From contig NZ_JAQNDM010000002.1 of NCBI RefSeq assembly GCF_028368975.1, positions 5,822,425 to 5,886,424 of the forward strand: DNA of 64,000 bases. Direction: 5' to 3'. The notes beneath the pieces are model-generated. The model saw only the letters and a list, made by a program, of their open reading frames with translations. It had not been told where the DNA came from and ran no database searches. Of the stretch, positions 1-64,000 are shown in pieces. This stretch comes from Stigmatella ashevillena. Lineage in GTDB: Bacteria; Myxococcota; Myxococcia; Myxococcales; Myxococcaceae. A program made the position numbers and the translations under genes. The stretch's first letter is position 1. Each line of letters begins with the position of its first letter.

Positions 1-41
1 CAGGACACCCCCGTGCCGCACCGCTTGTCTCCAGGCGGGGC

Positions 42-1709
42 TCAGCGCAGGGGAATCTCGTTCAGCGACAGCTTCAAGACGACGGGTTTGCCCGCCTTGA
101 TGGGAACCGAGAGCCGGCGCTTCTGCCCATCCGGTCCCAGGACGAGCAGGTAGTGCGTGCCCGTGCGCATCGCTTTGTTGAATATCGGCGTCCGGCCCAG
201 CAGCTCGTTGTCCAGGAAGACGCTCGCCTCCGGGGTAATGACCAGCGTTAGCAGGCCCGTCTGGACCGGCGCCCCGCGCTTCGAGGGTTTACCGGTTTCC
301 TTCTTCCCGGGGGTCTCCTCCTTCTTCCCGGTCTGCTCCACGGGCTCGGCCACCGCCGCGCTCCCCGCATCGGCCGCTTGCACCGGCGGCGGAATGGGCT
401 GGCCGGACTCGGGGAACTGTCTGAGCCGGGGATCGACAAAGGCGGGCACTTTGGGCTCGGGCTCCACCTGCTCATCCAGCGCTGGCACGAGCTTCCAGAT
501 CAGAAAGCCACCCCCGACCACGAGGGCCAGCAGGATGATGGCCCACGGACCCCGCGTCGCATCCCGGGTGACGGAATCGTCCTCGGGCAGCGCCGTCGCC
601 CGCGCGCTCAGGGAAGCGGCTTCCGCCGCCAGCTCCTCGTCCTCCGCCCGGGGCAGGGGGGTGGAAGGCTCCCACGACTCGGGCTCGCCGACGTCCGGGG
701 AGACGATCACCGCAGGCTCGGGCCCGGACGGGGCGGGCGCCTTGCCCACATCCGCGCTGTCCAGCAGCGCCCGCGTCGAGGCCATCTTGCTCTGGAACAG
801 CGAGCGCATGAGCGCCGCGCGCCGATCCGTGTCGAACATCATCCGGCCAGCCGCATCCTCCAGCGCCCGCGCCATGTCCCGGCCACTCTGCCAACGGTCT
901 CCCGCGTTGCGCTCCAGGGCCTTGAGGATGACGGCGGACACCTCCTCGGACACCTGGCCCGCCCGCTGGCGGGGCGAGGGAATGGGCGCCTCGAGGATGT
1001 TCACCATCTCGTCGCGCTCCGTCTTTCCCTCGAACAGGCGCTGGCCGGTGACGAGTTCCCAGAGCACCACCCCCAGCGAGAAGAGATCGCTGCGCCCGTC
1101 GATCGGATCTCCGCGCACCTGCTCGGGCGACATGTACCCCGCCGTGCCCTTCACCGTGCCCACGTGCGTGCGCTCCAGACTGCCACGCGCCTTGGCGATG
1201 CCGAAGTCCAGCAGCTTCACCACCCCGTCGTACGTCACCATGATGTTCTTCTGGGCGACGTCCCGGTGGATGACGGGGCTGGGCCGGCCCGAGGGCCCGG
1301 CGAACGTGTGCGCGTAGTGCAGCGCCATGCACACGTCCCGGCCCACCGCCAGGCTCATCCCCAGCGGCAGGGGCTGGCGGCGGCGGCGGCACGCGTCGGT
1401 GAGCTGGTCCAGGTTCTGCCCGGCGACGAACTCCATGGCGAGGAACAGCCCATCGTCCTCCTGCCCCAGCTCGTACACCTGGGCGATGTTCGGGTGGTTG
1501 AAGGCCGCGGTGATGCGCGCCTCGTCCAGGAACATGCGCTCGAACTGCTCATTGCTGCGCACATCCGGGAGGATGCGCTTGATGGCCACGTACTTGCGGA
1601 AACCCCCGGGTCCCGAGGTGAAGCCCAGGAACAGCTCCGCCATGCCGCCCACCGAGAGCTGGGTGATGACCTCGTACTTTCCAATCAACTCGCCTCGGTA
1701 GAGGTCCAT
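42..1709 (-). CDS. Ser/Thr protein kinase with C-terminal PEGA domain
   Basis: A membrane-anchored Hanks-type kinase of 555 residues, expected to phosphorylate cytoplasmic proteins on Ser/Thr. The N-terminal kinase domain (about 10-275) has the glycine loop (LSVGGMAELF), the lysine of VAIK (K44), the catalytic HRDVAQKN (H148, D150, N155), DFG (D168) and an APE-equivalent SPEQ. A low-complexity linker follows, then one transmembrane helix (PWAIILLALVVGGGFLIW) and a terminal PEGA-type beta domain (TLVITPEASVFLDNELLG), so the PEGA part should lie outside the cytoplasm. The ATG at 1709 is chosen because GAGGAAG precedes it and the kinase fold starts immediately; the open frame extends further upstream to 1868 without support. 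The catalytic Val in HRDV, instead of Leu, is shared with the second PEGA kinase in this window. The substrate is unknown. Confidence 0.93.
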   Translation of the reverse strand: MDLYRGELIGKYEVITQLSVGGMAELFLGFTSGPGGFRKYVAIKRILPDVRSNEQFERMFLDEARITAAFNHPNIAQVYELGQEDDGLFLAMEFVAGQNLDQLTDACRRRRQPLPLGMSLAVGRDVCMALHYAHTFAGPSGRPSPVIHRDVAQKNIMVTYDGVVKLLDFGIAKARGSLERTHVGTVKGTAGYMSPEQVRGDPIDGRSDLFSLGVVLWELVTGQRLFEGKTERDEMVNILEAPIPSPRQRAGQVSEEVSAVILKALERNAGDRWQSGRDMARALEDAAGRMMFDTDRRAALMRSLFQSKMASTRALLDSADVGKAPAPSGPEPAVIVSPDVGEPESWEPSTPLPRAEDEELAAEAASLSARATALPEDDSVTRDATRGPWAIILLALVVGGGFLIWKLVPALDEQVEPEPKVPAFVDPRLRQFPESGQPIPPPVQAADAGSAAVAEPVEQTGKKEETPGKKETGKPSKRGAPVQTGLLTLVITPEASVFLDNELLGRTPIFNKAMRTGTHYLLVLGPDGQKRRLSVPIKAGKPVVLKLSLNEIPLR

Positions 1710-2029
1710 GGACGGCTTCCTCAAGGCCCGGTTCTCCGGTGACGCCCTGGCGGCAGAATACCTGTGGATGGCCTGTGGAGGAGGCACGGATGCCTGTGGA
1801 AAACTCGGGCGCTGGAGGGGGGGCTGTGGATGACAGGGGAAAACCGCCAACTTGCCCACATGTAGCACTCCCGAGATTCTTCAATCTCTTCGGGGGCTTA
1901 CAGACTTTTCCCCAAGTCCGGGAGACCTACTGCCACTGCTATTTAGATCCTCTCTTCTATTACCTTCTAGAGGAGGCAGCAGGCAGCGGGGAAACTCTGG
2001 CCAGGGGTAGGGGCGTGAGGCCCGTCCGC
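1710..2029. other. 320-bp intergenic region with repeated TGTGGA motifs
   Basis: No gene is seen. It must hold the promoter of the kinase that starts at 1709. Between 1763 and 1833 the motif TGTGGA occurs four times, as TGTGGATGG, TGTGGAGGA, TGTGGAAAA and TGTGGATGA; the third fits the relaxed DnaA-box consensus read on the other strand. A fairly AT-rich stretch follows (about 1905-1975). A small hairpin lies at 1871-1893. Confidence 0.5.
1871..1893 (-). terminator. Possible hairpin terminator
   Basis: GAGATT and AATCTC pair around a CTTC loop, extended by CC/GG across a two-base bulge. It lies downstream of the small minus-strand unit ending at 2030. There is no U-tract, so the assignment is weak. 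Confidence 0.3.
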
Positions 2030-2332
2030 TCAGGCGTACCGTTCCAGTTGATCCAGCCGGTCCAGCAACGGGGGCAGGTCCCTCAGCAGCTCCTCATCCA
2101 GCCGCTCGATGACGGTGCGAATCGCGTCAACGCGTTCCAGGGAGTCGCAGTTGCGCGTCATGCGCTGAAGCACCCGGAGCCGCTGGTTGCGCATCAGCAG
2201 CCGAGACAGCACCGTTTCCAGCTCTTGAGCGAAGTCCAGCCGCAGCAGGCCCTCCGAGTCCAACCGCTCCCGAAGCTGCTCGACGAGCTGGGTCAGTCTT
2301 CCAGATTCGCTGTAGCCCGCGGCTCGCTGCAT
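2030..2332 (-). CDS. Small helical protein, possible partner of upstream RelE-like protein
   Basis: Not recognised by family. The 100-residue product is rich in Leu, Arg and Glu with heptad-like spacing through most of its length (for example LVEQLRERLDSEGLLRL and LLRDLPPLLDRLDQLERYA), so it should be almost all helical and perhaps coiled-coil. It has no signal peptide or membrane segment. It follows the gene at 2375-2677 by 42 nt on the same strand, which suggests co-transcription. No strong Shine-Dalgarno precedes the ATG. If the upstream protein is a RelE/ParE-fold toxin, this could be the cognate antitoxin, but it shows no DNA-binding motif I recognise. The function is an inference from position only. 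Confidence 0.6.
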   Translation of the reverse strand: MQRAAGYSESGRLTQLVEQLRERLDSEGLLRLDFAQELETVLSRLLMRNQRLRVLQRMTRNCDSLERVDAIRTVIERLDEELLRDLPPLLDRLDQLERYA

Positions 2333-2374
2333 GGCTCATTGACAGGGAAAGGGTTCTGGCTTGATTGAAATGCA

Positions 2375-2677
2375 CTAGGAGCGAAACTTCTGCCACACCA
2401 ATTGTGTGAGCATCAGCCGGGAGCGCGCGACATCCATCTCCACGCGAATCAGGCAGTCGGCCACCTCCAGGCGGAGCGCGGAGGTGAAGCTGCCATTGTC
2501 TCCCGAGAGCCGGTAGCTGCTCTGGGCGGCCAGGCGGAACAGCTCCGCCATCACGCGCTGGCGCGTCTCGGAGGGCAGCCGGTCCACGAACGGTTGCAGC
2601 GCCCGGGGAATGAGCACGGTGAAAGCCCTCGGCCGGGGCTCGAAGCCAAGCGAATCAATGGAGTCGACACTGTCCAT
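2375..2677 (-). CDS. Small protein resembling the RelE/ParE toxin fold
   Basis: A 100-residue soluble protein. After a short acidic start the order is a strand (RAFTVLIPRAL), a helix with the pattern FVDRLPSETRQRVMAELFRLA, a second short helix, then paired strands (ALRLEVADCLIRVEMDVA and SRLMLTQLVW). This layout and spacing match RelE/ParE-family toxins, where LP.E.R..V...L..L is followed by a strand pair like L.vgdyR..yevd. The usual C-terminal basic catalytic residues are not clear; it ends WQKFRS. It is the first gene of a likely two-gene unit with the gene at 2030-2332. Start at the ATG at 2677, with only a weak GAG upstream. The call is fold-level pattern matching; it could equally be an unrelated hypothetical protein. 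Confidence 0.6.
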   Translation of the reverse strand: MDSVDSIDSLGFEPRPRAFTVLIPRALQPFVDRLPSETRQRVMAELFRLAAQSSYRLSGDNGSFTSALRLEVADCLIRVEMDVARSRLMLTQLVWQKFRS

Positions 2678-2929
2678 GGCTGCTCACTATTGCCAGAAAC
2701 GTACCTTCCCCGTGTTCAAGGATTTCGGGTACTTGGCGGATGTGTGTGTCGGCTGCCAGTAGAAATAACAGTCTTGGGACGGACGTCGGACGGGACTGGG
2801 GGAGCGGGTGTCGGCAACAGTCCCAGGGGGAGGACAGGTGTCTGGCCAACAGGCATGCAAGGAAGAGGGCCGGGTGTTCCCTCGCATGGGGAAGAACCAG
2901 GGGCTATAGCCTGCGAACGAGGGCCACGG

Positions 2930-5116
2930 ATGGGACGCAGGAAGATGCAGGGCGGGGCAGGCCGGGCGCTGCTCCTGATGGGGCTCATGGCGGCGGTGCT
3001 GGGCGTGGGCTGCCGCGAGAGCCCTCCTCTGACTGGAGCCTCGGGCCGGCTGCGGCTGTCCACGGAAGGGGTGGCGTTCCCTTCCACCTATGTGGGCCAG
3101 ACGCGCGAGGACACCGTGCGGGTGCTCAACGCGGGCCGCGCGCCGCTGGAGGTGCGGTGGACCTCGGTGGAGGCCCCCTTCACGGTGGAGGGGCTTCCGG
3201 AGCGATTGGGCGCGGGGGAGGCCCTGGCCCGGATCCGGTTCGCGCCCGTGACGCCGGGCCCCTTCTCTGCCACGCTCGTGGGCACCTCGCCCGAAGGGGG
3301 CACGGTGTCGCTGGTGCTGACGGGGGAGGCCCTGCCCCTGCCCGAGTGCGCGCTTCCCGGGACGTGCTACCGCGCCACCTTTGATGTGGTCACGGAGCGG
3401 TGCGTGGCGGTGGCCTTGGAGGACGGGACGCCGTGCGATCCCGGCAATGAGTGCGTGCTGGAGGCCCGCTGCGTGTCCGCCCAGTGCAAGGGGCGCGAGC
3501 GGGTGTGTGACGACGGCAACGCGTGCACCTCGGATGTGTGCAACCCGCTGGATGGCTGCACGTCCGTGCCCGCGCCGCCGTGTCCCGGAGATGGGAAGTG
3601 CCAGGTGGGCGTGTGCGATCCGGCCAAGGGCTGTGGGTTGGCCAAGGCGCCAGACGGCACCTTCTGTGGGACTCGGCGCGGGTGCGACGGGGCGGACGTG
3701 TGCGTGGATGGAACGTGCGCGCTGAGAGATTTGCCGGATGGCTTCGTCTGCGCGCCGGGCACGCCGTGCCAGGGCGAAGGGCGTTGCCAAGGACCGGACT
3801 GTGCGCGTCCGACCGCCACCGCGCTGGTGCCCAACTGGACGTTCGACGCGGCCGAGAGATCCCGCGATCTGCACGACATCATGGTGTGGCCCGATGGCAG
3901 CGTGACGTTGGCGGGCTTCTTCTCCAGCCCGATGCTGGACGCCACCGGAGAGACGCCGGTGAGCGCGGCGGGCACGGGCCGGCGCTGCATGCTGTGGAAC
4001 GAGCGGCTCCTGTGCATGGACTACCCGCTCCAGGGCACGGTGTCCCTGTTGGACCGCAGAACGGGGGAGCCACGGTGGACCTTCACCCTGACCTCGGCGC
4101 GGCCGGACCTGGGGGCGCGGGCGACGACGATGTTCATGGCCCGGCTGGCGGTAATGGCGCCGGACCGGCTGGCGGCGCTCTTCGAGGCATACCCGGCGAA
4201 CTCCGAGGAAGGCACGCTGTGCCGGGTGTATTTCCTGGTGGTGCTGGACGCGAAGGGAGGGCTCATCTCGGGGCAGCTGCTGGAAGATCCTCTGCTGTCC
4301 GAGTGCAACCACCCCCACCCGTTTGGCCTGGTGTCGAACACCGAGGGAGATCTGTTCGTGGCCTTCTCGCCGACGGTGAACTCCGGGGCGCCCTTGCAGG
4401 CGGGCGCCCCCACGTTGCTCTTGGCGTATTCGGCGGATGGCGTGGAGCGCTGGCGGCGCACGTTGCCCATGGCGGGAGGCGAGCTGGGCACGGTGCGGGG
4501 GCTCTTGCTGCCCGAGTACAGCACCGCGGCGCTGAGCACGCTGGATGGGACGGAGCAGGGCACGGTGGCGGAGCTCGGCCGGGCGGTGGCCACGCGGGAC
4601 GTGGTGGTGCCCAGCCCGGCGGGGACGACGGTGAACCCCACGGGAGGAGAGGCGGCCGCCTCGGAGCTGAAGGGCTACACGGTGCCGGGGCTCTCGCCCT
4701 TGTGGACGTACGCCCTGCCGGCCGGGCAGCGCTTCACGTCGAAGGAGCTGCGGCTGGCGGACACGCTGCCCTGGGGCGCCCAGGGCGCGGAGACGTTGGC
4801 GCTGGGCTTTGCCTCGGACGGCATCACGCCCACGCTCGTGGGGGTGCGGACGCGGGATGGCTCGGAGGCCTTTCAGTGCCCGCTGGCCTATGAGCCGCTC
4901 TCGGTGCAGCAGCTCTTCGAGTTGGGGCCGGAGAGTCTGGTGTTGATGGACGGCTCGAACGAGTGCGGGCAGTGCGATCCGCCGTTCGCCTACAGCCGGG
5001 CCCGCTTTCAGCGATTCCCCCTGCCGAGGATGCAGCCGACGGTGGCCCCCTGGCCGGGCACCTTCGGAGGCCCCGGACACGGACACCACGAGCTGCCGGT
5101 ACGCACGGAGCCCTGA
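2930..5116 (+). CDS. Cys-rich choice-of-anchor lipoprotein with propeller-like region
   Basis: A predicted exported lipoprotein of 728 residues. The N-terminus has a hydrophobic signal (LLLMGLMAAVLGVGC) with the lipobox Cys near residue 25. About 35-130 is a choice-of-anchor/HYDIN-like Ig domain (VAFPSTYVGQTREDTVRVLN). About 135-310 is rich in cysteine, with repeats such as CDDGNACTSDVC and CQVGVCDPAKGC that are common in myxobacterial surface proteins. The rest resembles a PQQ/WD-type beta-propeller with recurring GSVTLAGFF and LLDRRTGEPRWTF-like strands. ATG at 2930 is preferred: GAGGG lies just upstream and the signal peptide starts there, whereas the open frame runs back to 2402 with no signal sequence. 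The role is probably cell-surface binding; ligand unknown. Confidence 0.85.
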   Translation: MGRRKMQGGAGRALLLMGLMAAVLGVGCRESPPLTGASGRLRLSTEGVAFPSTYVGQTREDTVRVLNAGRAPLEVRWTSVEAPFTVEGLPERLGAGEALARIRFAPVTPGPFSATLVGTSPEGGTVSLVLTGEALPLPECALPGTCYRATFDVVTERCVAVALEDGTPCDPGNECVLEARCVSAQCKGRERVCDDGNACTSDVCNPLDGCTSVPAPPCPGDGKCQVGVCDPAKGCGLAKAPDGTFCGTRRGCDGADVCVDGTCALRDLPDGFVCAPGTPCQGEGRCQGPDCARPTATALVPNWTFDAAERSRDLHDIMVWPDGSVTLAGFFSSPMLDATGETPVSAAGTGRRCMLWNERLLCMDYPLQGTVSLLDRRTGEPRWTFTLTSARPDLGARATTMFMARLAVMAPDRLAALFEAYPANSEEGTLCRVYFLVVLDAKGGLISGQLLEDPLLSECNHPHPFGLVSNTEGDLFVAFSPTVNSGAPLQAGAPTLLLAYSADGVERWRRTLPMAGGELGTVRGLLLPEYSTAALSTLDGTEQGTVAELGRAVATRDVVVPSPAGTTVNPTGGEAAASELKGYTVPGLSPLWTYALPAGQRFTSKELRLADTLPWGAQGAETLALGFASDGITPTLVGVRTRDGSEAFQCPLAYEPLSVQQLFELGPESLVLMDGSNECGQCDPPFAYSRARFQRFPLPRMQPTVAPWPGTFGGPGHGHHELPVRTEP

Positions 5117-5122
5117 GGAGAG

Positions 5123-5683
5123 GTGAGTTTGAGCGCCATGCAGGTTCCTGTTCTCCACACCGGACGTTTGGAGCTGGTGTCCTTGTCCGAGGATTTCCTG
5201 GTCGCCTCCCTCGCGGGGGAGCGGACGCGGGCCGAGCAGTTGGGAGGTTTCCAGCTCCCCGAGGAGTGGCCGGGAACGCATGAGTCCTTGTTGCGCATGC
5301 GCCTGGAAGACTTGGGCAAGGACCCCTCGCTGCGGCCCTGGCTGCTCCGGGCCCTTGTGCGGCGAGAGCCCGGGCGCCTCATGGTGGGCTATGCGAACTT
5401 CCATGGGGCTCCGGATGAGCGGAGGGCCGTCGAGATGGGCTACGAGGTCTTTCCGGAATACCGCCGCCAGGGCTATGCGGAGGAGACGGTGCGCGAGCTG
5501 GTGGCCTGGGCAAAGCGGGAGCACGGCATCCACCACTTCGTGGCCTCGGTGAGTCCTGGCAACGGCCCCTCCCTGGCGATGGTGCGCAAGCTGGGGTTCC
5601 GGCAGACGGGCTCGCAGTGGGACGAGGTGGATGGGGAAGAGCTCGTCTTCGAGCTCTTCTCTGAACCGCTCCGCGGCGGGTGA
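5123..5683 (+). CDS. GNAT family N-acetyltransferase (RimJ-like)
   Basis: A cytoplasmic acetyl-CoA-dependent acyltransferase of the RimJ/RimL type, about 181-186 residues depending on the start. The first strand and helix LHTGRLELVSLSEDFLVA are typical of this family. The acetyl-CoA motif A is visible as MGYEVFPEYRRQGYAEETV, followed by GNGPSLAMVRKLGFRQTG. Three starts are possible in frame: GTG at 5123, TTG at 5129 and ATG at 5138; the GAGGAGAGG at 5115-5123 is best spaced for the TTG. It starts 6 nt after the preceding lipoprotein gene and may be co-transcribed. The acceptor substrate is unknown. Confidence 0.88.
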   Translation: MSLSAMQVPVLHTGRLELVSLSEDFLVASLAGERTRAEQLGGFQLPEEWPGTHESLLRMRLEDLGKDPSLRPWLLRALVRREPGRLMVGYANFHGAPDERRAVEMGYEVFPEYRRQGYAEETVRELVAWAKREHGIHHFVASVSPGNGPSLAMVRKLGFRQTGSQWDEVDGEELVFELFSEPLRGG

Positions 5684-5783
5684 TCGTTTTCTCCCCAACT
5701 TCTCCACAGCCAAAGAGCCCTGCGCCGGGGCAAAGCGCGCGTTACATCCCGCGCCGCTTTTCCACACGGGTTGGGAGCCGCAC

Positions 5784-6806
5784 ATGAACTACCGGCTGTT
5801 GGGCCGTACAGGCTTGTACGTATCGGAGTTGTGCTTCGGAGCGATGACGTTTGGGGGAGAGGGCATCTGGAAGGCGATTGGCACCTCGGGCCAGACGGAG
5901 GCCGATAAGCTGGTGGGCCGCTGCCTGGAGGCGGGCATCAACTTCTTCGACACCGCGGATGTCTACTCGCACGGTGCCAGCGAGCAATTGCTCGGCAAGG
6001 CACTGGGCGCGCGGCGCAAGGACATCCTCCTGGCCACGAAGGTGCGGGGACGCGTGGGCCCAGGCGTCAACGAGCTGGGCCTGTCGCGCGGCCACATCCT
6101 GGACTCGGTGCACGCGAGCCTGAAGCGGCTGGGCACGGACTACATCGACCTGTATCAAATCCACGGCTTCGACGCCGTCACCCCGCTGGACGAGACGCTG
6201 CGCGCGCTCGACGATCTCGTGCGCCAAGGCAAGGTGCGCTACCTCGGAGCCTCGAACCTGGCGGCGTGGCAGCTCATGAAGGCGCTGGGCATCAGCGAGC
6301 ACCGGGGCCTGTCCCGCTTCGAGTCGCTCCAGGCCTACTACAGCATCGCGGGCCGGGACTTGGAGCGCGAACTGGTGCCGTTGATGAAGGACCAGCAGGT
6401 GGGGCTCATGGTGTGGAGCCCGCTCGCAGGTGGCTTCCTGAGCGGCAAGTACCGCCGGGGGCAGCAGGGCCCCGAGGGCTCCCGGCGCGCCTCCTTCGAC
6501 TTCCCGCCCGTGGACCGGGAGCGCGCATACACCGTCATCGAAGTCATGGCGGGCATTGCCCAGCAGCACCAGACGTCCGTGGCCCGAGTGGCCCTGGCGT
6601 GGCTGCTGCACCAGCCCCACGTGACGACGATCGTCATCGGCGCGAAGACGCCGGAGCAGCTCGAGGACAACCTCGAGACGCCCAAGCTGAAGTTGACCTC
6701 CGAGCAGCTCACCGCGCTGAACACCGCCTCCGCGCTGCCCCCCGAGTACCCGGGCTGGATGGTGGCGCGCCAGGGCGAGGACCGCAGCCCCAAGCCCCAG
6801 TCCTGA
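5784..6806 (+). CDS. Aldo/keto reductase
   Basis: NADPH-dependent reduction of aldehydes and ketones in the cytoplasm; 340 residues, the usual length. It opens MNYRLLGRTGLYVSELCFGAM, has the catalytic Asp-Tyr pair (FFDTADVYSHGASE), the Lys region (LLATKVRG) and the catalytic His (DYIDLYQIHGFD). The nucleotide-binding C-terminal motif is present (VIGAKTPEQLEDNL). The sequence is closest to the YajO/Kv-beta-like group of reductases. The ATG at 5784 is chosen because the family begins there; the open frame upstream to 5631 overlaps the GNAT gene and is not conserved sequence. It converges on the gene ending at 6808 with one base between stops. Confidence 0.93.
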   Translation: MNYRLLGRTGLYVSELCFGAMTFGGEGIWKAIGTSGQTEADKLVGRCLEAGINFFDTADVYSHGASEQLLGKALGARRKDILLATKVRGRVGPGVNELGLSRGHILDSVHASLKRLGTDYIDLYQIHGFDAVTPLDETLRALDDLVRQGKVRYLGASNLAAWQLMKALGISEHRGLSRFESLQAYYSIAGRDLERELVPLMKDQQVGLMVWSPLAGGFLSGKYRRGQQGPEGSRRASFDFPPVDRERAYTVIEVMAGIAQQHQTSVARVALAWLLHQPHVTTIVIGAKTPEQLEDNLETPKLKLTSEQLTALNTASALPPEYPGWMVARQGEDRSPKPQS

Positions 6807-6807
6807 A

Positions 6808-7251
6808 TCAGAGCACCAGGCCCCGGTCCCGGGCCTCCTGGATGAGGGGGGCGGCGTCCCGCTGGAGCCGCTCGGACAGATCGGCGGTGGTGGACGCGAC
6901 GTTCTTGTGCACCGCCAGCCCATCATCATACGTGCGGGTGACGATGAGCATGCCGGAGATGATGACGCGCTGAAGGCTGTTCTGGAGCTCCGAGCCCTCG
7001 ATGACGAGGTGGACCACTTCGCAGTACTTGCGCACGGTGGCCAGGAGGTTGTTGAGGTTGGAGCGCTCGTCGAGGTTGGGCACCTTCACCGTCGCCTCGA
7101 TGGAGGCGACGTAGATGAGGGGCCGGCCCAGGCTCTCCCGGGCCTCGGCGAGCTGGGTGTGCACTTGCGCGACATCGTCCCGGGTCGGCGGCCGGAGGTA
7201 TCTCGCAAAGAAGACGCGGTCGATGATGCCTGCCTTGAAGCCCAAGCCCAT
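6808..7251 (-). CDS. Unknown protein, paralogue of the protein at 9173-9613
   Basis: Function not recognised. The 147-residue product is soluble and predicted alpha/beta. It shares extensive sequence with the product of 9173-9613: both contain DR(V/I)FFARY, PLIYV.SI, KVPN..ER.NLN.LLA and an identical IEGSELQNSLQRV, and both end ARDRGLV plus one residue. The mixed strand/helix order with a buried IEG turn might suit a STAS-like fold, but no catalytic or phosphoacceptor residue can be assigned. ATG at 7251 is chosen because GGGAGG sits 5 nt upstream and it matches the start of the paralogue. It lies 35 nt after the monooxygenase gene on the same strand and is probably in its operon. Confidence 0.8.
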   Translation of the reverse strand: MGLGFKAGIIDRVFFARYLRPPTRDDVAQVHTQLAEARESLGRPLIYVASIEATVKVPNLDERSNLNNLLATVRKYCEVVHLVIEGSELQNSLQRVIISGMLIVTRTYDDGLAVHKNVASTTADLSERLQRDAAPLIQEARDRGLVL

Positions 7252-7286
7252 GGCACCCTCCCTAGGCCACGCTGCGGACCGCGGAC

Positions 7287-8927
7287 TCACGCAATGGAAG
7301 ACATGCGAGAGGGCGCGGGCATTTCCTCGGGACGTTCCATGGGGAGCGGCCGGATGAAGGCCCGCACCTGTTCTCTCAGCTTTTCGATGTCATCTCCCAA
7401 CGAGGCACCGTAGACGAAACGGTCGGGCCGTACCACCACCGTGTCGGCCTGATTCAGGGAGAACCACGCGGAGAGGTGGCCGCCTTCGTCCACCACATCT
7501 CCACTCCGGGCCTCCCCCGCCCGGGCCGCGGGCAGCACGCGCAGCAGTACCCCGCCCAGATCCTGCGCCAGGGCCTCGGCCGAGCGCCGCACCGGCTCGG
7601 CCGTGTCCGCCATGCAGAGCAGTGCGAAGCGGTTGCCGAACAGGGAGTCCAGCGGCACCTGGGCGCCTCCAGCGATTCTCACCGTGGGCTGGGGGAAGTA
7701 CGTCCCCGCGGGCTGGCCGTTCTTGTGCTTGCCGCCGGCCATGAAGCCATGGGCGAGGACGATGGGCTGTTTGACCTTCCAGTCGCGCAGCAGGAACTGG
7801 GTCTTGGGGTTGCGCCAGATCCACTGCATGATCTTGTTGCGCAGCGCCGCCACGAACTTCGAGCGGGACAGGAAGACACGGCCCATCTTCACGGTGGCGT
7901 TGATCATGTTCACCGCGTGGGGCCGCCGCTCGCGCTCGTAGGTGTCGAGCAGCTCGTCCCCCGCGACGCCCTTCACGGCCAGGGCCAGCTTCCAGGTGAG
8001 GTTGACGGCATCCCGCACGCCCGAGCACATGCCCTGTCCGAGGAAGGGGGGCATCAGGTGGGCCGCATCGCCGAGCAGGAAGACGCGGCCGCTGCGCCAG
8101 CGCTGCGCCACCTTGCTGTGGAAGGTGAACACGGCGGCCCGGACGATGGTCACCAGGCTCGGGTCCATGAAGGCGCCGATAATGCGCTGGACGACTTCCT
8201 TCTTCTCCACCACCTCCGTGCGCTCGTTGCCGCGCAGCAGCAGGTCCATGCGGATCTCGTTCATCGCGCCGCGGGTGGCAAAGCCGGGCCGCTGCGGATC
8301 ACACACGTAATAGGTGTAGACGGGCTCGGGCGTGGGGGTGGTGGCGGTGATGGTGATCCACGGCACGCCGTAAGAGGTGCCCTTCATGGGCACGTTGATC
8401 ATCTCCCGGATGCCGCTGTGCGCGCCGTCACACCCCAGCAGGTAGCGTGCGCGGACCATCCGCTTGCGGCCCGTGAGCCGCTCGGTCATGTAGACCGTGA
8501 CGCCGTCCTCGTCCTGGGTGAAGGACTCCACCTCGTGGCCCATGCGCAGCTCCACATGCGGGAAGCGGCGCAGCGCCTGGCGCAGCATGCCCTCCAGCTG
8601 GGGCTGGCTGAAGAAGGCCAGGGCCGTGTGGCCAAACCCGAAGTCGAGCCCCTTGAAGATGGCCGAGGCGAGCACGTTCCGCTGCCCATCGATGTAATCC
8701 ATCCTCGGGCAGTGGTAGAGATTGACCGCGAGCTCATTGGCCAGGCCCGCCGCTTGGAAGTTGCGCTGCGTCTCGTCGTCGCAGGAGAAGGCGCGCGGCT
8801 GGGTGTGGGCGTGGAGCTCCCGGTCGATGATGAGCGTCCGTACTCCATCCTGTCCCAGGTAGTTGGCGGTGATGCCCCCCACGGGGCCACACCCCACGAT
8901 GATTACGTCAACAGTCTCAGCGGACAT
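7287..8927 (-). CDS. FAD-dependent aromatic monooxygenase (MhpA-like)
   Basis: A class A flavoprotein monooxygenase of 546 residues that should hydroxylate an aromatic substrate using NAD(P)H and O2. The Rossmann motif VDVIIVGCGPVGGITANYLG starts at residue 6, the DG motif is GCDGAHSGIR, and the GD motif GRVFLLGDAAHLMPPFLGQG binds the flavin ribityl and phosphate. The C-terminal 130 residues match the thioredoxin-like tail of the MhpA/PheA group. The closest named family by pattern is 3-(3-hydroxyphenyl)propionate hydroxylase, but no other mhp genes are nearby, so the substrate may differ (polyketide tailoring is possible). ATG at 8927 has GGAG 5 nt upstream; a GTG immediately before it is less well spaced. 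Two small paralogous genes flank it. Confidence 0.92.
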   Translation of the reverse strand: MSAETVDVIIVGCGPVGGITANYLGQDGVRTLIIDRELHAHTQPRAFSCDDETQRNFQAAGLANELAVNLYHCPRMDYIDGQRNVLASAIFKGLDFGFGHTALAFFSQPQLEGMLRQALRRFPHVELRMGHEVESFTQDEDGVTVYMTERLTGRKRMVRARYLLGCDGAHSGIREMINVPMKGTSYGVPWITITATTPTPEPVYTYYVCDPQRPGFATRGAMNEIRMDLLLRGNERTEVVEKKEVVQRIIGAFMDPSLVTIVRAAVFTFHSKVAQRWRSGRVFLLGDAAHLMPPFLGQGMCSGVRDAVNLTWKLALAVKGVAGDELLDTYERERRPHAVNMINATVKMGRVFLSRSKFVAALRNKIMQWIWRNPKTQFLLRDWKVKQPIVLAHGFMAGGKHKNGQPAGTYFPQPTVRIAGGAQVPLDSLFGNRFALLCMADTAEPVRRSAEALAQDLGGVLLRVLPAARAGEARSGDVVDEGGHLSAWFSLNQADTVVVRPDRFVYGASLGDDIEKLREQVRAFIRPLPMERPEEMPAPSRMSSIA

Positions 8928-8948
8928 CACATCTCCGGGAAGAGGAGT

Positions 8949-9013
8949 CCCGTCTCACGGCGGGAAACAGGCTCGGAAGTCTAACGGATGTCCGGAATTC
9001 TTCCCGTCTCACG
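8949..9013. repeat. 11-bp direct repeat upstream of monooxygenase
   Basis: CCCGTCTCACG occurs at 8949-8959 and again at 9003-9013, both in the 245-bp leader between the monooxygenase start and the next gene. The 54-bp period is about five helical turns, which would suit a regulator binding on one face, but nothing else supports this. Confidence 0.4.
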
Positions 9014-9172
9014 CCCCGGCCGGTGAGCAAGCGACAACCCCGTGTATCGCTCGCTTGGTATCTCCACGAGCACGGAGGGGATGCCGCCTGGGGGGTGCCG
9101 GGGCGCGCTCGCACCTCCGGCCGGACGTCCGCACCATGACGGGGTTCTCCCGAATAGCTGGGTAGTCTGCTT

Positions 9173-9613
9173 TTAAGACACCAGACCCCGATCCCGGGCC
9201 AGTTTGATGAGCGGGCTGACATCCTTCTTGAGCCGTTCGGCCAGGTCCGCTGTCACCCCGTCGATGCTCTTGTGCACCGCGAAGTTGTCGTAGGTGCGCG
9301 TGAAGATGATCATCCCCGAGATGACGACGCGCTGGAGGCTGTTCTGCAGCTCCGAGCCTTCGATGATGAGGTTGATCGCCTCGCAGTAGGGGCGCAGCTC
9401 CGCCAGCAGCGTGTTGAGGTTGTTTCGCTCCTCGGCGTTGGGGACCTTCGACTTCGAGTCGATGGAGCCGACGTAGATGAGCGGCTGGCCAATCCGCTGC
9501 TGGGCGGCGGCGACGAGCGACACCACCGCGGCGACGGTGTCCTTGGATGGCGGTTGGGGATACCGGGCGAAGAAGATCCGGTCGATCACATCCGATTTGT
9601 ATGCAGTAGTCAC
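9173..9613 (-). CDS. Unknown protein, paralogue of the protein at 6808-7251
   Basis: Function not recognised; 146 residues, soluble. It is a clear paralogue of 6808-7251 along its whole length, with conserved DRIFFARY near residue 10, PLIYVGSI, KVPNAEERNNLNTLLAELRPYC, IEGSELQNSLQRVVISGM and the C-terminal ARDRGLVS. The start is the GTG at 9613: GAGTGAGGG lies 4-5 nt upstream, and the length then matches the paralogue. The open frame continues upstream to 9817 but that part is unlike the other copy. The two copies flank the monooxygenase gene, which may mean a duplication around it or recruitment of one copy into its operon. Confidence 0.8.
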   Translation of the reverse strand: MTTAYKSDVIDRIFFARYPQPPSKDTVAAVVSLVAAAQQRIGQPLIYVGSIDSKSKVPNAEERNNLNTLLAELRPYCEAINLIIEGSELQNSLQRVVISGMIIFTRTYDNFAVHKSIDGVTADLAERLKKDVSPLIKLARDRGLVS

Positions 9614-9779
9614 AACGCCCTCACTCCTCGACAAGTAACGAGGGCCTGGGGCCGCCGGAGAGGGTACGGGCGGTAGAAGGCAAGCCCTCTTCGAGGGCTT
9701 CATCCTGCACCAAGGCGAGGGAAGGTGGAAAGGAAACTCCCCACCCTCCGGAAATGCAGGTTCTACACGGTTGCTGCGC

Positions 9780-11105
9780 TTACTGGGCCGGCGGGCGAGC
9801 CGTCCACAACTCCACATCCCCTACATAGCTGTCCCACTGGCGCAGGGTGCCGTCGGAGGCCACGCGCAGCAGGGTCAGGAAGCGGCGCAGGAGCGTCTCA
9901 TTGTGAAGGTGCTTGGACAGCAGGTCCAGGTTGCCCTGCCAGTGGCCGTCCTCGCCGCCGTCGTACTCGATGTGCGAGCTGAGGAAGCGGGTAGCCTTTT
10001 GTGGGTCCTTGACGCCCCACGAGGCCACGCACGCGTTGAGCTTCTCCATGAAGCCGGGGGCCAGGTGCCCGGTGACGCCTTCGGCCGCCAGGGGCGCGAC
10101 CAGCAGCAGGAGCGGGTCCTGGTAGAAGCCGATGGCGCTCTCTTGCGAGGCCATGAACTGGCGCGAGGGCAGGTTGGGCTGGGCGATCTCCTTCACGTAC
10201 GTGGGGTTCTCGCCCAGGTGCTCCAGGTCGCGCTCGATGATGATTTCGTGGTTCACCTCACCGGTGAGGTGGCTGATGAAGTGGGTGCGCAGCTCGGTGG
10301 TGGGCGAGTAGCCCACGCAACGGCCCAGCAGCCGCGTGGTGAAGCGCACGAACAGGTGCAGTTGGGTGAGCGCGTAGATGTACTGCTCACGGGTGAGGGT
10401 GCCTGCGTCCACCGAGGTGAAGAAGCGCGCGCTCATCACCGGGGTGAAGAGCTGGTGCTGCAGGGTGTCGAGAATCTCGTGCACGAGGAACGACGGGGAC
10501 AGGGGCTGTCCGGCCTGGGCGGCCTCCTCGGAGGTCTGGTGCAGAAGAAGGTCCAGGCGCTGCGACTTGGCGCGGAAGGCGCCCTTGCCGGGCACGTCCA
10601 CGCGCGCCACGTTCCCCAGGCTCACGAGCCCATAGCGGCGCGCGGTGGGGGTGTCATCGTCCGTCATCAGGAAGGCGGCCACATCCCGGCCCCACGCGCG
10701 GGCGGTGCGCAGCGCGGCGTACATCAGAACGGCCTGGGTGCCCGCCGGGGCATCCGGGGCCACGTGCACGCGGGTGAAGTAGGCCGCGCGCTCCAGCGCG
10801 CTCGAGGCCAGGCGGGTGCGCGTCTGAAAGTCCGAGCCTTCCGCGGCCAGCACGCTGGCGAAGGCCAGGGCCCGGCCCGAGGCGCGGTCTACCACCGCCA
10901 CGTCTTGGCCCAGGGTGTGGCCGAGGCTCTCGGGCGCCAGGAACTCCGCGGCCGCGGACGTCGCCAGCGGCGCGAGCAGGGACGGTTGGGCTTGCGGAGT
11001 CCGCTCGATGACCACATCCAGCTTGTCGGTGGCCTTGTACGTCACCACTTGGGGCCTTGCCCGGGTCTGCCAGAGAGGGGAAGACTTCGACTGGGTAGCG
11101 GTCAT
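9780..11105 (-). CDS. GNAT-like/haem-oxygenase-like diiron oxidase fusion
   Basis: A 441-residue two-part protein. Residues about 20-190 look like a GNAT or FeeM-type acyltransferase (YFTRVHVAPDAPAGTQAVLM and a following helix and strand). Residues about 200-435 match the iron-containing redox enzyme/HDO group of haem-oxygenase-like diiron proteins: a helix with E283, H286 and E287 (TGEVNHEIIIERDLEHLG) and a late helix with H378, E380, D382, D386 and H388 (SSHIEYDGGEDGHW) could supply the metal ligands. Known HDO relatives perform N-oxygenation, desaturation or decarboxylation of small molecules; the reaction here is unknown. ATG at 11105 has AGGAG 8 nt upstream. A nested palindrome (11169-11221) occupies its promoter. 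Confidence 0.8.
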   Translation of the reverse strand: MTATQSKSSPLWQTRARPQVVTYKATDKLDVVIERTPQAQPSLLAPLATSAAAEFLAPESLGHTLGQDVAVVDRASGRALAFASVLAAEGSDFQTRTRLASSALERAAYFTRVHVAPDAPAGTQAVLMYAALRTARAWGRDVAAFLMTDDDTPTARRYGLVSLGNVARVDVPGKGAFRAKSQRLDLLLHQTSEEAAQAGQPLSPSFLVHEILDTLQHQLFTPVMSARFFTSVDAGTLTREQYIYALTQLHLFVRFTTRLLGRCVGYSPTTELRTHFISHLTGEVNHEIIIERDLEHLGENPTYVKEIAQPNLPSRQFMASQESAIGFYQDPLLLLVAPLAAEGVTGHLAPGFMEKLNACVASWGVKDPQKATRFLSSHIEYDGGEDGHWQGNLDLLSKHLHNETLLRRFLTLLRVASDGTLRQWDSYVGDVELWTARPPAQ

Positions 11106-11168
11106 GGGAGCACTCCTGGGAAGCAGCGAGTAGGGGAGGACTGGAGGCCCCATTATCGACGACATCCT

Positions 11169-11221
11169 GGATCAGATTTCAATAGAGGCGTGAAATTTTC
11201 ACACCCCCACTATTCTGATCC
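11169..11221. promoter_or_regulatory. Nested double-dyad operator upstream of HDO fusion gene
   Basis: Three concentric inverted repeats share one centre region. The outer arms are GGATCAGA (11169-11176) and TCTGATCC (11214-11221), a perfect 8-bp match. The middle arms are AATAG (11181) and CTATT (11210). The inner palindrome is GTGAAATTTTCAC (11190-11202), 6-bp arms around one T. It lies 64 nt or more upstream of the ATG at 11105, an unusually AT-rich patch for this genome, and is a likely regulator-binding site. Confidence 0.65.
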
Positions 11222-11269
11222 GACCGTCAGGAGGTGAGTGAAGGTGGGTTCCCTTCACCCGGGGTACCC

Positions 11270-11947
11270 TCAGGGCCGGGGGAAGAGGACCTTCGAGCCC
11301 CCCGACGTCGAGACATGGCGCTGGGTGGGTTGGGTGTCCACATGGATGCTGCTGCCGCCGCTGGCCTCGGCCTCGACGCGCTCGGAGGGGTTGGCCTTCA
11401 CGCGGGTGCCGCCGCTGGCCTCGGCCTCCAGGGCCTTGAGGTGCAGGGCCTGGCCGTGGATCTCGGAGCCGCCGCTGGCCTCCACCTGGAGCAGGTCCGC
11501 GCGCCCCTTCAGCGTCACCTCGGCCCCGCCGCTGGCATCCACCTCGACCTTGGCCGAGTCCAGGCTGTTCACGGACACCTCGGCCCCGCCGCTGGCCTCG
11601 ATGGTGAAGGTGGGGGTGGCGCTGGCCTGCGCCTCCACCGAGGCGCCGCTGGCGGCCTCCACGTGCGTCACCTCGGGGCTGGAGATGGTGAGCAGCACCC
11701 CGCCCCCCCGGCCCTTGCCCATCGTCACCACCAGGTTGCCGTCGTCCACGGAGGTTCGGACCCGCGCCACCGCCTCCTCGTCCCCGGAGATGCGCACGGA
11801 CTTGGGGCCCACGCTCACGCGGGCCTTGATGCCACTGCTCACCGAGACGCCCTGGAAGTCATCGACCTCGCGCGTCTGCTCCTGGGCGAGGGCGCCGAAG
11901 GACAGGCACAGGACAGGCAACAAGGGGACGGCACGCAGGGTCTTCAT
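11270..11947 (-). CDS. Secreted DUF2807 (head-GIN) beta-helix protein
   Basis: A 225-residue exported protein. A signal peptide covers residues 1-21 (LLPVLCLSFGALAQ). The mature part is the DUF2807/head-GIN domain, opening REVDDFQGVSVSSGIKARV, then repeating a strand unit ending in ASGG or SGG about every 20 residues (VEASGGSEI, AEASGGTRV, AEASGGSSI). Such regular spacing suits a right-handed beta-helix. No enzymatic residues are visible. Members of this family are periplasmic or surface proteins whose function is not established. The gene stands alone between the fusion gene and the kinase, each separated by about 100-160 nt. Confidence 0.88.
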   Translation of the reverse strand: MKTLRAVPLLPVLCLSFGALAQEQTREVDDFQGVSVSSGIKARVSVGPKSVRISGDEEAVARVRTSVDDGNLVVTMGKGRGGGVLLTISSPEVTHVEAASGASVEAQASATPTFTIEASGGAEVSVNSLDSAKVEVDASGGAEVTLKGRADLLQVEASGGSEIHGQALHLKALEAEASGGTRVKANPSERVEAEASGGSSIHVDTQPTQRHVSTSGGSKVLFPRP

Positions 11948-12043
11948 GAGAGGGCTCCCGGGAGGAAGGGGGCCCTCGCGGGCCCGGGTTCCCGGCGGTA
12001 CGCATGGGCCGGGGAGCCATTGCCTGGAGAGGGTGGGGCGCGG

Positions 12044-14470
12044 CTAGTCCGGGACGAGCTGGTCCAGGTTCACCCGGACCGAGCTGTTCTCCCCGCTCTT
12101 CACTTCCACCGCGAGCCGCAAGTTCTTGCCGTTGGGGTGGACGAGCCGCAGGGAATGCCGGCCGGACTGGAAGTCCAGGTTGAAGAAGGGGGTCTCCCCC
12201 AGGAAGCGCTTGCCCAGGTAGACCTTCGCATAGGGATCCGTGACGAGGGTGAGCGAGCCCATCGCGGCCGGAGGGGCCGGGGACGGCGCGGCCGGTTTGG
12301 CTTCCTTGCGGGCGCGCTTGGCGGGGCGCGGCGTCTGCTCCGCCTGGGGCTTGGCGAGGGGCTGGGTGGCCTCGTCGTCTGCCTCATCGCCGGAAGGGCT
12401 GTCCACGGGAGCGCTGTCCACCGGGGGCTCGGTGGGCGCGGGCACAGCGGGCTCTGGCGGAACGGGTTGCGGGGCTTCCGTCAGTGCCTCGGGGGCTGGA
12501 GCCGGAGGCGGCGTGGTGGGCGGGGGAGGGGAGGGCGCCGGTTTGGCCACGGGCTTGGTGGTGGGCAGGGGCTCCAGCAGGCCGCGCGGCGGAGGCGACT
12601 CGTCGGCCCAGAGAGACTCCAGGTGGCGCACGTCCCACCCGAGCGCCACCGAGGCCGCGATGCCACCGCCCACCCCGAGCAGCAGGGCCACCCCCGCGAA
12701 GAGTCCCCAGCGTCCCTTCCATTTCGAGTCGGCCGCACCGTACGAGCCCGTGGCGGCATGGGCCTCATTCTCCTCGGGGATGAGCGTCTCGTTGGTGTCG
12801 GCGGTCGGCTCGTCGCTCCCGATCATCGGAGAGACCTGGTAGGGGCGGGTGACGAGATCCTCTGAGTCGGACTCCTCCTCGGCCGGAGGCGGAGCGGGCC
12901 GAGGCGGGGCAGGGCGGGCCTGGAAGTTGCCCGTGGCGCGGGGAACACGCTCGCTGGAGGCCGAGCGAGGCCGGGACGGAGGCCCTTTCCGGAGGGTGTC
13001 TTCGGTGGACGGCGGCTGGGCGCGGCCGGAAGGATCGGTGGAGGCCGATGAGGACTCTGGGGACGGAACCGGGGGGGCCGGGCGCTTGGCGGCCACGGGC
13101 TCCGGCGTCGAGCGGCGTCCGGCTTCCGAAGCCGTCACGGGCTGGAGCGCGCCATTGGTGCGCCGGCGCGGAGAAGCCTCGGGCGCCGTCACGGAGGGAA
13201 GCGAGCCATTCGTGGCCCGGCGGGGAGCGGGGGGAGGCGGGGGCCGGGCCGGGGGGTCCTGCGGAGGAGGGGCGGCGACCTGGGTCTCCTCGGACATGGA
13301 GGGCCGGGCCGAAGCGGGCAGCGTCAGCGCGGAGGCCGAGGCCATCCGGGAAGGGATGGGCAGCGCGGGGGTGATCTGCGGCAGGCCGGAGGGGGCAGGG
13401 GGGGCGGGGGGCTCGGGGGGGAGCGAGGGCAGGGCGAAGATCTGCGACAGGCGCATCTCGCCGGTGGTGTCGCCGCTCAGGTCCTGGCCGGACATCAACA
13501 GCTGCCGGGTCTGCTCGCGCCGATCGGCGAACAGGCGCTGCATCAGCTCGCCGATCTGCTCCGGGTGCCAGACGAGGGGGCCCACGGCCCGCTCCAGCGC
13601 GCGCGCGAACTCCAGCGTGGAGGCGTAGCGGTCCTCGCGCCTGCGGGCGAGGGCCTTGAGCACGATGGCATCCAGCTCCGGCGGCACCGCCTTGTTGGCG
13701 CGCGAGGGCGGAGGCACCTGTCCGTGCAACACCGCGCCCGCGCCCGCCTCGGGCGTCTTCGCATGGAACAGGCGCAGGCCCGTGAGGCACTCGTGCAGCA
13801 CCACGCCCAGGCTGAACAAGTCACTCCGGGCATCCAGCGGCTCGCCGAGCAGCTGCTCCGGGGACATGTACCCGCTGGTGCCCTTCACCATGCCCACCTG
13901 GGTGCGGCCCCGCCGCGCCAGGCTCTTGGCGATGCCGAAGTCCAGCAGCTTGGTGACGCCCTCGTACGTCACCATGATGTTCTTCTCGGCCACGTCCCGG
14001 TGGACGACGGGCGAGGGCCTGCCCAGCGGATCCGTGAAGGTGTGGGCGTAGTGCAGTGCCAGCGCCGTGTCGCGCGCGGACGCCAGGGACAGGCCCATGG
14101 GGATGGCCTGGTGGGCGAGTCGGCACGCCTTGGCCACCTCCACCAGCGTGGCGCCCGGTACGAACTCCAGGGCCAGGAACAGCTCGCCCTCGGCCACATC
14201 CAGATCGAACACCTGGGCGATGTGCGGGTGGTTGAAGGCGGCCGTCACCTTCGCCTCGTCCAGGAACATCCGGACGAACTCCTCCTCTCCTTTGATGTCC
14301 GGGAGGATCTGCTTGAGCACCACCAGCTTGCGGAAACCCGCCAATCCCCGCTGGGAAGCGAGGAAAATCTCCGCCATTCCGCCCGTGGACAGGCGGCAGA
14401 GCACCTCGTATTTGCCCAGTTTCCGGCCGCTGAAAGCGTCCGGCGTGAGCGGCAGCGTGGACCCGGCCAT
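12044..14470 (-). CDS. Ser/Thr protein kinase with long Pro-rich linker and PEGA domain
   Basis: An 808-residue transmembrane Hanks-type kinase with the same architecture as the kinase at 42-1709. The kinase domain (about 18-285) has LSTGGMAEIF, the ATP lysine in VVLKQIL (K53), HRDVAEKN, DFG and a TSGYMSPEQ activation segment. Residues 300-590 are a Pro/Ala/Arg-rich disordered linker. A TM helix (GLFAGVALLLGVGGGIAASVALGW) follows, then another Pro-rich spacer, and a C-terminal PEGA domain (GSLTLVTDPYAKVYLGKRFLG) outside the membrane. No Shine-Dalgarno is seen before the ATG at 14470: the preceding 15 nt are pyrimidine-rich, so it may be leaderless or weakly translated. It is divergent from the PilZ gene at 14956 and shares its control region. 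Confidence 0.92.
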   Translation of the reverse strand: MAGSTLPLTPDAFSGRKLGKYEVLCRLSTGGMAEIFLASQRGLAGFRKLVVLKQILPDIKGEEEFVRMFLDEAKVTAAFNHPHIAQVFDLDVAEGELFLALEFVPGATLVEVAKACRLAHQAIPMGLSLASARDTALALHYAHTFTDPLGRPSPVVHRDVAEKNIMVTYEGVTKLLDFGIAKSLARRGRTQVGMVKGTSGYMSPEQLLGEPLDARSDLFSLGVVLHECLTGLRLFHAKTPEAGAGAVLHGQVPPPSRANKAVPPELDAIVLKALARRREDRYASTLEFARALERAVGPLVWHPEQIGELMQRLFADRREQTRQLLMSGQDLSGDTTGEMRLSQIFALPSLPPEPPAPPAPSGLPQITPALPIPSRMASASALTLPASARPSMSEETQVAAPPPQDPPARPPPPPAPRRATNGSLPSVTAPEASPRRRTNGALQPVTASEAGRRSTPEPVAAKRPAPPVPSPESSSASTDPSGRAQPPSTEDTLRKGPPSRPRSASSERVPRATGNFQARPAPPRPAPPPAEEESDSEDLVTRPYQVSPMIGSDEPTADTNETLIPEENEAHAATGSYGAADSKWKGRWGLFAGVALLLGVGGGIAASVALGWDVRHLESLWADESPPPRGLLEPLPTTKPVAKPAPSPPPPTTPPPAPAPEALTEAPQPVPPEPAVPAPTEPPVDSAPVDSPSGDEADDEATQPLAKPQAEQTPRPAKRARKEAKPAAPSPAPPAAMGSLTLVTDPYAKVYLGKRFLGETPFFNLDFQSGRHSLRLVHPNGKNLRLAVEVKSGENSSVRVNLDQLVPD

Positions 14471-14577
14471 GTGAGGAAGAGGAGTCTATACCTCAATGCT
14501 GGGTCATTTCGGAGGGACGCAGTGCGCCAAACCGCCCCTCCCCGCGCGACCTGATCCAGCCAAGGTGATCTTCTTCA

Positions 14578-14603
14578 ACTGGATCTGAACCTGTTGATCC
14601 AGT
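14578..14603. promoter_or_regulatory. 8-bp perfect inverted repeat, possible operator
   Basis: ACTGGATC (14578-14585) and GATCCAGT (14596-14603) are separated by 10 nt, about two helical turns between half-site centres. A third copy of GATCCAG lies at 14553-14559. The site is about 110 nt upstream of the minus-strand kinase. Confidence 0.5.
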
Positions 14604-14869
14604 AACCCCTGGATTTTCCGAGGGGTGGACACGCACCCCGCAATGACCCAGACTTCCTGGAACAGGTCGCATCCGCTGAGACCCGGGGGGGGTCATGGCA
14701 GGGCCGAAGCGCTTTCAAAGGCGGGAAAGTGGACATTGCAACGGCCACAAAGGACGAACGCCGTGCAGGCCCAGTGCGGAGTACCGCACACCCAAAAAGC
14801 TGTGGACCTTGCCCTTGGGTCCGAGGCAGATGCGCCCCTGACGAAAGCTGCTAACCCTGAGAGAGAAAA

Positions 14870-14885
14870 ATTCCCTTAGGGGAAT
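14870..14885. promoter_or_regulatory. Inverted repeat upstream of PilZ gene
   Basis: ATTCCC and GGGAAT flank TTAG, about 70 nt upstream of the ATG at 14956, inside the AT-rich segment. It could be an operator or an early RNA hairpin. Confidence 0.4.
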
Positions 14886-14955
14886 ACCGCAGAACCGTGT
14901 TATGAAATTGTTCTGCTATAACGAAAAAGTATTTTCCATCGGTCACGGAGCTCCC

Positions 14956-17019
14956 ATGCAGGCGGACAACCGGATGTCGACCCGTGAGTCAATTCTGGGC
15001 TACCGGATGGGAACGGCGTTGTCGGCGGTCGCCTCCTTTGGCGATGAGCAAGGCTCCGAAGGTCGGCTGGTGCAACTGTCGCTGGAGCATCTGACGCTGC
15101 ACATGGCCTCCTGCACCTCGCTGCGCCCGGGCCAGGCGGCCTCGGTGGTGCTGGGGCTGGGCAACCGGTGCACCCCGTCGCTCCAGGCCGAGGTGATGGA
15201 CGTCTCGATGGGTGGCCCCGAGATGTCGCCCGAGCTGAGCCTGCGCTTTGTCGCGCCCCCCCTGGACACGGGTCGGCAGATCGTCTCCGCCCTGGAGATG
15301 CTGCGCGAGAACGGCCACCTGGTGGTGCCCGAGGCCCGGCCGGTGTGGAAGGAAGTCATCACCCGCGAGGAGCGCATTCTGCGCATCAGCGAGGCGCTGG
15401 CGGCGCGCAGCACGCGCGGCGTGGCGCGGCTGGAGGATGGCACCCGCGTGGAGGTCCGCGCGGCGCTGTTCGACAAGTACGATGGGACCATTGGCTGGGC
15501 GGCCGAGGTGCCGCTGCCCGCGCGCCCCTTCACCATGGAGGCCTTCGGTTACAGCTCGGTGCTGCACTTCCGCGTGGATCAGGCGCGTGAAGAGGGCGGG
15601 CTGTGGGTGATGCCGCTGCCGGTGGAGCTGACGCGCTTCCGCCACCGCTGGCTGCGCCGCGCCCCCATCACCATCGACTGTTTCCTGTCCTTCAACCACC
15701 CGCTCTGGCCGCAGGTGAGCGTGCGCCGCTCGCTGATGGACATCTCCTATGAGGGCTTGTCCTTCATGACGGAGCCCGGTGAGGACCTGCTCTACCCGGG
15801 CATGCGCGTGCCGGTGATGGAGGTGGAGATGCCCAACCGCGCCCCGGTGAAGCTTCTGGCCGAGGTGCGCAACATCTCCACCACCCCCAAGGGCCGCCGC
15901 TGCGGCATGTGGGTGTGTCCCATCAACGAGGAGCAGGGCCTGGCCTGGCGCGCCATGGTGGAGGAGCAGATCCACCCGCGCACCCGCACCTCCGGCGACT
16001 GGAACGACGCGGTGTGGGACATGTACGAGAAGTCCGGGTACTTCCGGCTCTCGGGCAAGGATCCGACGAAGTTCGACGCCTTCAAGCGCGAGTTCTACGA
16101 GACGCAGAACAAGCTGGTGGGCCGTCCCCGCCTGGGCTTCCGCATCGTGAAGCCCCTGGATGGCTCCAAGGTGGAGGCCTCCATCTCGGTGGCCAAGCCC
16201 TACGGCACCAGCTGGATGACGCACATGGTGGCGCGCCAGCACCCGACTGGGCCCGAGGGCAAGAAGGCCTCGGCGCGCGAGGCGCTGCGCGACATCTACC
16301 TGCGCGGCTACGAGCCGGCGCAGCTGGACCCGGAGGTGAAGTGGTTCTTCGGGTACTTCGAGGCGCGCGTGCGCTGGTCGCGCTACGCGATGTTCGACTT
16401 CGCCCAGTGGTACGAGCACACCGGGCAGTCGGCCGCGATCGACTTCCGGCTGATGGAGGGCGAGACGGACCGCGCCTGGGAGCCCATCCCCGAGGGTGTG
16501 GACGTCGGCCAGCCCACGCCGGACGAGCTGGCGGTGTTCTTCAAGCACGTGGAGCAGACCAAGCCCCTGGCGTTCCGCGAGGCGCTGGACCTGGTGCCCG
16601 AGCGCTTCGACATGCAGGCCACGCGCGCGCTGTGGGACAGCGCCAAGCTGTCGCGTGAGCGCGAGGTGTTCGTCGCGCGCGTCGGTGGCAAGCCGGTGGC
16701 GGTGGGCATCGCCGAGACGGCCACCCCGGGCTTCAACCTTTTCCAGATCCTCGACAGCGTGCGCATCATCCCGCTCATCGAGGACACGCGGCCCGAGGCC
16801 CAGCAGGGCATGTTCGGGTTGCTCACGCGCGCCGCCGAGTGGTTCCGCGAGCGCAACCGCCGCCTCTTCATCCACTACGTGGAGTGCACCAACGTGGAGT
16901 ACGCCGAGCGCGCCGCGCTGGCGGACCTGGGCGAAGGCGTGCTGTGGATCATCTCCGCCGGCCTGCTGCCCGAGTTCCTCGAGCACCTGTGCGAGGCCAC
17001 CACGCCGCGCGCCGAGTAG
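14956..17019 (+). CDS. PilZ domain protein with C-terminal GNAT-like domain
   Basis: A 687-residue cytoplasmic protein likely to bind cyclic di-GMP. The clearest PilZ signature is RHRWLRRAPI followed about 45 residues later by DISYEGLSF, which fit the RxxxR and (D/N)xSxxG motifs. The first 110 residues look like a second, degenerate PilZ-like unit (VQLSLEHLTLHMASC to LSLRFVAP). A middle region (about 330-480) is unassigned, and the last 200 residues resemble a GNAT-type acyltransferase (REREVFVARVGGKPVAVGIAE and QQGMFGLLTRAAEWFRERN). ATG at 14956 has GGAG 5 nt upstream; an ATG 54 nt earlier has none. It is monocistronic and divergent from a Ser/Thr kinase. It may be an output of c-di-GMP signalling in motility or development, by inference. 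Confidence 0.85.
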   Translation: MQADNRMSTRESILGYRMGTALSAVASFGDEQGSEGRLVQLSLEHLTLHMASCTSLRPGQAASVVLGLGNRCTPSLQAEVMDVSMGGPEMSPELSLRFVAPPLDTGRQIVSALEMLRENGHLVVPEARPVWKEVITREERILRISEALAARSTRGVARLEDGTRVEVRAALFDKYDGTIGWAAEVPLPARPFTMEAFGYSSVLHFRVDQAREEGGLWVMPLPVELTRFRHRWLRRAPITIDCFLSFNHPLWPQVSVRRSLMDISYEGLSFMTEPGEDLLYPGMRVPVMEVEMPNRAPVKLLAEVRNISTTPKGRRCGMWVCPINEEQGLAWRAMVEEQIHPRTRTSGDWNDAVWDMYEKSGYFRLSGKDPTKFDAFKREFYETQNKLVGRPRLGFRIVKPLDGSKVEASISVAKPYGTSWMTHMVARQHPTGPEGKKASAREALRDIYLRGYEPAQLDPEVKWFFGYFEARVRWSRYAMFDFAQWYEHTGQSAAIDFRLMEGETDRAWEPIPEGVDVGQPTPDELAVFFKHVEQTKPLAFREALDLVPERFDMQATRALWDSAKLSREREVFVARVGGKPVAVGIAETATPGFNLFQILDSVRIIPLIEDTRPEAQQGMFGLLTRAAEWFRERNRRLFIHYVECTNVEYAERAALADLGEGVLWIISAGLLPEFLEHLCEATTPRAE

Positions 17020-17038
17020 GGCCCTTTGCTCGCGAGCC

Positions 17039-18049
17039 TCAGGGGGCTGCGGCGCGGACCTCGTCGAGCAGACTGAGGTCGACCAGCCCCGAGATGTCGT
17101 CGCTGGAAAGGTAGTTGAGCTCCCGGGCATGTCGCGCCGCGGTGGCCAGGGCGGCCTCGCCCGGCTCCAGCGCGGGCTCCAGCCGGGAAAAGGCGGCCTG
17201 CAGCAACTCCGGGGACAGGGGCTTGCGGGTGAGCTGGCCGAAGGCGGTGTTCACCGCGTTCTGGAAGCCTTTCGGATCCGCCCGCCAGCGACTGGTCAAC
17301 TTCACGTGCGCGCGCAGCAGGGCCACCAACTGGGGCCTGCGTGTCTCCAGCACGCGCTTCGTCGTCACCACCACGGTGGTGGGGAAGCGGCGCTCCGGCC
17401 ACAAGTCCCGCTCATCCACCAGGATGTGCCCTCCGCCCTCGGCCACCATGCGTGAGCCCCAGGGCTCGGGCACCCAGGCGCCCTCGATTCCCCCTTGGAG
17501 GTACTGGCCGAGGATGTCCGGGTTGCTCAGGGGGATGATCTGCACATCCCCCGGGACGCCGGTGGAGGCCTGGAGGCCCTGCTGCTTCAGCCAGTACCGG
17601 AGCGAGATGTCCTGGGTGTTGCCGAGCTGGGGGGACGCCAGCTTCTTGCCCTTGAGCTCGGCGGCGGACTTGGCCGTCCGGGTGACGAGCACCGCGCCAC
17701 CATCCACCGCGCCGGCGATGATGCGCAGCTCCCGCCCGGCCTTGAGGAACGTGTTGATGGCGGGACCGGTGCCCACGTAGGAGACATCCAGGGAGCCGGC
17801 CACCAGGGCCTCCATGGCGGCGGGCCCCGCGTTGAACTGCTTCACCTCCAGGGGCCCCACCCCGGGCTCGGAGGCGAAGGTGCCTTCCGCGTGGCCCACG
17901 AGCGCCTGGGCATGGGTGATGTTGGGGAAGAAGCCCAGGCGCAGCGGGGCATCCGCACCGGCCTTCTTGCAGCTGAGCCCGGCGGTGGCGAAGAGGGCCA
18001 GGAGGCCCACGAGACAGCGGGAGCGGAGCGCGTGCATTCGTGTGCACAT
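17039..18049 (-). CDS. ABC substrate-binding protein, NitT/TauT (SsuA-like) family
   Basis: The extracytoplasmic receptor of an importer for aliphatic sulfonates, taurine, nitrate or a related anion. The signal is lipoprotein-like (CLVGLLALFATAGLSCKK), with the Cys near residue 27. The mature domain opens LRLGFFPNITHAQALVGHAEG, the standard start of this family, and continues with the NMT1/SsuA core (FNAGPAAMEALVAGSLDVSYVG and GTGPAINTFLKAGRELRIIAG). ATG at 18049 gives a signal peptide, with GGCGAG upstream; an ATG at 18037 and a TTG at 18088 are alternatives. It is the last gene of the operon that starts at 19753. The ligand cannot be told from sequence alone. Confidence 0.92.
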   Translation of the reverse strand: MCTRMHALRSRCLVGLLALFATAGLSCKKAGADAPLRLGFFPNITHAQALVGHAEGTFASEPGVGPLEVKQFNAGPAAMEALVAGSLDVSYVGTGPAINTFLKAGRELRIIAGAVDGGAVLVTRTAKSAAELKGKKLASPQLGNTQDISLRYWLKQQGLQASTGVPGDVQIIPLSNPDILGQYLQGGIEGAWVPEPWGSRMVAEGGGHILVDERDLWPERRFPTTVVVTTKRVLETRRPQLVALLRAHVKLTSRWRADPKGFQNAVNTAFGQLTRKPLSPELLQAAFSRLEPALEPGEAALATAARHARELNYLSSDDISGLVDLSLLDEVRAAAP

Positions 18050-18101
18050 GGGCTCGCCGGGCACGGAAGGCAACGGCCCCGGAGGCAAGGCGTCCGCCAG
18101 C

Positions 18102-18863
18102 TCACAGCAGGGGTTGCAGGCCCCAGCGCCGCCGCACCCGCGTCTCCACGGTCTGGAACAGGACGCGGTCCACGAGGATGCCCAGGGCGATGATGGCCAG
18201 CATCACCGCCATCACCTGGGGCACATCCATGAGCTCCCGGCCCAGCGTGAGCAACTGCCCCAGCCCCCCGGAGACGAAGAGCAGCTCGCCGGCCAGCAGC
18301 GCGCGCCAGGCGAAGCTCCACCCCAGCTTCAGCCCGGTGACGATGCCGGGCAGGGCCGCGGGCAGCAACACGCCGAATGAGAAGCGCGCCCCGCGCACCC
18401 CCAGCGTGTGGGCCACGCGGATGAGCTGGGGATCGATGCTCTTCACCCCGTCCTCGACGGCGATGGAGATGGCCAGCACGCTGCCCATCACCACCACGAA
18501 GAGGATGGCCGAGTCATTGAGGCCAAACCACAGCAGCGCCAGCGGCAGCCAGCAGATGGAGGGCAGCGCCTGCAACCCCATCACCACCGGCTTCACCGCC
18601 TCGCGGAAGAAGGCCAGCCGGGCGATGGCCAGGCCCAGGGGAACGCCAATCCCCACCGAGATGACATACGCGCGCCCCAGCCGCCCCAGGGACTTCAGCA
18701 CCGCGGTGCCCATCTGCCCGCTCGCCACCAGATGGGCAAGGCTCCGGGCGACCGTTACCGGCCCCGGAAAGAGGTGCGGGGACCAGAGGCCGGATCTCGC
18801 CAGCAGCTCCCAGACGCCCAGCAGCAGCACCAGCACTCCCAGCTTTTGCGCCCAGCGCTTCAT
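18102..18863 (-). CDS. ABC transporter permease, SsuC/TauC type
   Basis: Inner-membrane channel subunit of the NitT/TauT-type importer; 253 residues with about six TM helices, the family norm. The cytoplasmic coupling motif is ALPSICWLPLALLWFGLND and later GARFSFGVLLPAALPGIVTGL, which contacts the ATPase. A good Shine-Dalgarno (GAGGGAGG) precedes the ATG. It lies 14 nt after the ATPase gene and 52 nt before the binding-protein gene, in the order ATPase, permease, receptor. Confidence 0.95.
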   Translation of the reverse strand: MKRWAQKLGVLVLLLGVWELLARSGLWSPHLFPGPVTVARSLAHLVASGQMGTAVLKSLGRLGRAYVISVGIGVPLGLAIARLAFFREAVKPVVMGLQALPSICWLPLALLWFGLNDSAILFVVVMGSVLAISIAVEDGVKSIDPQLIRVAHTLGVRGARFSFGVLLPAALPGIVTGLKLGWSFAWRALLAGELLFVSGGLGQLLTLGRELMDVPQVMAVMLAIIALGILVDRVLFQTVETRVRRRWGLQPLL

Positions 18864-18877
18864 GTGCGCCTCCCTCT

Positions 18878-19753
18878 CTAATGATGCAGGCCCACGGCTT
18901 CGCCAAGGGGCGGGTCCATGGGCTCGGAAGCCTGCGAGGGCTCATCCACCTGGCGCATCAGCACGCGCAGGTAGCGCGCCATCTCGTTGAGTTTGCGGTC
19001 CTCGAGCGAGCGGGGCATGGGCAGGTGGACTTCCAGATCCTTCACGATGCGGCCCGGGCGCGGCGCCATGAGCACCACCCGGGTGCCGAGCATCAGCGCC
19101 TCATGGACATCGTGGGTGACGAACACCACCGTCTTGCGGGTGCGCATCCAGATGGACTGGAGCAACTCCTGCATGTGGATGCGCGTCTGGGCATCCAGCG
19201 CGGCGAAGGGCTCATCCATGAGCAGCACGGCCGGGTCCGCGGCCAGCGTGCGCGCGAGGCTGACGCGCATCTTCATGCCCCCCGAGAGTTGGTGGGGCAG
19301 GGTGTCCTCGAAGCCGGACAGGTGCACGCGCCGGATGAACTCCAGGGCGCGTGGCGTGCGCGCGGCGCGAGGCACCCCCCGGGCGGCGAGGGCGAACTTG
19401 AGGTTTCCCAGCACCGTCATCCACGGGAACAGGGCGGCTTCCTGGAACATGAGCAACCGCTCGGGCCCCGGCCCGCGAATCCGCTGGTCATCAATGGAGA
19501 CGGTGCCCCCCGTCGGCACGAGTTGGCCCGCCAGGGCATACAGGAGCGTGGATTTGCCGCAGCCCGAGGGGCCGAGCAGGCAGACGAACTCCCCTGAGTG
19601 GACGTTGAGGTTCACGTCCTTGAGCGCCACCACCTTGTTGGAATAGCAGTGGTCCACCTGCGCCACGGCGATCTTCGCGCGCTGTGCCTGCGCCTGCGTG
19701 GGCCGCAGAAGCTGCAAGGAACTCTTCCATCGGGCCAACAGGGCTCGGAGCAT
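18878..19753 (-). CDS. ABC transporter ATPase, SsuB/TauB type
   Basis: The ATP-hydrolysing subunit of the importer; 291 residues. Walker A is GPSGCGKST, the Q-loop is FQEAALFPWMTV, the signature is LSGGMKMR, Walker B is VLLMDEPFAALD and the H-loop is VTHDVHEA. A 40-residue N-terminal extension precedes the conserved core. The start is tightly constrained because an in-frame TAG lies two codons upstream of the ATG at 19753. No Shine-Dalgarno is present; instead a perfect 7-bp inverted repeat covers positions -9 to -29, so initiation may be regulated. Confidence 0.93.
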   Translation of the reverse strand: MLRALLARWKSSLQLLRPTQAQAQRAKIAVAQVDHCYSNKVVALKDVNLNVHSGEFVCLLGPSGCGKSTLLYALAGQLVPTGGTVSIDDQRIRGPGPERLLMFQEAALFPWMTVLGNLKFALAARGVPRAARTPRALEFIRRVHLSGFEDTLPHQLSGGMKMRVSLARTLAADPAVLLMDEPFAALDAQTRIHMQELLQSIWMRTRKTVVFVTHDVHEALMLGTRVVLMAPRPGRIVKDLEVHLPMPRSLEDRKLNEMARYLRVLMRQVDEPSQASEPMDPPLGEAVGLHH

Positions 19754-19761
19754 CAGCTACA

Positions 19762-19782
19762 ACGTAGGAAGTGCCCCTACGT
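19762..19782. promoter_or_regulatory. Inverted repeat at the start of the ABC importer operon
   Basis: ACGTAGG (19762-19768) and CCTACGT (19776-19782) form a perfect dyad with a 7-nt centre. Because the preceding gene's terminator ends at 19813, the operon promoter must lie in about 58 bp, and this dyad fills its centre. An operator for a dimeric repressor is the simplest reading; an RNA hairpin masking the start is the alternative. Confidence 0.6.
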
Positions 19783-19812
19783 CGCGCTTGACGGGCGCAC
19801 GATGGAAGAGGG

Positions 19813-19844
19813 CCTGCTTGCCCGGTTGCTGTCGGGCAAGCAGG
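19813..19844 (-). terminator. Strong hairpin terminator
   Basis: CCTGCTTGCCCG pairs perfectly with CGGGCAAGCAGG over 12 bp, with an 8-nt loop. It begins 13 nt past the stop of the minus-strand gene at 19857 and separates it from the ABC operon. No long U-tract follows. Confidence 0.75.
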
Positions 19845-19856
19845 GAAGGGGGAGCG

Positions 19857-21053
19857 TCACCAGGGGCAGTTGGCGACTTCCACGGTGCGGGTCAGCACGG
19901 GGGCCGCGTTGCCGCCGCTGTCCGTGGCCACGTAGGTGACCGTATAGGTGCCGGGGACCCAGCCGTTCACGTAGCCGGTCACCTGCACCGACTGCGAGAT
20001 GTCGCCATAGCAGGCATCCTGGGCGATGACGCCGGGATCCACCCACTGGCTGCCGCACGTGTGCGCCACCTGCGAGCCCCCGTTCAACTGAAACACGGGC
20101 GGCAGGGTGTCATTCACGGTGACGGTGCGGACGGCATTCGCCTCACCGTTCTGGTTCCGGGCAATGTACTGCACGGAGTAAATGCCCTCGGCGTTCGCGT
20201 TGGGACCGGGGCCGTACGCGTCCTCACCCGAGTTGTAGCGCTCCACCGTCACGGGGCCGCAGGCATCCGTGGCCGTGACGCCCGGGTCTTGCCAGGCATC
20301 CACGCCGCACTCCAAGGTCAGCTCAAGGCTGCCGTTGACGGCGAGGGTGGGCGCGGGGGTCGTCTCTTCGCAGGAGAGCGCTTCTTCGTAGCGGATCTCC
20401 AGCTTGGGACGCTTGGAAGCGTCGGGGTACAGGCTCGAATAATAGGAAGTCTTGTACCCAGGCGAACTCAGCCGCACGCTGAGAACACGGTCGTTATCGG
20501 CCTCGGTCTGCACCTGGGCCGCGAGTTGGGGTGTCTCGGTGCTGCCGATCATTTCCGGGCGGGGGGTCACCCAGGGGAAGTCATACCAGAGCCACCAGGC
20601 GCCCAGTGCGTCTCCAGAAATGCTGGGTTTGTTCCTCCAGGTGAGCGTGTGGGGGCTCCAGGCGTCATTCGCCACGAAATGCGCGTAGACATTGCCATCG
20701 CCTCCGTAGGCCATGCCGTCGAACGCCGTGGCCTGAAGCTTGGCGGATTTGACCTGAGCCCCGGGAGGAAGGCTGCCGAGGTCAAACTTCAGGAAAGACT
20801 CCCAGGCGAAGAAGATATTATGGGACACCAGGGCAGGCGCCACCATCAAGGTCGTGGTCCCCCCATAGGGGGTACTGGGTGTCGTGTTGGTCGCATACGA
20901 ACTCTCGACGGGCTCCAGCACGACGGTGGTCTCCGCGGCGCTCGCGGCCAGGGGACCGCAAAGGCTCACAGCCAATACCAGACGGTAAAGTCTGTCTTTC
21001 AGATGAAGGGAAGGGTGAGAGGGGAAGCCACGGAACAAAGGAAGAGAGATCAT
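19857..21053 (-). CDS. Secreted DNRLRE-domain protein with two Ig-like repeats
   Basis: A 398-residue exported protein. A signal peptide ends near SLCGPLAASAAE (about residue 40). Residues about 42-205 match the DNRLRE/CBM96-like domain: SYATNTTPSTPYGGTTTLMV, SFLKFDLGSLPPGAQVKSAKL and a closing KRPKLEIRYE. Two Ig-like DUF5011/HYR repeats follow; each has WQDPGV or WVDPGV, TDACG or QDACYGD, then YSVQYIARNQNG or YTVTYVATDSGG. Four cysteines in these repeats may pair. The likely role is surface or matrix binding. ATG at 21053 begins the signal peptide; AGGAG lies 11 nt upstream. It is followed by a strong terminator. Confidence 0.85.
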   Translation of the reverse strand: MISLPLFRGFPSHPSLHLKDRLYRLVLAVSLCGPLAASAAETTVVLEPVESSYATNTTPSTPYGGTTTLMVAPALVSHNIFFAWESFLKFDLGSLPPGAQVKSAKLQATAFDGMAYGGDGNVYAHFVANDAWSPHTLTWRNKPSISGDALGAWWLWYDFPWVTPRPEMIGSTETPQLAAQVQTEADNDRVLSVRLSSPGYKTSYYSSLYPDASKRPKLEIRYEEALSCEETTPAPTLAVNGSLELTLECGVDAWQDPGVTATDACGPVTVERYNSGEDAYGPGPNANAEGIYSVQYIARNQNGEANAVRTVTVNDTLPPVFQLNGGSQVAHTCGSQWVDPGVIAQDACYGDISQSVQVTGYVNGWVPGTYTVTYVATDSGGNAAPVLTRTVEVANCPW

Positions 21054-21462
21054 AGATGAGAGGGCTCCTGTCGGTCCGGCGGAGCGGGATGATACATGTC
21101 TGGAGCGACAATCAATAGCCTCTTCAGGGTTGCGATGAAGAATTGTTGCAAAGCCTCGCGGCCAAAGCGCAACGGCTCTCATCAGGCAACAGGCCGGACT
21201 TAATGCTCTGCTGGCTCTGGAAAAACCACGTCGCATCGTGGTGGTTGTTTGACCGACCCCGGCGTGCCGCATCGTGTCGTACAGGAGCGTTTGAGACACG
21301 CCAACGGCACCTTGGGAAAGGAACACTCTCAGTGAAATGAATCGCCCGCCTGCTGGCCTTGCCGCCACCCGAGCCCATGGAAAGAGGGGAGGGTCCGGTC
21401 GATGGGGCTGCCCGGGCTGCCTACCTTGGGGTGGGTACGGGGCTCGACAGGAGGCGTACCCA
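21054..21462. other. 409-bp divergent intergenic region
   Basis: No gene seen. It separates the minus-strand secreted protein from the plus-strand metallopeptidase and must hold both promoters. A small overlapping dyad (AACCAC/GTGGTT and CCACG/CGTGG) lies at 21224-21246. No -35/-10 pair stands out. Confidence 0.5.
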
Positions 21463-22311
21463 ATGAAGTGGCAAGGAGGTCGTCGCAGCTCGAACATCGA
21501 GGATCGCCGGGGCAGGGGGGTCGGGCGTCCCCTGGCAGTGGGAGGCGGGGCCACGACGCTGGTCATCGCGGTGCTGGTGTACCTCTTGGGCGGCGACCCG
21601 GGAGACATCGTGTCCCAGGCGCCTCGGAATCCCTCGTCCCAGGGAGGGACGGGAGGCTCGGGGGACGCAACGCAGGAGCCGCTCAAGGACTTCGTCTCCG
21701 TCATCCTGGCGGATACCGAGGACACCTGGCCTGACCTGCTCTCCGGTGTGGGCGTCACCTATGTGCAGCCGCGCCTCGTCCTCTTCTCGGATGCGGTGGA
21801 GTCGGCCTGTGGCTTCCAGGAGAGCGCGGTGGGCCCCTTCTATTGTCCGGGAGACCAGCGCGTGTACCTGGACCTGGGCTTCTTCCGGGAACTGGACCAG
21901 CGGCTGGGCGCCTCGGGGGACTTCGCCCAGGCCTATGTGGTGGCGCATGAGGTGGGACACCACGTGCAGAACCTGCTCGGGACCTCCGAGCGGGTCCAGG
22001 AGCGGAGGGGCCGCAACCGGGCCAACGCAAATGCCCTGTCCGTGCTCCAGGAGTTGCAGGCGGACTGCTTCGCGGGCATCTGGGCGCACCATGCGCAGCA
22101 GCAGCGCCAGGTGCTGGAGCCAGGCGACGTGGAGGAGGGTTTGAACGCGGCCTCAGCCATCGGGGACGACACCCTGCAGCGCCGGGCGGGCGGACACGTG
22201 GTGCCCGAGTCCTTCACCCATGGCTCCTCGGAGCAGCGGGTCTTCTGGTTCCGCCGGGGCCTGGAGCAGGGCACGCTCGAGGCGTGTGACACCTTCCGGG
22301 AGGGGCGGTGA
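21463..22311 (+). CDS. Neutral zinc metallopeptidase (YpfJ/KPN_02809 family)
   Basis: A membrane-anchored metallopeptidase of 282 residues. One TM helix lies near the N-terminus (TTLVIAVLVYLLGG, about 31-44) after a basic RRxxNIEDRRG segment typical of the family. The zinc motif is HEVGHH at 162-167, preceded by a conserved YCPGDQRVYLDLGFF and followed by ELQADCFAGIWAH, which supplies further ligands. The C-terminus has ASAIGDDTLQRRAGGHVVPESFTHG, a conserved closing block. ATG at 21463 has GGAGG 9 nt upstream. Substrate unknown. It converges on the ferredoxin gene with 4 nt between the stops. Confidence 0.95.
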   Translation: MKWQGGRRSSNIEDRRGRGVGRPLAVGGGATTLVIAVLVYLLGGDPGDIVSQAPRNPSSQGGTGGSGDATQEPLKDFVSVILADTEDTWPDLLSGVGVTYVQPRLVLFSDAVESACGFQESAVGPFYCPGDQRVYLDLGFFRELDQRLGASGDFAQAYVVAHEVGHHVQNLLGTSERVQERRGRNRANANALSVLQELQADCFAGIWAHHAQQQRQVLEPGDVEEGLNAASAIGDDTLQRRAGGHVVPESFTHGSSEQRVFWFRRGLEQGTLEACDTFREGR

Positions 22312-22323
22312 CGCGCTAGCGCG
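22312..22323. repeat. 12-bp palindrome between convergent stops
   Basis: CGCGCTAGCGCG is a perfect palindrome immediately after the metallopeptidase stop, and it contains the stop codon of the convergent ferredoxin gene. Confidence 0.5.
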
Positions 22324-22633
22324 AAGGGCCCGAGGGCCCCAGGAGCTTGAGGACCTGGAGGTAGAAGTCGTCCCCTTCCTCCTCGGGATCCACCACGAAG
22401 CAGCCGCCCCCGGCGTGGCCTGGGAGCGGCTGCACCACCGTCGTCACCCGCCGCTTGGGGCAGACGTCGAGGCAGCCCACCCGGAGGACCCGGATGTGGT
22501 CCTCATGGCCGTCCTCCTTGAGCCGCCGCTTGAGCCAGCGGCGCAGGTCCAGCGCCTTGTTTCCTGAACACTTCCGGCACACCAGCACGGCGCCCGACTT
22601 CCAGAGAGGGCGGATGGGGCGAGCAGGGCTCAT
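22316..22633 (-). CDS. Thioredoxin-like [2Fe-2S] ferredoxin
   Basis: A 105-residue protein of the shethna-type/(2Fe-2S) ferredoxin thioredoxin-like family. Four cysteines suitable for a [2Fe-2S] cluster are visible as CRKC near the N-terminus and CLDVC about 35 residues later (VLRVGCLDVCPKRR), followed by VTTVVQPLPGHAGGGCFVVDP. A fifth Cys lies in the last motif. Related domains occur in electron carriers and as NuoE-like units. ATG at 22633 is the family-like start but has only a weak ribosome site. Redox partner unknown. Confidence 0.85.
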   Translation of the reverse strand: MSPARPIRPLWKSGAVLVCRKCSGNKALDLRRWLKRRLKEDGHEDHIRVLRVGCLDVCPKRRVTTVVQPLPGHAGGGCFVVDPEEEGDDFYLQVLKLLGPSGPSR

Positions 22634-22647
22634 GGGCGCAGGATAAC

Positions 22648-22726
22648 GGCCGGACCGGGCGACTGCCGCTCCCCCGGGCGGAGCTTGGTTGACCGCTCCC
22701 ACCCAGAGTGCTTGCCCGGTCCGGCC
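22648..22726. repeat. 13-bp perfect inverted repeat with 53-nt centre
   Basis: GGCCGGACCGGGC (22648-22660) and GCCCGGTCCGGCC (22714-22726) are perfect reverse complements. They lie between the stop of the lipoprotein gene (22737) and the start of the ferredoxin gene (22633), both on the minus strand. A transcript would form a long, very stable stem that could end transcription or cover the ferredoxin leader. Confidence 0.7.
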
Positions 22727-22736
22727 TCCAGCGGAG

Positions 22737-22943
22737 TCAGCGGCGGGGAGGCTTGAGGGAGTCCGGCAGGCCCGCGCCAGTCAGGAAGGCTGAGGGCTTC
22801 AGCTCGGCATCCAGCTGCGACGAAGGGGGCACGTCGAAGAGATGCTCGGGTGCGACGGGCGGCTCCTCGGGCGGAGGGGTGGGGGTGTCGCTGGAGCACG
22901 CGCAAAGCAATGACAAGGCAGTCAAGACAAGGAAAGGGCGCAT
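22737..22943 (-). CDS. Small Pro-rich lipoprotein
   Basis: A 68-residue predicted lipoprotein. The signal LVLTALSLLCACSS carries the lipobox with the lipid-accepting Cys at about residue 16; the mature part is only about 52 residues, rich in Pro and Glu (TPTPPPEEPPVAPE), with no domain. It follows the YcnI-like gene by 15 nt and is likely co-transcribed. It may be a spacer or accessory to copper handling, but the only support is its position. Confidence 0.75.
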   Translation of the reverse strand: MRPFLVLTALSLLCACSSDTPTPPPEEPPVAPEHLFDVPPSSQLDAELKPSAFLTGAGLPDSLKPPRR

Positions 22944-22958
22944 GGAAGTCTATCCCTC

Positions 22959-23666
22959 TCAGTATTTGACCCAGATCTCGGTGCCCGGATGGATCTCTTT
23001 GAGCACCTGGGTGCCCTGCTCTTTCTCAATCAAGCTCAGGACGAGGGGGTTGGCGCTGTAAGCGGTGTTTCCCGTCCAGACAATCTGGGCATCTTTGAAG
23101 ACGCTCAGGTCATGAACGTGCTGATCCACGGTGTACTTGTTCCAGCCGGGCGAGCGCGCGGGAAGCAGGAAGACGAAAGGGGCGGGGTTCGTCGTGGGAG
23201 GGGTTCCCCCGCCATGGTCATGGTCCGTGGAGGCGGCGGTCCACTCGACGACCGACTCCGTGCCATCGGCGGCCCGGCAGGACTGAATCGTCGGGAAGAA
23301 CAGCGTGGTGAAGGGCGTGCTCGGCAGCAGTGCGCTCAGGCTGACCCGGTACAGGTGGGTGTCGCCGGGCAGCACGTCGGCGGCGGGCTTGGTCCAGACA
23401 ACGGACTTCAAGACGCCTTCGGCGTCCTTGGACAGGACGGCCTTGCCGAACATCGAGTCCAGGGGGCGCACCGACGTCACCCCGGCGGGAATGCGGACCT
23501 CGATGCGAAAGGTGTCCGCGCCCGAGCAGCCATGAGGGACGTTGAAGGTGAGCTCCTGGTTGTTCCCGGCAATCACAGGCCCGGAGAGCACGGAGACGTG
23601 GGCCTCGGCGGCGGTGCACAGCAGGGCGGCCACGGCGGCCAACAACAGACGCGGTGAAGCGGTCAT
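22959..23666 (-). CDS. YcnI-like (DUF1775) copper-associated exported protein
   Basis: A 235-residue secreted protein of the YcnI/DUF1775 family, whose Bacillus member binds copper through its mature N-terminal His. The signal peptide ends AAEA, so the mature protein would begin with H23 (HVSVLSGPVIAG). The conserved tryptophan is in KSVVWTKPAADVLPGD, and the strand VPHGCSGADTFRIEVRIPAG is the family core. A His/Asp insert (TDHDHGGG) adds possible metal ligands. Unlike Bacillus YcnI it has no C-terminal TM anchor. No CopC or CopD gene is next to it; a small lipoprotein follows. Confidence 0.88.
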   Translation of the reverse strand: MTASPRLLLAAVAALLCTAAEAHVSVLSGPVIAGNNQELTFNVPHGCSGADTFRIEVRIPAGVTSVRPLDSMFGKAVLSKDAEGVLKSVVWTKPAADVLPGDTHLYRVSLSALLPSTPFTTLFFPTIQSCRAADGTESVVEWTAASTDHDHGGGTPPTTNPAPFVFLLPARSPGWNKYTVDQHVHDLSVFKDAQIVWTGNTAYSANPLVLSLIEKEQGTQVLKEIHPGTEIWVKY

Positions 23667-23767
23667 TCAGGTTCCCCCGGCAGAAGAGAAGATGCAGGCG
23701 CCTTGTAGGACCTGGGCGCGAGCCGGGGGATGGGACATGTTGTCGCAGGGCCGCGAACGGACGGAAG

Positions 23768-23800
23768 AGGACACTGCCCCAGCGGAAAGGGCAGTGTCCT
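23768..23800 (-). terminator. Hairpin terminator after Imm11 gene
   Basis: AGGACACTGCCC and GGGCAGTGTCCT pair perfectly over 12 bp with a 9-nt loop, 23 nt past the stop of the Imm11 gene. The base run afterwards is only mildly pyrimidine-rich. Confidence 0.75.
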
Positions 23801-23822
23801 GGGTGTGAGACCGGGGTGCCCC

Positions 23823-24395
23823 CTAAACCTCTTCGAATTTCGTGCCTGTGGCCCCCAAGTGCTCCAAGGCAGCCTTGATGTCCCCAGAGACGATCAATGT
23901 GCCCGGCCAACCCTCAGGACGGAACACCTTGGCATCCCCAACCTTCGCCTTGTCGATGCGCATGTCACGAACGTCCCTGTACTGGCCAACCTTGTGAGGT
24001 ACGCCATCTTCGTGAGTCCAGAGACGGATCCTGGAGGCCTTCTCGTCGATGCAGCGGATCAGTCGCGTAGCCACCAGGACAAGATACTGATCAGGCTGAC
24101 CCTCAACATCCACTGGAATGAGTTGCACATCCCTCGCAGCCAGTTCCGCGAACACGGAAGCGACTTGGCTGCGAACGACAGGGACCCTTGAGTTCGTCTC
24201 AGAGAAGTCCAGCGGCTTGCCTGCTTGTTCGGTGAGGATCTTCAAGTGCCCCTCGATGCGAGCAGGTGATCCCATCCTGAAGTCCCAGTCGTCCACCCTG
24301 CCGCCCATGGCATCTGTGGGATTCTTCAGATGCCAGCGACTACAGGCATAGAGATTGTCATAGAGATCGAAGAAGCGCATGGGCACGAAAACCAT
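23823..24395 (-). CDS. Imm11 (DUF1629) family immunity protein, orphan
   Basis: A 190-residue soluble protein of the Imm11/DUF1629 family, immunity proteins of polymorphic toxin systems abundant in myxobacteria. Family features include RWHLKNPTDAMG near the N-terminus, SRVPVVRSQVASVFAELAARDVQLIPVDVEGQ in the middle, TRLIRCIDEKAS, and a closing VGQYRDVRDMRIDKAKVGDAKVFRPEGW. No toxin gene lies beside it: the upstream neighbour is a kinase, 88 nt away. It may protect against toxins delivered by kin (an orphan immunity gene). The start may be ATG at 24395 or at 24380; neither has a good ribosome site. A strong terminator follows. Confidence 0.85.
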   Translation of the reverse strand: MVFVPMRFFDLYDNLYACSRWHLKNPTDAMGGRVDDWDFRMGSPARIEGHLKILTEQAGKPLDFSETNSRVPVVRSQVASVFAELAARDVQLIPVDVEGQPDQYLVLVATRLIRCIDEKASRIRLWTHEDGVPHKVGQYRDVRDMRIDKAKVGDAKVFRPEGWPGTLIVSGDIKAALEHLGATGTKFEEV

Positions 24396-24483
24396 TTACC
24401 GGGCTTTACTTCGAGTGACGAACTGGTTCAGTGCTACGGCAGCCGCTCAGGGTCAAATCCGCTGGGAACTCACGCAGCCATGT

Positions 24484-26280
24484 TTAGGGCCACCACCGGA
24501 CGGCCGTGATGGTCCACTCTTTGGGCAGGCGGGCGCGGCCTGGCTTGGAGCCGTCGTCCTTGGGGGTGAGTCCCGACCTGTCACCCATGACGAAGCAGAC
24601 GGGAACACGGCGCCCATCCGGAAACAATGCCTCGGTGTACCGGCCATACACGGCGTCCCTCCCCTCCTTGTTCAGACCTTCCGTCCAGAGCTGCCCATAG
24701 AGGAGGGTGCCCTCGGGAAGAGGGCCCGTCCAATCGTACTTGATCACGCGGCTGACGATTTTCCCCGACTGATAGACCCCGCGCTCGTTCGGTTCGCCCG
24801 GTTGATTGATGTCGATGATGAGGGCGTAGTCCTTGTGGAAGAGATCCAATGCCTCCATGCCCTGGATCACCTCCCGAGGGCAGCCTTCGGACGGAGGCCT
24901 CACTTGGGCCGCGGGGCAGCCCAAGCTGAAAGTGGCACACAACCAGGTGAGAACGGCCTTGCCAGACCGGGAGTTGTTGAGGGTGGACACGAACGCGTTT
25001 CCTTTCGCTGAGAGAACAGCCGGTGGATGGGGAACGAACCTCCACCACCCTACGGCGAGGAGGGTCAGTCCCAACAGGCAGGACCCTGCTACCAGAGCGG
25101 CTCTCCGCTGCATCTTTTTGCGTCGGGCTTCCTTCTCCTCCGCTAAAACCACCTGGGCTTCGATCTCCCGGGTCAGGAAGGAAAGTTGCTCCAAGGCCTG
25201 TTCTTGGGAGCGCTCTTCCTCCTTCTGAGGCGGTGCCTCCCGGGCCCTGCGCTCGGCTTCCTGCTTCTGGAGGCGGCGCTCCTCGACCTCGTCTTGCGTC
25301 ATCGGTGCTGGCCCCTCGGGCGAATGCGCCAGCGGCACCTTCCAGGACTTCTTGGAGCGTTCCTTGGCGGCATCCCACAGTGCCTGAGAGAGCGCGCTGG
25401 CATCCACGTACCGGTCTTCGGGCCGCTTCTCCAACAACCGCATGACGATGAGACTCAAGGACTCGGGCGCTTCTGGATTGAGACGGTGCGGAGCGCGGGG
25501 GCGCACGGTCTCGATGGCCACGAGCAGCTCCTCGGTGGGCATGCCCGGGTCAAACGGCCAGCAAGCCGTGAGCGCCTCGTACATGAAGACCCCGAGCTGG
25601 TAGAGGTCCCCCGTCTTTGCCGCCTTGAACCGAGCCCCCTGCTGCCAGCGGCCTTCGCGGAGGAAGGCGACACACTCGGGTGGGAGCGCATGAGGTGTTC
25701 CGGGGGCCAGCCCTTCCGTGAGCATGGATCCACCCGGCAACCATGCGCTGCCCAGGTCCACCAGCACCGGTTTGTGGTCCGTGGGGTGGATGATGATGTG
25801 CTCGCTCTTCAAGTCCCGGATGAGGATGCCGTGACGGTGCAGTTGGGCCACCACGCGCACCACCTCGATGAAGATGTCCACGAGCTGGGCGGCGGAAGGG
25901 TGGGTGCGCTTGCGCCAGGTGTGGAAGGGCTCGCCGGGCACGTAGTCCGTGACGATGTAGAGATAGCCCTTGGAGACGTGGGGCCAACGATCCACGGCGC
26001 GCAGGTGGGGGATGCCGGGCTGGCTGGCGTTGGCCATGAGGGTGGCGGCCTCGTGGCGCATGCGCCCATCCACCTGCCTGGCTTCCTGGAGCGTTTCTTG
26101 AGTCTCCTTGTCCAGTGAAGGGGCGGGTCGCACCGCCATCTTCAGGGTGAAGAAGTCTCCGTCCCGCTCGGCCTTGAAGGCGTGGCCGAAGTTGCCACTG
26201 CCCAGAGACTCCAGGATGCGCCAGGGGCCCACGAGGTTCCCTGGTTGAAGGTGGTCGGGGTGAAAGGCGTCCGTCGTCAT
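24484..26280 (-). CDS. Transmembrane Ser/Thr kinase with degenerate catalytic loop
   Basis: A 598-residue kinase-like membrane protein. The kinase domain (about 20-300) has a glycine loop LGSGNFGHAF and lysine in FTLKMAV. The catalytic loop reads LIRDLKSEHIII, so HRD has become IRD and the metal-binding Asn is His; DFG is DLG. It may be weakly active or a pseudokinase. A charged coiled-coil (about 335-405, rich in EERR and QEAERR) leads to one TM helix (AALVAGSCLLGLTLLAVGWW) and a 180-residue C-terminal domain with three or more Cys, unlike PEGA. The DUF2381 gene ends 13 nt upstream, a pairing I associate with myxobacteria, so the two probably act together. Confidence 0.88.
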   Translation of the reverse strand: MTTDAFHPDHLQPGNLVGPWRILESLGSGNFGHAFKAERDGDFFTLKMAVRPAPSLDKETQETLQEARQVDGRMRHEAATLMANASQPGIPHLRAVDRWPHVSKGYLYIVTDYVPGEPFHTWRKRTHPSAAQLVDIFIEVVRVVAQLHRHGILIRDLKSEHIIIHPTDHKPVLVDLGSAWLPGGSMLTEGLAPGTPHALPPECVAFLREGRWQQGARFKAAKTGDLYQLGVFMYEALTACWPFDPGMPTEELLVAIETVRPRAPHRLNPEAPESLSLIVMRLLEKRPEDRYVDASALSQALWDAAKERSKKSWKVPLAHSPEGPAPMTQDEVEERRLQKQEAERRAREAPPQKEEERSQEQALEQLSFLTREIEAQVVLAEEKEARRKKMQRRAALVAGSCLLGLTLLAVGWWRFVPHPPAVLSAKGNAFVSTLNNSRSGKAVLTWLCATFSLGCPAAQVRPPSEGCPREVIQGMEALDLFHKDYALIIDINQPGEPNERGVYQSGKIVSRVIKYDWTGPLPEGTLLYGQLWTEGLNKEGRDAVYGRYTEALFPDGRRVPVCFVMGDRSGLTPKDDGSKPGRARLPKEWTITAVRWWP

Positions 26281-26293
26281 GAGCGGAGGCTCC

Positions 26294-27136
26294 CTACTGT
26301 GTTCTGAGGTTCAAGAAGAGGAGCCGCTGACCACTGGCGTCCGCCAGCTCCACGGAGAATTCTGTGCCTCGGACCCAGGGGGCCGTGGCTGCTTCCAACA
26401 CGACGAGCCCCTTTTCTCCGGGCGCCAATGATGGAGGCCTCATCTGTGCCGAGAGGACCGTTGCTGCACCGCCCCCTGCTTCGGTGAGACGCGCTTGCCC
26501 CAAAGTCCAGGGTCTCTGGTCAGGGCGGTTGAGCAGATGAAAGGTCACCAATGTCGAGCGTCCGCCTTGGAAACCCACGCCTCTCCGAAACTGGAGGCCG
26601 CGGGTCTCTGCCGAAGGCTCTTGCTCGATGATGACAATCGGGGAGGTGTCTCGGGTGAGCCACCCGGAGAGCGCGAGCCCCACCGGACCGTTCTCCTCGC
26701 ACCGGGCCTTGAGGTCCTCCACCTCGGCCGTCTTGAGGGTTAGCGCATTCAGGAGCGCCTCAGGGGTGTTCGCTCGCCGATCCACCTCCACCCTGCCATC
26801 CACCTCGGTGGGGTGGGCAACGAGTCCCAAGACGGCCTGGGAGGGCAAGGCTCTGTCCTTGAAACGGACCTTCACCACGAGCCGCTCGCTGGCACCCAGC
26901 TCGGCGGCTGGCTCCAGGTTGAGAGTGCGCTCGCCCAGGTCCACCCACTTGAACCGCGTCCGATCCACCTCCAGGGAGTCCCGCTCCAACGGGGAGTTGA
27001 ACATGAGGACCGTGATGTACCCCGGGGCCACGTGTACCTCGGGCGGGGGCTCTCCCGGTTGGGTGGGCAGGGAGACGCGCCGGTCTTGGCGCTGTCGGTG
27101 GGGCGATGGGAGCTGGGCAAAGGCCGGGGCCGCCAC
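26294..27136 (-). CDS. DUF2381 family exported protein
   Basis: A member of the myxobacterial DUF2381 family: TITVLMFNSPLERDSLEVD-like opening, LNLEPAAELGASERLVVKVRF, the Cys-containing helix VEDLKARCEENG, and the closing ATAPWVRGTEFSVELADASGQ are family-like blocks. The first canonical start is GTG at 27136, which falls inside a hydrophobic run. In-frame codons upstream encode WLTLALCLLVAAPAFAQ, a good signal peptide, and the only sensible start there is CTG at 27181, with GGAGG at 27192-27196 ten nt upstream. The true gene is therefore probably 26294-27181. It precedes the kinase gene by 13 nt and is probably periplasmic. Confidence 0.85.
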   Translation of the reverse strand: MAAPAFAQLPSPHRQRQDRRVSLPTQPGEPPPEVHVAPGYITVLMFNSPLERDSLEVDRTRFKWVDLGERTLNLEPAAELGASERLVVKVRFKDRALPSQAVLGLVAHPTEVDGRVEVDRRANTPEALLNALTLKTAEVEDLKARCEENGPVGLALSGWLTRDTSPIVIIEQEPSAETRGLQFRRGVGFQGGRSTLVTFHLLNRPDQRPWTLGQARLTEAGGGAATVLSAQMRPPSLAPGEKGLVVLEAATAPWVRGTEFSVELADASGQRLLFLNLRTQ

Positions 27137-27289
27137 CAGCAGGCAGAGGGCCAGGGTCAGCCAGGGGGTAGGTTGGACCAGGGTCGTAGAACCTCCGAGG
27201 TTGGCTACCCTAGCAAACTCGGGAGAATAGAACGTGGCGCAAGTGCTACGCTGGAGCCCCTGTTCTGTACTGTGCGCGCATGTGCGTCG

Positions 27290-27346
27290 TCACGCGTCAA
27301 CGACGTGGCGATCCTTCTTCGCGTCGATGAATGGCGCGGGGAACAT
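27290..27346 (-). pseudogene. Remnant of a PIN-domain (VapC-like) toxin
   Basis: Directly after the antitoxin stop is an 18-codon frame, MFPAPFIDAKKDRHVVDA. The first part resembles the start of PIN toxins paired with this antitoxin type (M.P..LDA), and the last part resembles their C-terminal active-site block (K.DRHV.AA). A single in-frame internal deletion would create this join. The reading rests on short motifs and could be chance. Confidence 0.45.
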
Positions 27347-27367
27347 CGCGCTTCGAGCCTGACCTGA

Positions 27368-27868
27368 CTACTTCAGTTCGGAATCGTAGCCGCCGAATTC
27401 CTGAGTCATCTGAGAGAGTTCGCGAAGACCCGCGCGCCGACCCTTGTCGCGCTTCTTCTTGAAGGTGAGCACGTCTTCAATCCTCAGCTTGCGGTGCTTG
27501 CCAGTCTTGCGGAATGGCATGAGGCCCTCGTCCAGAAGCCGTACGAGATACTGGCGAGAGACGTTGAGGAGATCGGCTGCCTGCTGAGTGGTGAGCTCGC
27601 GGCCAACCGGTACGACGGTGATTGAATCCCCCCGCGCCATGATCTCTGCCACGCGCTCAAGAACATAGAAGACCGACTCTGGGAGCGGGATGGTCTCTCC
27701 CTTGGGACCGACAAGCTGGCACTTGGGGGCTCGTCTCCTTGGCGGGTGAATCATCCCCGCGAGGGCCTTGGACAGCGCGACGACCTGCGCCTGCTGCTCG
27801 GGCGGAGCGGCGACCGGAGTCATCCGGCGGATGAGGTCTTCCATCGTGTGGGCGGCTGCGGATTGCAA
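27368..27868 (-). CDS. Helix-turn-helix antitoxin (VapB-type partner of PIN toxins)
   Basis: A 166-residue DNA-binding protein of the excisionase/HTH_17 type used as antitoxin with PIN-domain toxins. The central block GETIPLPESVFYVLERVAEIMARGDSI precedes the HTH (LTTQQAADLLNVSRQYLVRLLDEGLMPFRKTGKHRKLRIEDVL), then a basic helix KKKRDKGRR and an acidic tail ending GGYDSELK that would wrap the toxin. The TTG at 27868 is the likely start, with GGAGG 7 nt upstream; an ATG at 27844 lacks a ribosome site. The gene lies 19 nt after the duplicated-domain gene. The expected toxin gene is missing; only a remnant follows. Confidence 0.85.
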   Translation of the reverse strand: MQSAAAHTMEDLIRRMTPVAAPPEQQAQVVALSKALAGMIHPPRRRAPKCQLVGPKGETIPLPESVFYVLERVAEIMARGDSITVVPVGRELTTQQAADLLNVSRQYLVRLLDEGLMPFRKTGKHRKLRIEDVLTFKKKRDKGRRAGLRELSQMTQEFGGYDSELK

Positions 27869-27887
27869 AGAGGAACCTCCAACCAAG

Positions 27888-28472
27888 TCAGTTCTCGGTC
27901 TCGCCTGGGTGCTCCGGCATCGCTGCCATGGAGGTGGGGTAGAACGCGCGGAGGTTGATCCTGTGGTGATACACAACGAGGTAGGGCTCGCCTGCGATTT
28001 GAATGAAGACTTGGCGCGGCGGTTCAGGCTGATGGTTGAGCCAAGCTCCGGCTTCCTCGCGCGTGTCGAAGGTGGCCACGGGCGCAGGGATGCCGTCACG
28101 GATCATGTCCGCAAGATAGAACTCAAGAACAGGGTGAGAGATGAGCCTGCGGCGATTGAGTTCGGGAACATGCATGACCACGTGGTATTCGCCTGCAATG
28201 AGGACATAGGCGAGATGCGGTGGCCTGGGATGTCCTTTCAGCCAGGCATCCGCCTCCTCGCGCGTCTTGAAGGCTTCTATCGCCAGAGGAGGAGCCTTGG
28301 CATCGAGGCTGTTGCGATAGTCTTCGAAATCAAGGGATTGACCAGTCGCGGCGATGAACTTGAGCGCATCCATGGCGGCCAGGAACCGTTCTTTCTCTTC
28401 CGTGGATTGAGCTGATTCCCGGAGGCGCCCAAGGAGCTCCTGTGATTCAAGGGAGAGTTCTCCTATTTTCAT
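27888..28472 (-). CDS. Duplicated-domain protein paired with upstream lipoprotein
   Basis: Not a named family. The 194-residue soluble protein begins with a helical region (ELSLESQELLGRLRESAQSTEEKERFLAAMDALKFI) and then holds two copies of a ~55-residue unit: AFKTREEADAWLKGHPRPP, AYVLIAGEYHVVMH, RRRLISHP and, 58 residues on, TFDTREEAGAWLNHQPEPP, VFIQIAGEPYLVVYH, LRAFYP. There is no signal or TM segment. The start ATG overlaps the stop of the lipoprotein gene by 4 nt (ATGA), with AGGGG upstream, so the two are translationally coupled. A role as cytoplasmic partner or immunity factor for the lipoprotein is an inference from the coupling. Confidence 0.8.
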   Translation of the reverse strand: MKIGELSLESQELLGRLRESAQSTEEKERFLAAMDALKFIAATGQSLDFEDYRNSLDAKAPPLAIEAFKTREEADAWLKGHPRPPHLAYVLIAGEYHVVMHVPELNRRRLISHPVLEFYLADMIRDGIPAPVATFDTREEAGAWLNHQPEPPRQVFIQIAGEPYLVVYHHRINLRAFYPTSMAAMPEHPGETEN

Positions 28473-29107
28473 GGTGATGCCCCTGCCATGTAAGAATCAG
28501 ACTCGATCGCGGGAGTTGCCAAGAGCACCGCTGGGGCGAGAATGACGAGCCCCGCGCCTGCAGAAATCACGATGAACGCCACCCCAGCGATAATGACCAC
28601 AGTTCCGGTCAGAATCAGTGTGCGGTGACGCTTCACCCAGTCCACAGCTGTGTCTACGGCCGTGAACTCCTGAGGCTCAAGGTCCTGCAATTGAGCGCAG
28701 TCAAGGTACGGCTGCATGCACTTGTCATTGCAATACGCTTCCTTTCCGCCGAGCCCTCTTCCTCTTGACGTGATGTGCCCAAGTCCTCTTGGAAGTGAGC
28801 GACTCATGCACTCTCGGATACATTCGCGGTTTTCCTCGTCGCAGTCGCGCTTTCGGCCCGTCGCGAGCACGATATTCCGCGCTGCACCGCGCGAACGCGA
28901 AAGAGGTTCGTATTGCGAAAGGTCGACTTCCTTGGTTTGACGCCAGGAATGGATGGTTCTTCCGTCGGGAAGATCCTGGATGAAGAGTACGGACCGGCGG
29001 AGTACTTCATCGCTGACAGGAGCGTTGTAACGGGTGGATCCGCACGAAATGGCCAGTGCGCTGAAAAGCAAGACAGTCAGCTTTGCTAAAATCGTGGTGC
29101 TCCCCAT
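28469..29107 (-). CDS. Cys-rich lipoprotein with C-terminal hydrophobic helices
   Basis: A 212-residue predicted lipoprotein. The signal (LTVLLFSALAISCGS) has the lipid Cys near residue 22. The middle holds paired cysteines (RDCDEENRECIRECM, then YCNDKCMQPYLDC). The C-terminal third reads AVDTAVDWVKRHRTLILTGTVVIIAG and continues with a Gly/Ala-rich hydrophobic stretch of about 35 residues that could span or insert into a membrane, ending SDSYMAGASP. Myxobacteria encode many lipoproteins of this general design, some with toxin domains after the hydrophobic part; none is visible here. The ribosome site is weak. It is the first gene of a three-gene unit. Confidence 0.8.
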   Translation of the reverse strand: MGSTTILAKLTVLLFSALAISCGSTRYNAPVSDEVLRRSVLFIQDLPDGRTIHSWRQTKEVDLSQYEPLSRSRGAARNIVLATGRKRDCDEENRECIRECMSRSLPRGLGHITSRGRGLGGKEAYCNDKCMQPYLDCAQLQDLEPQEFTAVDTAVDWVKRHRTLILTGTVVIIAGVAFIVISAGAGLVILAPAVLLATPAIESDSYMAGASP

Positions 29108-29147
29108 GTGCGAGTCCGTGTTCGCCGTATCGTGTTCCTTTCTGCGA

Positions 29148-29167
29148 TGGCTGCTGTCTAGCAGCCA
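29148..29167 (-). terminator. Hairpin terminator after epoxide hydrolase operon
   Basis: TGGCTGCT and AGCAGCCA pair perfectly around a GTCT loop, about 40 nt past the stop at 29208 on the minus strand. Confidence 0.65.
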
Positions 29168-29207
29168 GGCACACTCCGGTCTATGGGCACGAGGGCTGAA
29201 GAGCGTG

Positions 29208-30350
29208 TCACCTCAGAGGACGAAAGCCGTCCCGTAATTCGCGCACGAAGAGTCCGGGTTGCTCGAAGGCTGCGAAGTGGCCGCCCTTGTCGACTTCGTT
29301 CCAGTGAATGAGCTGGGGATAAGCCTGCTTGGCCCAGCTCTTCGGAGCACGGTAGATGTCTCGCGGGAACACCGACGCGGCCACTGGCAGCTCAATCCTG
29401 CCACCGGCGAAGCTGCTCGGGCTGTTCTCCAAATAGTAGCGGGCGGAGGAGGCGCCAGTATTCGTGAGCCAGTAGAGCGTGATGTTGTCGAGCATCTCGT
29501 CCAGTGACAAAGCGCTCTCTGGTTCGCCGGTGTTGTCGGTCCATGCATGGAACTTCTCGTAGATCCAGGCGGCTTGACCCACTGGTGAATCGGCCAGGGC
29601 GTAGCCCAGGGTTTGGGGCCGGGTCGAGTGCATGTGCGAGAACCCGCCGCCATCGCCGCCGAACGCCAAGGCGCCTTCCACCGCGCGCTTCTCTTCGGCG
29701 GACAGGCCCTCGGACGGAATCTGCTCGGGGAAGACCAGCGGCCAGTTGAGGTGAATGCCGGCCAGGCCGCTCGGCTTGAGGTGCCCCAGCACCGTGGTGA
29801 CGGCGGCGCCCCAGTCACCGCCTTGCGCCACCCAGCGCGAGTAGCCGAGCCGCCGCATCAGCTCGCCCCAGGCCTGGGCGGTGCGCGGCGCGTTCCAGCC
29901 CCGTCCGGTCGGCTTGTCGGAGAAGCCATAGCCTGGCAACGACGGCACGACCACGTGGAAGGCCTCCTCGGCCTTGCCGCCGAACGCCGTGGGATCGGTG
30001 AGAGGCGCGATGACCTTCAGGAACTCGAAGATCGATCCGGGCCAACCGTGCGTGAGCAAGATGGGCAGGGCCTTCTCGTGCTTCGAGCGCACATGCAGGA
30101 AGTGAATGCCCAGTCCGTCGATCTCGGTCCGGAATTGGGGAAACGCGTTGAGTTGTGCTTCCGCGCGGCGCCAGTCATACCGGCTGTGCCAGTGCTCCAC
30201 CAATGCTTGCAGTTTCGACAAGGGGACGCCCTGCGACCAGCCGGGGGCCGTCTCTTGCTCCGGCCAGCGCGTGGCCTTCAGCCTGTTCCGGAGGTCGGTG
30301 AGCGCGCTGTCTGCGATGGCCACGCGAAAGGGAGTGATGGGATGGGTCAT
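29208..30350 (-). CDS. Epoxide hydrolase, alpha/beta fold with EHN domain
   Basis: Hydrolyses epoxides to diols in the cytoplasm; 380 residues. The N-terminal EHN domain is seen in FRVAIADSALTDLRNRLKATRWP and WHSRYDWRRAEAQLNAFPQF. The alpha/beta hydrolase core has the oxyanion motif HGWPGS (H101), the nucleophile in GGDWGAAV (D179) and the catalytic His in GGHFAAFEQP. The lid region carries the conserved tyrosine (ITLYWLTN). ATG at 30350 is taken as start; the ribosome site is weak, and an in-frame ATG lies at 30377. It follows the enoyl-CoA hydratase gene by 23 nt, in an operon divergent from a TetR regulator. Confidence 0.93.
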   Translation of the reverse strand: MTHPITPFRVAIADSALTDLRNRLKATRWPEQETAPGWSQGVPLSKLQALVEHWHSRYDWRRAEAQLNAFPQFRTEIDGLGIHFLHVRSKHEKALPILLTHGWPGSIFEFLKVIAPLTDPTAFGGKAEEAFHVVVPSLPGYGFSDKPTGRGWNAPRTAQAWGELMRRLGYSRWVAQGGDWGAAVTTVLGHLKPSGLAGIHLNWPLVFPEQIPSEGLSAEEKRAVEGALAFGGDGGGFSHMHSTRPQTLGYALADSPVGQAAWIYEKFHAWTDNTGEPESALSLDEMLDNITLYWLTNTGASSARYYLENSPSSFAGGRIELPVAASVFPRDIYRAPKSWAKQAYPQLIHWNEVDKGGHFAAFEQPGLFVRELRDGFRPLR

Positions 30351-30373
30351 GGAAAGTCTTTCAGGCAGGGAGG

Positions 30374-31210
30374 TCATGGGGTGGATGAGCCGAGTTGTCC
30401 AAGGTGGTGACCGAGCCGCAGCTCGAAATCCCGGGGTTGGGCGGCGGAAAGCTCGCGTGCCTTGGCGCCACGTGTCCGGGCACCGGGCCAATGGAGCGCC
30501 GAGAAGAAGGTCGTCTGGGTTTCCAGCAGGTCCGCGGCTGACGGCAGGCCGGTCCGGTTGACGAGCCGCTTGGCCTCGCCCAGGGCCTGGGCATCGAAGG
30601 ACGCGATACGCCGCGCGAAGGTGTCGACGAATGCATCCAACTCCGCATCTGGGACGGCCCGGTTGATCCAGCCGTAGCGTTCGGCCGTGGAGGCGTCGAA
30701 GTCATCGCCGCCCAGGACGATCTCCAAGGCACGCGCCCGGCCCACCAGCCGAGGCAACCGCTCCAGGGCGCCTCCGCCCGGAATGATGCCAGCGGGCACC
30801 TCCGGCTGGCCGAAGAGGGCTTTCTCCAGGCTCGCGAAGCGGAGATCACACGCCAGCGTGAATTCACTCCCGGCGCCGCGTGCCCGCCCTCGAACCGAGG
30901 CAATGCTGACGACACGCGTCTGCGACAGGCGGGTGGTCAGGTCGATCCAGGTGGGCAGCCCCGTGGGACCGGGAGCGACGGGCGTCTCGGCGGCACGCGA
31001 CAGGTCATAGCGCGCCAGATAGAAGTCGGGATTGGCGCTGTCGAACACGACAACCTTCAGATGCGGATCCGCCTCTATCTGGCCCACGAGTTGCTGCAAT
31101 TGCGTGAGGGTATCCGGGTCCACCAGGTTGATCGGTGGATGGCGGAACGTGACGCGCCAGTACGCCTCCGTCACGCGGGCAATGTCCAATTGAGTCAATG
31201 CAGAAGTCAT
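30374..31210 (-). CDS. Enoyl-CoA hydratase/isomerase family protein
   Basis: A 278-residue crotonase-fold protein. The core is visible as VTFRHPPINLVDPDTLTQL, the oxyanion hole regions NPDFYLARYDLS and ASVRGRARGAGSEFTLACDLRFAS, and FGQPEVPAGIIPGGGALERLPRLVG. The first catalytic Glu of classical hydratases is replaced in the helix after the GAGSE turn, and the second Glu position reads PAGIIPGGG, so it may not hydrate enoyl-CoA. GAGG lies 8 nt before the ATG. It is the first gene of the TetR-controlled operon with the epoxide hydrolase, which suggests detoxification or turnover of a hydrophobic compound. Confidence 0.9.
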   Translation of the reverse strand: MTSALTQLDIARVTEAYWRVTFRHPPINLVDPDTLTQLQQLVGQIEADPHLKVVVFDSANPDFYLARYDLSRAAETPVAPGPTGLPTWIDLTTRLSQTRVVSIASVRGRARGAGSEFTLACDLRFASLEKALFGQPEVPAGIIPGGGALERLPRLVGRARALEIVLGGDDFDASTAERYGWINRAVPDAELDAFVDTFARRIASFDAQALGEAKRLVNRTGLPSAADLLETQTTFFSALHWPGARTRGAKARELSAAQPRDFELRLGHHLGQLGSSTP

Positions 31211-31283
31211 CGCGCGAACCTCAGAACATCGTGTTGTTGTTCGTGACGGGGTAAGAGGGTGTGTGGGCCCAAGGAGCCCTAGG

Positions 31284-31331
31284 AGGATGACGACCGTCAT
31301 CTTCTTTAATGAAGATGATGGTTATCATCCT
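31284..31331. promoter_or_regulatory. 48-bp double-dyad operator between TetR gene and operon
   Basis: Two palindromes, ATGACGACCGTCAT (31287-31300) and GATGATGGTTATCATC (31314-31329), sit symmetrically about the centre TTTAAT. The 21-bp arms 31284-31304 and 31311-31331 are themselves reverse complements with three mismatches. It lies 74 nt upstream of the operon start and 35 nt upstream of the TetR start, the expected place for autoregulation and operon repression. Confidence 0.75.
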
Positions 31332-31365
31332 CAGAGTCAAGCCCTCAGTGAGAGGAGTCTTTCGG

Positions 31366-31941
31366 ATGGGTCATTCGCGGGCAGACAAGGCAGAGAGTCA
31401 CGAGCGCATCGTGAAGGTGGCGGCGGACCGGTTCCGCGAGGCTGGCATTGACGGGATTGGGGTGGCCGACCTCATGAAGGACGCCGGGCTGAGCCACGGC
31501 GGCTTCTACCGGCACTTCGAGTCGCGGGAGGATCTCGTGGCGGAAGCGATCGAGTGCGCGCTGGAGGACGGCGGCCGGCGGGTGACCGAGGCCTTGAAGC
31601 GCGGCAAGGTTCCCTCCTTGGCGGCGCTGGTGGATGCGTATCTCAGCACCGCGCACCGGGACACCCTGGCCACGAGCTGTGCCGTGGCGTCGCTGGCCGG
31701 AGATGTCGCTCGGAGCAATGACCGAGCGCGGGCCGCCTATTCGCGTCAGGTGGAGGAGTACCTCGGCCTGCTCGGCCAGTTGATGGCGAAGGAACCCTCC
31801 GAAGCGGTGAGGGCCAAGGCCATCTCCACCCTGAGCACGTTGGTGGGAGCGGTGGCGATGGCCCGGGCCGTCAACGACGAGAAGCTGTCCTTGGAGATCC
31901 TCAAGACGGCGGCCGAGGCATTGAAGTCGCGCCTCGGTTGA
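31366..31941 (+). CDS. TetR family transcriptional regulator
   Basis: A 191-residue one-component regulator. The N-terminal HTH is RIVKVAADRFREAGIDGIGVADLMKDAGLSHGGFYRHFESREDLVAEAI, a textbook TetR domain; the C-terminal ligand-binding domain includes CAVASLAGDVARSNDRARAAY and a single Cys. GAGGAG precedes the ATG at 31366. It is divergent from the enoyl-CoA hydratase/epoxide hydrolase operon and a double-dyad operator lies between them, so it most likely represses both and responds to a substrate of the enzymes. An upstream in-frame ATG at 31309 lies inside the operator and is rejected. It converges on the GH3 gene. Confidence 0.94.
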   Translation: MGHSRADKAESHERIVKVAADRFREAGIDGIGVADLMKDAGLSHGGFYRHFESREDLVAEAIECALEDGGRRVTEALKRGKVPSLAALVDAYLSTAHRDTLATSCAVASLAGDVARSNDRARAAYSRQVEEYLGLLGQLMAKEPSEAVRAKAISTLSTLVGAVAMARAVNDEKLSLEILKTAAEALKSRLG

Positions 31942-31950
31942 TCCGCGGCG

Positions 31951-34242
31951 TCACTCCATCGTGAAGGACGTGTGCTGGGTGGCCTCCGAGCTGTCGCCCA
32001 CCCAGAGGTCATAGCGCGTGTGGGGCTCCACGCCGCGCAGCGAACGTGAGTCGACGAACGACAGCTCCTGGAAACCCAGGGTGAACTCCAGCTCTTGGGA
32101 CTCGCCCGGAGCCAGCACGACGCGCTGGAAGCCCACGAGTTGACGCACGGGTTGAGCGGTGCTCGCGCCCAGGATGCGCAGGTAGAGCTGGGCCACCACC
32201 GTGCCTTGGACCTTGCCTGTGTTGCGCACCTGGGTCTTCACGCGCAGCACGTCCTTGGCCTGCTGCTGGAGCTCGCGCGCCGTGAGGGCCGAGGCGCTCA
32301 ACGTGGGCGGAGCGAAGTCGAACGTGGTGTAGGAGAGGCCGTGGCCAAAGGGGTAGAGCGGCGTGTTGCGCTCGTCCAGGTAGCGCGAGACATACTTCTC
32401 CGCCGGACATGAGGGCGGGCGCGTCAGGTCTGTCTTTCCCGCCGGGCGGCCGGTGTTCAGGTGGTTGTAGTAGAGCGGCACCTGCCCGGTGCTCCGGGGA
32501 AAGGTGACCGGGAGCCGACCACTGAAGTTCACCTCGCCCCACAGGAGGTTCACGAGCGCGGGGCCCGCTTCGATGCCGGGTTGCCACGCTTGCACGATGG
32601 TCGATGCGTGGGCCTGCACGTTCGTGAGGGCCAGCGGACGGCCACTGAAGACGATCAGGATCAGGGGCTTGCCCGTGGCGGCGAGTGCCGCGAGCAGTTG
32701 CTCTTGGTTGCCCGGCAGCTCGATGGAGGTCCGGGAGCCGGCTTCGCCACTCAGGGTTTCGTCCTCGCCCATCGCGGCGATCACCACGTCCGAGACCGCC
32801 GCCGCCGCCACTGCGTCTTGGAATCCCGAGGTCTCTTCCGAGAGGACGCCAGTGCCCTGGGCGCAGCGCAGGGTGCCCGTGTCCTTCAGACGGCGCTCCA
32901 GCGCGGCGCGCAGGGTCACCACGTCCTGGGGATCTCCCTTGGCGCTCCAGATGCCCAGCATGCCGGCCGCCGCGTCCGCCAAGGGACCGACCAGGGCAAT
33001 CTTCCGGCCCGAGGAGGGCAGGGGCAGCACGCCGCCCTCGTTCTTGAGCAGGACGAAGGACTCCTCTGCCATGCGCCGGGCGAGCTCGCGCTTCTGCGGA
33101 GTGGCCACATAGGCCGCCGCCTTCTCGTCCACGAGCGGGTTCTCGAACAGGCCGAGCGCGAACTTGACGCGCAGCACGCGGCGCACGGCCTCATCCACCA
33201 CCGACAGGCTGAGCCTTCCCGTGCGCACCATCCGTGGAATCTCGGGTCCGTAGAGATGCGATTCCATGTCCATCTCGACGCCCGCGGTCAGCGCCTTGAG
33301 CGCGGCGGCGGGACCATCCAGGGCGATGCCGTGGTTCACCAGTTCCGCCACCGCCGTCCAATCACTGACCACGAAGCCGTTGAACCCCCACTCTTCCCTC
33401 AAGATGTGGGTCATGAGGTAGGCATTGGCCGTGGCGGGCACCCCATTGTGAGAATGGAAGGCGCTCATCAGGGTGGCCGCGCCTTCCTCGACGGCGGCCT
33501 GGAAGGGCGGCAGGTAGACTTGCCGCAGGCTCACGTCGGACATGTCGACGGTGTTGTAGTCCCGGCCGCCTTCCGCCGCGCCATAACCGGCGAAGTGCTT
33601 CACGCTGGCCGCCACCGAGGTGGGCTCGGAGAGCGATGGGCCCTGGTACCCCCGGACATACGCGCGGGCCATGGCGGATCCCAGATGGGGATCTTCTCCT
33701 GAGCTCTCGGCGACGCGACCCCAGCGGGCGTCGCGGGCGATGTCGACCATGGGGGAGAAGGCCCAGCGGATCCCCTCGGCGGCGGCCTCCGCCGCGGCCA
33801 GACGCATGGATTGCTCGACCAGGGCCGTGTCGAAGCTCGCGGCCATGCCGAGGGGAATGGGCAGGGTGGTGCGGTAGCCGTGGATCACATCGAAGCCAAA
33901 CAGCAGGGGAATCTTGAGGCGGCTCTGCTCGACCGCGATGCGCTGGTAACGGTTGGTTTCCTGGGCGCCCACCACGTTGAGCAGCGAGCCTGCGGCACCG
34001 GTGCGGACCAGCGTTTCGTAGTCGTTGCGGCCCGTGCCAGGTCCCGTGGGAGTCCCCACGGAGTACTGGGCAAGCTGTCCTGCTTTCTCCTCGAGCGTCA
34101 TCTGTTCGAGCAGCGTTTCGACACGGTGGTGAATGTCGGGTCCAGCGAGCTGTGAATTGGACGGAGCCGGGCGAGGGGTTCCGTTCTTCCCGCTCGCGAA
34201 CTGGATGCCGCCCTGCCCCTGATTCCCGTTCCGCAAATCCAT
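31951..34242 (-). CDS. GH3 beta-glucosidase (BglX-like)
   Basis: Hydrolyses beta-glucosides, a 763-residue three-domain GH3 enzyme. The (beta/alpha)8 domain runs from about 38 to 370 with KIPLLFGFDVIHGYRT, KHFAGYGAAEGGRDYN and the nucleophile Asp in GFVVSDWTA; the alpha/beta sandwich follows, with EETLSGEAGSR near the acid/base position; a C-terminal fibronectin type III-like domain begins near DVLRVKTQVRNTG. No signal peptide is visible: the N-terminus is short and polar, unlike periplasmic BglX, so it may be cytoplasmic or the start could be annotated differently. GAGGG lies 7 nt before the ATG. Its promoter must lie in 34243-34465. Confidence 0.94.
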   Translation of the reverse strand: MDLRNGNQGQGGIQFASGKNGTPRPAPSNSQLAGPDIHHRVETLLEQMTLEEKAGQLAQYSVGTPTGPGTGRNDYETLVRTGAAGSLLNVVGAQETNRYQRIAVEQSRLKIPLLFGFDVIHGYRTTLPIPLGMAASFDTALVEQSMRLAAAEAAAEGIRWAFSPMVDIARDARWGRVAESSGEDPHLGSAMARAYVRGYQGPSLSEPTSVAASVKHFAGYGAAEGGRDYNTVDMSDVSLRQVYLPPFQAAVEEGAATLMSAFHSHNGVPATANAYLMTHILREEWGFNGFVVSDWTAVAELVNHGIALDGPAAALKALTAGVEMDMESHLYGPEIPRMVRTGRLSLSVVDEAVRRVLRVKFALGLFENPLVDEKAAAYVATPQKRELARRMAEESFVLLKNEGGVLPLPSSGRKIALVGPLADAAAGMLGIWSAKGDPQDVVTLRAALERRLKDTGTLRCAQGTGVLSEETSGFQDAVAAAAVSDVVIAAMGEDETLSGEAGSRTSIELPGNQEQLLAALAATGKPLILIVFSGRPLALTNVQAHASTIVQAWQPGIEAGPALVNLLWGEVNFSGRLPVTFPRSTGQVPLYYNHLNTGRPAGKTDLTRPPSCPAEKYVSRYLDERNTPLYPFGHGLSYTTFDFAPPTLSASALTARELQQQAKDVLRVKTQVRNTGKVQGTVVAQLYLRILGASTAQPVRQLVGFQRVVLAPGESQELEFTLGFQELSFVDSRSLRGVEPHTRYDLWVGDSSEATQHTSFTME

Positions 34243-34380
34243 GCGTTCGCCCTCGTGATGCCGTTGTGACGCGGCAGAGTAATCAACGGGGGTAGGGGTG
34301 GGCGCTTTTTTGTCGAAGGCCCTTCAGGTGGACTCGCAGGTACGAGCCGCCAGCCATGCACCGCTGACAAGTGGACCTGT

Positions 34381-34390
34381 CCTATATAGG
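34381..34390. repeat. CCTATATAGG palindrome upstream of GH3 gene
   Basis: A perfect 10-bp palindrome, flanked by GACCT/AGGTC that overlap it, in the 223-bp gap before the GH3 gene. It is AT-rich compared with its surroundings and could be part of a promoter or an operator. Confidence 0.35.
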
Positions 34391-34465
34391 TCAGAGCGCT
34401 TGGGCGGAAAGGGTTAGCAGGATGGCCTGCTGGCTTAGAGCCAATAGTGGAAATTCCCTGACGCC

Positions 34466-35521
34466 TCAGAAGATCCACAGGCGCTCCTTGGGAAACGCAA
34501 GTGTGTACGCGCCAGGGGTCAGGGCCTTGCGCGTGGTGGCTCGCAGCGTGTGGCCCGCGAGCTGGAATTGGTGTTCCCAGCGGCCGCCGACGTAGATGGA
34601 GCTGTCCAGGTGCGCGGGCAGCCGGTTCTCCCCAGGACTGGATGCCAGCTCGAGTTCCTCCACGCGGATGACGCCCGTGGCGGATCCGTTGCTCTCCGTT
34701 CCACCCCGCTGTTGGCCCCACAGCGAAAGCCCGCCCACCTCCAATCGGGCCTCGGCGCCGCGATGCTCCACCACCCGTCCCGTCAGGGTGTTGTTCACCC
34801 CCATGAAATTCGCGGCGAAGAGGCTCTGGGGCTCTGTGTAGAGCTGCTCCGGCGTGCCGTCTTGCACCATGCGCCCACCTTCCAGGAGCATGATGCGGTC
34901 GGCGATGGCCATTGCCTCCACCTGATCATGGGTGACGAAGAGGGCGGTGAGCCCCAACCGCTTGATGAGGCCGCGAATCCAGACGCGCGCCTCTTCGCGC
35001 AGCTTCGCGTCCAAATTGGACAGGGGCTCATCCAGGAGGACGAGCGGCGGGCTGTAGACGAGCGCCCGCGCCAGGGCCACACGTTGCTGCTGGCCTCCAG
35101 ACAACTGGCTCGGCAGGCGTTCGCCATACCCTTCCAATCCCACGCCCGTCATCACCTCGCGCACCGCCCGGTCCACGGCCTCGCGCGGCTGTTTGCGCAG
35201 CCTCAAGCCGTAGGCGATGTTGTCGAACACCGTCTTATGGGGCCACAGCGCGTAGGACTGGAAGACGAGCCCCAGGTCGCGCTGCTCTGGCGGCAGGTTC
35301 ACCTTCGCCGCCGCATCGAAGATCGTCCGGTCGCCGATGTGGATGCGGCCCCGCTCGGGTGTCTCCAGCCCGGCGATGGAGCGCAGCAGCGTCGACTTGC
35401 CACTGCCAGAGCGGCCGAGCAGTGCCACCACATCGCCGTCCCGGAAGTCCGCGCTGATGCCCTTCAGGATGTCATTGGCGCCCAGCCGGACGTGGAGATC
35501 CTCGACGCGCAAGCTAGCCAT
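34466..35521 (-). CDS. ABC transporter ATPase, iron/phosphonate (FbpC/PotA-like) type
   Basis: The ATPase of a ferric-iron, 2-aminoethylphosphonate or similar importer; 351 residues. Walker A is GRSGSGKST, the Q-loop FQSYALWPHKTV, signature LSGGQQQR, Walker B VLLDEPLSNLD and switch VTHDQVEAMAIADR. Residues 240 onward form the TOBE-type regulatory domain (NTLTGRVVEHRGAEARLEVGG). The start ATG at 35521 overlaps the permease stop by 8 nt and has AAGGAAGG upstream. It is the last gene of the operon receptor-permease-ATPase. Confidence 0.94.
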   Translation of the reverse strand: MASLRVEDLHVRLGANDILKGISADFRDGDVVALLGRSGSGKSTLLRSIAGLETPERGRIHIGDRTIFDAAAKVNLPPEQRDLGLVFQSYALWPHKTVFDNIAYGLRLRKQPREAVDRAVREVMTGVGLEGYGERLPSQLSGGQQQRVALARALVYSPPLVLLDEPLSNLDAKLREEARVWIRGLIKRLGLTALFVTHDQVEAMAIADRIMLLEGGRMVQDGTPEQLYTEPQSLFAANFMGVNNTLTGRVVEHRGAEARLEVGGLSLWGQQRGGTESNGSATGVIRVEELELASSPGENRLPAHLDSSIYVGGRWEHQFQLAGHTLRATTRKALTPGAYTLAFPKERLWIF

Positions 35522-37184
35522 GGTGTGCCTTCCTTCCGAACAAGGGGAGCAGCAGAAGCCCTCCGCCGATGATCGCGATGTTGATGACCGACAGGGCGAC
35601 GACGGTGTCCACCGCGCCTGCGGCCCAGAGTGACACGAGCAGCGAGCCAATCACTTCCGTTCCTGGCCCCAGCAGGTAGACGCCCGTGGAGTACTCTCGC
35701 GCGAAGGTGACGAACACGAGCATCCAACTGCCCAGGAGCCCCGCGCGAATCAGCGGCAGCGTGACGTCCCAGCTGACGCGACCCGCGGAAGCGCCCACCA
35801 CTCGGCCGACCTCCTCCAGTTCCGGTCCGATTTGCAGCAGGCTGCTGGACACCAAGCGCATGCCGTAGGCCATCCACACCAGCGTGTAGGCCACCCACAG
35901 GGCCAGCAATGTCTGCCGGAACGGCCGCAGCGGGGGAAAGAAGAGGAAGACCCAGAAGATGGCCAGACCGGCGACGATGCCCGGCATGGCCCGCGGCAGC
36001 AGCACGAGGTAATCGATGCTCCTCGCCCAGGCCGAGCGCCAGCGGTGCACCGCGAGGTTGATGAGCGTATAGACGGCCACCGACGCGGCCCCTCCCACTG
36101 CGGCCAGCACCAAGGTGTTGGCGATGCCCCGCATCAGGTTGGGGTAGCGGGCCAGATCGCGGAAGTGGTCCAGCGTCAGCGCGCCCGCCAGGTCCACGCC
36201 CTCGCCCCAACTCGACACGAAGGCGCGCAACACCAGCGCGCACACGGGTGCCACCACCACCGTGAACAGCCAGAGCGCGATGAGCGCTGCCGCGGGCCAG
36301 CGCCACATGCCCAGGGCGATGGGCCGCGAACTCTGGGCCTTGCCCTGGATGGACACGTAGCGGTTGGCGCCCTGGAGCAGCCGGTTCTGCAACGCCACCA
36401 GGGGGACCGCGATGGCGACGATGACCATCACCACCACCGCCATCAGTTGATAGGAGGGGATGCCCAGCACGTTGGTCAGCTTATAGAGGTAGGTGGCCAG
36501 CACCAGCTCCCCTTGGGGGTCGGCCAGCACCAGCGGCAGGCCGAACAGCTCGAAGCCCAGGAAGAAGACCAGCACGCCCGCGTACAGCAGCGCGGGACGG
36601 ATCATCGGCAGGCTGACGGTGGCCGCGACCCGGAGCGGCCCGGCGCCCATGGAGCGCGCTGCCTCCTCCACGTCCGAGCCCAGGCTGCGCAGCGCCGTGG
36701 CGGCGTAGAGGAACACGTGGGGCGCGTGCGTGAGGCCCGCGATGAGGATGAGCGACGTCCGGGAGTAGAGGTCCCACGGCAGCGTGCCCGCCCAGCCCTT
36801 CACCCACAGGCTGACGACGCCCACCGGCCCGAAGGCCACCACGAAGCCGAACGCCAGCACGATGGAAGAGATGAACATCGGCGTGAGGATGAGCGGCTCG
36901 ATCCACCGTCGGCCCGGCAGGTCCGTGCGCACCAGCAGGAAGGCCAGCAGTGCCCCCACGGGAACGGCGATGAGTGTCATTCCTGCGGCCACCAGCACCG
37001 AGTTGCCCAGCGCGCGGTAGAAATCCGGATCCTCGAAGACGAACTGGTAGGCCCCCAGCGTGGGGTGAACGTTGCGAGCGAAGAAGGGACCGTCCAGGAA
37101 GCTCTGCCAGACGACCAGCAGCAGGGGCGCGAGGATCGCCAGGGCGGAGGCCAGGACAATGCCGATTCGCATCGAGCGGTTCAT
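35514..37184 (-). CDS. ABC transporter permease, duplicated FbpB type
   Basis: A 556-residue inner-membrane protein with two homologous halves of six TM helices each, the fused arrangement found in FbpB/SfuB and AEP transporters. The two ATPase-coupling loops are SDVEEAARSMGAGPLRVAATVSLPMIRPALL in the first half and PELEEVGRVVGASAGRVSWDVTLPLIRAGLL in the second, both with the EAA-type motif. It starts 18 nt after the receptor gene and its stop overlaps the ATPase start. Confidence 0.94.
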   Translation of the reverse strand: MNRSMRIGIVLASALAILAPLLLVVWQSFLDGPFFARNVHPTLGAYQFVFEDPDFYRALGNSVLVAAGMTLIAVPVGALLAFLLVRTDLPGRRWIEPLILTPMFISSIVLAFGFVVAFGPVGVVSLWVKGWAGTLPWDLYSRTSLILIAGLTHAPHVFLYAATALRSLGSDVEEAARSMGAGPLRVAATVSLPMIRPALLYAGVLVFFLGFELFGLPLVLADPQGELVLATYLYKLTNVLGIPSYQLMAVVVMVIVAIAVPLVALQNRLLQGANRYVSIQGKAQSSRPIALGMWRWPAAALIALWLFTVVVAPVCALVLRAFVSSWGEGVDLAGALTLDHFRDLARYPNLMRGIANTLVLAAVGGAASVAVYTLINLAVHRWRSAWARSIDYLVLLPRAMPGIVAGLAIFWVFLFFPPLRPFRQTLLALWVAYTLVWMAYGMRLVSSSLLQIGPELEEVGRVVGASAGRVSWDVTLPLIRAGLLGSWMLVFVTFAREYSTGVYLLGPGTEVIGSLLVSLWAAGAVDTVVALSVINIAIIGGGLLLLPLFGRKAHHG

Positions 37185-37202
37185 GCGCGGGTTCCCAGGC
37201 GC

Positions 37203-38288
37203 TCAGCGGCCACGCACGATGCGTTTCCACTGCTTGAGGAAGCGCAGGCGGGTGAGCGGGTCGAGATTGGCCAGCAGCTGCGGGCCCACGCGGATGGCGC
37301 GCACCTGCTCGGCGGGAGGCGTGGGAACGCCGGTGTCGCCCAGATCGGCCCTCACCGGGGACATGTCGCGTTGGGCCAGCAGGGCCTGGCCCCGCTTGGA
37401 CAACAGGAAGTCCAAGAACAGCTTCGCGGCGTTGGGGTGGCGGGCCTCCGTGGGAATGAAGGCGATGCGGGAGAGCGTCAGCGTGAAGTCGGCCGGGAAG
37501 ACGATGCCCACCGACGGGTCCTTCTTCTGCCGCTGCAAGGCATAGGAGCCGATCATGTTGTAGACGAGTAGGTGCTCGCCGGAGACGAGCCGCTCCAGCA
37601 TCGCGCCCGTGGAGGTGTAGAGCCGGGGCTGGGTACCGGCCAGGGCCTCCACCAGACGCCATGTGTCCTGGCGGACCTGCACATCCTGCGAGATGAACAG
37701 GAAACCCACGCCGCTGCGCTCCGGGTCGTAGCTGGCGACCTTGCCCTGGTAGAAGTCCTTCTTCGCGCGCAGCAGCCGCTCCAGGTCCGCGCGCGTGCGA
37801 GGCACATCCCCCGGCGGCATCAGCCGCTTGTTGTAGGCGATGACGAGCGGCTCGGCGGTGACGCCATAGCCCTCGTCCTTCCACACGGCCCAGTCCGGCA
37901 GGTTCGGCTTTTCCGGCGAGGCATACGCCTGCGCGTAGCCGTCATGGATGAGCTTGACCTGGAGATCCATCGCCGAACTCCAGACGAGGTCCGCCGTGCC
38001 TTGTCCAGCCGCCACCTCGGCGATGAAGCGGCTGTAGAGCTCCGTGGAGTTCTGGTCCGCGTACTCGACGCGCACGCCGGGATAGGTGGCCTCGAACGCG
38101 CGGATGAGCGGTGCGGCCTCACTCGCGTCGGTGGCGGAGTAGATGCTCAATGAGCCCTCCTGGCGTGCCGCCTCGATGATGTGCGCGTAGGAGAGGGGGT
38201 AACCGTCGGGAGGCGTGGCGGAGGAGCCTTCGGGTGTGGCGCCTGTCAGCCACAGGGCCGCCGTCAGGACGGTCAGGATTCTTTTCAA
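37203..38288 (-). CDS. ABC substrate-binding protein, FbpA/AEP-like (SBP_bac family)
   Basis: The periplasmic receptor of the importer; 361 residues with a signal peptide (ILTVLTAALWLTGATPEGSSA). The mature domain opens ARQEGSLSIYSATDASEAAPLIRAFEATYPGVRVEY, the standard start of cluster D receptors for iron, AEP and related anions. The twin C-terminal tyrosines of true FbpA are not evident, so iron is not assured; phosphonate, phosphoglycerate or other anions are possible. The start is TTG at 38288, with GAGAGG 7 nt upstream, giving a complete signal peptide. It is preceded by a DUF4112 gene with a 62-nt gap. Confidence 0.9.
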   Translation of the reverse strand: MKRILTVLTAALWLTGATPEGSSATPPDGYPLSYAHIIEAARQEGSLSIYSATDASEAAPLIRAFEATYPGVRVEYADQNSTELYSRFIAEVAAGQGTADLVWSSAMDLQVKLIHDGYAQAYASPEKPNLPDWAVWKDEGYGVTAEPLVIAYNKRLMPPGDVPRTRADLERLLRAKKDFYQGKVASYDPERSGVGFLFISQDVQVRQDTWRLVEALAGTQPRLYTSTGAMLERLVSGEHLLVYNMIGSYALQRQKKDPSVGIVFPADFTLTLSRIAFIPTEARHPNAAKLFLDFLLSKRGQALLAQRDMSPVRADLGDTGVPTPPAEQVRAIRVGPQLLANLDPLTRLRFLKQWKRIVRGR

Positions 38289-38350
38289 GGAGGACCTCTC
38301 GGGTGTGGGGATTCTCAACCCGGATGGGCTTGCCTTGGAAGGGCGGTGGC

Positions 38351-38845
38351 TCAGCCCTGGCTGGCCAACGAAGCGAGGGCGCGCCAGGCCAGCACGGCGA
38401 GCGTCATCGCCAGGGCCAGCAGCGCCACCAGCAACACGCCGATGCCCAGCATCCACGCCCGGCTGGCGCGGCGGGTGGCGGTGGGCGCCGCCAGATGGTT
38501 TTCGAGCAGCCGCACGTTGCGCACATTGGCCCGCCAGGCGGCATCGAAGACATCGCCCAGGAAGGGCACCGCGCCCACGAGCGCCTCCACCGCCACGTTG
38601 CCCACCATGCGCAGCAGCACCTCGCGCGAGGCCCCCAGGCGCGCGGCCTGGAGGACGATGTAGCTGGAGAGCAAGGCGCCCGCCCAGTCGCCCACGGCTG
38701 GTACGAGGCCCAGCACGGCATCCCATCCGATGCGCAGGCCTCCGGGCAGCCGGATGGAGGTGTCCAGTTGCCGCGCCAGACGGCGTACCTGCTCGAGCGT
38801 GGCGGAATCGGCGGGGGAACTCAGGGTGGCGGGCAGTGGGCTCAT
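38351..38845 (-). CDS. DUF4112 membrane protein
   Basis: A 164-residue DUF4112 protein. The core reads LARQLDTSIRLPGGLRIGWDAVLGLVPAVGDWAGALLSSYIVLQAARLG, then VPFLGDVFDAAWRANVRNVRLLENHL, both strongly conserved in this family; the C-terminus has a TM segment (WMLGIGVLLVALLALAMTLAVLAW). Function unestablished. The Pro-Gly-Asp turns (PAVGDW, PFLGDV) suggest a membrane hairpin. It lies upstream of the ABC importer genes on the same strand and may share their transcript. Confidence 0.92.
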   Translation of the reverse strand: MSPLPATLSSPADSATLEQVRRLARQLDTSIRLPGGLRIGWDAVLGLVPAVGDWAGALLSSYIVLQAARLGASREVLLRMVGNVAVEALVGAVPFLGDVFDAAWRANVRNVRLLENHLAAPTATRRASRAWMLGIGVLLVALLALAMTLAVLAWRALASLASQG

Positions 38846-38933
38846 TCGCTTGGGCCAGAGGACTCTGCCCGCGGATGGCCGTCAACGCCGGCCCGCGGCC
38901 ATCATTGGGTACGTCACAGTTGGAGGTGAGGCC

Positions 38934-40553
38934 TTAGGGGACCGGTCTTTGTAGATCCGCGAGCTGGGAAGCCAGTCTCTCTGCTTCGCGAAGCATGCGA
39001 GGCAGCCGCTCCATGGCGCTCTTGAGTTTTCGGAGGGCGTCGAGGACCTCCACCAGCATGGGGTTCACGGTCTCAGGGAATGGCGGGAGTGCATCGAGCG
39101 CCTCGCGGATCTGTTCTACCCAGGCCGCGTTCGCGAGAAGATCCGCGTAGGTATGAATCGGATCGACCTTGAAATAGAGCTTCGCCAGTCCTTGGGAGTA
39201 GTAGGCCCAAGACGTGAGGCTCCACAAGTCCTTCTCCTCGGCATTGTCCGTGGAGAGTTGCGTGAGTCGGCAGGACTCCGCGTTGCTCATGAGGTCACGC
39301 CATGCCTCAGGATCGGCTTCATCCGAGCTCAGGTGTATGAGGTATTCCCAGGCCAGGCCCAATCTCTGCTTGGCGGTCGCCTCGGGAGGCTGTTCCAACA
39401 ATTCCACGAATGAGGTCGGCAGACGATCCAGGGGAACGAGCACCCCGAGCATCTTTCCCACCGTGATGAGCTCCTCATCCGCCATGAAGTACTTGAACCC
39501 CTCCTGCTGGGAGACTTTGCGCAGATGGGTGTACTGCTGCTCCCTTGCCAGGGCTTTGGCCAAGAAGCGTTCCCATTGGCGAGGCACCGCGGAGATCACT
39601 CCTCGCCAGGAGTCGTCTTTTTCCTGCGCCTGCATGGCCCTGCGAAGCGGTGGTCCCAGCGGGGTTTCGGAGCCCAGCACCAGCAGTTCTCCCAGCACCT
39701 GCGTGCGCAACTCACCGGTCAGGAGAACGGTCATCTTTTCAAGCTCGAGGTGGGCCACCTGGGTCAGCCGCCACAATCCGTCGACGAGCCAGTTCAATTC
39801 CTCCTTGCCCACATGGTCACGCACCCCCTGGAACACCTGGGTCAGCAACCGTGTCACTCGCAAGAGGGCTTTGAGTAGATCCAGGTCCTTGCCCGTCTTC
39901 TGGGCGATGACCTCGGCGATTTCATCCAGCCGCTCGATGCCGATGACCTTGCCCTTGGCCAGCCACTGGTCCACCGCTTCCTTGCTGACGTCCAATTCTT
40001 CCGAGAGATCATTCCGGGTGACCCGGACGTGCTTGAGCGTCTCCCGGAGCATGATGGTCAGCAGGTGCTCTGGAATGTCGATGCGCTCGGGTTTTTCTTT
40101 CAGCCATGTCTGGGCGTTGGGGACGTGCAAAAGGCACAGGGGCGCTAGACGCACCGCCAACTCGACGACCGCCAGCCGGAGCGCCACGGTGTTGGTGAAC
40201 TCCGAGGCCTCCATGGGAAGCGCGGCCTTCAGGCGGGCGCAGAGCGCATCCCACCAAGAGACATGTGCCTCGCAAACCTGCTCCAGCTCCCGCACCATCT
40301 GCTCTCGAGAAACGGCCCGTCCTGCCGGTGTGCGCAGCTCGCCGGTATCCCGCAGCCTCTCTTCGATCAGCTCCCGGAGAATCTGGCGGCGCGTGTCCTC
40401 ATGAATGGCGTCTCCCGTGATGAACTTGCGCCAGGTGCGGTCCTGGACGCTGCGCTTCGGCTTCCACCCGAAGAGGCCCACCACGCCCCCGATGATTTCC
40501 CCACTCGTAGGAAGCGGACCTTTCCATCGTCTTTTCAAGGACTTGCGTTTCAT
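38934..40553 (-). CDS. Unrecognised large protein with internal HTH
   Basis: I do not recognise the family. The 539-residue product is soluble and mostly helical. A helix-turn-helix-like segment lies about 170-215 (HVRVTRNDLSEELDVSKEAVDQWLAKGKVIGIERLDEIAEVIA), resembling Xre-type DNA binding. Before it is a region with several Trp and Arg (KRSVQDRTWRKFITGDAIHEDTRRQIL) that could also be a small DNA-binding or multimerisation unit. The C-terminal 300 residues are charged helices with repeat-like hydrophobic spacing. Base use is less GC-rich than its neighbours, and it lies next to an orphan HicA-like gene, so it may be acquired. ATG at 40553 has GGGAGC upstream; another ATG lies at 40607. Confidence 0.75.
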   Translation of the reverse strand: MKRKSLKRRWKGPLPTSGEIIGGVVGLFGWKPKRSVQDRTWRKFITGDAIHEDTRRQILRELIEERLRDTGELRTPAGRAVSREQMVRELEQVCEAHVSWWDALCARLKAALPMEASEFTNTVALRLAVVELAVRLAPLCLLHVPNAQTWLKEKPERIDIPEHLLTIMLRETLKHVRVTRNDLSEELDVSKEAVDQWLAKGKVIGIERLDEIAEVIAQKTGKDLDLLKALLRVTRLLTQVFQGVRDHVGKEELNWLVDGLWRLTQVAHLELEKMTVLLTGELRTQVLGELLVLGSETPLGPPLRRAMQAQEKDDSWRGVISAVPRQWERFLAKALAREQQYTHLRKVSQQEGFKYFMADEELITVGKMLGVLVPLDRLPTSFVELLEQPPEATAKQRLGLAWEYLIHLSSDEADPEAWRDLMSNAESCRLTQLSTDNAEEKDLWSLTSWAYYSQGLAKLYFKVDPIHTYADLLANAAWVEQIREALDALPPFPETVNPMLVEVLDALRKLKSAMERLPRMLREAERLASQLADLQRPVP

Positions 40554-40670
40554 CGGCGTGCTCCCAGAGGCCCTGCGCGCCCCTGTCGAACCCTCTTCAC
40601 CCGCCATCCTGAGGCCCCCCAGTGCGGAGCGCAGCAAAGCAGATCCGGCAAGCTTCCTCCCCCGCTCGCT

Positions 40671-40898
40671 TCAGGCCGGGCCGAGTTTCAGGTGGAGGTG
40701 CTCCTGGCGCAGGGCGCGACGGACGCTGGTCAGGACGGAGCGGCTGACGGGAGCCCCCGGCCGGGCGATGACCACGGACAGCGCCGCGCCGCCAGGCGTG
40801 GTCCACTTCTGGTGGGAGCCGCCCCGAAGCGGACCGGCACGGCACCCCAGGCGCTCCAATGCCTGGATGAGTTCACGAACCTTGGGACGATAGGACAT
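40671..40898 (-). CDS. HicA-like mRNA interferase, orphan
   Basis: A 75-residue protein with the HicA dsRNA-binding fold: a first helix VRELIQALERLGCRAG, then GGSHQKWTTPGGAALSVVIARPG, with the catalytic His at position 29, and a final helix VSRSVLTSVRRALRQ. HicA toxins cut mRNA and are held by HicB, whose gene normally follows. None does: the next gene on this strand is the HTH protein at 38934-40553. It could be an inactive remnant, or the neighbour could act as antitoxin through its HTH, as some HicB proteins carry one. A GAGG precedes the ATG. Confidence 0.8.
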   Translation of the reverse strand: MSYRPKVRELIQALERLGCRAGPLRGGSHQKWTTPGGAALSVVIARPGAPVSRSVLTSVRRALRQEHLHLKLGPA

Positions 40899-41056
40899 GG
40901 AAGACCTCGCTGAGCCGGGAATCCGGCCGAGGAAGTCCTTGTCCCCCCTTCGTTGCGTGGCGTCAGCGCAGCGCCTCCGGCAACCCGCCTCCAGGCACTT
41001 GCCACTTTGGCTTCGTTGCCAGTGACGAATCAGGCGGGAGGGGTATCCTCGTCTGC

Positions 41057-41632
41057 ATGACGAACCTCTATCGGGCGGACTCGGTGCGAGATGCCGCCGA
41101 CCTCGAGCAAATCCTGGCGCTTCAGCGGAAGAACCTGAGCCTGGCGCTCTCTCCGGACGAGGTGGCCTCCCAGGGGTTCGTGACGGTGCAGCACGACCTG
41201 GACACGCTGAAGCAGATGCATGCCCTGGCCCCCAGCATCGTCGTCCGGGAAGGGGAGGCGATCGTGGCCTACGCCCTCACGATGTTCCGGGAGTGCCGGG
41301 CCCTGTGCCCCGTCCTGGAGCCCATGTTCCAGCTCTTCGAGACGCTGGAGTACGGGGGCAGGCCGCTGACGGACTGGCGCTTCTATGTGATGGGGCAGGT
41401 CTGTGTCGACAAGGCCCATCGGGGGCAGGGCTTGTTCGACATGCTCTATCAGAAGCACCGCGAGCTCTACCGGCCGCGCTTTGATCTCCTCCTCACGGAG
41501 GTGGCCACGCGCAATCGCCGCTCCCTGCGTGCCCACGAGCGGGTGGGGTTCAAGACGCTGCACACCTACCGGGATGCGGTGGATGAGTGGGCGCTCATCC
41601 TCTGGGATTGGCAGGAGCCTTCCTCAGCTTGA
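41057..41632 (+). CDS. GNAT family N-acetyltransferase
   Basis: A 191-residue acetyltransferase. The acetyl-CoA motif A reads VMGQVCVDKAHRGQGLFDMLYQKH, followed by TEVATRNRRSLRAHERVGFKTL, both clear. The N-terminal half (YRADSVRDAADLEQILALQRKN) supplies the substrate side. A single ribosome-like GGGAGGGG lies 10-15 nt before the ATG at 41057. Its end overlaps the end of the convergent membrane protein gene by 38 bp. Substrate unknown. Confidence 0.9.
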   Translation: MTNLYRADSVRDAADLEQILALQRKNLSLALSPDEVASQGFVTVQHDLDTLKQMHALAPSIVVREGEAIVAYALTMFRECRALCPVLEPMFQLFETLEYGGRPLTDWRFYVMGQVCVDKAHRGQGLFDMLYQKHRELYRPRFDLLLTEVATRNRRSLRAHERVGFKTLHTYRDAVDEWALILWDWQEPSSA

Positions 41633-42176
41633 GCGCCAGCCACAGGCTCAGCCCGAGCAGTCCCACGCCCACCGCCGAGAAGGCGCTGCCCACGAACAGC
41701 GGCGAGCGCCGGTGGTCGTGGAAGAGGATGAAGCCCCGGCCGTTGGCGGCCAGGGGGTTGGCGCGGTAGCGGTTGAGCACCTTCACCGTGCGCTCGGCGT
41801 CGGCTTCGGTGTCCAGCCAGCGGTAGCTGAGCGGGAATTTCCCCCGGGTCGTTTCCAGCACCGGCCGGTAGAGGGGCTCGGCGCCTGCCCGGCTGCTGCG
41901 GTTGCGGTCCACCGAAGCCCCCTGGATTTCCGTGACTGGGAACAGCTCCACACGCGTCTTCGTCAGCACGCTGAGGTGGAAGAGCTGGCACCCACCGGGA
42001 TCGCAGTGCAGCTCCACGCGCGCCTTCAGGAAGAGCATCATTCCCCCGAACACGAGGAAGGGCACGGCCAGCAGCAGGAAGGCCACGGCGCTGATGCGCA
42101 ACGACCGGGGGCGGTAGGCGGGGGGGCCGTCCGAGGCAATCCCCTGGGAGGCGGAGTCGGTCACGGCCCCTGTCAT
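41595..42176 (-). CDS. Two-TM membrane protein of unknown function
   Basis: A 193-residue protein with two hydrophobic segments: ISAVAFLLLAVPFLVFGGMMLFL (about 28-50) and LFVGSAFSAVGVGLLGLSLWLAL near the C-terminus. Between them is a ~110-residue domain beginning ARVELHCDPGGCQLFHLSVLTKT, with strands and the segment FPLSYRWLDTEADAERTVKVLNRYR; such a layout is common in DUF3592-type proteins, but the match is uncertain. ATG at 42176 is preferred, with a G-rich stretch upstream. It is divergent from glucose dehydrogenase and overlaps the convergent GNAT end by 38 bp. Confidence 0.8.
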   Translation of the reverse strand: MTGAVTDSASQGIASDGPPAYRPRSLRISAVAFLLLAVPFLVFGGMMLFLKARVELHCDPGGCQLFHLSVLTKTRVELFPVTEIQGASVDRNRSSRAGAEPLYRPVLETTRGKFPLSYRWLDTEADAERTVKVLNRYRANPLAANGRGFILFHDHRRSPLFVGSAFSAVGVGLLGLSLWLALKLRKAPANPRG

Positions 42177-42393
42177 AAACCCCCCCGCCCGCTCCGGCAC
42201 CTGGAATCCATGGGGCCGGCAACGTTGACCTGTCGGCACCCGCCGACGCTCGACTGTTCACCCTCGGGCCTCCCCGGGCCTGAAGCTCGGCGCTTGGCAG
42301 GGGAGTAGGGCATCTCAAGGCTCCAGGCTTCCCTCCTTCCCAGGGCGGACGCAGCCTTGGAGTGAGCGCTGGCCGTCCCGGAGGTTCGCCTGC

Positions 42394-43497
42394 ATGAAGG
42401 CCGTGGCCGTCTTCCCGAAGTCCCGCGAGGTGCGCGTCATCGACGTTCCCGAGCCCCGCCTGCGCGCTCCCACCGAGGTGCGGGTGCGCACGCTGGAGGT
42501 GGGCGTGTGCGGCACGGATCAGGAGATCGCCGAATTCCGGCACGGCGCCCCCCCGGAAGGCGAGGACTTCCTCATCGTCGGCCACGAGGCGCTGGGCGAG
42601 GTGGTGGAGGTGGGCGCGCAGGTGAAGGATGTGAAGCCCGGAGACCTCGTGGTGCCGCGCGTGCGACGGCCCTGTCCCCATGAGGCGTGTCTCGCGTGCC
42701 GCAGTGGCAACCCGGACTTCTGTGTGACGGGGGACTACCTGGAGCGCGGCATCCAGAAGGCCCATGGTTTCTGCACGGAGTTCTTCGTGGAGGAGGCGGC
42801 GTACCTGCACCCGGTGCCCTCCACGCTGCGGGGGGTGGCGGTGCTCACCGAGCCCCTGACCATCGCGGAGAAGGCGCTGCGGGAGCTGGACGCGCTGAAG
42901 CGGCGGTTGCCGTGGAAGACGGAGCCCGGACAGGCGGTCGTGCTGGGCGCGGGCCCCGTGGGCTTGCTGGGCGCCATGGCGTTCAAGCGGGCGGGCCACG
43001 CCACCACGGTGTATTCGCGCTCGCCGAAGCCCAATTCCAAGGCGGAGGTGGCCGAGGCGGTGGGAGCGCCCTACCTCTCCTCGAAAGAGGTGTCGGCGGA
43101 GGCGCTGGCCCGCCGCCTGGGCTCCGTGGACGTGGTGTATGAGGCCGCGGGCGCCGCGAAGGCGAGCTTCGAGGTGCTGAAGGTGCTCGGGCCCAATGGG
43201 GTGTTCATCTTCACCGGGGTGCCGGGGCGCAAGGAGCCGCTGGAGCTGGAGGGCTCGGCGCTGCTCAAGCAGTTGGTGCTGAAGAACCAACTGGTGCTGG
43301 GCACGGTGAATGCCTCGGCGGGGGACTTCCAGGCCGCCCTGGAGGACTTGGGGCACTTCCTGAAGCAGTGGCCCGGCCCGCTGAAGGCCCTTCTCACCGA
43401 GCGCCATCCGCCCGAGGCGTTCCACCAGGTGGTCACCGGAAAAACGGGTGGCATCAAGCACATCATCCGCTTCGCCCGAGAGGAGCCGACACGTTGA
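42394..43497 (+). CDS. Zinc-dependent glucose 1-dehydrogenase (MDR family)
   Basis: Oxidises D-glucose to gluconolactone with NAD(P)+; 367 residues, the haloarchaeal-type glucose dehydrogenase group. The catalytic zinc region is [16 protein letters not shown] and [13 protein letters not shown]; the structural-zinc cysteines are [17 protein letters not shown]; the Rossmann motif is [17 protein letters not shown]. The C-terminus has [20 protein letters not shown], a hallmark of this group. GGAGG lies upstream of the ATG. Its stop overlaps the TTG start of the GH15 gene by 3 nt, so the two enzymes are translationally coupled and probably act in sequence on trehalose-derived glucose. Confidence 0.92.
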
Positions 43498-45360
43498 CTT
43501 CGGAAAAGAAGGATTCCCCCGGCGGCCAGCCCCGGACTTCCATTCCCCCGGGCCCCCGTGGACGGATGGCCGGTGGGGGCGCGGTGCGCATCGAGGACCA
43601 TGGGGTCATCGGCGATCTGCGCACGGTGGCGCTGATCGGCTCGGATGGGACGTTGGACTGGCTGTGCTTTCCGCACTTCGACAGCCCGAGCGTCTTCGCG
43701 GCGTTGCTGGATCCGGAGCGGGGAGGCCACTTCCGCATCGCCCCCGCGAATGACGGGGCGGCGTGCAAGCAGTTCTACTGGCCGGACACGAACGTGCTGG
43801 TGACGCGCTTCTACACGCCGGAAGGGGTGGGGGAGCTCGTCGATTTCATGCCCGTGGTGGAGAACGGCAACGAGCACGCGCGCGAGGTGGTGCGCCGGGT
43901 GCGCGTGGTGCGGGGCCGCATGCCGTTTCAGATGGAGTGCTTCCCGGCGTTCAACTACGGCAGGACGCCGCACACCACGCGCCTGGTGGCTGGCGGGGTG
44001 AATTTCGTCTCGGAGACATTGAGCCTGACGCTGGCGTCCCGGGTGAAGCTGGAGGCCGAGGAGCGGGGCGTGTCGGCGCGCTTCGAGTTGAACGAGGGCG
44101 AGTCGGCGGTGTTCAACTTGCGCGAGGGAGCCCCCAAGGAGTGCACGCACATGGTGCACGGCCACCAGTCCTCCGAGGTGCTCTTCCGGAAGACGGTGCG
44201 GTGGTGGCGCCAGTGGTTGTCGAAGTGTTCGTACAAGGGGCGGTGGCGCGAGGTGGTGGAGCGCTCGGCGCTGGCCCTCAAGCTGCTCACCTTCGCGCCG
44301 ACGGGCGCCATCGTGGCGGCCCCGACGTGCAGCCTGCCCGAGTCTCCCGGCGGCGTGCGCAACTGGGACTACCGCTATGTCTGGCTGAGGGATGCGGCCT
44401 TCACCGTTTATGCCTTCCTGCGCGTGGGCTTCAAGGAAGAGGCGGGCGCCTTCATGCGCTGGCTGGAGGAGCGCTGCGCGGAGCACCACGATGGGGCGCC
44501 GCTGAACATCATGTACTCCATCGACGGCAGCGCCGTGCCGCAGGAGCAGGAGCTCGAGCACTTCTCCGGTTACGGGGGGGCCCGGCCGGTTCGCATCGGC
44601 AACGCCGCGGCGGCCCAGCTCCAACTCGACATCTATGGAGAGCTGATGGACTCGGTGTACCTGTACAACAAGTACGGGGCGCCCATCAGCTATGACTTCT
44701 GGCGGCACCTGCGGCGGATGGTGGACTGGGTGTGCGACCACTGGCAGCAGGAGGATGAGGGCATCTGGGAGGTGCGCGCGGGGCGCCGGCACTTCGTCTA
44801 CTCGAAGCTGATGTGCTGGGTGGCGGTGGATCGGGCCATCCGGCTGGCCGACAAGCGCAGCTTCCCCGCGGACCGGGCCCGCTGGCTGCAAGTGCGCGAC
44901 ACCATCTTCGAGGAGATCATGCAGAAGGGCTGGTGCCAGGACCGCAAGGCTTTCATCCAGTCGTATGGGCACGATGCGCTGGATGCCGCGAACCTGCTGA
45001 TGCCGCTGGTCTTCTTCCTCTCGCCTGTGGATCCGCGAATGATCAGCACCCTGGAGGCCATGCGCCGCACCCCCGCGGAAGGGGGCCTCGTGTCGGATGG
45101 GCTCGTGTTCCGCTACGACGTGGATGCGACGCTGGATGGAATTTCCGGCAGCGAAGGCACCTTCAACCTGTGCAGCTTCTGGCTCGTGGAGGCGATGACG
45201 CGGGCGAGCGTGGCCCGGCCCGAGTACCTGGAGGAGGCGCGGCTGACATTCGAACGGATGCTGGGCTACGCCAACCACCTGGGGCTGTACGGGGAGCAGA
45301 CGGGCATGTCGGGCGAGGCGCTGGGCAACTTCCCCCAGGCGCTCACCCACCTATCGCTGA

Positions 45361-47559
<2,199 letters not shown>

Positions 47560-47824
47560 CCCTACCCCCCACGAGCGTGAAACGAGCCCTGTCCTGTGAC
47601 GCTTTCCCCCCCCAAGGATCGCGCTTCCATCGAGGGCCGCTGTCTGTGCTCGCGGGTGGTACCGGCGTTCACCAGGCGACGTCTCCGAGATGGTAGCTGT
47701 GAAGGGATGTAGGAAGAAACCCCCTTCTTCTCATTAATTGAGGAAACTCCGGGGAAAGCAGTTGGGGGAAGGACAGTCGGCGGTGGCGGGAGCGAGCGGA
47801 GTACACTGGCGCTTCCTCTCGACC

Positions 47825-48976
47825 ATGCCCGCCTTCAAGCCCGCTTTCTTCGAGTTCGCCGTCCGAGCCGATGCTGCTTGGGACGCATGGAGCCGCCGGG
47901 TCCGGCGTCGGCTGAAGCTGGCCCGGCCCCCGCGCATTCTTCCCTACCGGGGGTATGGCACGCCCGAGCGGGTGCTCATCCAGGCCCGCGTTCTGGAGGA
48001 CCGGGACGTGAGGCCCTCCCACCTGCGGCGCACGCTCGTGGGCAGCGCCATTGCCTCGTACCAGCGGTACGCGACGCGGGAGCTGGCGGGAGCGCATGTG
48101 GCGGTGCATTGGGGGGACAAGCGCTGGGAGGGCACCACGGACGAGGAGGGTTTCCTGACCCTGTGGGTGGCGCCCCCCGAGGGGATTCTGCCGGGGTGGA
48201 ACTTCGTGAAGCTGGAGCTGCTCGGGCCGGAGCCGGAGGGGGTGGCCACGGTGTCCGCGCCGGTGCTGGTGGCGGGCGCCGAGGCGGAGCTGGGCGTCAT
48301 CAGCGACATTGACGACACCGTCATCGTCACAGGCGTCACCAACCCTCTGAAGCGGGCCTGGACGTTGTTCCTGACGGAGCACCGCACGCGCCTGCCCTTC
48401 GAGGGCGTGGATGCCTTCTACAAGGCGCTGCATGATGGGAGCCAGGGGCAGGAGACGAACCCCATCTTCTATGTCTCCAGCAGCCCCTGGAACCTGTACG
48501 AGCACCTGGACGAGTTCCTCTCGCTGCACCGGATTCCGGCGGGCCCGCTGTTGCTGCGGGACTGGGGGCTGTCGCGCCACGGCTTCGCGCCCGGGGGAGG
48601 GCACGGGCACAAGCTGGACAAGATTCGCGGGGTGATGGGCACGTTGGAGCAGTTGCCCTTCATCTTGATTGGCGACAGTGGGCAGGAGGACGCGGAGCAC
48701 TACCGGACCATCGTCCGCGAGTTCCCGGGGCGCGTGCGCTGTGTGTACATCCGCAACGTGCCCACGAAGGAACAGCGGGCGGTGGAGCTGGCACTCATCG
48801 CCGAGGAAGTGCGTCAGGCGGGCAGCCAGATGGTGGTGGTGGACGACACGGTGACGGCGGCCCGGCATGCGGCGAAGGCCGGGTGGATCCGCTGGGAAGA
48901 GGTGCCCCGGGTGGAGGAGCACCAGCGCGAGGACGCGGAGGCCCGGACGGTGCTGGACTCCCTCGATCGGGAGTGA
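47825..48976 (+). CDS. App1-like phosphatidate phosphatase (DUF2183)
   Basis: A 383-residue protein with the App1/DUF2183 catalytic domain, a HAD-related phosphatase that in yeast dephosphorylates phosphatidate. The nucleophile motif DxDxT appears as VISDIDDTVIVTGV; later motifs are NPIFYVSSSPWNLYEHL, HKLDKIRGVMGTL and FILIGDSGQEDAEHY, which complete the HAD-like site. The first 150 residues form a beta domain (LPYRGYGTPERVLIQARVLEDRDVRPS) common to bacterial members. ATG at 47825 begins the conserved part; the frame upstream to 47738 lacks a ribosome site. Lipid substrate unproven in bacteria. Confidence 0.9.
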   Translation: MPAFKPAFFEFAVRADAAWDAWSRRVRRRLKLARPPRILPYRGYGTPERVLIQARVLEDRDVRPSHLRRTLVGSAIASYQRYATRELAGAHVAVHWGDKRWEGTTDEEGFLTLWVAPPEGILPGWNFVKLELLGPEPEGVATVSAPVLVAGAEAELGVISDIDDTVIVTGVTNPLKRAWTLFLTEHRTRLPFEGVDAFYKALHDGSQGQETNPIFYVSSSPWNLYEHLDEFLSLHRIPAGPLLLRDWGLSRHGFAPGGGHGHKLDKIRGVMGTLEQLPFILIGDSGQEDAEHYRTIVREFPGRVRCVYIRNVPTKEQRAVELALIAEEVRQAGSQMVVVDDTVTAARHAAKAGWIRWEEVPRVEEHQREDAEARTVLDSLDRE

Positions 48977-48982
48977 GGGGGC

Positions 48983-49636
48983 TTACGCCCGGCGGGTTCC
49001 GAGCTTGTGGAGGAACTGGGCGAAGGCGGTGCACTGCCGCGTGAGGGTGTCGAGGTCGCACTGTCGCGCCAGGTCACGCCGGAGGTCCGCGGCGTCGCGG
49101 CTGCGGGCATGCTGCTCGCACCATTGGTGGAGAAGCTCCTTCGACTGACGCTTGGAGAGTTTCTCGGGTGGTTTGGGAGCCGTGACAGGTTGCCGGAGGA
49201 CCTCCTCGAGTGCGTTCGGGTCGGCGAGGAGCCATGTCTCGAACTCTTGGATGGCAACTCCCACGACGGACTCAACGGGAATGCCTTGGAGGCTGGAGTC
49301 GAGCAGGCCTTGCCGCGCATCATCGCCATCCGCATCGACAAGCACCACGGCGAGATCGGGCTGTCGAGCGGGATCCGCCCAGAGCAAGAGGGGCCGCAAG
49401 GTGGCAGGGCTGTGGAGGATACTGCCGCGAGCGAGCTTTCCTCGGCCCGTGCGCAGGGGTTCCTCGAAGCGGATTCCAGAGGCGTCGAGGTCTCGGACTT
49501 TCTCCAGACACCGGCGCACGAGCAGGTGCGCGGAGCCCAGCTCTTCCTCGGTGAGCGCGGCACCTGGAGCCCGCTGGAAGTTCTTGGAGCCCGCCAGCTC
49601 TCCGGCGCCTTCGGCGTAGACGACCACTCGGAACAT
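48983..49636 (-). CDS. DUF4276 TOPRIM-like protein, partner of AAA ATPase
   Basis: A 217-residue DUF4276 protein. TOPRIM-like features are visible: an early strand with a Glu (VVVYAEGAGE, E9 and E13), the acidic strand end VLVDADGDDA (D101, D103, D105, D106), and the family motif VAIQEFETWLLAD (E131, E133). Such proteins are thought to be metal-dependent nucleases or nucleotide-acting enzymes. Its ATG lies 2 nt after the stop of the ATPase gene (TAAGCATG), with GGGGCG upstream, so the two are made together. The pair resembles OLD and PARIS-type systems in which an ABC-like ATPase is coupled to a TOPRIM effector. Confidence 0.88.
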   Translation of the reverse strand: MFRVVVYAEGAGELAGSKNFQRAPGAALTEEELGSAHLLVRRCLEKVRDLDASGIRFEEPLRTGRGKLARGSILHSPATLRPLLLWADPARQPDLAVVLVDADGDDARQGLLDSSLQGIPVESVVGVAIQEFETWLLADPNALEEVLRQPVTAPKPPEKLSKRQSKELLHQWCEQHARSRDAADLRRDLARQCDLDTLTRQCTAFAQFLHKLGTRRA

Positions 49637-49638
49637 GC

Positions 49639-50580
49639 TTATCGCCCCGGGACTCCGCCCACGTTGCCGGAGAGCCAGATGCTGCCGAGCGATTCGCGGT
49701 ATTCCTTGTAAACCTGCTGCCAGTTGGTGGAGCCCGTGGGGGCTTCATTCACCTGCACGGAGCCGTCCTCCGGTGCGCGCGTGAGGAACCGGACTTCTTC
49801 GGGGCGCACATACTCCAAGAGTTCGGCGGAGTGGGTGGCGAGGACAAATTGAACAGGCTTCTTGCCGATCTCCCCCGTGGTCATCTTGCGAATCAGTTGG
49901 ATGAGTTCATCCAAGAGATAGGGATGCAGTGCGCGCTCGGGCTCCTCGATGGTGATGAGATCGGCCGGATCCGGCTGATACTGGAGCACGAGGAAGGCAA
50001 GAATCAGCATCGTGCCGTCTGAGACTTGAGAAGGGGTCAGCCAGAGATCGGCGTTCCATCGGTCTTGAAAGCGAAGTTGATGCTTGCCTGATTGCGTTGG
50101 GATCAAATCCACATCGCTGAACATGGGCACGAGTCGGCACAGTTCGTTCGCCACGGACGCTTGTTGTTGCCGGGTCAAGGTGGAGAATACGTTGGTAAGG
50201 TTGCCTCCCGTTGGGCTCAAGGAGTTGGCGTAAGCCAGCACGTTCTCGCTGCGAAGTTCCTGGAGGTCGAGTGTGAGGGGTTGTGTTTTATGGCCAATGG
50301 TGAAGCCAGGCCTGCGTGACAACCTTCCAGAGCGATTGCCGCCGTATTGCCACTGAATTCCAAACTCATCCGTGGGATTCTGCTTCCAGTAGTCGGATGG
50401 CGGTATGATAGGAACATTGTGAGATGCGACGCGAGATGAGACGGAGAAGCGTGGATTCAGTCCCGCCAATACGGAGGTCTTGCCGGACGAATTGGGGCCA
50501 ACGAGCACGGTGAGGGGGGTGAGCGTCATGCTCACGTCCCGCAGCGCCCGGAAGTACTTGAAGTGGACCGATTCAATCAC
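49639..50580 (-). CDS. AAA family ATPase (AAA_21, OLD/SMC-like)
   Basis: A 313-residue ABC-class ATPase of the AAA_15/AAA_21 group. It opens MIESVHFKYFRALRDVSMTLTPLTVLVG, the RecF/OLD-type start; Walker A is GPNSSGKT (K34), the signature region SQVSDGTM (188-191), Walker B LITIEEPERALHP (E212-E213) and the H-loop LATHSAELL (H250). The middle is short for such ATPases. GTG at 50580 is the start; the ribosome site is weak. It is the first gene of the two-gene unit with the DUF4276 gene. By analogy it would sense an invader or DNA state and control the partner. Confidence 0.9.
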   Translation of the reverse strand: MIESVHFKYFRALRDVSMTLTPLTVLVGPNSSGKTSVLAGLNPRFSVSSRVASHNVPIIPPSDYWKQNPTDEFGIQWQYGGNRSGRLSRRPGFTIGHKTQPLTLDLQELRSENVLAYANSLSPTGGNLTNVFSTLTRQQQASVANELCRLVPMFSDVDLIPTQSGKHQLRFQDRWNADLWLTPSQVSDGTMLILAFLVLQYQPDPADLITIEEPERALHPYLLDELIQLIRKMTTGEIGKKPVQFVLATHSAELLEYVRPEEVRFLTRAPEDGSVQVNEAPTGSTNWQQVYKEYRESLGSIWLSGNVGGVPGR

Positions 50581-50619
50581 GGGTCCATCTTACCCATCCG
50601 ATGCCCAGGGCGCCCGCTT

Positions 50620-51534
50620 TCACACGTGCAGCGTGGGTTCGCTCGAGTCGCTTTGCAGAGGGAAAGTAAGGAAGGGCGAGTCGAGGGGCACCTTCTCGAT
50701 GGACTCCAGCCGCTCGAACTCCACCGCGTCGTGGGCACAGAAGACCGTCACCTCGGAGCCGTGGTGCCGCACCAACTCGCGCAGCCGCTCCTGGTTCGCC
50801 ATCCGCTGGCGCCGGTTCTTCTCCATGAACGTTTGGTAGAAGCGCAGGCCCGGTGGGCACCGCCGCTTGTCCCCGTCCATCTCCCGGTGGTGGAAGTACG
50901 CGTCCCCGGCATGCAGCAGCCACTGGCCACCTTCCTGGAGCGCGATGCCCGAGTGCCCCAGCGTATGCCCCTGCAACGGCACGAGGAGCAACTCGGGCGG
51001 CAGGCCCGCCAACTCGCGCACGCACTCGAATCCGAACCAGCGCTCCCCTCCCTGCGGCGTGGGGTACGTCACCCAGTTCACGTTCATCCACTGGCCCGGC
51101 CGGAAGCGCCGCTGATCCAGCGCCGTCTTCTGCGCCACCGCCCCCAGGTACTCCGCGTCCAGGATGTGCACCCGGGCCCAGGGAAAGTCATCCAGCCCGC
51201 CCGCATGGTCGAAATCCAAGTGCGTCAGCAGGATGTCGCGCACGTCCGAGGCCTTGAAGCCCAGCCGTTCGATTTGCCGGAGGGCGGTCATCTCCTCCTG
51301 GAGCTGAGGCCTGCACAGCCCTTTGAGGAACAGGGGGCTCAGCCGGGGCTGGGGCCTGAGCACGTCATTCAGTCCAAAGCCCGTGTCCACCAGCACCAGG
51401 CTTCGGTCCGTCTCCACCAGCAGGCAGTGGCACACCAGGGCCGCACGCCCCGACACGTCCATGCGCCCATCCATCAGTCGGCCGCCCGGAGGACACATCG
51501 TCGTGCAGTTGAGGTGGTGAACGCGCAGCGCCAT
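50620..51534 (-). CDS. MBL-fold metallo-hydrolase
   Basis: A 304-residue metallo-beta-lactamase-fold hydrolase, similar in layout to lactonases. The metal motif is LTHLDFDHAGG: H105, D107, D109, H110, so the usual second His is Asp, a variant found in several MBL groups. Other ligands lie in GHTLGHSGIA and LHAGDAYFH, with a final His in VFCAHDAVEF. The N-terminus CHCLLVETDRSLVLVDTGFG is the standard first strand pair. ATG at 51534 has GGGAGC 8 nt upstream. Substrate unknown; quorum-signal lactones are one possibility. Confidence 0.9.
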   Translation of the reverse strand: MALRVHHLNCTTMCPPGGRLMDGRMDVSGRAALVCHCLLVETDRSLVLVDTGFGLNDVLRPQPRLSPLFLKGLCRPQLQEEMTALRQIERLGFKASDVRDILLTHLDFDHAGGLDDFPWARVHILDAEYLGAVAQKTALDQRRFRPGQWMNVNWVTYPTPQGGERWFGFECVRELAGLPPELLLVPLQGHTLGHSGIALQEGGQWLLHAGDAYFHHREMDGDKRRCPPGLRFYQTFMEKNRRQRMANQERLRELVRHHGSEVTVFCAHDAVEFERLESIEKVPLDSPFLTFPLQSDSSEPTLHV

Positions 51535-51670
51535 GACGCGGCTCCCAGGCCTGGAGGGTCCTTGGGTGGACCCGGTCCAAGGCAAAGCTGCGCCGTGAAG
51601 GGCGTGGGAGGAATCCGCGAGGAGCACTCGCCATGCCTGGCCGTTCGTCCCCCTTGAGAGGAGGCGGGCC

Positions 51671-52030
51671 TTAGAGGTGTTCCAGGGCCTCGGCCGTCCG
51701 CTCGTTGCGCACGTTGCCCGTGTTCAGCGTGGAGGTAGGCTCGAAGAGCAGGACTTCCACCTCGCCTTCCGCCACGGGCCGGTGCTCCACGCCCCGAGGG
51801 ACGATGAGGAACTCCCCGGGCCCCAGCTCCACCGTCCGGTCCCGCAGCTCCATGCGCAGGTGGCCATTCACCACCAGGAAGAGCTCGTCCTCGGTCTCAT
51901 GGTGGTGCCACACGAACGAGCCGCTCAGCTTGGCGAGCTTCACCTGCTGGCCGTTCAACTGCCCCACCACTTTGGGCTTCCAGTGCTCGGAGAAGAGGGC
52001 GAACTTGTTCTCCAGGTTCACCTTCTCCAC
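51671..52030 (-). CDS. Cupin domain protein
   Basis: A 119-residue single cupin. Motif 1 is SFVWHHHETEDELFLVVNGH, supplying His ligands and Glu, and motif 2 is LGPGEFLIVPRGVEHRPV with the final His; a divalent metal site is likely. The strand order is the full cupin barrel. The start is taken as GTG at 52030, with GGAG 6 nt upstream; the frame extends upstream to 52183 in low-complexity sequence. Function not predictable. Confidence 0.85.
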   Translation of the reverse strand: MEKVNLENKFALFSEHWKPKVVGQLNGQQVKLAKLSGSFVWHHHETEDELFLVVNGHLRMELRDRTVELGPGEFLIVPRGVEHRPVAEGEVEVLLFEPTSTLNTGNVRNERTAEALEHL

Positions 52031-52300
52031 GGGAGTCTCCGGAGTCTCGGTGAGTGAGTTGTCCGCCTCGGTCTCGGTCTCCGGCGCGGCCCTGCGCCAG
52101 TCCCAGCGTGGACGCCAGCAGCTCTCGGATCGCCCTGCGGTCCCGACGCCCAGCGTCGGTGGTGCTTCGCTGTCGCTTCTCATCCCTGCATCCCCCTCGT
52201 CGGGGCCCGGCGCCCCTCGTACAACGAGATGATGGCGCTACCTTAGGCACTGCCAAGCAGGCAGGCATCCGGTTATGTCAGGTTTTGGGCGAAAGCGGCT

Positions 52301-53218
52301 TTAATCGGGGTAGAAGAGGGGCTCGCGCTTGGCCACGAAGCTGGAGATGGCCGAGGCCACCTCGGGCGGCACGTCCTGGAACTGCACGCCCATGCCGGGC
52401 ATCAGGTCCGGCATGCGGTCGTTCGGTTCCCGGAGCCAGCGCACCACCCCGCTGACCTTGTGCGGTCGGCCCCCGGGCAGGGTGAAGTCCAGGTCCACGT
52501 GGGTGCCGCGAGGCACCGTCTCCACCGTGGCGACGAAGAGGCCACCCGTGAGCACATCCGAGGAGAAGCCGGCGAAGAAGTTGGACTCGCTGTTCAGGTG
52601 AATCTGGGCCTGGAGCCGCACACGCGCCTTCGCCCTCTTGGCCGTGGGCGGGGGTGGGGGCGCGGCGCTCACGGGGACGCTGGTGGCGCTCGTGCTCCGG
52701 GCGAGCCCGGGAGGCCGGGCGCTCGGCGGGGGCGGGGGTGGGGGCTGCCGGGCCCGTGCCTCTTCCTGCTGGCGGCGGAGGCGGGCGGCTTCGGTGGCGT
52801 TCTTGAGGCGCGTCTCCGCTTCGGCCAACTCGCGCGTCAGGGCCTGGGTCTGCTGGAGGAAGGCGTGCAGGGCGATCTGCACCTCCTCGTTGGCCTTGGT
52901 GCGCACCTCCAAGGCTTCCCGGCGGGCCGTGAGGGCCCGGTCCCGGGCCACTTCCACGGCCAGCTCGGGGATGGCCGCGGCCTGGAGCCGGGCTCCAATC
53001 TCGGGGAGGGAGACATCTCCCGCGTGCTCGGACTGCGCCTGGGCCAGCTCGGTCCGGACCTGGCTCAGCCGGTTGGCCAGCGTGGTGGCCTCGGTGGCGG
53101 CACGGGCCACCTGGTCCGCCGTGCGCGTCTCGAGGGCGGACAGCTCGGCCTCGGCGCGCGCAAGCTCGGCCTCACGCGTGGCAATGGGACGGGGAAAGGT
53201 ATTGGACGGCGGCCTCAT
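52301..53218 (-). CDS. TIGR02266 (PilZ-like) protein with coiled coil
   Basis: A 305-residue protein. Residues 12-170 are an Ala/Glu/Arg-rich coiled coil (AELARAEAELSALETRT and AEAETRLKNATEAARLRRQQ), followed by a Pro-rich linker, then the TIGR02266 PilZ-like domain (RVRLQAQIHLNSESNFFAGFSSDVLTGGLFV and VDLDFTLPGGRPHKVSGVVRW). The PilZ arginine motif is not complete, and the Gly-Gly after TG is usual in this family, so c-di-GMP binding is doubtful. ATG at 53218 has GGAGCC upstream. Likely a signalling or motility component. Confidence 0.85.
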   Translation of the reverse strand: MRPPSNTFPRPIATREAELARAEAELSALETRTADQVARAATEATTLANRLSQVRTELAQAQSEHAGDVSLPEIGARLQAAAIPELAVEVARDRALTARREALEVRTKANEEVQIALHAFLQQTQALTRELAEAETRLKNATEAARLRRQQEEARARQPPPPPPPSARPPGLARSTSATSVPVSAAPPPPPTAKRAKARVRLQAQIHLNSESNFFAGFSSDVLTGGLFVATVETVPRGTHVDLDFTLPGGRPHKVSGVVRWLREPNDRMPDLMPGMGVQFQDVPPEVASAISSFVAKREPLFYPD

Positions 53219-53281
53219 CAGGGCAGGCTCCGGAAGAGGCGCCCACTCTAGCCGCACTCCGCCAGGGTCACGAGCCCCCTC

Positions 53282-53303
53282 CCGGCTCCTGCCCCGGAGC
53301 CGG
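53282..53303 (-). terminator. Hairpin terminator after rtcB
   Basis: CCGGCTCC and GGAGCCGG pair perfectly with a 6-nt loop, 55 nt past the rtcB stop on the minus strand. Confidence 0.6.
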
Positions 53304-53357
53304 CCGGCCGCCTGCTGGGCATTCCCGTGACAGCGGAAGGAAAGGGCCGGGCGCCGC

Positions 53358-54710
53358 TCAGTCCGCGCCCTTGATGCAGGCCACCGGCGTCAGGCGGTGG
53401 GCCACCCGGGCCAGCCCCGCCATCTCCACCGTCTCCAGCACGTCGTCGAGGTTCTTGTAGCAGGGCCCCGACTCGTCCAGCGGGGTGGTGCGGGTGTTGA
53501 GGAGAATCCCCGCCTGGGCCATGCGCTGGTCGGTCTCCTCCTGGCGCAGGACGCGCCGGGCCTCGCCGCGGGACAGCCGGCGTCCCGAGCCGTGGTTCAC
53601 CGAGTAGATGGACTTGGCGGCCCCTTCCTCGGCGAAGAGGATGGCGCTGCCCGTCTCCATGGAGCCCGGGATGAGGATGGGGTGGCCCGTGTGCTCCCAG
53701 GAGGTCTTCCTCAGCGAGGGGTGCCCCTTGGGGAAGGCGCGCGTGGCGCCCTTGCGTGCCACGAACTTGCCGGCCTCCTTTTGGATGAGGTTGTGCGAGA
53801 TTTCGTAATAGATGTCCGCGGTGCCGCCGAACACCTCCTCGAGCGCCGCGCACACCGCCTCGCCGATGATGAGCCGGTTGGCCACCGCGAAGTTGGCCGC
53901 CATGTTGTGCAGGTTCCAGTACTCGCGGCCCAGCTTCGTCTCCGCGTCCAGCCAGATGAAGTCCTCGCTGCGGGAGTTGAGCCCCAGCGCGCGTGCCCCC
54001 TCCACGAAGAAGTGCTTGGCGATGTTCCACCCGAAGCCGCGGCTGCCCGTGTGCAGCATCACCCAGACCCGGCCTTCTTCATCCACCTGCATCTCGGTGA
54101 AGTGGTTGCCGCCGCCCAGGCTGCCCAATTGGTCGCGCTTGCCAGAGGCCCGCTCGGGGATGTCCACCCGGTCGTCCTCCACGGGGATGAAGTCCCGCTC
54201 CGTGGTGGAGTTCGTGCGTCCCAGGGCCTTGGCGCCGTGGCGCACCACCTCCGAGAAGGTGCGCGCGTCCACCTTGCGCTGGCGCTGAGCCCGGCTGGCG
54301 CCCACGCCCACGGCGATCCGGTGAATCACCTCGTCGATCCACCGCCGGCGCTTCTGCTTGTCGGCCACGTCCTCGGCGGTCAGCGTCGTCTTGAGCTGCA
54401 CCATGCCACAGCCGATGTCGTAGCCGGCCGCGGTGGGCAGCAGGATGCCGTCGGTCTCCACCACGGTGCCGATGGGCACCCCGTAGCCCACGTGGCAGTC
54501 CGGCGTGACGGCCACGCGGGTGACCCCCGGGAAGGAGGCGGCGTTGACGACCTGGGAGAAGACGGCCTCTTCCAGCCCCGGGGCGTCTGGGCCCTCGCCG
54601 TAGAGCAGCTTGTCGGACAGGAACAGGTCGGCGTCGACCCGCATCGTCTTGGTCTTCGGCAGCACGTAGTGCCCCTCCGAGACCTTCTCCAACCGTTGAA
54701 TCCAGCTCAT
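53358..54710 (-). CDS. rtcB: RtcB-type RNA-splicing ligase
   Basis: Joins RNA 2',3'-cyclic phosphate or 3'-phosphate ends to 5'-OH, using GTP and Mn2+; 450 residues. Metal and active-site motifs are TPDCHVGYGVPIGTV (with D71, C72, H73), GYDIGCGM, LGSLGGGNHFTE, MLHTGSRGFG and the guanylated His in SVNHGSGRRLSRGEA. The C-terminus has CYKNLDDVLETVEMAGLARVAHRLTPVACIKG, conserved. ATG at 54710 has GGGAGGG 7 nt upstream. There is no rtcA or RtcR gene adjacent, so it is not the sigma-54-controlled rtcBA arrangement; a hairpin terminator follows. Confidence 0.96.
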   Translation of the reverse strand: MSWIQRLEKVSEGHYVLPKTKTMRVDADLFLSDKLLYGEGPDAPGLEEAVFSQVVNAASFPGVTRVAVTPDCHVGYGVPIGTVVETDGILLPTAAGYDIGCGMVQLKTTLTAEDVADKQKRRRWIDEVIHRIAVGVGASRAQRQRKVDARTFSEVVRHGAKALGRTNSTTERDFIPVEDDRVDIPERASGKRDQLGSLGGGNHFTEMQVDEEGRVWVMLHTGSRGFGWNIAKHFFVEGARALGLNSRSEDFIWLDAETKLGREYWNLHNMAANFAVANRLIIGEAVCAALEEVFGGTADIYYEISHNLIQKEAGKFVARKGATRAFPKGHPSLRKTSWEHTGHPILIPGSMETGSAILFAEEGAAKSIYSVNHGSGRRLSRGEARRVLRQEETDQRMAQAGILLNTRTTPLDESGPCYKNLDDVLETVEMAGLARVAHRLTPVACIKGAD

Positions 54711-54934
54711 CGCGTGTCCCTCCCGGACCTCATTCAACCCGCGCCAGCGACGGAAACGTTCAGAACAAGCTGACGGCCGTGTCTGCTTGCCTGCTCTGGC
54801 CGGGGGGGCGGGAGGAGCGGTCACCCGGGCGAAGTTCCGCCCGTGTACATCTGAACGGGGAGGCGGGGAATGGGGACTTGCCAGAGCAGATCCGCGGTCC
54901 CATTCATCTTCTCAAGCAGCAAGGGGGTAGGGCG

Positions 54935-55174
54935 ATGGGATTCATGGGCGGTGTGTTGCTGGCGATTGCGTTGCAGGCGGCTCCTCCGGTTCCGACGGCG
55001 GGCCAGGTGTTCAACCCTTCCGTGTGCGCCAAGAAGCGCGTGGATGCGTGTGGATGCCATCACGTTTACGGTGTCCGGCACTGCCACCCCAGCCGCAAGG
55101 GGGACCACTGCGAGGCGCCGGTCAATGCCTCGATGCCCGAGGAGTCCGGCCAGAAGAAGGCCGTCTCGCTCTGA
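54935..55174 (+). CDS. Small secreted Cys/His-rich protein
   Basis: A 79-residue exported peptide. A signal peptide (GFMGGVLLAIALQAAPPVPTAG) is followed by a mature part of about 55 residues with five Cys and six His (VCAKKRVDACGCHHVYGVRH, then CHPSRKGDHCEAP). This density suggests metal binding or disulfide-stabilised structure; the odd Cys count leaves one unpaired or available for dimer formation. AGGGGGTAGGG lies before the ATG at 54935. It is convergent with the TPR protein gene. No family recognised. Confidence 0.75.
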   Translation: MGFMGGVLLAIALQAAPPVPTAGQVFNPSVCAKKRVDACGCHHVYGVRHCHPSRKGDHCEAPVNASMPEESGQKKAVSL

Positions 55175-55212
55175 GCACGGCCCCCAGAGCCGCCCGGCCC
55201 CGGGGGAGCACT

Positions 55213-56181
55213 TCAGGACACGGCGTGTGAGGGGTCCTCGTCCTGGGGCTCCACGGTGATGTCGAGCGTGAAGTCAGAGGACTGGGGCCGGAACTTCTCC
55301 AGGTCCTCCACCATGTGCATGTCGAGCGGCGTCCTCGCACGGACGAGCACCCAACTGTCCTGAGGCGAGAGCCGGAAGGCCAGCGTGGTGGGAGACAGCC
55401 GCCGGACCTCCATGGCGCGCTTCGGCAGGGGCGGAGGGGCTGGGACGGACGGCGCGAGGGAGCACCGTGGCACCACAGGCCGGATGTCCGGGGGCCGCAG
55501 GGCTTCGGGAGGCGTGGGCTCCGGCGGAGGCAGCTCGGCGGGCATCCGCACGAGAGGGCTCGGAGCAAAGGGCCTCACCGTGGGGGTGATGTCCTCTTCG
55601 ATGACGGCGTGCTTCGCGGACAGCGTCCGGGGAGCGGGCTGCGGCACGGCGAACAGCACCGGTGGCGCGGGCGGGCGCGTGAGCGGCGCCATGGGCAGTG
55701 CCCGGTGGAGTGGCGGCAGCGCGGGGAGTCTCGCCGGGCTGATGGCAGGCGCCGCCGGGGTGCGTGCGACCGAGGGCAGGGGGGCAAACCCGACGGTGGC
55801 TTCCAGGGAGGGCAGCGGCCCCTCTCCTTCGCAGAAGTCCACGGAGGCGCGCTCGAGATCCAACAGGGCTCCTTGAGGCGCGAGGGCGGCGATGTCCGCC
55901 AGCAGGAGGGGATCCTTCGGATCCAACTCGAGCGCGGCCTTCAGGGCGCCCCGGGCGCGGGATTCGCAGCCCAGCTCCAGCAGCAGCTCCGCCGCCGCCC
56001 GGTACGAGGCGATGGCTTGCAGGCGATCTCCCGAGCGGCGGCAGGCCTCCGCGTGCCGGACGCGCATGTTCGGGTCTTTCGGCACGAGCCGGAGAACCTG
56101 CCCGTAAGTCTGCGCACACTGAGCAAACTTCCCGCGGACGAATTGCTCATGCGCCACTTCCTTCAGCTCTCGTATCCCCAT
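55213..56181 (-). CDS. TPR protein with C-terminal low-complexity region
   Basis: A 322-residue soluble protein. Residues 1-105 form three TPR units (ELKEVAHEQFVRGKFAQCAQTYGQVLRLVPKDPNM, then RQ-AIASYRAAAELLLELG and RGALKAALELDPKDPLLLADIAAL). The middle (about 120-260) is Pro/Ala-rich and disordered. The C-terminus has a compact domain (LAFRLSPQDSWVLVRARTPLDMHMVEDLEKF and FTLDITVEPQDED). Likely a scaffold for a signalling or secretion complex; no partner is adjacent. AGGGGCG precedes the ATG. Confidence 0.8.
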   Translation of the reverse strand: MGIRELKEVAHEQFVRGKFAQCAQTYGQVLRLVPKDPNMRVRHAEACRRSGDRLQAIASYRAAAELLLELGCESRARGALKAALELDPKDPLLLADIAALAPQGALLDLERASVDFCEGEGPLPSLEATVGFAPLPSVARTPAAPAISPARLPALPPLHRALPMAPLTRPPAPPVLFAVPQPAPRTLSAKHAVIEEDITPTVRPFAPSPLVRMPAELPPPEPTPPEALRPPDIRPVVPRCSLAPSVPAPPPLPKRAMEVRRLSPTTLAFRLSPQDSWVLVRARTPLDMHMVEDLEKFRPQSSDFTLDITVEPQDEDPSHAVS

Positions 56182-56509
56182 GGACGCCCCTGCGCCGCCG
56201 CCCGAATGGACGCGCGCGAGGACACCTCAAGCATTCCATGTGCCGAGGCCGCCCAAAGGAGGCCTGCAGGAGGCCCGCCGACAGTCCAGCCCCCCTCGGG
56301 GAGGAGCAGGGGGCCGGGCAACGTCCAGCACTCCCCGGCCTTCCCTCCCTCGCGTCCGATTCGAGCGTCTCGCGAGGGCCCGCTCATCCTGTAAAAGAGG
56401 CTGTATCCCTGTAACTAGGAAAGACCGTCAGAGCTGTATGTCCTGCATCGCCCGAGGGTGAGAGCAGGCGCGTTCACCGGCTCGGGCGACCTGGCAGTTG
56501 GCCGGAGGA
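56182..56509. other. 328-bp intergenic region with a terminator
   Basis: No gene is seen. It holds the leader of the TPR gene on the minus strand and, near the other end, the hairpin at 56449-56488 that follows the alcohol dehydrogenase gene. A short AT-richer stretch at about 56390-56425 may hold the TPR promoter. Confidence 0.5.
56449..56488 (-). terminator. Hairpin terminator after alcohol dehydrogenase
   Basis: CGCCCGAG pairs with CTCGGGCG, extended by GGTGA/TCACC after a GG bulge, 22 nt past the stop at 56510. The stem is long and GC-rich. Confidence 0.65.
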
Positions 56510-57556
56510 CTACTTCTTCAGGCTGTTGAGGTCGATCACGAAGCGGTAGCGGACGTCGCCCTTGAGCATGCGCTCGTAGGCCTCGTTGATCTTCTGGATC
56601 GGGATGACCTCGACGTCGGAGGCCACGTTGTGCTTCGCGCAGAAGTCGAGCATCTCCTGCGTCTCGCGGATGCCACCGATCATCGAGCCGCCGAGCTTCA
56701 GCCGCCGGCCGATGAGTGAGAAGGCCCCCAGCTTCGACGGGGTCTCCGGCGCGCCGACGAGGATCATCGTGCCGTCCGTCTTCAGCAGGTTGAGGTAGGC
56801 GTTGTAGTCGTGCTCCGCGGAGACGGTGTCGAGGATGAAGTTGAACTTCCGCGCCAGCTTCTGGAAGGTGTCCTTGTTGGAGGTGGCGGCGAAGTGGGTG
56901 GCGCCCAGGGCCTTCGCGTCCTTCTCCTTGGAGGGCGAGGTGCTGAGCACGGTGACTTCCGCGCCCAGGGCCTTGCCCAGCTTCACGCCCATGTGGCCCA
57001 GGCCGCCGAGGCCCACCACCGCGAGCGTGTCCCCCGGCTTGAGGCCGTAGCTGCGCAGCGGCGAATAGGTGGTGATGCCCGCGCAGAGCAGCGGGGCGGC
57101 CCGGTCCAGCGGCAGCGACTCGGGGATGCGCAGCACGTAGTTCTCATCCACCGTGATGCGGGTGGAGTAGCCGCCGTAGGTCGGCTGGCCGTTGCGCTCG
57201 CGGCCGTTGTAGGTGCTGTTCATGCCGCGCTCGCAGTACTGCTCCTCGCCCTTGCGGCACCAGGAACACTCGCGGCAGGAGTCCACGAAGCAGCCCACGC
57301 CGACCGCGTCCCCGACCTTGTACCGGGACACCGAGCCACCGGCCTGGGCCACGCGGCCGACAATTTCGTGTCCGGGCACCATCGGGAACAGGGCGCCGCC
57401 CCACTCGTCCCGGGCCTGGTGGATGTCCGAGTGGCAGACGCCACAGTAATGAATGTCGATGACCACATCGTGGGGACCGGGCTCACGGCGCTCCACGGAG
57501 AAGGGGGCGAGCGGCGCTTTGGCGCTCGGGGCGGCGTAGGCAGGGGTTGTCGGCAT
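56510..57556 (-). CDS. NAD(P)-dependent alcohol dehydrogenase (AdhA/YahK type)
   Basis: Reduces aldehydes or oxidises alcohols; 348 residues, the zinc-dependent cinnamyl/YahK group. The catalytic zinc site is YCGVCHSDIHQARDEWG and VPGHEIVGRV; the structural zinc cysteines are CFVDSCRECSWCRKGEEQYC; the Rossmann motif is AVVGLGGLGHMGVKLGKALG. The family-typical MNSTYNGRERNGQPTYGGYS is present. ATG at 57556 is preferred but the ribosome site is weak. It is divergent from the GDPD gene, and the 290-bp gap between them holds an inverted repeat and a tandem repeat. Confidence 0.95.
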   Translation of the reverse strand: MPTTPAYAAPSAKAPLAPFSVERREPGPHDVVIDIHYCGVCHSDIHQARDEWGGALFPMVPGHEIVGRVAQAGGSVSRYKVGDAVGVGCFVDSCRECSWCRKGEEQYCERGMNSTYNGRERNGQPTYGGYSTRITVDENYVLRIPESLPLDRAAPLLCAGITTYSPLRSYGLKPGDTLAVVGLGGLGHMGVKLGKALGAEVTVLSTSPSKEKDAKALGATHFAATSNKDTFQKLARKFNFILDTVSAEHDYNAYLNLLKTDGTMILVGAPETPSKLGAFSLIGRRLKLGGSMIGGIRETQEMLDFCAKHNVASDVEVIPIQKINEAYERMLKGDVRYRFVIDLNSLKK

Positions 57557-57673
57557 GAAAGAGTCCCAAGGGGGTAAGCAAGGTAGGTGCAACTCGGCGG
57601 AACTGCGTGCGGAGGGTAATCAAGGGGATGCGGGCCCGCCGCGAAAAAAGGGAGGGCTTTTCCTGCTGATGCG

Positions 57674-57695
57674 TCCGACAACAAGGGCTGTCGGA
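57674..57695. promoter_or_regulatory. Inverted repeat in divergent ADH/GDPD region
   Basis: TCCGACA (57674-57680) and TGTCGGA (57689-57695) form a perfect 7-bp dyad with an 8-nt centre, about 118 nt upstream of the dehydrogenase. Possible operator. Confidence 0.5.
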
Positions 57696-57742
57696 GGGAG
57701 TGGGGCGGGGCCAGTGGAGGCCTGTGGGAGGGCTCATGCCGC

Positions 57743-57762
57743 GATGCGGTGTGATGCGGTGT
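57743..57762. repeat. Tandem 10-bp direct repeat
   Basis: GATGCGGTGT is repeated twice without a gap, one helical turn apart, upstream of the GDPD gene. It could bind a regulator on one face of the helix or be a small slippage duplication. Confidence 0.5.
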
Positions 57763-57846
57763 TGCCGTGACGTTCACCGGGCCGTCATGTCTGGGTGGTA
57801 CGGTCGCCGCCCCTGTGACGCACGCGTTACAGACAAGGAGATTCCT

Positions 57847-59010
57847 CTGAGCCCGCACTCTCTTTTTTCGTCTCGACGTTTCCTCCGCCTGTCCCTTGCG
57901 CTGCCCCTGGTGGCCGGCTGCGCCCTCGCGTTGGCAGGTTGCAGTGAGGATGACAGCCAGGATCCGCCGCCGCCGCCCCCTCCGCCCAAAGCGCTCGTGG
58001 TGGGTCATCGCGGTGCCAGCGCGCTGCGGCCCGAGCACACGCTGGAGAGCTACCGCAAGGCGGTTGAGGATGGCGCGGACATCATCGAGCCGGACCTCGT
58101 GTCCACGAAGGATGGCGTGCTGGTGGCGCGGCACGAGAATGAAATCTCGGGCACCACGAACGTGTCCGAGGTGGCGAAGTTCGCGGACCGCAAGGTCACC
58201 AAGACGATTGACGGTGCGCAGCTGACCGGCTGGTTCACCGAGGACTTCACGCTGGCCGAGCTCAAGGAGCTGCGGGCCCGCGAGCGGATTCCGCAGATCC
58301 GTCCGGCCAATACCCAGTACAATGACCAGTTCGAGATTCCCACGCTCGTCGAGATCATCGCGCTGGCCAAGCAGCTCTCGGAGCAGACCGGGCGGATCAT
58401 CCCCATCTACCCGGAGACGAAGCACTCGACCTACTTCCAGAGCATCAATCTGCCGCTGGAGGAGCGGCTGGTCGCCGCGCTGAAGGCAGACGACTACACC
58501 GCGAGCAAGGCCACGGTCTACATCCAGTCCTTCGAGGTGGCGAACCTGAAGGCCCTCCGCCAGCGGCTGGGGACCACACAGTCCAACTGGAAGCTGGTGC
58601 AGTTGATGGAGCAGGAGGCCCTGCGTCCGTATGACTTCACCGTCGCGGGCGACACGCGCACCTACGCCGATCTGATGACCGAGGCGGGCATGAAAGAGAT
58701 TGCCACCTACGCCAACGGCGTTGGGCCCTACAAGCGGAGCATCATCAACGTGGACGCTGAGGGCAAGTTCATGACGCCGAGCGCCCTGGTGCGCAACGCC
58801 CACGCGGTGAACCTGACGGTGCACCCGTACACCTTCCGTCCCGAGAACTCCTTCATGCCCACCCCGCTCAAGGTGGCCGGGCCGGACAGCACGCGCACCC
58901 CCGCCGGGTTGATCGCGGAGCTTCACGCGTATCTCGATGCCGGCATCGACGGCTTCTTCACCGATGACCCGGCCGTGGGACGCCAGGCCGTCGATAGCTA
59001 CGTGCCCTGA
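57847..59010 (+). CDS. Glycerophosphodiester phosphodiesterase lipoprotein, CTG start
   Basis: Releases alcohol from glycerophosphodiesters; 387 residues. A lipoprotein signal (LRLSLALPLVAGCALALAGC) ends with the lipid Cys at about residue 32, then a run of prolines and the GDPD core: VVGHRGASALRPEHTLESYR (H54, R55, E63) with GADIIEPDLVSTKDGVLVARHE, where metal ligands and the second His lie. His replaces the usual Asn of PENT. The C-terminus keeps AGIDGFFTDDPAVGRQ. The start appears to be CTG at 57847 with AAGGAG six nt upstream; the nearest ATG (57787) has no ribosome site and would add a basic tail before the signal. Confidence 0.88.
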   Translation: MSPHSLFSSRRFLRLSLALPLVAGCALALAGCSEDDSQDPPPPPPPPKALVVGHRGASALRPEHTLESYRKAVEDGADIIEPDLVSTKDGVLVARHENEISGTTNVSEVAKFADRKVTKTIDGAQLTGWFTEDFTLAELKELRARERIPQIRPANTQYNDQFEIPTLVEIIALAKQLSEQTGRIIPIYPETKHSTYFQSINLPLEERLVAALKADDYTASKATVYIQSFEVANLKALRQRLGTTQSNWKLVQLMEQEALRPYDFTVAGDTRTYADLMTEAGMKEIATYANGVGPYKRSIINVDAEGKFMTPSALVRNAHAVNLTVHPYTFRPENSFMPTPLKVAGPDSTRTPAGLIAELHAYLDAGIDGFFTDDPAVGRQAVDSYVP

Positions 59011-59107
59011 GGGCCCTTCCAAGGCGGCGCCCGGGCGTGTGGGCTGGGCAACGAACGCGCTTTTCCATGGGTTGAAGCCTCGAGAAGGCGCCCGGTAGCT
59101 TGGGGGC

Positions 59108-60484
59108 ATGCGCCACTGGCTCTTGCCCCTCACCGTGCTGTTGTGGATGTCGTCCTCTTCCGGGTGCAGCCACTCCTCGGGGCCTTCGCGGGATGGAGGG
59201 GCGGACAGTGGAACCCTTCCGGAATCTCCGGATGCGGGCACTCCGTCCGTTTCCCCGCCAGAGGCCAGTGTGCAAGTCCCAGTCACCGTTCCCGCGGGCT
59301 TGAACACCTACCCCTTCAACTCGCCGCGCACCCTCGTCGTGCCGCCGGGCTTCTCCATCTCCGTCTTCGCCCGCGTGCCGGATGCGCGCTTCATCGCGCT
59401 GGCTCCCAATGGGGACGTGCTGGTCTCCCAGCCCGACCCGCAGGGCATGGTGAAGTTGCTGCGCCCACGGGCGGGGCAGACCCCCGAGGTGTTCGATTGG
59501 GCCACAGGGCTGCGGCGGCCCCATGACATCGTCTTCCACACCCGGGGAGGCACCACCTGGGTGTACGTGTCGGAGACTCACCGCGTGACGCGCTCGGTCT
59601 GGACGCCGGGGGAAACGGCGCGCGGCGAGGCCACGGTCCTCGTGGACGGATTGCCGGACAGCAGCTCGGACGAGCTGCAAGGCAAGTACGGGCACGAGCT
59701 GAAGAACATCGCCGTCGACTCGCAGGGACGGCTCTACATCTCCATCGCCTCCACCTGCAACGTGTGCATCTCCGACACGCAGAGCACGCCCCAGCGCGCC
59801 TCGGTCTACCGCTATGCGCCGGATGGAACCGGGGGGCAGCTCTTCGCCGGAGGGCTGCGCAACGCGGAAGGCCTGGCCTTCGAGCCCGGCACGGACACGC
59901 TCTGGGTGACGGTGAACGCGCGCGACAACATCCCCTATCCTCACGACGATGGCACCGGCAAGTACGGCCAGGTCCTGACCGAGTATGTGGACAACCACCC
60001 GCCCGAGTCCCTCACCCGGGTGCGCGAGGGGGGCCGCTATGGCTGGCCCTTCTGCAATCCCAACCCGGACACGACGAGCGGCATGAAGCAGATGCCCTTC
60101 GATCGCGACTACAACCAGAACCGCCAAGGGAGCGTGGACTGCTCCCAGATGGACCGCGTGGACCAGGGCATCCAGGCGCACTCGGCGCCGCTGGGGGTGA
60201 CCTTCCTCCAGGGCACGTCTTTCCCATCGCCCTATGCATCGGGGCTGGTGGTGGCCTATCACGGCTCGTGGAATCACACGCGGGGCGTGGGCTACAAGGT
60301 CGCGCACTTTGGCTGGGATGCGGCCACGCGCCAGCCCACCGAGGAGCGGGCCCTCGTCAAAGGTTGGGTGGGGGCCGACAACAAGGTCTGGGGTCGGCCG
60401 GTGGACATGGCCGTCCTGCCGGAGGGCGCCCTGCTGATCAGCGATGACAAGGCCGGGGCGCTGTACCTGCTGCGCAAGGACTGA
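59108..60484 (+). CDS. PQQ-dependent sugar dehydrogenase-type lipoprotein
   Basis: A 458-residue exported protein of the soluble glucose/aldose dehydrogenase (sorbosone) family, a six-bladed propeller that oxidises sugars with PQQ. The signal is a lipoprotein type (LTVLLWMSSSSGCSH). Core motifs are VVPPGFSISVFARVPDARFIALAPNGDVLVSQ, GLRRPHDIVFH, GLRNAEGLAFEPGTDTLWVTVNARD, GRYGWPFCNP and the closing YHGSWNHTRGVGYKV. Whether PQQ is bound is not certain: in several paralogues the cofactor residues are missing. A G-rich ribosome site precedes the ATG. It follows the GDPD gene on the same strand with a 97-nt gap. Confidence 0.88.
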   Translation: MRHWLLPLTVLLWMSSSSGCSHSSGPSRDGGADSGTLPESPDAGTPSVSPPEASVQVPVTVPAGLNTYPFNSPRTLVVPPGFSISVFARVPDARFIALAPNGDVLVSQPDPQGMVKLLRPRAGQTPEVFDWATGLRRPHDIVFHTRGGTTWVYVSETHRVTRSVWTPGETARGEATVLVDGLPDSSSDELQGKYGHELKNIAVDSQGRLYISIASTCNVCISDTQSTPQRASVYRYAPDGTGGQLFAGGLRNAEGLAFEPGTDTLWVTVNARDNIPYPHDDGTGKYGQVLTEYVDNHPPESLTRVREGGRYGWPFCNPNPDTTSGMKQMPFDRDYNQNRQGSVDCSQMDRVDQGIQAHSAPLGVTFLQGTSFPSPYASGLVVAYHGSWNHTRGVGYKVAHFGWDAATRQPTEERALVKGWVGADNKVWGRPVDMAVLPEGALLISDDKAGALYLLRKD

Positions 60485-60575
60485 GCCTCCCCCCCCCCGC
60501 GTGGCGCATCATTTGTCTCGAAAGTTCGGGCGACATCCTTGAGTATCCCGCCCCCGAACTTCACCAGGACGCCAC

Positions 60576-63500
60576 GTGAAACGACTCGCTGTGTTGCTGT
60601 GCTGCGTGTTTCTCGCCAGCGGAGGCCTGTCCTCCGCCTGGGCCCAGACGCCTCCCCCGGCTTCACCGCCCGCGGCGTCCCCGCCCCCGCCTCCCGTCTG
60701 GAACGTCAACGCGCCCGGCGTCCCCGCCACCGAGGTGCCCCTCGATGTCACCGAGGGCACGTGGATGAGCGTGGACGTGAGCCCCAAGGGGGACGAGCTC
60801 GTCTTCGACCTGCTCGGAGACCTCTACACGCTGCCCATCGCTGGCGGCGAGGCGAAGGCGCTCACCACGGGGGCTGCCTGGGACATGCAGCCCCGCTACA
60901 GCCCGGATGGCGCCTCCATCGCCTTCACGAGTGACCGGGGCGGCGGCGACAACCTGTGGATCATGAAGCGGGATGGCTCGGACCCGCGCCCCGTGACGCA
61001 GGAGTCCTTCCGCCTGCTCAACAGCCCCACCTGGTCCCCGGACAGCCAGTACCTCGTGGCGCGCAAGCACTTCTCCTCCCGGCGCTCGCTGGGCGCCGGT
61101 GAGATGTGGCTCTACCACCGCTCGGGCGGCGAGGGCATCCAGCTCACCGAGCGGCCCAATGATCAGAAGGATGCGGGCGAGCCCGCGTTCTCCCCGGACG
61201 GCCGCTTCCTCTACTTCAGCCAGGACACCACCCCGGGCAAGGTGTTCGAGTACAACAAGGATCCGAACGGGCAGATCTACGTCATCCAGCGGCTGGACCT
61301 GGAGACGAAGGAGCTGGAGCCCTTCATCACCGGCCCGGGTGGTTCGGTGCGGCCCACCCCTTCGCCGGACGGCAAGTCGCTGGCCTTCGTGCGGCGGGTG
61401 CGTGGCAAGAGCGTGCTGTTCTCCGCGGACCTGGCCTCGGGGGCCGAGCGCCCGCTGTTCGATGGGCTCGACCGCGACATGCAGGAGACGTGGGCCATCC
61501 ATGGCGTGTACCCGGCGATGGCCTGGACGCCGGACAGCCAGTCGCTCGTCTTCTGGGCGCAGGGAAAGCTGAACCGGCTCGATGTGGCCAGCAAGCGCGT
61601 GACGCCCATTCCCTTTCATGTGAAGGGCACCCGCACCCTGTTCTCGCGCGTGCACTCCCCGCAGGCGCAGGCGGTGGTCCCCGAGCGCTTCCCGGTGAAG
61701 ATGCTGCGCTGGGTGCAGGTGTCGCCCAAGGGGGACCGGGTGGTGTACCAGGCGCTCGGCCACCTTTATACGCGCGAGCTGCCCAACGGCCTTCCGCGCC
61801 GGCTGACGAAGCAGACGGAGCACTTCGAGATGCACCCGTCGTTCTCGCGGGACGGAAAGTCCATCGTCTACACCACCTGGGATGACGACAAGCTCGGCAC
61901 GGTGCGCGTGGTGTCCGCCGGGGGGGGCGAGGGCAAGGTGGTGAGCGCTCAGCCGGGCTTCTACCTGGAGCCGGCGTTCTCTCCGGATGGCCGGTCCATC
62001 GTCTACCGCGCCTCCGGGGGCGGGTACCTGCTGCCGGGGCTCTACAGCCGGGACCCGGGGCTCTACGTGGTGGGCAAGGACGGCGGCAAGCCGCGTCGGC
62101 TCTCGAAGGACGGTGAGCAGCCGCACTTCGGCGCAGGCTCGGACCGGGTCTACTTCCTCGTGGTGGAGGGCGGGGAGAAGGAGGACAAGTGGGAGCTGCG
62201 CAGCATCGGCCTGGATGGGACCGCGCCGCGCACGCACCTGACCAGCGCGGAGGTCAGCACCTACCGCGTCTCTCCGGACGAGCGCTGGGTGGCGTTCCAG
62301 GAAGTCTTCAACGTCTACATCGCCCCGCTGAGCCGGGGGGGCAAGACGGTGGTGGCCAGCAAGGACAGCAAGGCGCTGCCGGTGACGCGGGTGTCCCGCG
62401 ACGCGGGGAACTTCCTGCACTGGTCGGGCGACGCGAAGCGTTTGTATTGGGCGCTCGGGCCCGAGCTGTTCTCGCGCGAGCTGAAGGAGGCGTTCTCCTT
62501 CGTGGAGGGCGCACCGGAGAAGCTGCCCGAGCCGCCGCAGAAGGGGCTGGAGATTGGCTTCCTGGAGAAGGCGGACGTGCCCACGGGCACGGTGGCGCTC
62601 GTGGGCGGACGGATTCTCTCCATGCGCGGGGACGAGATCATCGAGGACGGCGTGGTGGTGGTGAGCGGCAACCGCATCACCGCGGTGGGCAAGTCCGGCC
62701 AGGTGCAGGTGCCCTCGGGGGCCAAGGTGGTGGACGTGAGCGGCAAGACGGTGATGCCGGGACTGGTGGATGTGCACTGGCACGGCGCCATGGGCTCAGA
62801 GGGCATTCTCCCCGAGCAGAGCTGGGTGCACCTCGCCTCGCTGGCGTTCGGCGTGACGACGCTGCATGACCCGTCCAACAGCTCGGGGGAGATCTTCGCC
62901 GCCAGTGAGCTGGGCCGGGCGGGGCTCACCCTCTCGCCGCGCATCTTCTCCACGGGCACCATCCTCTATGGGGCGCAGGGCGTGGGGTACCGCGCGCCCA
63001 TCGAAACGCTGGACGATGCGCGCTCCCACCTGCGGCGGATGAAGGCGTTGGGGGCCTTCAGCGTGAAGAGCTACAACCAGCCGCGGAGGGATCAACGGCA
63101 GAAGGTGCTCCAGGCGGCCCGCGAGCTGGGGATGCTGGTGGTACCGGAGGGCGGCTCGCTCTTCCACCACAACATGACGATGGTGGTGGACGGGCACACG
63201 GGCATAGAGCACTCGCTGCCCGTGGGCCGCGTCTATGCGGACGTGCTCCAGCTCTGGGGCCCGAGCAAGGTGGGCTACACGCCCACGCTGGGCGTGGCGT
63301 ACGGCGGACTCATGGGCGAGGAGTACTGGTACCAGAAGACGAACGTCTGGGAGAACCCGCGTCTGCTGGCCTTCGTGCCCCGGCGGGTGGTGGACGCGGC
63401 GAGTCGGCGCCGCTTGCGCGTGCCGGACGAGGAGTTCAACCACATGCGCGTGGCGAAGGCGGCCAAGGAGCTGAATGACGCGGGGGTGAGCGTGCAGCTC

Positions 63501-63872
63501 GGGGCGCATGGCCAGCGCGAGGGGTTGGCGGCCCACTGGGAGCTGTCGATGTTTGGCCAGGGCGGCATGACGCCCCTTCAGGCTCTGCGCGCTGGGACGC
63601 TGGCGGGCGCGGCCTACCTGGGATTGGACAAGGAACTCGGCTCGCTGGAGGTGGGCAAGCTCGCGGATCTGATCGTCCTGGATCGCAACCCGCTGGAGAA
63701 CCTGAGTCACACGGACTCGGTCCGCTACACGATGGTGAACGGACGGCTGTTCGACGCGGCGACGATGAACGAGGAGGGCAATCGCCCCCGCTCGCGCGCG
63801 AAGCTCTTCTTCGAGCAGGAGGGCGGCGAAGCGTGGGCACCCGGGGTGATGCACACGCTCGAAGAGGACTGA
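60576..63872 (+). CDS. Exported beta-propeller amidohydrolase, 1098 residues
   Basis: A secreted two-part hydrolase. A signal peptide ends near SSAWAQ (residue 24), followed by a Pro-rich spacer. About 60-640 is a TolB/PD40 propeller with repeats such as PRYSPDGASIAFTSDRGGGDNLW and PAFSPDGRSIVYR. About 660-1065 is the amidohydrolase: VMPGLVDVHWHGAMG gives the HxH metal pair, SVKSY the likely carbamoyl-Lys, DGHTGIEH a third His, and the final site reads QLGAHGQREGL where most members have Asp, so one ligand is His. This subfamily is known in proteobacteria but its substrate (peptide, amide) is not. GTG at 60576 has AGGA upstream. Confidence 0.9.
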   Translation: MKRLAVLLCCVFLASGGLSSAWAQTPPPASPPAASPPPPPVWNVNAPGVPATEVPLDVTEGTWMSVDVSPKGDELVFDLLGDLYTLPIAGGEAKALTTGAAWDMQPRYSPDGASIAFTSDRGGGDNLWIMKRDGSDPRPVTQESFRLLNSPTWSPDSQYLVARKHFSSRRSLGAGEMWLYHRSGGEGIQLTERPNDQKDAGEPAFSPDGRFLYFSQDTTPGKVFEYNKDPNGQIYVIQRLDLETKELEPFITGPGGSVRPTPSPDGKSLAFVRRVRGKSVLFSADLASGAERPLFDGLDRDMQETWAIHGVYPAMAWTPDSQSLVFWAQGKLNRLDVASKRVTPIPFHVKGTRTLFSRVHSPQAQAVVPERFPVKMLRWVQVSPKGDRVVYQALGHLYTRELPNGLPRRLTKQTEHFEMHPSFSRDGKSIVYTTWDDDKLGTVRVVSAGGGEGKVVSAQPGFYLEPAFSPDGRSIVYRASGGGYLLPGLYSRDPGLYVVGKDGGKPRRLSKDGEQPHFGAGSDRVYFLVVEGGEKEDKWELRSIGLDGTAPRTHLTSAEVSTYRVSPDERWVAFQEVFNVYIAPLSRGGKTVVASKDSKALPVTRVSRDAGNFLHWSGDAKRLYWALGPELFSRELKEAFSFVEGAPEKLPEPPQKGLEIGFLEKADVPTGTVALVGGRILSMRGDEIIEDGVVVVSGNRITAVGKSGQVQVPSGAKVVDVSGKTVMPGLVDVHWHGAMGSEGILPEQSWVHLASLAFGVTTLHDPSNSSGEIFAASELGRAGLTLSPRIFSTGTILYGAQGVGYRAPIETLDDARSHLRRMKALGAFSVKSYNQPRRDQRQKVLQAARELGMLVVPEGGSLFHHNMTMVVDGHTGIEHSLPVGRVYADVLQLWGPSKVGYTPTLGVAYGGLMGEEYWYQKTNVWENPRLLAFVPRRVVDAASRRRLRVPDEEFNHMRVAKAAKELNDAGVSVQLGAHGQREGLAAHWELSMFGQGGMTPLQALRAGTLAGAAYLGLDKELGSLEVGKLADLIVLDRNPLENLSHTDSVRYTMVNGRLFDAATMNEEGNRPRSRAKLFFEQEGGEAWAPGVMHTLEED

Positions 63873-63876
63873 GAAA

Positions 63877-63905
63877 GGGGGGTTCCCGGATGAACACCCC
63901 CCCCC
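63877..63905 (+). terminator. Possible hairpin after amidohydrolase
   Basis: GGGGGGTTC pairs with GAACACCCCCC with a one-base bulge, 4 nt past the stop. A C-run follows rather than a T-run, so the terminator call is weak. Confidence 0.35.
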
Positions 63906-64000
63906 AGCCTTGGGGTAACAGTCAAAGCCGCTCTGCTCGAATAGTTTGACAATCGCGGTGTGCATCGGGCTGAGCCACTGGCACCGTCCGGGAGAGGCAC

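Follow-up and report, generated by a model that had tools for sequence, protein, structure and literature searches.

A minus-strand gene in the 64,000-nucleotide stretch of Stigmatella ashevillena DNA analysed here (the window) was found to encode a protein of 441 amino acids, the length given by an earlier sequence-only reading. Its two halves are a predicted GNAT-fold module and an HDO-type (haem-oxygenase-like) domain. The open reading frame runs from an ATG at 11105 to a stop at 9780. A longer reading of 461 aa from the ATG at 11165 exists, and the shorter start was preferred because the homologues begin there in the alignment (MTA...) and because a -10-like hexamer that is kept in the homologues falls inside the longer reading.

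9780..11105, minus strand: fusion gene (GNAT-fold/HDO), 441 aa, from the open reading frame and homologue alignment
10506..11051, minus strand: N-half, predicted GNAT-fold module, residues about 19-200, from VIA-align and the LPG_synthase_C profile match
9798..10499, minus strand: C-half, HDO-type domain, residues 203-436, from hhalign to stand-alone PF14518 proteins
11113..11117, minus strand: likely ribosome-binding site AGGAG, read from the sequence upstream of the ATG at 11105

Pfam and NCBIfam searches with the whole fusion protein gave zero matches. The sequence-only reading had proposed looking for the fusion in other genomes; among the 145 of the order, 8 carry it, all Myxococcaceae and always as one fused gene. 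Seven carriers belong to the genus of the window (Stigmatella) and one to another genus of the family; Hyalangium versicolor and a Myxococcaceae MAG are among the eight. Genome searches found no split (unfused) copy of the N-half, and searches of plasmids, phages and viral contigs did not find the fusion. Further viral scans found no distant HDOs in viral contigs. Close genome pairs showed purifying selection on both halves, with the N-half diverging faster than the C-half (pN/pS 0.16 and 0.04, respectively, in the closest pair). We found no literature on a GNAT-HDO or FeeM-HDO link in a search whose coverage excluded most subscription journals, and could not find the combination of an acyltransferase-type fold and an iron-dependent oxidase in one protein described.

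Upstream of the gene, a TTGAAA-N19-GATAAT-like promoter (spacer counted from the sequence) is common to all eight fusion upstream regions. The promoter scan does not report this pair of hexamers because the 19-base spacing exceeds its limit.

11152..11157, minus strand: -10-like hexamer GATAAT, in all eight upstream regions
11177..11182, minus strand: -35-like hexamer TTGAAA, from the upstream alignment; TTGGAA in the most distant genome
11190..11202, no strand: inner inverted repeat GTGAAAtTTTCAC, from the repeat search
11169-11176 and 11214-11221, no strand: arms of the outer inverted repeat GGATCAGA / TCTGATCC, from the repeat search

Three concentric inverted repeats had been described here and taken to suggest tight control by a nested palindromic promoter. 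The three repeats exist as strings, with differing centres at 11195.0, 11196.0 and 11197.5, and the best same-centre set was no better than chance, being equalled in 9% of shuffles and 18% of window 90-mers. The outer repeat is conserved in no genome beyond one near-identical one, and two of the four closest genomes have altered left arms in the outer and middle repeats but an intact inner GTGAAAATTTCAC. Only the inner repeat, GTGAAAwTTTCAC, is retained in the four close genomes; it is gone from the four more distant ones. The promoter is judged ordinary, and tight control through nested palindromes is not supported. The inner repeat could be a local operator. A regulon for it was rejected, as a search of the 10.95 Mb genome found this single copy and no second one.

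Downstream, on the same strand, the fusion gene is followed by three genes, with no terminator-like sites between them.

9173..9616, minus strand: 147-aa protein, next gene of the likely operon, beside the fusion gene at seven of the eight loci
7287..8930, minus strand: FAD-dependent aromatic hydroxylase-type monooxygenase, 547 aa (PF01494, 2e-75)
6808..7251, minus strand: paralogue of the 147-aa protein, sharing about 61% identity with it

The fusion is the first gene of a likely operon that also encodes the FAD hydroxylase and both 147-aa proteins. The monooxygenase also matched NCBIfam PRK06183.1-3 above the cut-off, in the 3-(3-hydroxyphenyl)propionate hydroxylase subfamily; the first 147-aa protein gave no Pfam match above the cut-off. 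Seven of the eight fusion loci have the monooxygenase gene, and none is without a 147-aa gene. Locus L013 lacks the first 147-aa gene between the fusion and the monooxygenase and has a membrane fatty acid desaturase there instead (L013:3896-4948; PF00487, 2e-31). The 147-aa family is also found in many other Myxococcaceae with other neighbours. Behind one homologue in a Myxococcaceae genome (L079:6981-8193, genome G043) comes a protein of 225 aa that matches Acetyltransf_5 below the threshold (E 0.076), a further association with a GNAT-type protein.

The C-half is well supported by its sequence as an HDO-type domain, which agrees with the earlier assignment. Profiles of the fusion C-halves matched stand-alone myxobacterial proteins in hhalign (96.5%, E 8e-10), and these relatives belong to PF14518, iron-containing redox enzymes (5e-17). 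The profile of the relatives in turn matches UndA and the HO-like protein 3dde. The relationship to PF14518 was detectable only through the stand-alone relatives: the direct Pfam search was negative, a direct profile comparison of the C-half with UndA, made without intermediates, was insignificant, and the C-half profile found no match among PDB sequences. A phmmer search gave weak TenA matches.

Dimetal HDOs are defined by an E-H-E-H-(D/E)-H ligand motif (3H/3C) on three core helices (PMC11363339, PMC13108848). When five fusion C-halves, four stand-alone HDOs, UndA and 3dde were aligned, the complete E-H-E-H-D-H set was found as E283, H286, E342, H378, D382 and H388. These six residues and G298 were the sole invariant columns of that alignment, and the six ligands are invariant in all eight fusions. 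The five ligands of the sequence-only reading (E283, H286, H378, D382, H388) were all among them; its list had omitted E342.

10257..10259, minus strand: codon of E283, predicted alpha1 ligand, aligned with the UndA ELNH motif and invariant in the eight fusions
10248..10250, minus strand: codon of H286, predicted alpha1 ligand by alignment, invariant in the eight
10080..10082, minus strand: codon of E342, predicted alpha2 ligand (AAEGVTG against AIEGATG in UndA), invariant in the eight
9942..9974, minus strand: predicted alpha3 ligand segment H378-x3-D382-x5-H388, from the alignment and invariance in the eight

The alpha3 segment reads H-x3-D-x5-H in the fusions and H-x3-D-x2-H in UndA and the stand-alone HDOs. 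All eight fusions have a three-residue insertion between D382 and H388 (GGEDG or GGDDG); how alpha3 aligns depends on where the aligner put the gap. With the longer spacing the three ligands would not all lie on the same side of an unbroken helix, and the low-confidence model of the C-half breaks the helix at this segment.

For the N-half, the only sequence relative outside the fusions was LPG_synthase_C, which is the catalytic portion of aminoacyl-lipid synthases of the MprF type. Residues 112-185 matched it in hhalign (79.7%, E 1.5e-5) with a score of 42.4, compared with a maximum of 22.7 in 200 column shuffles. In whole-genome searches with the N-half, LPG_synthase_C proteins were the best outside matches in about 20 other genomes, at the same residues, and a PDB sequence search gave one chance match only. 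Structure searches were made with a three-sequence AlphaFold model of the fusion (pLDDT 42, low confidence) and an all-helical model of the C-half (pLDDT 53, low confidence). With the low-confidence fusion model, all of the 50 top VIA-align rows were GNAT-fold proteins, covering residues 19-216 at Z 6.6-8.0, and the longest alignments to the N-half were given by the AHL synthases TofI (Z 8.0), EsaI (7.5) and RpaI (7.0); a Z near 8 is by itself weak evidence. The same search with the C-half model returned unrelated helical proteins at the top, with Z below 7. Foldseek gave no match at E < 0.001 with either low-confidence model; with that of the C-half, TenA, PqqC and HDO chains headed the list, none below E 0.01.

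The fold search and the LPG_synthase_C profile both point to GNAT-type proteins, and together they support the N-half as a predicted GNAT-fold module. The half had been described as GNAT or FeeM-like, and the first part of that description was retained. Homology to FeeM was rejected, since hhalign gave a probability of 0.1 against the FeeM-like set and there was no sequence match. The GNAT CoA pyrophosphate loop (Q/R-x-x-G-x-G/A) has no conserved match in the N-half, where the equivalent loop reads A-P-x-G-T, and the catalytic Glu of FeeM and AHL synthases is absent, its position holding Tyr, Trp or Phe109. FemX-type enzymes use a catalytic Lys (PMC12945691); this too is absent, with an invariant Arg178 at the aligned position. 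As all three signatures are lacking, transferase activity of the N-half is only putative. The homologue alignment showed invariant polar residues at R112, D149, D150, R168, K180 and R183. Elsewhere in the window, a 705-aa protein (14902-17019) combines a PilZ domain with a C-terminal part that has a weak GNAT (Acetyltransf_6) match, and it is 95-98% identical in three close genomes.

The stand-alone relatives of the C-half have a characteristic neighbour. Immediately upstream, 83 of the 96 have a gene for a FeeM-like N-acyl transferase; the pairs occur in 59 genomes, with intergenic gaps of 71-152 nt. Examples were seen at L082:7790-9432, L083 and L085-L089, and genome G083 carries both the fusion and such a pair. 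The one FeeM-like gene tested matched PF21926 and PF13444 above the cut-off, and the FeeM-like transferases paired with stand-alone HDOs keep their catalytic Glu. A GNAT-type enzyme followed by this type of HDO is thus a repeated pairing. Since the N-half of the fusion is not recognisably FeeM, the fusion and the FeeM-HDO pairs look like separate GNAT-type/HDO pairings. This recurrence provides the best indirect evidence for linked two-step chemistry, from a GNAT-type step to an HDO step. Many of the stand-alone HDO matches contained an in-frame TGA, for which selenocysteine was considered and rejected, as translation of two loci showed a natural gene stop.

HDOs carry out many unusual oxidations, and several known systems resemble the fusion in part. 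UndA, a fatty-acid decarboxylase HDO (PDB 6P5Q, 4WWZ), has E-x2-H, AxEGxTG and HxxxD...H motifs that match the six ligands of the fusion, but it is a single-domain protein, and the fusion adds the GNAT-fold half and three residues between the last two ligands. SznF and FlcD are, like the fusion, multi-domain HDOs with an N-terminal domain, but PMC11363339 describes this domain as a superhelical linker, whereas that of the fusion has a predicted GNAT fold; moreover, SznF has a seventh ligand and FlcD is without two, whereas the fusion keeps six. The GNAT-fold aminoacyl-tRNA transferases of the LPG_synthase_C/MprF and FemABX type, and also VlmA, share with the N-half the profile over residues 112-185 and an F-(K/R)-x-K tail motif. 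LPG_synthase_C and FemABX enzymes have two GNAT modules and a catalytic Lys, whereas the fusion has one module of about 200 aa and Arg178, and it is without the membrane part of the MprF-type enzymes. FeeM and AHL synthases resemble the N-half over its whole length in the structure search, but not in sequence. The FeeM-HDO pairs of the Myxococcaceae place a GNAT-type transferase before a related HDO in the same order as the fusion, but as separate genes, and the N-half gives no match to the FeeM-like profile.

On balance, we favour by a little the view that the fusion is a two-domain metabolic enzyme, in which an HDO oxidase is joined to a GNAT-fold module and works on an acylated or carrier-held substrate. 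The analysis shows the fusion and its conservation, the aligned ligand set, the GNAT-type relationship of the N-half and the order of the genes; the metals bound, the substrate, any transfer by the N-half and the pathway we infer as follows. The C-half would be a dimetal, most likely diiron, oxidase or oxygenase in which E283, H286, E342, H378, D382 and H388 activate O2. The N-half would most likely bind an acyl or aminoacyl group and might also transfer it, and the oxidase half would act on an acylated or carrier-held substrate of the amino- or fatty-acid type. The protein would be produced together with the FAD aromatic-type hydroxylase and one or two 147-aa proteins. Loading or release of an acyl group by the N-half may be part of this, an idea favoured by the FeeM-HDO operons of other members of the family. 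More tentatively, and with rather less than even confidence, we propose that a divergent GNAT-fold acyl or aminoacyl transferase and an HDO with a modified alpha3 make an unknown oxidised, acylated or aminoacylated product, in parallel to an uncharacterised FeeM-HDO pathway of the Myxococcaceae.

It is somewhat unlikely that only the oxidase half is active and that the GNAT-fold half is catalytically dead, serving in substrate docking, carrier binding or dimerisation. The missing CoA-loop motif and FeeM/AHL Glu, Arg178 in place of the Lys of LPG_synthase_C and FemX-type enzymes, and the faster evolution of the N-half are in line with such a role, as is the N-terminal linker domain of the HDOs FlcD and SznF (PMC11363339). 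However, R112, D149, D150, R168, K180 and R183 are invariant, and the stand-alone relatives of the C-half are partnered by FeeM-like transferases in which the catalytic Glu is intact. We consider it unlikely that the C-half keeps the fold but, owing to the alpha3 insertion, holds one metal or a different one and performs other chemistry. The insertion is conserved in 8 of 8 fusions, and FlcD, which works with a single iron, shows that changes in alpha3 can shift nuclearity; on the other hand, the fusion keeps all six ligands, two of which are replaced in FlcD, and the spacing of the last three varies across HDOs (PMC11363339). A metal-free enzyme of the TenA/PqqC type in place of an oxidase appears very improbable: the nearest Foldseek chains and the weak phmmer matches point that way, but the invariant, complete E-H-E-H-D-H set aligned with UndA and the PF14518 membership of the relatives argue against it.

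Only about a dozen HDOs have been characterised (PMC13108848). For the two-domain enzyme that we favour, the fusion and the FeeM-HDO pairs of 59 genomes suggest concrete substrates, namely acylated or aminoacylated amino or fatty acids, and the unusual alpha3 site offers a place to test what governs the metal centre. Other long PF14518 proteins of the order were searched for a GNAT fusion, which was found in none of 12 loci; several were HDO-cupin proteins or N-extended HDOs, with L094 and L100 looking like HDO-cupin fusions. At L090 and L091, long PF14518-type proteins adjoin membrane desaturase-like genes. Across the order, 96 of 142 genomes contained PF14518, and genome G000 alone had ten matches.
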